From an uncultured Bacteroidia bacterium (GTDB taxonomy: Bacteria; Bacteroidota; Bacteroidia; JACCXN01): DNA of 37,095 nt. Below the pieces are notes generated by a model. It was not told the origin of the DNA, searched no databases, and saw nothing but the letters and a program-made list of their open reading frames with translations. The stretch covers positions 1 through 37,095 of the forward strand of contig CALKJP010000076.1 in assembly GCA_937995645.1 (NCBI GenBank), in the 5' to 3' direction. Shown in pieces: positions 1 through 37,095 of this stretch. The position numbers were made by a program, and so were the translations under genes. The stretch's first letter is position 1; each line of letters starts with the position of its first letter.

Positions 1-1655
1 TCGTTATCTGTTAACAGTGCAATTTCTTGTATAAATTCAGGAAGGGTAGGTACAGTTCCATCGGCATTGGGTGTTTCGGCAAATTCTTTTATACCGTTTA
101 ATAATTCTTCAATATTTTCGTAGCGGCTTACTCCTTCTGGAGTTTTATCGGCATATAATTCTTTTAAAATTCCGGAATGGGAGGCAATACGATGTGCCAG
201 TTCATAAGCCCCTTCGGTGTTTAATCCCGATTTGAAACTTTTGATCATGCTAACAAATTCGTTAATTTTTAAACGCGTTCCAGAGGCAATAGAAGGAACA
301 GTAAAATCGATCATTTCTATAATTTCCCAAATACCTTTGTTTTGTTCGTTGGCAGCTAATATTATTTTATCAATGCTGGTTTGTCCAATTCCGCGAACAG
401 GATAATTAATTACGCGCTTTAATGCTTCTTCATCATTCGGATTAATGGTTAAACGGAAATAGGCTATTAAATCTTTAATTTCTTTACGTTGATAAAAAGA
501 AAGGCCTCCATAAATTTTATATGGTATATTTAATTTTCTAAGGGCTTCTTCCATGGAGCGCGATTGCGCATTGGTTCTGTAAAGTATGGCAAAATCTTTA
601 TTTTTAGCTTGTTGGTTAAGGCGTGTTTCATTTATGGTTCGGGCAACCATTAAACCTTCTTCGTTATCGGTAAGAGCACGTAAAACTTTTATTTTCTCAC
701 CCTTTCCATTATCGGTCCATACTTCTTTTTTTATCTGTTCTTTGTTTTTCCAGATAACGCTGTTTGCAGCATTTACAATAGTTTGAGTAGAACGATAATT
801 TTGTTCTAACTTGAAAATTTTTACATCCGGATAATCTTTTTTAAAATTTAAAATGTTCTGAATATTGGCCCCTCTGAATGCGTATATACTTTGAGCATCA
901 TCTCCAACTACACAAATATTTTCATTAACTGCTGCAAGGCGCTTTATAATTAAGTATTGCGAGTAATTGGTATCTTGATATTCATCTACCAAAATGTATT
1001 TAAATTTATGCTGATATTTTAATAATACATCGGGAAAATCGCGAAAAAGGATATTGGTATTAAATAATAAATCATCAAAATCCATGGCTCCTGATTTTTT
1101 TAATCGGTTTTGATAAGCCATGTAAATTTCGCCAATACGAGGTTTTCCGGCAGAGCGGTCGTCTCCCATTATTTCAGCATTGTTTAAATATGCTGCCGCT
1201 GATATTAAATTGTTTTTTGCAGAAGAAATTCTGTTATATATGGTAGAGGGCTTGTAGGATTTATCGTCTAATCCAAATTCTTTTATGATAGATTTAATCA
1301 GATTTTTTGAATCATCTGTGTCATAAATGGAAAAATTGCTTGGATAGCCTAGTTTTTCTGCTTCAAAGCGCAAAATACGGGCAAAAATGGAGTGAAAGGT
1401 TCCCATCCATATATTTTTAGCTTCCGATTCGCCTACAATTTCAGCTATACGCTCTTTCATTTCGCGGGCAGCTTTATTGGTAAATGTAAGTGCCATAATA
1501 TTAAAGGCATCTACTCCATTTTTTATAAGGTGTGCAATTCGATATGTTAAAACGCGTGTTTTTCCGGATCCTGCTCCTGCAATTACCATTACTGGACCGT
1601 CGGTATTAATTACGGCTTCTTTTTGTGCCCTGTTTAGTTCATCTAAATACTGCAT
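1..1655 (-). CDS. UvrD/PcrA-type ATP-dependent DNA helicase (SF1), 3' part truncated by window edge
   Basis: Reverse-strand reading from ATG at 1655 gives MQYLDELNRAQKEAVINTDGPVMVIAGAGSGKTRVLTYRIAHLI...ALTFTNKAAREMKERI (Q motif, Walker A GAGSGKT, motif Ia). It stays in frame to the window edge (...GTVPTLPEFIQEIALLTDN). The ORF track misses it because it has no stop in the window. Confidence 0.93.
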   Translation of the reverse strand, partial: MQYLDELNRAQKEAVINTDGPVMVIAGAGSGKTRVLTYRIAHLIKNGVDAFNIMALTFTNKAAREMKERIAEIVGESEAKNIWMGTFHSIFARILRFEAEKLGYPSNFSIYDTDDSKNLIKSIIKEFGLDDKSYKPSTIYNRISSAKNNLISAAAYLNNAEIMGDDRSAGKPRIGEIYMAYQNRLKKSGAMDFDDLLFNTNILFRDFPDVLLKYQHKFKYILVDEYQDTNYSQYLIIKRLAAVNENICVVGDDAQSIYAFRGANIQNILNFKKDYPDVKIFKLEQNYRSTQTIVNAANSVIWKNKEQIKKEVWTDNGKGEKIKVLRALTDNEEGLMVARTINETRLNQQAKNKDFAILYRTNAQSRSMEEALRKLNIPYKIYGGLSFYQRKEIKDLIAYFRLTINPNDEEALKRVINYPVRGIGQTSIDKIILAANEQNKGIWEIIEMIDFTVPSIASGTRLKINEFVSMIKSFKSGLNTEGAYELAHRIASHSGILKELYADKTPEGVSRYENIEELLNGIKEFAETPNADGTVPTLPEFIQEIALLTDN

Positions 1656-1677
1656 TCTGATTATTTTAAAAAGAGAA

Positions 1678-1685
1678 CAAATTTA
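1678..1685 (-). promoter_or_regulatory. Candidate Bacteroidota -7 element (TAAATTTG) for the helicase gene
   Basis: Reverse complement of CAAATTTA matches TAnnTTTG, 22 bp upstream of the ATG. No clear -33 TTTG at the expected spacing. Confidence 0.45.
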
Positions 1686-1838
1686 CTCAATTTAAAAGCT
1701 TTTTCGATGCGATGTTGAAAGATAATTTTGAGATAGATTTATTCTGTCGTTAACCCTCTTGTTAATAACTTTTTTGCCTATTTCTCATTTTACTATTCAG
1801 GCTCATGAAAGAAAAGTTTAAAATATTTTATGTAAGAT

Positions 1839-1869
1839 GTTGATATTTTAAAATTTAATTGTACTTTTG
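1839..1869 (+). promoter_or_regulatory. Candidate Bacteroidota promoter of the ribosomal supercluster (-33 GTTG, N19, -7 TACTTTTG)
   Basis: TTG at 1840-1842, 19-nt spacer, TACTTTTG at 1862-1869 matching TAnnTTTG, about 57 nt upstream of rpsL ATG. Confidence 0.7.
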
Positions 1870-1926
1870 CCGTCCCTTAAACCATGAGGTGAGGAAAAAT
1901 TAATAAAACAAATACAAAAAAACAGT

Positions 1927-2331
1927 ATGCCTACAATTCAGCAATTAGTTAGAAAAGGTAGAATTAAAGCGGAAAACAGAAGTAAATCTGCGGCGTTGGA
2001 TTCATGTCCTCAAAAAAGAGGCGTTTGTTTAAGAGTTTATACTACAACTCCCAAAAAACCAAACTCAGCTTTACGTAAAGTTGCAAAAGTTAGATTAACA
2101 AATAAGGTAGAGGTTATCGCTTACATTCCGGGTGAAGGTCATAACTTACAAGAACACTCTATTGTGTTAGTAAGAGGCGGAAGGGTAAAGGATCTTCCGG
2201 GTGTACGTTATCATATTGTTAGAGGCACTTTAGATACGCAGGGGGTTGAGGCTAGAAGACAGAGAAGGTCTAAATACGGTGCTAAACGTCCTAAACCAGG
2301 TGCAGCAGCAGCTCCTGCTAAAAAGAAATAA
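1927..2331 (+). CDS. rpsL: 30S ribosomal protein S12
   Basis: [12 protein letters not shown]...[21 protein letters not shown]...[22 protein letters not shown]. Confidence 0.99.
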
Positions 2332-2370
2332 TTTAAATCAGGCTGATATATTAATTTATATAGGTAAACA

Positions 2371-2838
2371 ATGAGAAAAATTAAAGCCAAAAAAAGACCG
2401 GTTACTCCAGATCCAAAATTTAATGATGTTTTGGTTACTCGTTTTGTAAATAATTTAATGAAAGCAGGAAAAAAAACTACTGCTTTTAGTATATTCTACG
2501 AAGCAATTGAAACCGTAGAAAAAAGAGCAAACGAAAACGGTCTTGAAGTGTTTAAAAAAGCATTAAATAATGTAACACCTCAGGTTGAAGTTAGAAGTCG
2601 CAGAGTTGGTGGTGCTACCTATCAAATTCCGCAAGAAATTCGTCCAGAAAGAAAAACTTCTATGGCTATGAAGTGGATGATTGGTTTCGCTCGTAAGCGT
2701 AACGAAAAATCAATGGCGAATAAACTTGCAGGAGAAATTTTAGCAGCAGCAAAAGAAGAAGGTGCTACTTTTAAAAAGAAAGAAGATACACATCGAATGG
2801 CTGAAGCAAATAAGGCATATTCACATTTCAGATTTTAA
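2371..2838 (+). CDS. rpsG: 30S ribosomal protein S7
   Basis: S7 family sequence [35 protein letters not shown]...; position between rpsL and fusA. Confidence 0.98.
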
Positions 2839-2857
2839 TAAATTTTTTCAAAATATT

Positions 2858-4981
2858 ATGGCACACGATCTAAGATTTACACGCAATATAGGTATCGCTG
2901 CTCACATCGATGCCGGTAAAACTACCACAACAGAGCGTATCCTTTACTATACCGGTGTTAATCATAAAATAGGAGAAGTTCATGATGGTGCAGCTACGAT
3001 GGACTGGATGGTACAGGAGCAGGAAAGAGGTATTACTATTACTTCTGCCGCAACTACATGTTACTGGAATTATAGAGGAAATAAATATAAAATTAACATT
3101 ATTGATACCCCCGGACACGTTGACTTTACAGTAGAGGTAAACCGTTCATTGCGTGTATTAGATGGTCTTGTATTCTTGTTTTCTGCGGTTGATGGTGTAG
3201 AACCACAATCCGAAACAAATTGGCGATTAGCAGATGGTTATAACGTAACACGTATAGGTTTCGTTAATAAAATGGATCGCCAAGGAGCCGATTTCTTATC
3301 AGTATGTCGTCAGGTGAAAGAAATTTTAGGAGGCAATCCACTTCCATTACAATTACCTATTGGGGCAGAAGATAATTTTAAAGGGGTGGTTGATTTAATC
3401 AATTTTCGTGGTATGATTTGGAACGAACATGACAAAGGAATGACCTATGAAGTAGTTCCAATTCCTGATGATATGCTGGAAGAAGCTAAAGAATATAGAG
3501 AAAAATTATTAGAAGCAGCAGCCGAATTTGATGAAACTTTAATGGAGAAATATTTTGAAGATCCAACATCTATTACTGCTGATGATGTATTAAAAGCATT
3601 ACGCCAAGCATGTATTGCCAATAAAGTAGTTCCAATGGTTTGTGGTTCATCTTTCAAAAACAAAGGTGTACAAACTATGCTGGATTTAGTAATGGAATTA
3701 TTGCCAAGTCCATTAGATAAAGATAATATTAAAGGAATCAATCCGGTAACTGGAGAAGAAGTAATTCGTAAACCTGATGTAAAGGAGCCATTTTGTGCAT
3801 TAGCATTTAAGATTGCTACCGATCCATTTGTTGGTCGTTTATGTTTCTTCCGTGTTTACTCCGGACATTTAGATGCAGGTTCATATGTATTGAATACCCG
3901 AAGCGGCAACAAAGAGCGTATATCTCGAATTTTCCAGATGCATGCTAATAAACAAAATGCAATTGACTTTATTGAAGCAGGAGATATTGGAGCAGCAGTA
4001 GGTTTTAAAGATATTAAAACTGGAGATACGCTTTGTGATGAAAAGCATCCAATCGTGATGGAGGCTATGGTATTCCCTGAGCCTGTTATCGGACTTGCAA
4101 TTGAACCTAAAACTCAGGCAGACGTTGATAAATTGGGTATGGCACTCGGAAAGTTAGCAGAAGAAGATCCCACATTCCGTGTAAAAACAGACGAAGAAAC
4201 AGGTCAAACAATTATCAGCGGAATGGGCGAATTACACCTAGAAATTATTGTTGACCGTTTAAAACGCGAATTTAAAGTAGAGTGTAATCAAGGTGCGCCT
4301 CAAGTTGCCTACAAAGAAGCAATTACAGCAACAGTTGAACATCGCGAACAATATAAAAAACAAACAGGTGGTAGAGGTAAGTTTGCAGATATTGCAGTAG
4401 TAATTTCTCCGGTTGATCCTGATTTTGTTATCGATTCTAAAAATGGTGGATTACAGTTTGTGAATGAAATCGTAGGAGGTGCTATTCCAAAAGAATTCAT
4501 CCCATCAGTTGAAAAAGGTTTTAGAGCTGCAATGCAAAACGGTGTATTAGCAGGTTATCCATTAGATAGCTTAAAAGTTAGATTAGTTGATGGCTCATTC
4601 CACCCGGTTGACTCTGACGCATTATCATTCGAGCTTTGTGCTAAAATGGCATATAGAGAAGCTCTAAGCAAAGCTAAGCCAATATTATTAGAACCAATCA
4701 TGAAAGTGGAAGTGATTACTCCAGAACAAAACATGGGAGATGTAGTGGGAGACTTAAATAAGCGTAGAGGTCAAATCGAAGGAATGGATTCTAAAGGTTC
4801 TGGTCAGGTTGTTAAAGCCAAAGTTCCACTATCGGAAATGTTTGGATATGTAACCCAATTACGTACTATTACATCAGGTCGTGCAACTTCAACTATGGAA
4901 TTTTCACACTACAGTGAAGCTCCAAAAAACATTACCGACGAAGTAATAGCAAAAGTGAAAGGAAAAGCAGAAAAAGTTTAA
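2858..4981 (+). CDS. fusA: Elongation factor G
   Basis: [33 protein letters not shown]...[12 protein letters not shown]...[10 protein letters not shown]. The ORF track start at 2762 lies inside rpsG; ATG at 2858 is the credible start. Confidence 0.98.
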
Positions 4982-5010
4982 TATTTTTAAAACGTTCTTT
5001 ATAATTTTTT

Positions 5011-5316
5011 ATGAGCCAAAAAATAAGAATCAAATTAAAATCATACGATTACAATCTAGTTGATAAATCAGCAGAAAAAATCGTAAAAACTGTTAAGTTA
5101 ACAGGTGCTGTAGTAAGCGGACCAATTCCATTGCCAACAGATAAGAAAATATATACAGTACTACGTTCACCACATGTTAACAAAAAGGCACGTGAGCAGT
5201 TTCAACTTTGCTCATACAAAAGATTGCTAGATATCTACAATGCATCTGCAAAAACAGTTGATGCGTTAGGGAAGCTTGAATTACCAAGTGGAGTAGAAGT
5301 AGAAATTAAAGTTTAG
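5011..5316 (+). CDS. rpsJ: 30S ribosomal protein S10
   Basis: [43 protein letters not shown]. Confidence 0.98.
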
Positions 5317-5355
5317 TTAACTAAAAAATAGAATTATTAAATTAATATAAATAAC

Positions 5356-5973
5356 ATGTCAGGATTAATTGGTAAAAAAATCGGAATGACCAGCGTGTTC
5401 GATGCCTCTGGGAAGAATATCCCATGCACAGTTATACAGGCAGGTCCTTGCGTGGTTACGCAAGTAAAAACCATTGAGAATGACGGATATGCTGCTCTTC
5501 AGTTATCATATGATGAAAAAAAAGAAAAGCATACTTCGGCAGCAATGAAAGGTCATTTTGCTAAAGCAAACACAACACCTAAAAGAAAATTAGTTGAATT
5601 CAAACACTTTGAAGAAGCTAAAAATTTGGGAGATGTACTTACCGTAGAAATGTTTAATGAAGGCGAATTTGTTGAAGTTGTAGGGACTTCAAAAGGAAAA
5701 GGTTTTCAAGGCGTTGTTAAACGTCATGGATTTAGCGGGGTAGGAATGGGAACACATGGTCAGCATAATCGTATGCGTGCACCAGGATCAATGGGTGCAT
5801 CATCTTGGCCATCTCGCGTATTCAAAGGAATGAGAATGGCAGGACGAACTGGCGGAAACCGTGTAAAACTACAAAACCTTCAAGTTATAAAAGTTATGCC
5901 GGAGCAAAACTTACTAGTAGTTAAAGGTGCTGTTCCGGGAGCAAAAGGTTCATACGTAATTATAGAAAAGTAA
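5356..5973 (+). CDS. rplC: 50S ribosomal protein L3
   Basis: [32 protein letters not shown]...[36 protein letters not shown]. Confidence 0.98.
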
Positions 5974-5977
5974 TCAC

Positions 5978-6607
5978 ATGGAATTATCAGTATTAAATAT
6001 TAAAGGAAGTGAAACTAAGCGCAAGGCCGTTTTAGTGGATGAAATTTACGCTGTTGAACCAAACGATCATGCTATTTATTTAGATGTAAAACAATACCTT
6101 GCAAATCAACGTCAAGGTACTCATAAATCTAAGCAACGCAACGAAGTATCGGGTTCTACACGTAAATTACATAAGCAAAAAGGAACAGGTGGTTCTCGTA
6201 AAGGAAGTATTAAAAATCCTTTATTCAGAGGGGGGGGACGTGTATTTGGTCCTCAGCCAAGAGATTACAGCTTTAAATTAAACAAGAAAGTTAAGCGTCT
6301 GGCACGTACTTCTGCATTAACTTATAAGGCTAAAAATAACGGAATTGTTGTTGTTGAGGATTTCACTTTTGATGCCCCTAAAACCAAACAATTCATTGAT
6401 GTTTTGAATAATTTAAAATTAAATGATAAAAAAACATTATTTGTTATTGCAGAACCAAATAATAACGTATATTTGTCGTCCCGAAATTTACAGGGGGCAA
6501 GAGTTATAACTGCTTCTGAATTAAATACTTACGATATTTTAAACGCAAATTATTTAGTTCTTGCAGAAGGCTCTGTAAAGAAAATAGAAGAGAATTTGTT
6601 AAGATAA
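5978..6607 (+). CDS. rplD: 50S ribosomal protein L4
   Basis: L4/L1e family; [53 protein letters not shown]; between rplC and rplW. Confidence 0.97.
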
Positions 6608-6613
6608 GGTAAA

Positions 6614-6904
6614 ATGGGAATAATTATTAAGCCGGCAATAACAGAAAAAAATACTGCTGCCACAGAAAAATTCAACCGATATGCTTTTGTTGTTGACCGC
6701 AAGGCAAACAAAGTGCAAATTAAGAACGAAGTTGAGAAAACTTACGGAGTAAAGGTTGAGTCTGTTAATACCATTAACTATGGTAGAGACACCAAAATGA
6801 GATATACCAAAACCGGTATTCTCAGAGGAACTACAAATGCTTACAAAAAGGCTGTAGTTACTTTAGCTCAAGGAGATGTAATTGATTTTTATAGTAACAT
6901 TTAA
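6614..6904 (+). CDS. rplW: 50S ribosomal protein L23
   Basis: [53 protein letters not shown]. Confidence 0.97.
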
Positions 6905-6909
6905 AAGCC

Positions 6910-7734
6910 ATGGCGGTTAAAAAATTAAGACCCTTAACACCCGGTCAAAGAGGTAAAATAAAAGGAACTTTTGAAGATATTACGGCAAATAAGCCTGAAA
7001 AAAGCCTTTTAGTTCCTATAAAAAAAACAGGTGGTAGAAATACAGATGGTAAAATGACCATGCGTTACATCGGTGGTGGTCATAAGCGTATGTTACGCAT
7101 TATTGATTTTAAGAGAGATAAACACAATATACCAGCTACTGTTAAAACTATTGAGTACGATCCAAACCGTAGTGCACGTATAGCATTAGTAATATATAAA
7201 GATGGTGAAAAAAGATATATCATTGCACCTACAGGTTTAAAAGTTGGTCAAACAATAACTTCGGGAAATGGTGCAGCACCAGAAATTGGAAATGCATTAC
7301 CATTAAGCGAAGTCCCCTTAGGTACGTTAATTCATAATATTGAAATGCGCCCCGGACAAGGAGCTAAGATAGCAAGAAGTGCAGGCTCGTATGCTCAATT
7401 AGCTGCAAGAGATGGTAAATATGCCGTAATAAAAATGCCATCAGGAGAAACACGTTTAGTCTTAGCATCTTGTTTAGCTACAATTGGAACAGTATCTAAT
7501 GCCGACCACAACTTAGAACGTAGCGGAAAAGCAGGAAGAAGCAGATGGTTAGGAAGAAGACCAAGAACTCGTGCCGTTGCAATGAACCCTGTTGACCATC
7601 CAATGGGAGGAGGCGAAGGTAAAGCTTCAGGAGGACATCCGCGTTCTAGAAAAGGCTTAAAAGCTAAAGGTCTTAAAACACGTGCGGTTAATAAAACTAC
7701 TAATAAGTATATCATAGAGAGAAGGAAAAAATAG
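6910..7734 (+). CDS. rplB: 50S ribosomal protein L2
   Basis: [31 protein letters not shown]...[22 protein letters not shown]. Confidence 0.99.
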
Positions 7735-7736
7735 TT

Positions 7737-8015
7737 ATGGCTCGTTCATTAAAAAAAGGTCCTTACGTTGACTATAAACTTGATCGCAAAGTGCAAAAAA
7801 GCATTGAATCAGGTAAAAAGGTAGCTATCAAAACTTGGTCCAGAAGATCAATGATAACACCGGATTTTGTAGGTCAAACATTTGCCGTTCATAACGGAAA
7901 TAAATTTATACCGGTATATGTAACTGAAAACATGGTTGGTCATAAATTAGGAGAATTTGCTCCTACCAGAACATGGAGAGGTCATGCCGGACAAAAAGAT
8001 AAAGGTAAAAAGTAA
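7737..8015 (+). CDS. rpsS: 30S ribosomal protein S19
   Basis: [19 protein letters not shown]...[45 protein letters not shown]. Confidence 0.98.
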
Positions 8016-8033
8016 CATTAGCCAATAGCCAAT

Positions 8034-8426
8034 ATGGGAGCAAGAAAGCAAAAAGCGGCCGAAGCCAGAAAAGAAGCCCTTAAAACGACATACATAGCAA
8101 AGTTGAACAATTGTCCAACATCTCCTCGCAAGATGAGATTAGTTGCAGATATGGTTCGTGGAATGGATGCTTATAAAGCATTAAGTATCCTCCAATTTAC
8201 TCCAAAAGCTGCAGCCTCAAGATTAGAAAAATTAATCAGTTCAGCAATAGCAAACTATGAGCAAAAATCCGGCTTAAGTGCAGGTAATGCAAATTTATTT
8301 ATTAAAACAATTTATGTTGATAGCGCACGTCAGTTAAAGCGTGTTCAACCTGCACCACAAGGAAGAGCTCACAGAGTTCGTAAACGTTCAAACCACGTTA
8401 CTGTAATATTAGATACTAAAGCATAA
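8034..8426 (+). CDS. rplV: 50S ribosomal protein L22
   Basis: [37 protein letters not shown]...[18 protein letters not shown]. Confidence 0.97.
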
Positions 8427-8452
8427 AATAAAAATATTAATTAATAAAACTA

Positions 8453-9175
8453 ATGGGACAAAAAGCAAACCCAATCGGATTAAGGTTAGGAATCATCAAA
8501 GGATGGGATTCTAATTGGTATGGCGGAAAAAACTATGTTGAAAAACTAGTTGAAGACGAAAAAATAAGAAATTATTTGAATGCCCGTTTGCCAAAAGGTA
8601 GTGTTTCTAAAATAGTAATTGAGCGTACATTAAAGCTAATTACTGTTACAATTAATACTGCACGTCCGGGTATCATTATTGGAAAAGGTGGTAAAGAGGT
8701 TGATAAATTAAAAGAAGAATTAAAAAAAATAACCAAAAAAGACGTTCAAATTAACATATATGAAATTAAACGTCCGGAATTAGATGCTCGTTTCCTTGCT
8801 GATAGTATTGCCAGACAGATTGAAGGACGTATTTCTCACAAACGTGCAGCTAAAATGGCAGTTGCTTCAGCGATAAGAATGGGTGCAGAAGGCGTTAAAG
8901 TTCAAACTTCAGGTCGTTTGGCAGGAGCAGAAATGGCTCGAAGCGAAAGCTTTAAAGAAGGTCGTACACCATTACATACCTTAAGAGCTGATATTGATTA
9001 TGCAGTAGCAGAAGCTCATACAACTTACGGACGTATAGGAATCAAAGTTTGGGTTTGCAAAGGTGAAGTTTACGGCAAAAGAGACTTATCCCCCAATTTT
9101 GGTCAAGCGAAAGAAAAAACAACTCCAAAACAAGTTGGAAACAGAGCTGGAAGAGAATTTAAAAAGAAGAAATAA
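8453..9175 (+). CDS. rpsC: 30S ribosomal protein S3
   Basis: [28 protein letters not shown]...[20 protein letters not shown] (KH domain). Confidence 0.98.
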
Positions 9176-9214
9176 TTTACAGAATAGAGGTTACACTTTA
9201 AGAAATAAAATAAA

Positions 9215-9640
9215 ATGTTACAGCCGAAAAGAACGAAATTCAGAAAAATGCAAAAAATGGTCCAAAAGGGCAATGCTCAAAGAGGACATGAGATAGCATT
9301 CGGTTCTTTCGCCATTAAGTCAATGGAAAGCATTTGGCTTACTGCGCGCCAGATAGAAGCTGCACGTATTGCTATTACACGTTACATGAAACGTGAAGGA
9401 CAATTATGGATACGTGTATTTCCAGATAAACCAGTAACCAAAAAACCGGCAGAGGTTCGTATGGGTAAAGGTAAAGGTGCTCCTGAATTATGGGTTGCTC
9501 CAATCAAACCAGGGCATATTATATTTGAAATGGACGGAGTTCCATTAGAAGTTGCAAAAGAAGCAATGCGTTTAGGTGCGCAAAAATTACCCGTAACTAC
9601 CAAGTTTATTGTTAGAAGAGATTATACACCAGAGATTTAA
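9215..9640 (+). CDS. rplP: 50S ribosomal protein L16
   Basis: [91 protein letters not shown]. Confidence 0.98.
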
Positions 9641-9651
9641 TACAATTAAAA

Positions 9652-9855
9652 ATGAAAGCTTCAGTGATAAGAGAGTTGACAGATGCTGAATTACAGCAAA
9701 AGCTTGCAGAAGAAACTGCAACTTTAAATCGCCTTGTTATGAGTCATGCGGTTTCTCCAATAGAAAATCCGCTAAGTATCAGAACAAGCAGAAGAACGGT
9801 TGCAAGAATAAGAACCGAAATTAGAAAAAGAGAATTAGCTAGTAATGCTAAATAA
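9652..9855 (+). CDS. rpmC: 50S ribosomal protein L29
   Basis: [61 protein letters not shown]. Confidence 0.96.
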
Positions 9856-9875
9856 TTAAAACACCTTGTATAGGT

Positions 9876-10142
9876 ATGGAAACAACTTTAAAAAGAAATT
9901 TAAGAAAAGAGAAAATCGGAACTGTTACCAGTAACAAAATGGAAAAATCTATTGTTGTTGCGGTTGAGCGTAAGGTTAAGCACCCTAAATATAAGAAGTT
10001 CATTAAGAGAACCTCTAAGTTTATGGCGCATGACGAGAAAAATGAGTGCAACATCGGAGATGTTGTTCGCATTATGGAAACACGTCCGCTAAGTAAAAAC
10101 AAATGCTGGAGATTAGTAGAAATAGTTGAAAAAGCTAAGTAA
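9876..10142 (+). CDS. rpsQ: 30S ribosomal protein S17
   Basis: [77 protein letters not shown]. Confidence 0.98.
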
Positions 10143-10171
10143 TATATAAACATCTATCAGGAATATAAACC

Positions 10172-10540
10172 ATGATACAGCAAGAAAGTAGATTATCGGT
10201 AGCAGATAACAGCGGTGCAAAAGAAGTTCTTTGTATCCGAGTACTTGGAGGTACAAAAAGAAGATATGCGGGGGTAGGCGATAAAATTATCGTTACCGTA
10301 AAAAGCGCAATCCCTTCAGGTAATATTAAAAAAGGAACTGTAAGTAAAGCAGTAGTGGTAAGAACTAAAAAAGAAATTAGAAGATCTGATGGTTCATATA
10401 TCCGCTTTGACGATAATGCAGTTGTATTATTAAATGCGGCAGAAGAAATGAGAGGTACCCGTATTTTCGGGCCGGTAGCAAGAGAATTACGCGAAAAACA
10501 ATTTATGAAAATTGTATCATTAGCTCCTGAAGTATTATAA
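10172..10540 (+). CDS. rplN: 50S ribosomal protein L14
   Basis: [37 protein letters not shown]...[23 protein letters not shown]. Confidence 0.98.
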
Positions 10541-10563
10541 GATAGAAATAAACAGACACGAAT

Positions 10564-10878
10564 ATGTGCGCAAAATTAAAAATAAAAAAAGGCGATCTGG
10601 TTAGAGTCATTGCCGGAGACGCTAAAGGACAGGAAGGAAAAGTTTTAGAAGTTATTACCGACAAAAATAAAGTGTTGATTGAAGGTGTAAATATGATTTC
10701 TAAACACGCTAAGCCAAGTGCAAAAAACCCTCAAGGAGGTATCGTAAAGCAAGAAGCACCTATTAACATTTCAAATGTTATGGTTCTTGTTAACGGAACA
10801 GCAACTCGTATAGGAAGAAAAGTAGAAGGCGATAAAATAGTACGTTATTCAAAAAAAACAGGGGAGGTAATTAAGTAA
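10564..10878 (+). CDS. rplX: 50S ribosomal protein L24
   Basis: [70 protein letters not shown]. Confidence 0.97.
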
Positions 10879-11438
10879 TGAGCACAGTAATTACACCAAG
10901 ACTAAAAGAAAAATATAAGAAAGAAGTTGTACCTGCACTTGTAAAAGAATTTAAATACAAGTCTCCAATGCAAGTTCCTGTTCTTAAAAAAATTGCAATT
11001 AATCAAGGAATAGGAGTAGGAGTTGGCGATAAGAAAATAATTGAAGCTGCAATTCAAGAGTTAAGCTTGATAACCGGCCAAAAAGCAGTGCCAACCAGAT
11101 CCAAGAAAGATATTTCAAACTTTAAGTTGAGAAAAGGAATGCCAATTGGAGCAAGAGTTACACTACGCGGAGACATAATGTTTGAATTCTTAGATAGATT
11201 AGTTTCAGTTGCTTTACCTCGTATTCGTGACTTTAGAGGTATTAATCCTAAAGGTTTTGATGGTAAAGGAAATTATACCATGGGGGTAAGCGAACAAATC
11301 ATTTTTCCTGAAATTGATATAGATAAAGTAAATAAGATTTTAGGTATGGATATCACTTTTGTTACTTCAGCTAAAACTGATGAAGAAGCAAAAGCCCTTC
11401 TAAAAGAACTTGGATTACCATTCAGAGATAAAAAATAA
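10878..11438 (+). CDS. rplE: 50S ribosomal protein L5
   Basis: [39 protein letters not shown]...; overlaps rplX stop by 1 nt (TAATG). Confidence 0.98.
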
Positions 11439-11471
11439 TTAACCACAATAATAAGAGAAGAAGAACAAGTT

Positions 11472-11741
11472 ATGGCAAAAGAATCAATGAAGGCTAGAGA
11501 AGCGAAAAGACAAAAACTCGTAGCCAAATATGCCGCAAAAAGAAAAGCTTTATTAGAAGCAGGAGATTACGAAGGATTACAAAAACTGCCTCGTAATGCT
11601 TCACCGGTACGTTTAAGAAACCGCTGTAAGCTTACCGGGCGTCCACGTGGTTATATGCGTCAGTTTGGTATTTCCCGTGTAACTTTCCGCGAGATGGCTT
11701 TGTTTGGTAAAATTCCCGGAATAACAAAAGCAAGCTGGTAA
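11472..11741 (+). CDS. rpsN: 30S ribosomal protein S14 (long, C- / zinc-independent form)
   Basis: [89 protein letters not shown]; 89 aa, no CxxC zinc pair. Confidence 0.97.
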
Positions 11742-11778
11742 TAATTATTTAAGTAAGAATTTTAAAGAATATATAAAA

Positions 11779-12177
11779 ATGACTGATCCAATTGCAGATT
11801 ACCTAACGAGATTGAGAAACGCAGTGAAAGCGAATCACCGTGTAGTTGATATCCCTGCATCAAACATCAAAAAAGAAATTACTAAAATTCTTTTTGATAA
11901 AGGTTTTATCTTAAGCTATAAGTTTGAAGATACTCCAAATAAGCAAGGGAATATTAAAATAGCTTTGAAATATCACCCGATAAGTAAGGCTCCGGCAATT
12001 AAAAAACTAGAGCGAGTTAGTAGTCCTGGTTTAAGAAAATACGTAGGTACTGATACTATGCCTCGTGTAATCAACGGTTTGGGTATAGCTATCCTTTCTA
12101 CGTCAAAAGGAGTGATGACAGATAAAGAAGCTCGCAACCAAAATGTAGGTGGCGAAGTATTGTGTTATGTTTATTAA
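11779..12177 (+). CDS. rpsH: 30S ribosomal protein S8
   Basis: [38 protein letters not shown]...[26 protein letters not shown]. Confidence 0.98.
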
Positions 12178-12196
12178 TATTTAAGGCTATAGAATT

Positions 12197-12751
12197 ATGT
12201 CACGTATAGGAAAATTGCCAATCGAATTACCCAAAGGAGTAGAGCTTACCGTATCCAACGGATTAGTAAGTGTAAAAGGTCCGAAAGGTAATTTAGTGCA
12301 AGAAATTGATACCAACAGCGTAAGCATCAACGTAAATGGCTCCACAGTTACAGTTAACCGTATTTCTGATGCAAAAGAGCACCGTGCTAAACACGGTCTT
12401 TACAGAGCGTTAATTGCAAATATGGTTAAAGGAGTTTCTCAAGGCTTTACAATAGAGCAAGAATTGGTAGGTGTAGGTTACAAAGCTACCAATAACGGAC
12501 AGTTATTAGAGTTAGCGTTAGGATATTCTCATAACGTAGTATTTGAATTGCCCGCAGAAGTTAAAGTTAAAACTGCAACTGAAAAAGGTAAAAACCCAGT
12601 TATTACCTTAGAATCTGCCGACAAGCAGTTAATAGGACAAGTTGCAGCCAAAATACGTTCATTACGTAAGCCTGAACCATACAAAGGAAAAGGAATTAAG
12701 TTTGTAGGTGAAGTATTAAGAAGAAAAGCAGGTAAGTCTGCTGGTAAATAA
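12197..12751 (+). CDS. rplF: 50S ribosomal protein L6
   Basis: MSRIGKLPIELPKGVELTVSNGLVSVKGPKGNL...RKPEPYKGKGIKFVGEVLRRKAGKSAGK. Confidence 0.98.
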   Translation: MSRIGKLPIELPKGVELTVSNGLVSVKGPKGNLVQEIDTNSVSINVNGSTVTVNRISDAKEHRAKHGLYRALIANMVKGVSQGFTIEQELVGVGYKATNNGQLLELALGYSHNVVFELPAEVKVKTATEKGKNPVITLESADKQLIGQVAAKIRSLRKPEPYKGKGIKFVGEVLRRKAGKSAGK

Positions 12752-12782
12752 CAGATAAGAATACAAGTAAATTGTAGTAAAA

Positions 12783-13139
12783 ATGGCAATTACAAAATCA
12801 TACAGAAGAAACAGGATTAAGATGAGAATCCGCAAAATAGTAAGCGGAACCCCTGAAACTCCTAGAATGTCAGTTTTTAGAAGCAACGTACACATGTATG
12901 TACAGTTAATAGATGATACAACTGGAAGAACATTGGTAGCAGCATCTACAAAAGACAAAGATTTTCCGGCAGCTAAACAAACTAAGATTGAACAATCGGC
13001 AGTGCTTGGAAAAATTGTAGCTGAAAAAGCTATAAAAGCAGGTATCACAAAAGTTGCATTTGATCGTAACGGATACTTATATCATGGACGTGTGAAATCT
13101 TTAGCAGAAGCTGCTAGAGAAGGAGGTTTAATTTTCTAA
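12783..13139 (+). CDS. rplR: 50S ribosomal protein L18
   Basis: [49 protein letters not shown]...[26 protein letters not shown]. Confidence 0.98.
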
Positions 13140-13148
13140 AAAGATACT

Positions 13149-13667
13149 ATGTCAAACATTAACGTAAAAAAAGTTAAATCAAGCGAAATCGAGTTAAAAG
13201 ACAGACTCGTAGGAGTTCAGCGAGTTACTAAAGTAACCAAAGGAGGACGCACTTTTAGCTTCTCAGCAATCGTAGTTGTAGGCAACGAAAAAGGCGTTGT
13301 TGGTTACGGATTAGGTAAAGCAATGGAGGTTACAGATGCTATTACTAAAGGTATCGAAGATGCTAAGAAAACCCTAATTAAAGTGCCAATTATTAACGGT
13401 ACTGTTCCACACGAACAATATGGCCGATTTGGCGGAGCAATTGTATATTTAAAGCCCGCTGCCCATGGTACAGGAGTAATTGCCGGTGGTGCAATGCGTG
13501 CGGTATTAGAAAGCGTTGGAATTACAGATGTTCTTGCTAAATCTCAAGGATCATCAAACCCTCACAACGTTGTAAAAGCTACCATTGATGCATTATCTAA
13601 TTTGCGCGATGCTTATACAGTAGCACAACACAGAGGAGTAAACTTAGAAAAAGTATTTAAAGGATAA
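13149..13667 (+). CDS. rpsE: 30S ribosomal protein S5
   Basis: [51 protein letters not shown]... Confidence 0.98.
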
Positions 13668-13688
13668 TTTACCCTACAAAACAAGCAT

Positions 13689-13868
13689 ATGGCTAAGGTA
13701 GTAATAAAACAAATAAAGAGCGGAATTAACCGCACCAAGCGTCAAAAAGACACCCTTGTAGCATTAGGTCTGAGAAAACTAAATCATACAGTAGAGCATG
13801 AAGCTACACCTCAGATTTTAGGGATGATTGAAAAAATTAAGCATTTAGTACAAATAACAGAAAAGTAA
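13689..13868 (+). CDS. rpmD: 50S ribosomal protein L30 (59 aa; absent from ORF track)
   Basis: Manual translation MAKVVIKQIKSGINRTKRQKDTLVALGLRKLNHTVEHEATPQILGMIEKIKHLVQITEK; position between rpsE and rplO. Confidence 0.97.
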   Translation: MAKVVIKQIKSGINRTKRQKDTLVALGLRKLNHTVEHEATPQILGMIEKIKHLVQITEK

Positions 13869-13896
13869 GCGTTAGATATTTTTAATAGATAGAAAA

Positions 13897-14343
13897 ATGA
13901 ACTTAAATAACTTAAAACCAGCAGAAGGCTCAACAAAAACTCGTAAAAGAGTGGGTAGAGGTCAAGGATCAGGAAGAGGTGGTACATCAACTCGTGGTCA
14001 TAAAGGAGCTAAATCGCGTTCCGGATACTCTCAAAAATTTGGTTTCGAAGGTGGACAAATGCCTCTTCAAAGACGTGTACCAAAATACGGTTTCAAAAAC
14101 ATTAACCGAATTGAGTATCATGGAATTAATTTAGATATGATCCAAAAATTAGTAGATACTAAAAATATTACAGATATTACACCAGAAATTTTAACTCAAT
14201 ACGGATTAGCATCAAAAAATGATTTAGTAAAAATATTAGGAAGAGGAGAATTAAAATCTAAAGTAAACATTAAAGCGCATGCTTTTTCTGCTAAAGCTCA
14301 ATCATTAATTGAAGCAGCAGGTGGTAAAGCTGAAAAAATCTAA
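13897..14343 (+). CDS. rplO: 50S ribosomal protein L15
   Basis: [66 protein letters not shown]. Confidence 0.98.
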
Positions 14344-14346
14344 TAA

Positions 14347-15675
14347 ATGAAGCGTTTAATAGAAACCATACGCAATATCTATAAGATAGAAGACTTAAGA
14401 GTAAGAATTATAAATACTCTTGGTTTTCTTCTTATCTACCGTTTAGGTTCTTATGTAGTACTTCCGGGTGTTGATTCTGCTGAATTAGATCGCGCCAGTG
14501 GGGATCCTACAGGAATTGCATCTCTTATCAACATGTTTGCAGGAGGTGCATTTTCAAGAGCCTCTATATTCGCATTAGGAATTATGCCATACATTTCTGC
14601 ATCAATTGTTATCCAATTATTAGGAATGGCTATTCCCTATTTTCAAAGATTACAGCGTGAAGGAGAAAGTGGACGAAAGAAAATTAATCAAATAACCCGG
14701 GTACTTACCATCTTTATTACATTAGGTCAGGCACCAGGGTATATTGCAACGCAAATTCCTGATAGCGCAATTACCAATCCGGGTACATTCTTCTGGGTTT
14801 CTTCACTGATAATTTTAGTTACAGGAACCATGTTTGTGATGTGGTTGGGCGAAAAAATTACCGACAAAGGAATTGGTAATGGTATTTCATTAATCATCAT
14901 GATTGGTATTATTGCCAACTTACCATTTGCATTTGCTGCAGAATTTGTTTCAAGATTAGAAGAACAAGGTGGAGGTTTAGTAATTTTCTTACTCGAAATA
15001 GTATTCCTGATGTTTATTATCATAGGAGCAATAATGTTAGTGCAAGGAACAAGAAGAATACCTGTTCAGTTTGCTAAGAAGATTATAGGAAATAAACAAT
15101 ATGGCGGTGTTCGTCAATATATACCTTTAAAGGTAAATGCCGCAGGTGTTATGCCCATTATCTTTGCCCAGGCAATTATGTTTGTACCAATTACCTTAGC
15201 CGGTTTTGCTGATTCTGAATCATTAACAGGAGTTGTATCTGCATTTGCTGATTTTACTGGTTTTTGGTATAATTTTACATTTGCTGTTTTAATAATATTA
15301 TTCACCTATTTCTATACAGCAGTTTCAGTAAATCCCAACCAAATGGCAGAAGATATGAAACGCAACGGAGGATTTATTCCAGGAGTAAAACCCGGTAAAA
15401 AAACTGCTGAATTTATTGATAATGTTATGTCAAGAATAACATTACCCGGTTCAATTTTTCTTGCCATTGTTGCAATATTACCAGCATTTGCAATGATAGC
15501 AGGAATTAATAATCAATTTGCACAGTTCTTTGGCGGTACTTCATTACTGATTATGGTTGGTGTTGTATTAGATACATTACAGCAAATTGAAAGTTATTTA
15601 TTAATGCGCCATTACGATGGGTTAATGAAGTCAGGAAGAATTAAGGGCAGATCAACCATGGGTATGGCAAGCTAA
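14347..15675 (+). CDS. secY: Preprotein translocase subunit SecY
   Basis: Multi-TM protein; RLGSYVVLPGVDSAEL...GIMPYISASIVIQLL...YFQRLQREGESGRKKINQITR...MAEDMKRNGGFIPGVKPG. Confidence 0.98.
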   Translation: MKRLIETIRNIYKIEDLRVRIINTLGFLLIYRLGSYVVLPGVDSAELDRASGDPTGIASLINMFAGGAFSRASIFALGIMPYISASIVIQLLGMAIPYFQRLQREGESGRKKINQITRVLTIFITLGQAPGYIATQIPDSAITNPGTFFWVSSLIILVTGTMFVMWLGEKITDKGIGNGISLIIMIGIIANLPFAFAAEFVSRLEEQGGGLVIFLLEIVFLMFIIIGAIMLVQGTRRIPVQFAKKIIGNKQYGGVRQYIPLKVNAAGVMPIIFAQAIMFVPITLAGFADSESLTGVVSAFADFTGFWYNFTFAVLIILFTYFYTAVSVNPNQMAEDMKRNGGFIPGVKPGKKTAEFIDNVMSRITLPGSIFLAIVAILPAFAMIAGINNQFAQFFGGTSLLIMVGVVLDTLQQIESYLLMRHYDGLMKSGRIKGRSTMGMAS

Positions 15676-15702
15676 TTCCTTAAATGAAAGGAAGTATAGC
15701 AA

Positions 15703-16479
15703 ATGATTAAGATAAAGTCTGAAGAGGAAATAGAATTAATAAGACAAAGTTCTTTACTTGTTGGAAAAACCTTAGCAGAAGTAGCTAAGCACATTAAGCC
15801 GGGCGTAAAAACCATAGAGCTAGATACCATTGCCGAAAAATTTATTCGTGATAATGGTGCACTACCGGGTTTTAAAGGCATGTATGGATACAAACATACT
15901 TTGTGTATTTCTGTAAATTCGCAAGTAGTGCATGGCATCCCCGGAGAATACGAGTTGAAAGAAGGGGATGTAATATCGGTAGATTGCGGAGTACTTAAAA
16001 ATGGATACTATGGCGATGTTGCTTACACTTTTCCTGTTGGCATTATAGCTCCTGAAATTCAAAAATTACTTGATGTAACAAAGGAGTGCTTAAATCTTGC
16101 AATTGAAAAAGCAATAGCAGGAAACAGAATAGGAGATATAGGAAGTGCAATACAAGAACATGCTGAAAAAAATGGCTACGGTGTTGTGAGAGAATTAGTA
16201 GGTCATGGCTTAGGTAAAAATTTACATGAAGAACCAGAAGTTCCAAATTACGGAAAAAAAGGCAACGGTGTAAAATTAGTTGAAGGAATGGTGCTTGCAA
16301 TAGAACCTATGATAAACATGGGATCTAAAAATGTAAAACATGAAAAAGACGGGTGGACCATAACAACTGCAGACGGTAAACCCTCCGCACATTATGAACA
16401 TGATGTTGTGGTTAGAAAAGGCAAAGCAGAGGTACTTTCAAGTTATGCAGAAATTGAAGAAATTTTAAAAAAACGATAA
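15703..16479 (+). CDS. map: Type I methionyl aminopeptidase
   Basis: MIKIKSEEEIELIRQSSLLVGKTLAEVAKHIKPGVKTIELD...VNSQVVHGIPGEYELKEGDVISVDCGV...ELVGHGLGKNLHEEPEVPNYG. Confidence 0.97.
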   Translation: MIKIKSEEEIELIRQSSLLVGKTLAEVAKHIKPGVKTIELDTIAEKFIRDNGALPGFKGMYGYKHTLCISVNSQVVHGIPGEYELKEGDVISVDCGVLKNGYYGDVAYTFPVGIIAPEIQKLLDVTKECLNLAIEKAIAGNRIGDIGSAIQEHAEKNGYGVVRELVGHGLGKNLHEEPEVPNYGKKGNGVKLVEGMVLAIEPMINMGSKNVKHEKDGWTITTADGKPSAHYEHDVVVRKGKAEVLSSYAEIEEILKKR

Positions 16480-16487
16480 ATAAATAA

Positions 16488-16706
16488 ATGTCAAAACAAG
16501 GATTAATAGAGCAGGACGGAACAATTATAGAAGCATTGTCAAACGCAATGTTTAGAGTAGAGTTAGAAAATGGACACGTAGTTACTGCACACATATCCGG
16601 AAAGATGCGAATGAATTACATTAAAATTCTTCCCGGAGATAAAGTAAAATTGGAGATATCTCCATACGATTTAACAAAAGGTAGAATTACATACAGATAT
16701 AAATAA
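16488..16706 (+). CDS. infA: Translation initiation factor IF-1
   Basis: [70 protein letters not shown]. Confidence 0.98.
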
Positions 16707-16765
16707 AAAAATAAAATTTACCCAATTTGAATTAAATATTTTAAGAAAAGTAAAAATAAACAAAG

Positions 16766-16882
16766 ATGAAAGTAAGAGTATCCATCAAGAAAAGAAGCGA
16801 AGAGTGTAAGATTGTTCGCAGAAAAGGTCGCTTATACGTAATTAATAAGAAAAATCCAAAATTTAAGCAACGTCAAGGATAA
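16766..16882 (+). CDS. rpmJ: 50S ribosomal protein L36 (38 aa, C- type; absent from ORF track)
   Basis: Manual translation [38 protein letters not shown]. Confidence 0.97.
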
Positions 16883-16900
16883 TAAAATAACAAGTGTACT

Positions 16901-17278
16901 ATGGCAAGAATTGCAGGTATTGATTTACCAAAAAACAAAAGAGGAGTAATCGGATTAACCTATATTTACGGTATAGGAAAATCAACCGCTCAGCGTATTT
17001 TAAAAGAGTCGGGAATAGATGAGAACAAAAAAGTTCAAGATTGGAATGATGATGAATTAACCGCTATCCGCAACTATATCAACGATAAGATAAAAGTTGA
17101 AGGAGCATTGCGTTCCGAAATTCAATTAAACATAAAACGTTTAATGGATATCGGGTGCTACCGTGGAATTCGTCACAGATCAGGATTACCAGTAAGAGGT
17201 CAGAGAACAAAAAATAATTCTAGAACCCGAAAAGGAAAACGTAAAACAGTTGCTAATAAGAAAAAGGTAACTAAATAA
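16901..17278 (+). CDS. rpsM: 30S ribosomal protein S13
   Basis: [34 protein letters not shown]...[28 protein letters not shown]. Confidence 0.98.
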
Positions 17279-17308
17279 TAAATAATTAATTATTAATAGA
17301 TAAGAATA

Positions 17309-17710
17309 ATGGCAAAACAAACGGCTGCTTCAGCAAAAAATGCGAAGAAAAAAGTTGTGAAGGTAGATGCAGTGGGCCAGGCTCACATCAATGCCACATT
17401 TAACAATATTATTGTTTCAATGACGAATAACTCAGGTCAGGTTATATCATGGTCATCTGCCGGTAAAATGGGTTTCAGAGGTTCTAAAAAGAATACTCCG
17501 TATGCAGCTCAAATGGCTGCTCAAGATTGCGCAAAAGTTGCATACGATTTAGGCTTAAGAAAAGTCAAAGTATTTGTTAAAGGGCCGGGAGCAGGCAGAG
17601 AATCTGCCATACGTTCCATTAATTCAGCTGGAATAGAAATTACAGAAATTATGGATGTTACACCCATTCCACACAATGGATGTCGTCCTCCTAAAAGAAG
17701 AAGAGTATAA
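17309..17710 (+). CDS. rpsK: 30S ribosomal protein S11
   Basis: [46 protein letters not shown]...[18 protein letters not shown]. Confidence 0.98.
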
Positions 17711-17759
17711 TAACTGAAAAATAAATATTTAAGAATAATCATTTAATATATAAGATAGA

Positions 17760-18368
17760 ATGGCTAGATATATTGGTCCTAAGTCTAAAATTGCTAGAAG
17801 ATTCAGAGATCCTATTTTTGGACCTGATAAGGCGTTGGAAAAGAAAAATTATCCTCCCGGGCAACATGGTGTGTCTAAACGCAGAGGTAAACAATCCGAA
17901 TATGCGATTCAGCTATCTGAAAAGCAAAAAGTAAAATTCATTTATGGAATTTTGGAGCGTCAGTTTGCTCTTACCTTTGATCGTGCAAGCCGCTCAAGAG
18001 GTATTACCGGTGAGGTATTATTACAGTTATTGGAATCTAGATTAGATAACTTAGTGTATCGTTTAGGAATAGCACCTTCACGCAGTGCAGCACGTCAGTT
18101 AGTATCTCACAAACACATAACCATAAATGGTAAAGTTGTAAATATCCCTTCATATACAGTTAAAGTTGGAGATGTTATTGGAGTGCGTGAACGTTCCAAA
18201 GCATTAGAAGCAATTACTAACTCATTGGCATCATCTAACATAAAAAAATATCCTTGGTTAGATTTTGATAAGAGTACATTTACCGGTAAAATGATTTCCG
18301 TTCCTCAACGTGATCAAATACCAGAAAATATTAAAGAACAACTGATTGTTGAATTATACTCTAAATAA
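17760..18368 (+). CDS. rpsD: 30S ribosomal protein S4 (C- form)
   Basis: [57 protein letters not shown]... with S4 RNA-binding domain; no N-terminal Cys cluster. Confidence 0.98.
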
Positions 18369-18419
18369 TCATTGTTTGAAATTAATAATTAAACTCACTA
18401 AATTAAAATAATAAATATT

Positions 18420-19412
18420 ATGGGAATCTTAGCATTTCAAAGACCAGATAAAGTAATCATGATTCACTCAACCGATTTCGAAGGTAAGTTCGAATTTAGA
18501 CCTTTGGAGCCCGGTTATGGAATTACTATCGGTAATGCGCTTAGAAGGATTCTTTTATCATCTTTAGAAGGATATGCAATAACCTCCATTAAAATTGAAG
18601 GAGTTGACCATGAGTTCTCAACAATTAAAGGTGTTATAGAAGACGTTACAGAAATAATTCTAAACATCAAACAAATACGTCTTAAAAAGCAAATTGAAGG
18701 AACTGATACTGAAAGAGTATCCGTATCATTTAGTGGAAAAAATCAATTAACAGCCGGCGATATTGGTAAATTCATTTCAGGATTCCAGGTATTAAATCCG
18801 GATTTAGTAATTTGTAATCTTGAACCTACAGTTAAAATTAAAATGGATTTAACTATCGAAAAAGGTAGAGGTTATGTATCTGCTGAAGAAAATAAAAATC
18901 CTCATGCACCTGTAGGAGTAATTGCAATCGATTCTATTTACACACCAATTAAAAATGTAAAATACAGCATAGAAAACTATCGTGTAGAACAAAAAACAGA
19001 CTACGAAAAATTAATATTTGAAATAGTTACAGATGGTTCTATTCACCCTAAAGATGCATTAAAAGAAGCCGCTAAGATTTTAATTCAGCATTTTATGTTA
19101 TTCTCAGATGAAAGAATTACATTAGATAGCGAAGAAAAATCAACAACCGAAGAATTTGATGAAGCTTCATTACACATGCGTCAATTACTAAAGTCTAAGC
19201 TGGTTGATATGGATTTATCTGTCAGAGCATTAAATTGCTTAAAAGCAGCAGATGTTGAAACCTTAGGACAATTAGTATCATTTAATAAGAATGATTTATT
19301 AAAGTTCCGTAACTTTGGAAAAAAATCATTAACAGAACTTGAAGATTTAGTAATATCAAAAGGCTTACACTTTGGAATGAATGTAGCTAAGTACAAGTTA
19401 GATAGAGATTAA
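18420..19412 (+). CDS. rpoA: DNA-directed RNA polymerase subunit alpha
   Basis: [59 protein letters not shown]...; alpha-CTD ...[22 protein letters not shown]. Confidence 0.98.
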
Positions 19413-19445
19413 TTTAAAATATTATTTGAAATAATTTATAAAGCG

Positions 19446-19919
19446 ATGAGACACGGAAACAAAGTAAATAACTTAGGCAGAAAAGCAGGACATAGAAGCG
19501 CGTTGTTATCTAACCTTGCCTGTTCCTTAATTTTACACAAAAGAATTAACACTACCTTAGCAAAAGCAAAAGCGCTTAGAAAATATGTAGAGCCGCTAAT
19601 TACTAAATCTAAAAATGATACTACTCACTCTAGAAGAACAGTATTCAGCTATCTTGGAAACAAAGAAGTTGTTACAGAATTATTCAGAGATGTAGCTCCA
19701 AAAATTGCAGCTCGCCCGGGTGGTTATACACGAATTATTAAACTTGGTAATCGTTTAGGAGATAATGCTGAAATGGCAATGATTGAATTGGTAGATTTCA
19801 ACGAAATTTACGGTGGAAAAGTTGAGAAAAAAGCCAAAACTACCCGTAGAGGTCGTTCTAAAAAGAAAACAGATGCTCCGGCAGCCGATGCTTCTGCAGA
19901 AACTAAAACAGAAGAATAA
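19446..19919 (+). CDS. rplQ: 50S ribosomal protein L17 with Lys/Ala/Glu-rich C-terminal extension
   Basis: [52 protein letters not shown]... Confidence 0.98.
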
Positions 19920-19945
19920 TGTTAATAACAATTCTTTTATAAGAG

Positions 19946-19982
19946 AAAGGGATAAAGTAATTTTGCTTTATCCCTTTTTTTT
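19946..19982 (+). terminator. Intrinsic terminator after rplQ
   Basis: 12-bp perfect stem AAAGGGATAAAG / CTTTATCCCTTT with 8-nt loop followed by T run. Confidence 0.9.
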
Positions 19983-20010
19983 CAAAACATCTTTACAAGA
20001 AAAATATTTC

Positions 20011-21126
20011 ATGAAATACACTCAGAGAAACCCCGCCATATTAATGCTTCAAGACGGTACTGTTTTCAGAGGTCATGCAGCAGGATTTATTGGAACTACA
20101 AGCGGAGAAATATGTTTTAATACGGGAATGACCGGCTATCAGGAAGTTTATACCGACCCATCCTACTACGGGCAAATATTAGTTAATACTACGGCACATA
20201 TTGGAAACTACGGAGTAAATAATAATGAAGCAGAATCCAATAGTGTTAAAATTTCAGGATTAGTTTGTAGCAATTTCAGCCAATATCATTCCAGAATAAA
20301 TTCAGATGGGTCATTACAACAATATTTTGAAAAAGAAAAAATAGTGGCTATTTGCGATGTAGATACACGCGCCATCGTTCGCTATATAAGAAATAAAGGC
20401 GTTATGAATGCAGTAATTTCATCTGAAATAATGGATGAAATCGAATTAAAAAAAATATTAGATAAAGTGCCTTCAATGGAAGGATTAGAGCTTTCATCTA
20501 AAGTAGCTACAAAAGTGCCTTATTTCTGGGGAAATGAAAATGCAAAATACAAAGTAGCGGCTTTAGATTTAGGGATAAAAAGAAGCATACTTAGCTGTTT
20601 AGCTGAAAGAGATTGCTACATAAAAGTTTTTCCAATGAACAGCACATTGGAAGAAATGAAAGCCTTTAATCCAAACGGTTATTTTATTTCTAATGGTCCG
20701 GGAGACCCTGCCAGCTTACCACATATAGCAGCTTTAGTAAAGCAAATTTTAGAAATGAAAGCTCCGTTATTTGGTATTTGTTTAGGGCATCAAATTTTAT
20801 CGAAAGCAATGGGCTTAAGCACGTATAAAATGCATAATGGACACAGAGGCTTAAATCACCCAATTAAAAATGAAATAACAGGTAAAGGCGAAATTACATC
20901 GCAGAATCACGGCTTTGTTGTAAATATGGAAGAAGCTATAAAACATGAAAATATTATTATTACCCATAAACATTTGAATGACGGTACACTTGCAGGAATT
21001 AAAATAAAAGACAAACCGGCTTTTTCAGTACAATACCATCCCGAAGCATCTGCAGGCCCGCACGATTCAAGATATTTGTTTGATGAGTTTGTAAGTATAA
21101 TGGAAAAAGTGAAGGTGCTTGCATAA
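20011..21126 (+). CDS. carA: Carbamoyl-phosphate synthase small (glutaminase) subunit
   Basis: MKYTQRNPAILMLQDGTVFRGHAAGFIGTTSGEICFNTGMTGYQEVYTDPSYYGQI...FGICLGHQIL...QYHPEASAGPHDSRYLFDEF. Start moved from 19813 (inside rplQ) to ATG 20011. Confidence 0.96.
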   Translation: MKYTQRNPAILMLQDGTVFRGHAAGFIGTTSGEICFNTGMTGYQEVYTDPSYYGQILVNTTAHIGNYGVNNNEAESNSVKISGLVCSNFSQYHSRINSDGSLQQYFEKEKIVAICDVDTRAIVRYIRNKGVMNAVISSEIMDEIELKKILDKVPSMEGLELSSKVATKVPYFWGNENAKYKVAALDLGIKRSILSCLAERDCYIKVFPMNSTLEEMKAFNPNGYFISNGPGDPASLPHIAALVKQILEMKAPLFGICLGHQILSKAMGLSTYKMHNGHRGLNHPIKNEITGKGEITSQNHGFVVNMEEAIKHENIIITHKHLNDGTLAGIKIKDKPAFSVQYHPEASAGPHDSRYLFDEFVSIMEKVKVLA

Positions 21127-21151
21127 TCATTTAAATAAAAATTAATTTTGG

Positions 21152-21188
21152 TTGCCTGAAAAATGTGTTTTTCAGGCAATCATTTTTT
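21152..21188 (+). terminator. Intrinsic terminator after carA
   Basis: 12-bp stem TTGCCTGAAAAA / TTTTTCAGGCAA with TGTG loop, followed by TCATTTTTT. Confidence 0.88.
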
Positions 21189-21213
21189 GTAACTTGCTCT
21201 TCATAAAATTGAA

Positions 21214-24200
21214 TTGAAAAAAATTACTTACATATTAGTTTTTATTTTTGCTTTTCTCGCTGCAAACGTTGAACTATTTGCACAGCAATGGAGTATCCCT
21301 TATATCTCAAATTATTCCCCTAAAATATATGACGCAGGCTCAGATAATTGGGCTATTATACAAGATAAAAGAGGAGTAATGTATTTTGCTAACTCAGCAG
21401 GGGTTTTGCAATATGATGGAACCAGATGGGAATTATTCCCAGTAAAAAATATGTCAATTGTAAGGTCATTAGCAATTGATGGTAAGGGTAAAATTTATGT
21501 TGGTGCTGTTGGAGATTTTGGGTATTTACAATCAAATCAACAAGGTCGATTAGAATATATTTCTCTTGTTGACTTATTGCCTGAAAAAGAAAGGGGGTTT
21601 TCTGAGGTTTGGAAAACTCATGTCGTTAACAATACTATATATTTTCAAACTTTTGATAAAGTTTTTATTTATGAAGATAATAAAATCGAAATTATTTATC
21701 CTGAAAATCTTTTTCACTTATCGTTTAAAGTTAAAGATGAAATATGGATTATAGACAGAGGCATAGGATTAAAGAAGATTGTAAATAAGAAAATTTCTTT
21801 ACTACAAAATGGAGAGGTTTTTAATAACGATAAAATTTATGCAGTCTTACCATATTCAAAAAATACATATTTAGTAGCCACATTTAATGACAATCTACAA
21901 CTTTTTAATTCATTTTCAAGTAAGCCAGATTCTGTACTTATTAAGTATAAAACAAATGCAGAAGAATATTTTAATGCTACGGGAATATACAATGCAATTG
22001 TGTTGGATGATAATACCTTCGCAATAGGAACACTCGGAGGAGGAATTGTAATTTTAGATAAGTCCGGAGTTGTTAAAAATATATTTTGTAAATCTAACGG
22101 ATTACAGGATGAAGCAACCTATTATCTTTACTTAGATAATAATAATATACTTTGGTCAAGTTTTAGTAAAGGAATTTCAAAATTAGAATACAATTCGCCT
22201 ATTGCCTGGTATAATGATGTTAATGGTATAAATGGAAGAATCCAATCTATTTTACATTATCAAAACAAATTGTATTTAGCAACAAGTCAAGGAGTATATT
22301 ATCAATCTGCTTTTGATGAAAACATAATTATTAAATCAAAAGAAGATATTGATAAGTACATAAAACGTTTTAAATTAATACCAGAGATTTCAACTCAAAG
22401 TTGGTGGTTGTTTAAAACACAAAAAAACGGGAAAGATTATAAAATGTATGCTGCATCAAATAAAGGAATATTTGAGTTTGAAAATGACATGATTAAACAA
22501 ATAAGCAATTTATATACTTATTGCCTTTACATATCGGATAAAAATCCCAATGTTTTATATGCAGGAACAGCAAATGGTTTAGCTATTTTAAAAAATGAAA
22601 ATGGGCAATGGAAAGATTATGGATTTGTTGACGGTGTGAGCCCTGGAATTAGAAGTATTGCCGAAGATAAATATGGTGATATCTGGTTAGGGATACCTTT
22701 TGAAGGAGTTTCTAAAGTCTCTGTTAACAATAGCATTTCAAAAAATAATTCAACATTAAATAAGTCATATTTTGTTCATAAGTTTGATTCTACAAGTGGT
22801 TTGACAGATTATAGATATGATGTGGTGTTTAAAATAGATAATGAAATTTTAATCGGTACTTATGTCGGACTATATAAATGGGACTATGAAAAAAAACATT
22901 TTAAAAAAGAGACTCGATTTGGAGAAAAATTTTCAGATGGCTCAAGACAGGTTTATTTTTTAGCAAAAGGATTGGATAGCACTTATTGGTTTTTTAATGC
23001 AAATGAAAAATTAAAAGAAACAGGTGTTGTATCATTAAAATATGAACAACCAATATGGTATGACATTCCCTTTAAAAGATTTTCAGGAAGCCTAATCGAT
23101 TATATTTATGAAACACCTGATAGAAGAATTTGGTTTGGCGGACAAGACGGTTTAATTGTTTTTAATAGTAAGTCAAAAAAAGATTACAATAAACCATTTT
23201 ATAACATCATTTCAAAAATTACAATTGCTAAGGATTCTTTGCTTTTTGGTGGAGTTTTTCTTTCCTCAAATAATGAAATTCTACTAAATCAATCAAATGA
23301 AAATATAAATCAACACGAATATCAGTTTAATTCATTTACTTTTGAATTTTCATCGATAAGTTTCGAAGATGAAAAAAATAATCGCTATAAATGGTTTTTA
23401 GAAGGGTATGATAATGAATGGACAAACTGGACAAATGAATCAAAGGTTAGCTATACCAATTTGCCTGAAGGTAGATATACCTTTCATCTAATTTCAAAAA
23501 ATATTTATGATGTAGAAAGTGAAGAAACCATTTATTCATTCATTATTCTTCCACCTTGGTATAGAACTGTGTATGCCTATATTGCATATATTTTATTGTT
23601 TGTCGGATTTGTATATGGCGCTATTCAATTATCGATATACAGATTAAAGCGTTCAAAAGCTCAACTTGAATTAATTGTACAGGAACGCACTGCAGAAATT
23701 GTACAACAAAAAGAAGAAATTGAAATTCAAAAAGAACTGGTTGAAGAAAAAAATAAAGATATTACCGATAGTATAAATTATGCCAGCAAAATTCAGCAGG
23801 CTATTCTTCCTATACTCGATGAAATAAAAGAAGTACTTCCCGAATCCTTTGTTTTTTATAGACCTCGCGATATCGTAAGTGGCGATTTTTATTGGTTTGT
23901 TACAAAAGGTAAAGATGTATATATAGCTGCTGCTGATTGCACCGGTCATGGTGTTCCGGGCGCTTTCATGAGTATGATTGGTCATACACTTTTAAATGAA
24001 ATTTTAAATGAAAAAAATATTACCTCAACCGGAGAAATTTTAACCGAATTGCATAAGCAAATTCGTATATCTTTAAAACAAGACCAACAGGAGTCGCGCG
24101 ATGGAATGGATATTGCTTTATGTAAAATTAATGTTGAAACACTAATATTGCAATATAGCGGAGCTATGCGTCCTTTATATATTATCTCAAATAATGATCT

Positions 24201-24510
24201 TTTGGAAATTAAAGCCGATAAATATCCAATTGGAGGCTTACAAGATAATGATGAAAAACGCGTGTTTAATTCAAATGAAATACAATTAAAAAAAGGAGAT
24301 TTATTTTATATCTTCTCTGATGGATATGCCGATCAGTTTGGTGGGAAAGATGGCAAAAAGTTTATGGTTAAACGCTTAAAAGAACTATTGCTGCAGGTTG
24401 CCCCGTACGATATGAACTATCAATACACTCAAATAGTAAATAATTATATTGAATGGCTTGGCGATGGTGAACAAATAGATGACATTCTTTTTATTGGTGT
24501 TAGAGTTTAA
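21214..24510 (+). CDS. Secreted/membrane sensor: two-component-type beta-propeller + Y_Y_Y domain + TM + coiled coil + SpoIIE/PP2C serine phosphatase
   Basis: TTG start, signal peptide MKKITYILVFIFAFLAANVELFA; propeller-like repeats (WAIIQDKRGVMYFANSAGVLQYDG, GDIWLGIPFEGVSKV, IWFGGQDGLIVF); Y_Y_Y-like RYKWFLEGYDNEWTNWTNESKVSYTNLPEGRYTF; TM; SpoIIE motifs SGDFYWF, ADCTGHGVPGAFMS, RDGMDIALC, FSDGYADQFGG, QIDDILFIGV. Confidence 0.93.
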   Translation: MKKITYILVFIFAFLAANVELFAQQWSIPYISNYSPKIYDAGSDNWAIIQDKRGVMYFANSAGVLQYDGTRWELFPVKNMSIVRSLAIDGKGKIYVGAVGDFGYLQSNQQGRLEYISLVDLLPEKERGFSEVWKTHVVNNTIYFQTFDKVFIYEDNKIEIIYPENLFHLSFKVKDEIWIIDRGIGLKKIVNKKISLLQNGEVFNNDKIYAVLPYSKNTYLVATFNDNLQLFNSFSSKPDSVLIKYKTNAEEYFNATGIYNAIVLDDNTFAIGTLGGGIVILDKSGVVKNIFCKSNGLQDEATYYLYLDNNNILWSSFSKGISKLEYNSPIAWYNDVNGINGRIQSILHYQNKLYLATSQGVYYQSAFDENIIIKSKEDIDKYIKRFKLIPEISTQSWWLFKTQKNGKDYKMYAASNKGIFEFENDMIKQISNLYTYCLYISDKNPNVLYAGTANGLAILKNENGQWKDYGFVDGVSPGIRSIAEDKYGDIWLGIPFEGVSKVSVNNSISKNNSTLNKSYFVHKFDSTSGLTDYRYDVVFKIDNEILIGTYVGLYKWDYEKKHFKKETRFGEKFSDGSRQVYFLAKGLDSTYWFFNANEKLKETGVVSLKYEQPIWYDIPFKRFSGSLIDYIYETPDRRIWFGGQDGLIVFNSKSKKDYNKPFYNIISKITIAKDSLLFGGVFLSSNNEILLNQSNENINQHEYQFNSFTFEFSSISFEDEKNNRYKWFLEGYDNEWTNWTNESKVSYTNLPEGRYTFHLISKNIYDVESEETIYSFIILPPWYRTVYAYIAYILLFVGFVYGAIQLSIYRLKRSKAQLELIVQERTAEIVQQKEEIEIQKELVEEKNKDITDSINYASKIQQAILPILDEIKEVLPESFVFYRPRDIVSGDFYWFVTKGKDVYIAAADCTGHGVPGAFMSMIGHTLLNEILNEKNITSTGEILTELHKQIRISLKQDQQESRDGMDIALCKINVETLILQYSGAMRPLYIISNNDLLEIKADKYPIGGLQDNDEKRVFNSNEIQLKKGDLFYIFSDGYADQFGGKDGKKFMVKRLKELLLQVAPYDMNYQYTQIVNNYIEWLGDGEQIDDILFIGVRV

Positions 24511-24516
24511 GCATAT

Positions 24517-26642
24517 ATGAATAAAGTACTCTCCTTCTTTTTTACAGTTTTTTTGTTTATATATATTGCTTTTTATTTTCACAAAATAAAAGCGATGCAG
24601 ATTCTTTGCAAGAATTATTAAAAAAGAATTTACATGACACAGTTAGGCTTCAAGTACTAACCGATTTACATTGGGCCTATATTAATTCAGAAATTGAAAA
24701 AGCTAAAGATATAGCAATCAAGGAAATCAATCTGGCTGAAAAAATTAAAAATGAAAAATGGATTGCACAAGGATATAATGATTTAGGTATAGTTTTTTAT
24801 AAAATAGGTAATATTGACAGTGCCTTGTATTATTACAATAAATCATTAGAAATACGTAAAAAGTTAAACGAACCTAAACTTCTCTTTTCATCATACAGCA
24901 AAATTGGTTTAATTTATTATGAAAAAGGTTTATTTGCTGATGCCATAAAAATTCAATTAGAGGCTTTAAAAATTATTGAAATGTTAGGCGACTTACGTTA
25001 TAAGGCCATGACCTATAACAATATAAGCCAAATATATCACCAATTGAAGAATTATGATAAGGAATTAGAATATTTATTAGAGGCAGAAAAAATATATAAT
25101 CAAATTAATGATGAATATGCTGCAGCAGCCACATGGTCAAATATTGCAAATGTAATTTCTCTAAAAGGCGATTATCAAAAATCGTTTCAGTATTTAAATA
25201 AATCATTAAAAGTTTACGAAAAACATAATGATAAATTATCAATAGCAGGGATTTATAGTTTAATGGGATATAATTACAGAAATTTTAAAAAAAACGATGA
25301 AGCATTAAAATATTATTTAAAAGCATTTGAATTATCGAATCAATTAAATAATAAAATTGACATTGCCTTAAATGCTCATAATATCAGTTGCGTATATTCC
25401 GATTTAGGCAGATATGATTTAGCCGAAAAATACAGCCTCATTTCAATGAATAATGTTGGAGAAGATAATTTAAAACAACAATCAATGATATACCGGCAAT
25501 TAGCAATTATTTATGCCAACTTGAAAAATGGTAAAAAAGCTGAGAAGTACATAATAAAATTTAATGATGTAAAAGAAAAAATTTTTAGCGATGAATTTGC
25601 CCATCAAATTGCCGAAGTTGAAACCAAATACGAGAGCGAAAAAAAAGAATTGCAAATTTTAAATCTTCATAAACAACAAGAATTAAAAGATTTAACCATT
25701 TCTAAACAAAAAACACGAAATAAATATTTGATCTTATTAATCATTTGTCTTTTAATAATTGCAGGCATTATTTTTTATGCATTCAGAAGCAAAGCCAAAG
25801 CCAATAAAATAATTTTATTGCAAAAACAAGAAGTTGAAAATCAAAAAGCCATTATAGAAGAAAAGAATAAAGAAATAGTAGACAGTATAAATTACGCAAG
25901 AAGAATTCAAAATGCAATTTTAACATCTGATAACGAATGGAAAAAAATCAGCAACCAATATTTTATTATATACATGCCCAAAGATGTTGTAAGCGGTGAT
26001 TTTTACTGGGCTATTCAATTAGATAATAATTTATCAATTTGGGCGGTAGCAGATTGTACAGGGCATGGTGTTCCGGGAGCTTTAATGAGTATGATAGGAA
26101 ATAGCTTGTTAAACGAAATAGTTGTTGAAAACAAAATTTATAAACCTGATGAAATTCTCAATAAACTTCGCGAGAAATTAATAAAAGCATTAGAGCAAAA
26201 AGGGGAAAGCCAAAATAGAGATGGAATGGATATTGCATTATGTGTTTGGGATAAAAATAATAATACTTTATACTACGCTGGAGCAAATAATCCGGTTTGG
26301 ATAATAAGAAAAAAGAATGAATATAAAGAATATGATCTTATAGAATTAAAACCCGATAAAATGCCTGTTGGATTGCATACAGGAGAATTAAAACCATTTA
26401 ATGTTCAAACATTTAATTTGAATTATGGTGATAGTATTTATGCATTTACCGATGGATTTTCTGATCAATTTGGCGGTGAAAAGGGGAAAAAATATAAATA
26501 CAAAAATTTTCAAGCAATCTTGTTGGAAAATGCTGATAAGTCAATGCAGGAACAGTCAGAAATTATTAAAAATGAGTTTTATAATTGGAAAGGTAATTTA
26601 GAGCAAATTGATGATGTTTGTATAGTTGGTATTCGTGTGTGA
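24517..26642 (+). CDS. TPR-repeat + TM + coiled coil + SpoIIE/PP2C serine phosphatase; signal-peptide segment (24517-~24554) is one frame off from the main ORF (24606-26642)
   Basis: Main frame has multiple TPRs, TM LILLIICLLIIAGIIFYAF and SpoIIE motifs SGDFYWAI, ADCTGHGVPGALMS, RDGMDIALCV, FTDGFSDQFGG, QIDDVCIVGI. ATG 24517 encodes MNKVLSFFFTVF in frame +1; after a -1 shift at T7 (24548-24554) it continues as FVYIYCFLFSQNKSDADSLQELLKKN. Confidence 0.85.
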
Positions 26643-29063
26643 TTATTTTTTTATAATTATTTTCTTTGCAAAAATTTCTCCGTTTTCATTTTTTACTTCT
26701 ATAAAATACATTCCGTTTTTCCAATTTGCTGATGAGATTTTTATTAGCGAATCGCTACTTTGAATCCTTGAAATATTTTTTCCGTTCATATCGGATATTT
26801 TAATTTCTCTATTAGATGTTACACCATTAAAATCTATATTAATTTCATTGCTTGCCGGATTAGGATAAATGTTTAATTCCTTTGTATCATCGTTTATTAT
26901 ATTTGTATTTACATAATTATCGTCATATCCAAAAGTATATTCTCCAAGTAAAATTGTATCTAATTGCATGTAGCCGTATTTAGGAGTGTTGCTTCCCAAT
27001 AAATTTTGTGTGTAGTAAGGATATATAGTCCAGTTTTCTGAAGGATTCCTTCTGTATAATAAAACAACTCCGGCTTCGTTATTGCCGATTAAATGATGGT
27101 CTAAATAACCATTTCCGTTAGATGTAGTATTAGTTCTTCCGTCATAATACAATCTTGTGGTGGCTGAAAAATTGGAGGGAAAAATTCCATCTATTTTCCA
27201 ATATCTGTCGGGCGAGAGTGTAAAATTACCTTCTGGTGCATTAATTTGGCCGTCAGGGCCTACCCAAATATGTTCTACACGAATAAAGGCGGAATCAGAA
27301 ATGCTGTTTATGGTAAAATTAGCTCTGCCAATTCCAAAGTTATGTGCTCCGGTAGTTTTAATTGTTTTAAAGTTGTCGCTTATTGCAAGTGGTAAACGAT
27401 TATCTAAATTTAAGGTAGTAAATACAGGATTAAATGGAAGCGTAAAATTAAATATTCCTCCATTACCCGAAACTACAATAGTATCATGCACTTGATTCCA
27501 TTGGTTGTCCATAAATGTAATGGTAACAGGAACATTTGTAAAATTAGCCGGAGCACCTTTTGTAGTTTGTTTTACATGTACTGTTACATGATAATTACCG
27601 GAATTTGATGTTGTAACAACAGAATCAATAGTTATTGCAGTAAATCCGGGATTAAATACCCAATCATTAAAAAAGTCAGTAAGATTTAATCCGCTACTTG
27701 CGCTAAAAGTATTCATCATATTAGTACTGTTTACATGACGAAACTGATACGTGTTCATGTAATCTTTGCAAGCTTTAAAGAATAATGAATCTCCCATATA
27801 TCCTCTCAAGGCATGCGCTACCATGGCACCTTTTTTATACACATGGTCGCCATAGGTATATTGATGGGGAATTCCTGATACTGCTCTGTATGCGCCTTCT
27901 TTAATATGAGCGTATTGAATTATAGGGTCAAAATTAGCTTTTACTTCATCAATATATCGTTGTTTGCCATAAATCCATTCTAAAAAGATATGTTCCGAAT
28001 AGGTAGCCCAACCTTCGTTTAGCCACATATCTTCTGCTGTTTCGCAGGTGGCTAAATCGCCCCACCAGTGATGTGCAAATTCATGCGCCATTAAGGTTTC
28101 GTAAGCAAGGGTTCCATTTGCTGCAAGGCGTGGGTAGGCGATAGCCGTTGCATGCTCCATGGCTCCTGAACTAAAGGGAACTAAGTGATAGCCTATTTTA
28201 TTCCATGCATGTGCTCCATATCGGTTTTCAAAAGCATTAATAGCGTTTCCCAAATTTGAAAATGAATTTTTCATAGCTGTTGTGTCGTTTGCTAATGCTG
28301 CTAATACAATAGGTATAGGACCGTTTAAACCATTGTGTGTTTGATTTACTTCGGCATAATTTGCAACTGCTACACATGCCAGATAAGTAGGTATTTCATC
28401 ATCCATTTTCCATGTTCTAACAATGGTATCGTTCGATATTACATTTTCCGATACCAAATATCCATTGCAATAAGCTTTTCTGCCATTAGCGGTAATAATA
28501 TTAAATTCATAAGTTGAGCGCTCTACAAAATTATCGAAGCATGGAAACCAAACTCTTCCAAAATTATGCGGGTTAGCTGCAAAGCCAACTCCCAAATTAA
28601 ACGCGTAGCCGCTTTGAAAATAAAATCCTCCCCAGCCCGATGCATCGGTTTGGGGTTGCCCGTTGTAATAAATCGTTACGGTATCAATGTTATGTATATT
28701 TAAAGTATTGGGTAGGTTTACAATTAATAATGTGTCGTTATAAGTATATGATAAAATTTGCTGATTGCCTTTTATTGAATCAATGTTCATTCTCAGCAAA
28801 TCAAGCGATAACGTGTTAATGTTATTCTGCAGCGATTTAAAAGTAATACGGCAATTGCCTTTTATGCGCTTATTGGTGAAATCAATAATTTCTAAATTTA
28901 TTTGATAGTTTAAAACATCAATGGTATCACTGCGCTCATTACCGTTTGAACTGCTGCGTATGTTTTTTAGGAATTGTTTATTTTGTTGGCATGTAAGGGT
29001 ATTTTCTTGTGCCTGTGTAATGATAGAAAATACTAAAGTAAATGATAATAGAAGATGTTTCAT
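26643..29063 (-). CDS. Secreted M1-family (aminopeptidase N-like) metallopeptidase with T9SS C-terminal sorting domain
   Basis: Signal peptide MKHLLLSFTLVFSIITQAQ; HEFAHHWWG-x(n)-WLNEGWATY zinc motif; GAMEH variant of GAMEN; C-terminus ELNIYPNPASNEINIDF...ISDMNGKNI...WKNGMYFIEVKNENGEIFAKKIIIKK is T9SS type A-like. Confidence 0.95.
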   Translation of the reverse strand: MKHLLLSFTLVFSIITQAQENTLTCQQNKQFLKNIRSSSNGNERSDTIDVLNYQINLEIIDFTNKRIKGNCRITFKSLQNNINTLSLDLLRMNIDSIKGNQQILSYTYNDTLLIVNLPNTLNIHNIDTVTIYYNGQPQTDASGWGGFYFQSGYAFNLGVGFAANPHNFGRVWFPCFDNFVERSTYEFNIITANGRKAYCNGYLVSENVISNDTIVRTWKMDDEIPTYLACVAVANYAEVNQTHNGLNGPIPIVLAALANDTTAMKNSFSNLGNAINAFENRYGAHAWNKIGYHLVPFSSGAMEHATAIAYPRLAANGTLAYETLMAHEFAHHWWGDLATCETAEDMWLNEGWATYSEHIFLEWIYGKQRYIDEVKANFDPIIQYAHIKEGAYRAVSGIPHQYTYGDHVYKKGAMVAHALRGYMGDSLFFKACKDYMNTYQFRHVNSTNMMNTFSASSGLNLTDFFNDWVFNPGFTAITIDSVVTTSNSGNYHVTVHVKQTTKGAPANFTNVPVTITFMDNQWNQVHDTIVVSGNGGIFNFTLPFNPVFTTLNLDNRLPLAISDNFKTIKTTGAHNFGIGRANFTINSISDSAFIRVEHIWVGPDGQINAPEGNFTLSPDRYWKIDGIFPSNFSATTRLYYDGRTNTTSNGNGYLDHHLIGNNEAGVVLLYRRNPSENWTIYPYYTQNLLGSNTPKYGYMQLDTILLGEYTFGYDDNYVNTNIINDDTKELNIYPNPASNEINIDFNGVTSNREIKISDMNGKNISRIQSSDSLIKISSANWKNGMYFIEVKNENGEIFAKKIIIKK

Positions 29064-29138
29064 ATAAATTTTAAAATGAATTTGGCAGATATGTAAAAAT
29101 ACAAAATGTAATTGTAAAATATTAAGTTTATGTTTTAC

Positions 29139-30617
29139 TTAGATCAGACTTTTTATCTCCTGCCAAATCCTAACCATGGCCCAAGTATCGAGCTTGCAAT
29201 ATGCTTCTAATTGTTCTTTTAATTCAAGTATTTTAAACATATCATTTTCTTGTTGCAGGCTTTCAAAAGCAATGCTTGCCAATTGCCCGTTACTAATTGG
29301 CAAGGCATCAAAATTTATATCCTTACAAAATGCCATAGCAACATTTTTTATGGAGGAAGAGCCTTTCATTTTAGGGTGATACAAATACATCTCTCTGAAT
29401 GGTACGGATAAATCAACTAAACGCGAAACAATTGCCTGTAATGCTTTTTCGTATTCTGGGAAAGTTTGTATTAATTGATTAATAACACCTCGCTCTGAGC
29501 TGATATCATAAACTAAAATACTGCCGCTGTTGCCACAGGTGCGAATGAGTGCTTCGGCAAAGGCTCTTCTTGGGTCTTCGCTTGTTTCTCCTAAAAATGA
29601 ATAATGAATAAAATCTGCTTTTTCACCCTCTTGTTGAAAAACCGAAAATTGAATGGGCAACTGTTGATAAGGGCTTGTGTTTTCGAATAAAGGCACAGCC
29701 GTCATCATAATTTCAAAGTCTATAAAATATAAAGGATAATGAATGCCGTTTAAGAATACTTTCAGTTTTTCGCGGTCAATTATAATTGTATTGTTTCGAG
29801 TTGCTTCTGCTTGCTTTTTAATAATTACATTTGGTAGCTCATTATCCGGCACATCTTCAATTTTTTTCCATCCTCTATTAAACCATTCAAATTGTTGTTG
29901 TTTGCTAAGTCCGTTAAATTCAAAAATTTCTGCATCTTGCAAAGCTTTCCAGCAGTACCCTTTAAAATCGCAGGTATATGGGTCGTAACAATGGGGACCG
30001 GGGCTAATGTCGGGAATACTTCTCTTTTCTAATGTTTTAAAAGCTTCTACAATAATTTGCTTAACTTCTTCTTGTTGTCTTAAAACTTCTTTTGTTACAT
30101 CGTTTATTTTAAAAAGTTCATGAACATTTATATTTCCCTTTCTAACATAAGCTGTGTTGATATTAGCTATGTAAATATTTTTAATGTCAATTCCGCTATT
30201 GCTTATAACAAAATATTGCAGTGCTGCATCTGAAATATAAGTTGGTGTTATTTTGGCCGAACTTTTTATTTCATAAGCATTCCAGCTACCATTTTCGTTT
30301 ACTAAAATGTCAAGTGCTGCTAAAATTCCTTTGTGCTGAAATGCTGCTTCGTAAATAACCTTAGTTCCCTTTTCAATTAAGTGTTTAGTTTTTACAACCG
30401 ATTCATGATAAAGCGAAACGTTTTGCGGAGATGCATCAACTCCATCCGGGAAAAGCTGTTGAGCTAATAAACCTACATTAATCCCACGGCTAAATCGAGC
30501 TTGTTGTTCTTTGCTTATCTTATCTCGAAGGTAAATATGATTTTTATAAAGATAAAGCGATTTTAAACATTGTTTAGCACGTATAAAAGTAGATTTGCTC
30601 AGGATATGCTTTTCCAT
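29139..30617 (-). CDS. DUF2779-like protein: Cas4/RecB-like PD-(D/E)XK nuclease with putative Fe-S Cys set fused to DEDD-type exonuclease
   Basis: N-terminal Cys (RAKQCLKSLYLY), LDILVNENGSWNAYEIKSSAKI (D...E-x-K), C-x5-C-x5-C (HCYDPYTCDFKGYCW), then LYFIDFEIMMTAVP and EAYCKLDTWAMVRIW exonuclease-like motifs. Confidence 0.85.
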   Translation of the reverse strand: MEKHILSKSTFIRAKQCLKSLYLYKNHIYLRDKISKEQQARFSRGINVGLLAQQLFPDGVDASPQNVSLYHESVVKTKHLIEKGTKVIYEAAFQHKGILAALDILVNENGSWNAYEIKSSAKITPTYISDAALQYFVISNSGIDIKNIYIANINTAYVRKGNINVHELFKINDVTKEVLRQQEEVKQIIVEAFKTLEKRSIPDISPGPHCYDPYTCDFKGYCWKALQDAEIFEFNGLSKQQQFEWFNRGWKKIEDVPDNELPNVIIKKQAEATRNNTIIIDREKLKVFLNGIHYPLYFIDFEIMMTAVPLFENTSPYQQLPIQFSVFQQEGEKADFIHYSFLGETSEDPRRAFAEALIRTCGNSGSILVYDISSERGVINQLIQTFPEYEKALQAIVSRLVDLSVPFREMYLYHPKMKGSSSIKNVAMAFCKDINFDALPISNGQLASIAFESLQQENDMFKILELKEQLEAYCKLDTWAMVRIWQEIKSLI

Positions 30618-30727
30618 TAATGCAAACCTATTAATATTTTTATTAAATAGACAGGTATTAAATTTTAAATACGTATAAAGTTGATAATTTTATAATTTAG
30701 AGCAAAAATGTAATTTTAAATTAATTC

Positions 30728-31801
30728 ATGCAACAAATTAATTCTTATAAATCTACCGTATTTATTGGCGATGATACCTTTATTTATTTACAAGAAATTC
30801 TTGAAAAACAATTTGCAGATAGTTCAATTGTTTTTGTTTTGGTTGATTCGAATACCTTAAATCATTGTTTACCTGTATTAATTAATAATGTCCCCTTTTT
30901 GGCGAATGCTGAAATTTTAGAAGTTGAAAGCGGTGAAGCATCAAAATCGTTTGAAATACTTGCAGGTTTAATTGAAGCTATGTCAGCTATGAATGCCGAC
31001 AGAAAAGCATTGTTAATTAATTTGGGAGGTGGTGTAATATGCGATTTAGGTGGTATGCTGGCTTCGCTCTACAAAAGAGGAATAAATTATATTAATGTTC
31101 CAACATCGTTGTTGGCAATGGCTGATGCTTCGGTAGGAGGTAAGGTTGCTGTTAATGTGGCTAATATTAAAAACATTGCCGGTGTTTTTAATCCTCCATC
31201 GTTTGTATTTGTAAATCCGGTTTTTCTTCAAACTTTAAATGAGCAGGAATGGCTTTCGGGTTATGCAGAAATTTTAAAACATGCCTTAATACAAAGTAAG
31301 GAACATTGGGAAAAACTTAAGAGCAAGAATTTATTTTTAACAGATAATTGGTCGGATGTTTTATTTCATTCCATTAGTATAAAAAATAATATTGTACTAA
31401 ATGACCCATTTGAAAATAACGAGCGTAAGCTTTTAAATCTTGGGCATACCATAGGTCACGGTATCGAAAGTTTTATGATAGAAAACAATCTTTATGTTTC
31501 GCACGGTGAAGCTGTTGCGGCCGGAATTTTAATTGAATCCTACATTAGTTTAAAACAAGGTTTTTTAAACGAAAACGATTTTAGTTCCATTAAAGAAGTG
31601 ATACAGAAATATTTTGAAAAGCTCAATTTTAAAGTTCAAAATACTGATTCAATTATAGCTTATTTATATAATGATAAAAAGAATGAGGGAGATGCCATCT
31701 CATTTGTATTACTTTCTGAAATTGGAAATGCTCATATAAACAAATCGGCTTCTATTAATGAGATAAAAGCCGCCATAGAATTTTATGTAAATCTAAATTA
31801 A
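30728..31801 (+). CDS. aroB: 3-dehydroquinate synthase
   Basis: LLINLGGGVICDLGGMLASLYKRGINYINVPTSLLAMADASVGGKVAVN...GYAEILKHALI...RKLLNLGHTIGHGIES...SHGEAVAAGI. Confidence 0.97.
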   Translation: MQQINSYKSTVFIGDDTFIYLQEILEKQFADSSIVFVLVDSNTLNHCLPVLINNVPFLANAEILEVESGEASKSFEILAGLIEAMSAMNADRKALLINLGGGVICDLGGMLASLYKRGINYINVPTSLLAMADASVGGKVAVNVANIKNIAGVFNPPSFVFVNPVFLQTLNEQEWLSGYAEILKHALIQSKEHWEKLKSKNLFLTDNWSDVLFHSISIKNNIVLNDPFENNERKLLNLGHTIGHGIESFMIENNLYVSHGEAVAAGILIESYISLKQGFLNENDFSSIKEVIQKYFEKLNFKVQNTDSIIAYLYNDKKNEGDAISFVLLSEIGNAHINKSASINEIKAAIEFYVNLN

Positions 31802-32268
31802 TATTTTTGTTCCTGAGCAATTGCTCCTTTATCATCATACATGATCCATGTGCCTGTTTTTTGACCTTTGTTGTATGAAAATTCATAACGTTTTGTACCG
31901 TTTTCATCCCATACCATCCAAGTGCTGTCTTTTAAACCATGGTGATAATATGCCACAGCTGTTTTATTACCTTTTTCATCATAAGTAACCCATTCTCCAT
32001 GCTTAAGGCCATTATTAAAATTTCTGATTTCTTTTACTTTGCCGTTTTCAAAATAAATTGTACTGGTACCGTGAGGTAATCCTTTAGTAAAATTATATTC
32101 TGCTTTAAGTGCGCCGCTTGGATATTTTTCTTTTATTGCCCCGTCACATAAAATATGAGAATCGGTATAAAATAAATTGTTTTTTTCTATCAAAAATGAC
32201 TTTTCTTGCGCTGTAGCTGAGAATATTATTAGGCTTAATCCTATTCCTGTAATAATTCGTTTTATCAT
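31798..32268 (-). CDS. Secreted MORN-repeat protein (MORN_2 / YwqK-like variant)
   Basis: Signal peptide MIKRIITGIGLSLIIFSATAQ; repeats KEKYPSGALKAEYNFTKGLPHGTSTIYFENGKVKEIRNFNNGLKHGEWVTYDEKGNKTAVAYYHHGLKDSTWMVWDENGTKRYEFSYNKGQKTGTWIMYDDKG. Confidence 0.88.
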   Translation of the reverse strand: MIKRIITGIGLSLIIFSATAQEKSFLIEKNNLFYTDSHILCDGAIKEKYPSGALKAEYNFTKGLPHGTSTIYFENGKVKEIRNFNNGLKHGEWVTYDEKGNKTAVAYYHHGLKDSTWMVWDENGTKRYEFSYNKGQKTGTWIMYDDKGAIAQEQKY

Positions 32269-32274
32269 AATGCA

Positions 32275-32280
32275 TCCTCC
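32275..32280 (-). promoter_or_regulatory. Strong Shine-Dalgarno-like GGAGGA upstream of the MORN-repeat gene
   Basis: Minus strand GGAGGA-TGCATT-ATG, 6-nt spacing to start at 32268. Confidence 0.6.
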
Positions 32281-32312
32281 GATTTTTTATTTTATTTTCT
32301 TTAAAACGTTAA

Positions 32313-32320
32313 CAAATATA
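32313..32320 (-). promoter_or_regulatory. Candidate -7 element TATATTTG for MORN-repeat gene
   Basis: Reverse complement of CAAATATA matches TAnnTTTG, 44 bp upstream of ATG; no clear -33. Confidence 0.45.
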
Positions 32321-32401
32321 TAATAGTTACATAATATTAGCTTAATATTTAGAAAATTTAATATTTACAATAAATTAACATTGGGTAAGATTTAACTCAA
32401 T

Positions 32402-32431
32402 AAAAAAGCCTCCCTTATGGGAGGCCTTTTT
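32402..32431 (-). terminator. Intrinsic terminator downstream of the Lys/Cys-rich gene (T tracts on both strands)
   Basis: GCCTCCC-TTAT-GGGAGGC stem flanked by A6 and T5 runs; on the minus strand ends in GGGAGGCTTTTTT. Confidence 0.85.
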
Positions 32432-32452
32432 ACGGAATGAGATAACAAAATA

Positions 32453-32749
32453 TTATTTTGCTTCAGCAGCTTTTGCTTTGCAGCAAGATTTCATTTCTCC
32501 TTCTGATTTACCTGCACATGATTTTGCTTCAGCACCTTCGGTTTTACCTGCACATGATTTTGCTTCAGCACCTTCGGTTTTACCTGCACATGCTTTTGTT
32601 TCAGATGCATGACATTCTTTTTTCTTTTTCTTTTTTTCTTTTTCTTTAACTACAACAGCAGCTTTTTCAGAAGCAAAAGCAGAAGTTATGGTAGTTGTGC
32701 CTACAAAAGCGGCAAGTGCAATCAATAAAAAAACTTTTTTCATAGACAT
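32453..32749 (-). CDS. Small secreted Lys/Cys-rich tandem-repeat protein, function unknown
   Basis: 98 aa; signal peptide MKKVFLLIALAAFVGTTTITSAFA, poly-Lys KEKEKKKKKKECH, repeats SCAGKTEGAEAK, terminal SCCKAKAAEAK. Confidence 0.82.
   Translation of the reverse strand: MSMKKVFLLIALAAFVGTTTITSAFASEKAAVVVKEKEKKKKKKECHASETKACAGKTEGAEAKSCAGKTEGAEAKSCAGKSEGEMKSCCKAKAAEAK
32507..32592. repeat. 36-bp perfect tandem repeat (2 full copies plus a 14-bp partial copy) inside the Lys/Cys-rich gene
   Basis: ATTTTGCTTCAGCACCTTCGGTTTTACCTGCACATG at 32521-32556 and 32557-32592, preceded by TTTACCTGCACATG at 32507-32520. Confidence 0.93.
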
Positions 32750-32778
32750 ATTTTTATTTTAGGTTAAACTTAATATTA

Positions 32779-32786
32779 CAAATATA
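32779..32786 (-). promoter_or_regulatory. Candidate -7 element TATATTTG for the Lys/Cys-rich gene
   Basis: Reverse complement of CAAATATA matches TAnnTTTG, 29 bp upstream of ATG. Confidence 0.5.
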
Positions 32787-32844
32787 AAAAAAATTATGCT
32801 GTAATATGTGATGGAAGTTACCAAAATTGTCATTTTAACACTTA

Positions 32845-34980
32845 TTAACGGATAAAATCAGTTGTAAATGCCCCTTTGTCTCTTACAGGATATACTTTAA
32901 TGCCAAGGTTTATGGCTTCTTTTAGCCAGTTATCGGTTTGGTAATTAGAATTTGAGCTATCTATAATAATAGTTTTAAATTTTAAGTATTTTGTAATCTC
33001 ACTTAGCTTTACTTTTGTATTGTTTGATAATATTATAAAATCAATGTCTATTTTCTTAGAAGGTATATCTTTTAACAAGGATTTATCATTTAAAAAAAAT
33101 ATTCTGGTATTGTAAAACGAAATAAAATTTTGCCTTACAAATAGTCGGGTGTTATTTATGGTATAAAGTGTTTTAAGATTAATGGATTTATATAATTCTT
33201 TTACAGAAACTACTTTTTCTTTGTCGAGTCCGGCTTTAATCCAGTTGTTTTTTAGATGAAATGTTAATTTGTTTTCATCTTTCATCAGTCTTAAGTCGGT
33301 AAACAAAATATTTTCGCTTCCATCAATAAAATTAAAAGCCGAAATACCGGGTATATTATACACTATAAATGATTTTTGAATTTTTTGTTGTGATTTTTCG
33401 TAAGCATTATAGCTTAATAAAACTATTATGCACAACAACGATGCAAATAAATACCTTTTATGTTTATCGGTTAAATAAAGCGTTATAAGAGTAATAATAA
33501 GATAGATTAAAATTGTTTCTGCTACGGTAATGTAAATGCCTTCGGTAATAGAGTAGGGAAGCTTTTCAAAATAATTTACACTATAATTTAATGCAAATAA
33601 AAGTTTATCGGTAACTAATGCTGCATATTTGGCCAACAAAGGAAAAGGCGAAAGTACAAACATTAAAATGCCTGTATGTATGATTAAAGATGCCAAAGGA
33701 ATTACAACTAAATTCGATAACAGAAAGTAATTCGGAAATTGATGAAAATACAATAATCCCAATGGGAATGTACTTATTTGTGCAGCAATAGATACGGTGG
33801 TTAATTGCCAGATTTTATCCAGCCATTTATTTTTTACTTCTATTAAATCATAAAATCCTTTTTGAAAAGAAACAATGCCTATTACTGCAAGATAGGAGAG
33901 TTGAAATCCAACCTCAGTAATCATGTATGGATTGATTAAAAGCAGGAGAATGGCTGATGCTGCTAAAGTATTATAAATATTGGTGTTTCTATTAAAGGCT
34001 TTACCAATAGCAACAAAACTGAACATGGTAGATGCTCTTAAAACAGATGGTGACAAACCTGTAATAAAAGCAAATGCCCATAAAAAAAGAAGTACAATAA
34101 TTGTTTTAAAAATTACACCGTGTTTTATTTTATCTAAAAAGAAAAATGCAGAACTTATTATCACATAAATTATTCCAACGTGTAAACCCGAAACAGCTAA
34201 AACATGCATAGCTCCCGAGCTTGAATAAGCTCTTACAACAGATGCATCCAATTTGTCTTTATATCCTACTATTAATGCTGATAGTACAGCAGCTTCATTT
34301 CCTGTAATATTATTTTGCTCAATAATTGAAAGTAATTTGTCTCTCCATGATTCGGCTATTCTTTTTAAATTGTAATCATTGCCATTGTTTACTTTTTGCC
34401 ATTTTCCGCTTTTTAAATAAGATTGACGATAAATTAAATGAAATGCAAGATATTGTTTGTAATTAAATTCTGATGGATTTTGAGGTCCCTTTATTTCTTT
34501 AAAGTCGGGTTCGAAAATTATTCTGTCGCCCGTTTTTAAAAGAATTAAGGAACTGTCTTTTTGAAAATAAATTAAAGTTTTTCCACTTGTAGAATGCCAT
34601 TGGTTATTGTTTTTAATGGCTAAAATATTTATTACTGCTTTAGCTGTGTTACCTTTATATGAAAGCGGTTCAACTATTTCGCCATAGGCTAATCCAAATT
34701 CAGGTATTTTAGTAAAATGCTGATCGTGAAAATGAGAAGTTTTTATGATAGTTAAGCTATAGCCAGCGCTTATAAAAAAGAGAAAAATGATTAATCCATA
34801 AAATGATTGATACTTATAAGCTTTATCCAGTTTTTTTATAAAAATAATAATGGCAATTATTAAAAAAAGAGATACCGGTAGTACAATGTTTAACCAATGA
34901 TGAAAAGGGAAATATATACCGAGTAAAATGCCCGTTATTAAAGGTAAAATAACACGAAGCAAGGGGGCTTGCTTAAGCAT
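32845..34980 (-). CDS. ComEC/Rec2-family competence membrane protein
   Basis: Multi-TM N-terminus, DUF4131-like region, competence domain ...ALIVGYKDKLDASVVRAYSSSGAMHVLAVSGLHVGIIYVI...FITGLSPSVLRASTMFSFVAIGKAFNR...; C-terminal region lacks a recognisable HxHxDH metallo-beta-lactamase motif. Confidence 0.93.
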   Translation of the reverse strand: MLKQAPLLRVILPLITGILLGIYFPFHHWLNIVLPVSLFLIIAIIIFIKKLDKAYKYQSFYGLIIFLFFISAGYSLTIIKTSHFHDQHFTKIPEFGLAYGEIVEPLSYKGNTAKAVINILAIKNNNQWHSTSGKTLIYFQKDSSLILLKTGDRIIFEPDFKEIKGPQNPSEFNYKQYLAFHLIYRQSYLKSGKWQKVNNGNDYNLKRIAESWRDKLLSIIEQNNITGNEAAVLSALIVGYKDKLDASVVRAYSSSGAMHVLAVSGLHVGIIYVIISSAFFFLDKIKHGVIFKTIIVLLFLWAFAFITGLSPSVLRASTMFSFVAIGKAFNRNTNIYNTLAASAILLLLINPYMITEVGFQLSYLAVIGIVSFQKGFYDLIEVKNKWLDKIWQLTTVSIAAQISTFPLGLLYFHQFPNYFLLSNLVVIPLASLIIHTGILMFVLSPFPLLAKYAALVTDKLLFALNYSVNYFEKLPYSITEGIYITVAETILIYLIITLITLYLTDKHKRYLFASLLCIIVLLSYNAYEKSQQKIQKSFIVYNIPGISAFNFIDGSENILFTDLRLMKDENKLTFHLKNNWIKAGLDKEKVVSVKELYKSINLKTLYTINNTRLFVRQNFISFYNTRIFFLNDKSLLKDIPSKKIDIDFIILSNNTKVKLSEITKYLKFKTIIIDSSNSNYQTDNWLKEAINLGIKVYPVRDKGAFTTDFIR

Positions 34981-34982
34981 GT

Positions 34983-35654
34983 TTAATCAATTTTAATTTC
35001 AATTGGTTCGCCAAGAAATTTGGGAGAGGCATGTAAAATATATACATCAATAACAGCTAAAAATTTTGCAAAATATTCTCTAATATAGGTGTATAATCCA
35101 TATTGCTGGGGAGCGTCTTCGGCAACAAATCCTATGGCATCCATATTGTTTTTTCTTGCTATAAATAATGCTCTTTCTAAATGAAAACGTTGTGAAACTA
35201 TGGTTACTTTACTTTGTCCGAACACTTTTTTACAGCGAACCACCGAGTCAAGTGTTCTAAATCCTGCAAAATCTAATGTGATGCAAGAGTCAGGAATCTG
35301 ATTGGCTATTAGCGCTCTTTTCATATCTCTGGGTTCATTATAACTTATTTCTTTATTATCGCCACTTACAATAATGTGCTTTATTTTTCCTGAATGAAAT
35401 AAAGCGGTAACTGCTTCTATTCTGTATTTGAAAAATAAATTGGTATTTCCTTTTTTGTTGTATTTACTTGTTCCTAAAAGTAAGGCTACATCGTTATAGG
35501 GCACATTTTCTAATTTATCATATAATCTTGTGTTGGCTGTTTGAACTACCCAAATATTAGTCCATACTATAATAGATAAAAAAAATACAGCTATAACGGA
35601 TAGCGTCAGAACTATTTTTTCTTTTTTGGAGATATGTTTTTTGTTTAAATTCAA
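34983..35654 (-). CDS. SanA/YdcF-family (DUF218) membrane-anchored protein
   Basis: N-terminal TM; DVALLLGTSKYNKKGNTNLFFKYRIEAVTALFHSGKIKHIIVSGDNKEISYNEPRDMKRALIANQIPDSCITLDFAGFRTLDSVVRCKKVFGQSKVTIVSQRFHLERALFIAR. Confidence 0.9.
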   Translation of the reverse strand: MNLNKKHISKKEKIVLTLSVIAVFFLSIIVWTNIWVVQTANTRLYDKLENVPYNDVALLLGTSKYNKKGNTNLFFKYRIEAVTALFHSGKIKHIIVSGDNKEISYNEPRDMKRALIANQIPDSCITLDFAGFRTLDSVVRCKKVFGQSKVTIVSQRFHLERALFIARKNNMDAIGFVAEDAPQQYGLYTYIREYFAKFLAVIDVYILHASPKFLGEPIEIKID

Positions 35655-35663
35655 TTTTTAAAA

Positions 35664-36950
35664 TTACATGGTTTCCAGATAGTTTAAATCCTTGGCAAAA
35701 GTTTCTTTGCTGCGATAGTTTGCCCATACGGCCAATGTAACACATATTAATCCAACAAATAAGGCACTATATATATTGCTTGCTAAAATAGCTGTAAAAA
35801 AGCCAAATAAGCCGGTAATGATAGGTACAGATCCTCTTACAAAATTTGGGACGGTATTGGTAACTGTTGATCTAATATTAGTTCCAAATTGTTCTGATGC
35901 AATGGTTACAAATATGGCCCAGTATCCACTAGCTGTTCCTAATAAAAATGAAACGAAATAATAGTGTTCTGCACTTGAACCTTTCATTACAAATAAAAAG
36001 TAAAACATCAATATTGTTGTAAAAATTAAATATAAATACACCACTTTTTTTCTGCTTCTTAATAATTGACTTAATATTCCACTTATAAGGTCGCCAAAGG
36101 ATAATCCCAAATAAGCAAACATTAAAGCTTTGCCATTAATTACTTGTCCTTTTATTTGTAAATCAACGGCAAAAAGTTCCTGCGAGTTGGCTACTAACAA
36201 GCCAATAATGTACCAAATCGGAACTCCAATTAAAATGCAGTTTAAATATTTGAAAAAACGCTCTTTATTGTTGAATAAAATTCTAATATCTCCGCGGCTT
36301 ATTTCTTTATCCTGCATGCTTTTAAACATACCTGATTCTATCGTTCCTACTCGTAAAAGTAAAAGTAGCAATCCAAGAACTCCTCCAATTATATAGGCTA
36401 CCTGCCAATTTGCAAATGGTGTTCCGAATATTGAACCTAACCATTTTCCAACAATATGCCCTTCTGCTCCAACCATTGCCGCCACAACAGCTCCAAGTGC
36501 TCCAAATGTTACAATAATCATGGTGCCATATCCTCTATTTTCCTTGCTCATGGTTTCGGCAACCAAGGTTATACCCGCGCCTAATTCGCCCGCTAATCCA
36601 ATACCGGCAATTATTCTAACGATAGCGTAAGTGCTAACGTCTGTTACAAATGCGTTGGCTATATTTGCGACAGAATATAGCATAATAGAGCCAAAAAGTA
36701 CAGAAAGTCTTCCTCTTTTATCTCCCCAAATTCCCCATAAAATACCGCCAATAAGCATTCCCGTCATTTGCATATTGAAAAGGAAAATTCCGGTATTTTT
36801 TCTCTCACTTGCATCCGTGAATGTCATTATTTGTTCCAAACTTTCTTTTTTTACAACATTAAAAAGAATCAAATCATAAATGTCAACAAAATAGCCTAAT
36901 GCTGCTACAATAATTATAAGAACGTGGGGATACTTCTTAAAATAAGACAT
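35664..36950 (-). CDS. MFS transporter (metabolite:H+ symporter-like)
   Basis: 12-TM-like profile; GYFVDIYDLILFNVV, GGILWGIWGDKRGRLSVLFGSI, RIIAGIGLAGELGAGITLVAETMSKENRGYG. Confidence 0.9.
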   Translation of the reverse strand: MSYFKKYPHVLIIIVAALGYFVDIYDLILFNVVKKESLEQIMTFTDASERKNTGIFLFNMQMTGMLIGGILWGIWGDKRGRLSVLFGSIMLYSVANIANAFVTDVSTYAIVRIIAGIGLAGELGAGITLVAETMSKENRGYGTMIIVTFGALGAVVAAMVGAEGHIVGKWLGSIFGTPFANWQVAYIIGGVLGLLLLLLRVGTIESGMFKSMQDKEISRGDIRILFNNKERFFKYLNCILIGVPIWYIIGLLVANSQELFAVDLQIKGQVINGKALMFAYLGLSFGDLISGILSQLLRSRKKVVYLYLIFTTILMFYFLFVMKGSSAEHYYFVSFLLGTASGYWAIFVTIASEQFGTNIRSTVTNTVPNFVRGSVPIITGLFGFFTAILASNIYSALFVGLICVTLAVWANYRSKETFAKDLNYLETM

Positions 36951-36969
36951 TGTTTAATTTTTTAAAACT

Positions 36970-37095
36970 CTAAAGTAAAAATAAATCAGATATTACACAT
37001 ATTGCAAATACAACGCTGCCTATGCCATTTGTGGTAAAAAAAGCCAGATTTACTTTGCTTAAATCATTTGGTTTTACAATGCTATGCTGATAAAC
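36970..37095 (-). CDS. C-terminal end of a UbiA-family prenyltransferase (5' part outside window)
   Basis: Minus-strand open frame to window edge: VYQHSIVKPNDLSKVNLAFFTTNGIGSVVFAICVISDLFLL*; resembles UbiA C-termini (QH..VKP.DL.KVN.AFFT.NG). Not in ORF track. Confidence 0.65.
   Translation of the reverse strand, partial: VYQHSIVKPNDLSKVNLAFFTTNGIGSVVFAICVISDLFLL

Follow-up and report, generated by a model that had tools for sequence, protein, structure and literature searches.

A TPR-SpoIIE phosphatase gene of an uncultured Bacteroidia bacterium with its signal peptide one frame off, probably through a copy-specific one-base lesion

A TPR-SpoIIE gene of an uncultured Bacteroidia bacterium, whose nearest ATG and leader lie in one reading frame and whose remaining protein lies in another, raises the question of whether the frame change is a device of gene control or an accident of this copy. 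The window, meaning the whole stretch of DNA analysed (37,095 nucleotides), is the entire contig C76 of a 2.35-Mb metagenome-assembled genome (MAG; 207 contigs, 86% complete) with named relatives among the Bacteroidota. As read from its ORFs, a tandem pair of SpoIIE-domain genes sits downstream of a ribosomal-protein operon and carA, both genes on the forward strand. The first (21214–24510) encodes a two-component propeller / Y_Y_Y / SpoIIE protein that starts at a TTG and has its own in-frame leader. The second is the gene in question, with a main open frame of 705 codons (24525–26642). It carries tetratricopeptide repeats (TPR_12, 24690–25340, E 1.8e-37), a single likely membrane span identified by eye (YLILLIICLLIIAGIIFYAF, 25725–25782) and a complete SpoIIE / PP2C-type phosphatase domain free of internal stops (26043–26639, E 1.3e-23 to 2.6e-22). 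Repeats and phosphatase domain follow one another in a single frame, and the body is stop-free over 678 codons. This is the domain order common to Bacteroidota proteins of the TPR, membrane span and SpoIIE (PF07228, PP2C-type) kind, which carry a leader before a DSLxxLL..DT motif and with which the gene also shares the SIxYAxRIQ linker ahead of a complete SpoIIE domain; in contrast to them, its start codon and leader are out of frame.

Direct reading of the 5′ end bears out the arrangement given in the preliminary description. The nearest ATG (24517, frame 1) opens a short frame (24517–24621, forward strand) that encodes the beginning of a signal peptide and ends at the TAA at 24619–24621, while the frame of the TPR-SpoIIE protein runs open from 24525 onwards. 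Within the latter, the first ATG, GTG or TTG is TTG 24606, ATG itself does not appear until codon 152, and upstream of 24606 there is no ATG, GTG, TTG or CTG; the long ORF thus has no ATG start, as had been stated. A net change of one base would be enough to fuse the signal peptide with the TPR-SpoIIE protein, and the fused peptide proposed for a −1 slip at T_TTT_TTG (24549–24555) had been translated correctly.

Does the out-of-frame leader belong to this gene? Because hardly any further genomes exist for the genus and order, homologues were taken at the level of the class, from class-level genome searches, the genus of a second genome (G334) and eight named genome contigs. Removal of the window's own gene, present as three fragments among 125 sequences, left 122 unique homologues whose ORFs are complete at the 5′ end. 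Of these, 117 open with an in-frame ATG, GTG or TTG and then a hydrophobic leader, as scored by a simple hydropathy test rather than by a trained signal-peptide predictor, whereas the window's gene offers only TTG 24606 and a leaderless frame; we therefore describe it as a broken copy and not as an intact member of the family. The out-of-frame leader lies exactly where the relatives have theirs, and the same motif follows it (for example MMRLFFTVIFFLLLNALFSQNRRKVDSLIKLSKTAHDT in the homologue L059 and FSQNKSDADSLQELLKKNLHDT in the window), a fit that goes beyond chance. By this homology, the predicted signal peptide is that of the TPR-SpoIIE gene, one frame off, in keeping with the earlier proposal of an exported N-terminus. 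The nearest relatives found are about 40% identical, with no near-identical intact copy among them, and a phylum-wide search at E 1e-110 returned the window's own gene only.

The same comparison bears on whether the gene might simply be intact, with TTG 24606 or a rare codon as its start and no signal peptide. TTG starts do occur in the MAG, the gene immediately upstream of the TPR-SpoIIE gene being one example, and an annotation would call the ORF from this TTG (24606–26642), as a leaderless and seemingly cytosolic phosphatase. By homology that call is wrong. The preliminary description had named homologues starting leaderless at the equivalent of TTG 24606 as an observation that would count against it, and the homologues instead bear leaders in the proportion given above; moreover, an abandoned leader ending in FSQNK is still legible immediately upstream, the open frame ahead of 24606 lacks every common start codon, and a protein without leader would keep its TPR part inside the cell. 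We regard a leaderless start as the least likely of the readings weighed here. Apparently start-less ORFs elsewhere in the MAG, considered as parallels, mostly proved to have GTG or TTG starts.

We then asked where the frame changes. The preliminary description had placed the slip at the T7 run (24548–24554, forward strand), which contains the T_TTT_TTG heptamer, and this placement found no support. No stop codon intervenes when the frames are joined at any point between 24525 and about 24615, and the T6 run at 24538–24543, the T5 run at 24570–24574 and the T4 run at 24576–24579 serve equally well. Codon likelihood slightly favours the T5-A-T4 stretch (24570–24579, forward strand), with 4.3 at 24570–24573 and similar values over 24567–24573, against 2.3 at the T7 run; this gap of about 2 nats is too small to decide the position. 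Nor can the position be read from how the fused peptide looks, since T-rich DNA is hydrophobic in all frames.

Two forms of gene control were weighed for the T7 run. One is programmed −1 ribosomal frameshifting at T_TTT_TTG, aided by a hairpin, which would set the amount of exported phosphatase. As in known programmed −1 frameshift genes (dnaX, IS transposases), a slippery heptamer of the X_XXY_YYZ form lies in the zero (ATG) frame and a hairpin lies downstream, here an imperfect A/U-rich structure of −8.5 kcal/mol (24564–24597, forward strand) that starts 8 nt past the heptamer and is matched in only 2.2% of cases when the 50-nt stretch is shuffled. The fold of the 101-nt stretch, however, gives a z of only −0.94, and equally stable downstream folds occur at 103 of 823 TTTTTTR sites of the same genome (12.5%) and in 13% of random windows, so that the hairpin appears unexceptional for this genome. 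Heptamers of this kind are, in addition, expected from the composition of T-rich leaders. In genes with programmed ribosomal frameshifting, orthologues share both the frame change and its direction (PMC3711429), whereas the homologues of the window's gene are in frame without slippage, which sets it apart from the dnaX and transposase cases.

One homologue, L104 in genome G334, also has an ATG displaced by one frame and a T_TTT_TTC heptamer, and was considered as another instance of the device. We rejected it, given that its closest sister-genome homologue (L191, 66% identical) is in frame and that G334 holds other scattered breaks. Three TPR-SpoIIE paralogues of that genome are frameshifted at three different places, namely at the out-of-frame ATG (L104/L190), near codon 78 (L161/L218) and within repeats (L245); the sister-genome homologues of L161 (L219, 72%, and L220, 70%) are in frame, and the three 19–20-kb stretches of G334 that were covered otherwise look intact. 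Scattered, copy-specific breaks of this sort are what indels or errors produce. We consider programmed frameshifting in the window's gene very unlikely, and more unlikely still its specific form, in which a −1 frameshift inside the signal peptide, peculiar to this lineage, would make some rounds of translation yield an exported membrane phosphatase and the others an aborted peptide and so dose one paralogue. A separate kind of interruption is seen in the TPR-SpoIIE homologue L109, which has a single in-frame TAA right before its SpoIIE domain.

The other form of control is a T run that toggles the gene on and off by phase variation or by slippage during transcription. This would fit a homopolymer at the 5′ end of a gene from a large paralogous family, and a shifted leader within a short tandem repeat does occur in one homologue, L110. 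Yet T7 is short and common in this genome (235 kb contain 289 A/T runs of seven and a further 110 that exceed this length), it is not conserved among the homologues, and the shift need not be located in it at all; we consider phase variation of the window's gene very unlikely. In L110, at about position 1476, the leader (MFLIPLYLIPYTSLAQQNKIDSL..) is out of phase with the body inside a CTCGTCT-like tandem repeat, and this homologue is a better candidate for phase variation than the gene studied here.

Of the four causes proposed at the outset, programmed frameshifting and a phase-variable poly-T tract thus drew no support from conservation, tract length or RNA structure, while an assembly error and an inactivating indel stood. 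We conclude, with a probability of roughly 86%, that this is an ordinary gene for a TPR-SpoIIE membrane phosphatase with a net one-base lesion in the signal-peptide region, copy-specific and not programmed, and due to an error in the consensus or to an indel that inactivated the gene recently. The lesion would leave the remainder of the gene out of frame with its start codon and leader. It is isolated, with the body and the homologues intact; a body without further decay implies that a real lesion would be recent. Between a recent inactivating indel, possibly at strain level, and a consensus error of the metagenome assembly, the odds are about equal. Antonov et al. (PMC3711429) put unclustered, homology-validated frameshifts down to sequencing errors or recent indels, and the singleton frameshifted genes of their GeneTack survey likewise show an isolated frame change that homologues do not share in a gene that is otherwise open; no difference between these and the window's gene could be shown. 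The case looks like a commonplace mutation of recent date or an error of the assembly, and not like novel gene control. Our literature search found no paper on frameshifts in TPR-SpoIIE genes.

If the base count is true, this gene, one of many paralogues in an expanded family of sensor phosphatases, would have been inactivated recently. Translation from ATG 24517 would then end after 34 codons, and a start at TTG 24606 would yield a protein without export signal, whose TPR sensor part would miss the periplasm, leaving the copy dead or mislocalised.

We also looked for frameshifts elsewhere in the MAG by running a codon-based frame model on 406 kb and checking its calls by eye. In calibration the model found 78 of the 100 single-base deletions that had been simulated, and it called nine changes inside unmodified ORFs; it takes TTG 24606 as a start and so does not call the window's gene, which means that lesions near a start can be missed. 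Nearly all of the frame changes called (26 + 8) proved to be chance calls or to mark gene boundaries. A single further frameshift is clearly intragenic; it lies in a TPR gene on contig C198 (L075, about position 690), where one base is missing at an A5 run (LLYYNLSSMYYK / KDYQKSYEYAMKAY), in the same direction as in the window. Many of the contigs covered had been picked for TPR genes, so the shared family of the two frameshifts supports no conclusion.

Paralogues on C175 and C198 that seemed broken at the SpoIIE boundary turned out to belong to a phosphatase-less class of TPR proteins, six copies of which in the MAG end in ..YAKRIQxALLxSExYIExxLKRLxN*, where the SpoIIE domain would start. On the given strand, these ends lie at L071 149 (−), L072 309 (+), L075 1260 (+), L078 608 (−), and L079 3293 and 4616 (−). 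On C175 (L078), a separate SpoIIE ORF (METQTATETKPFFIFYKPKD..) directly follows the phosphatase-less TPR gene. An identical stretch (..LKRLKN*TSLTAACCYFIAIFAPVNFMNTSAENTKKRIAIL) stands behind different TPR genes in L071 and L079 (contigs C74 and C25), which suggests a duplication or strain heterogeneity in the assembly.
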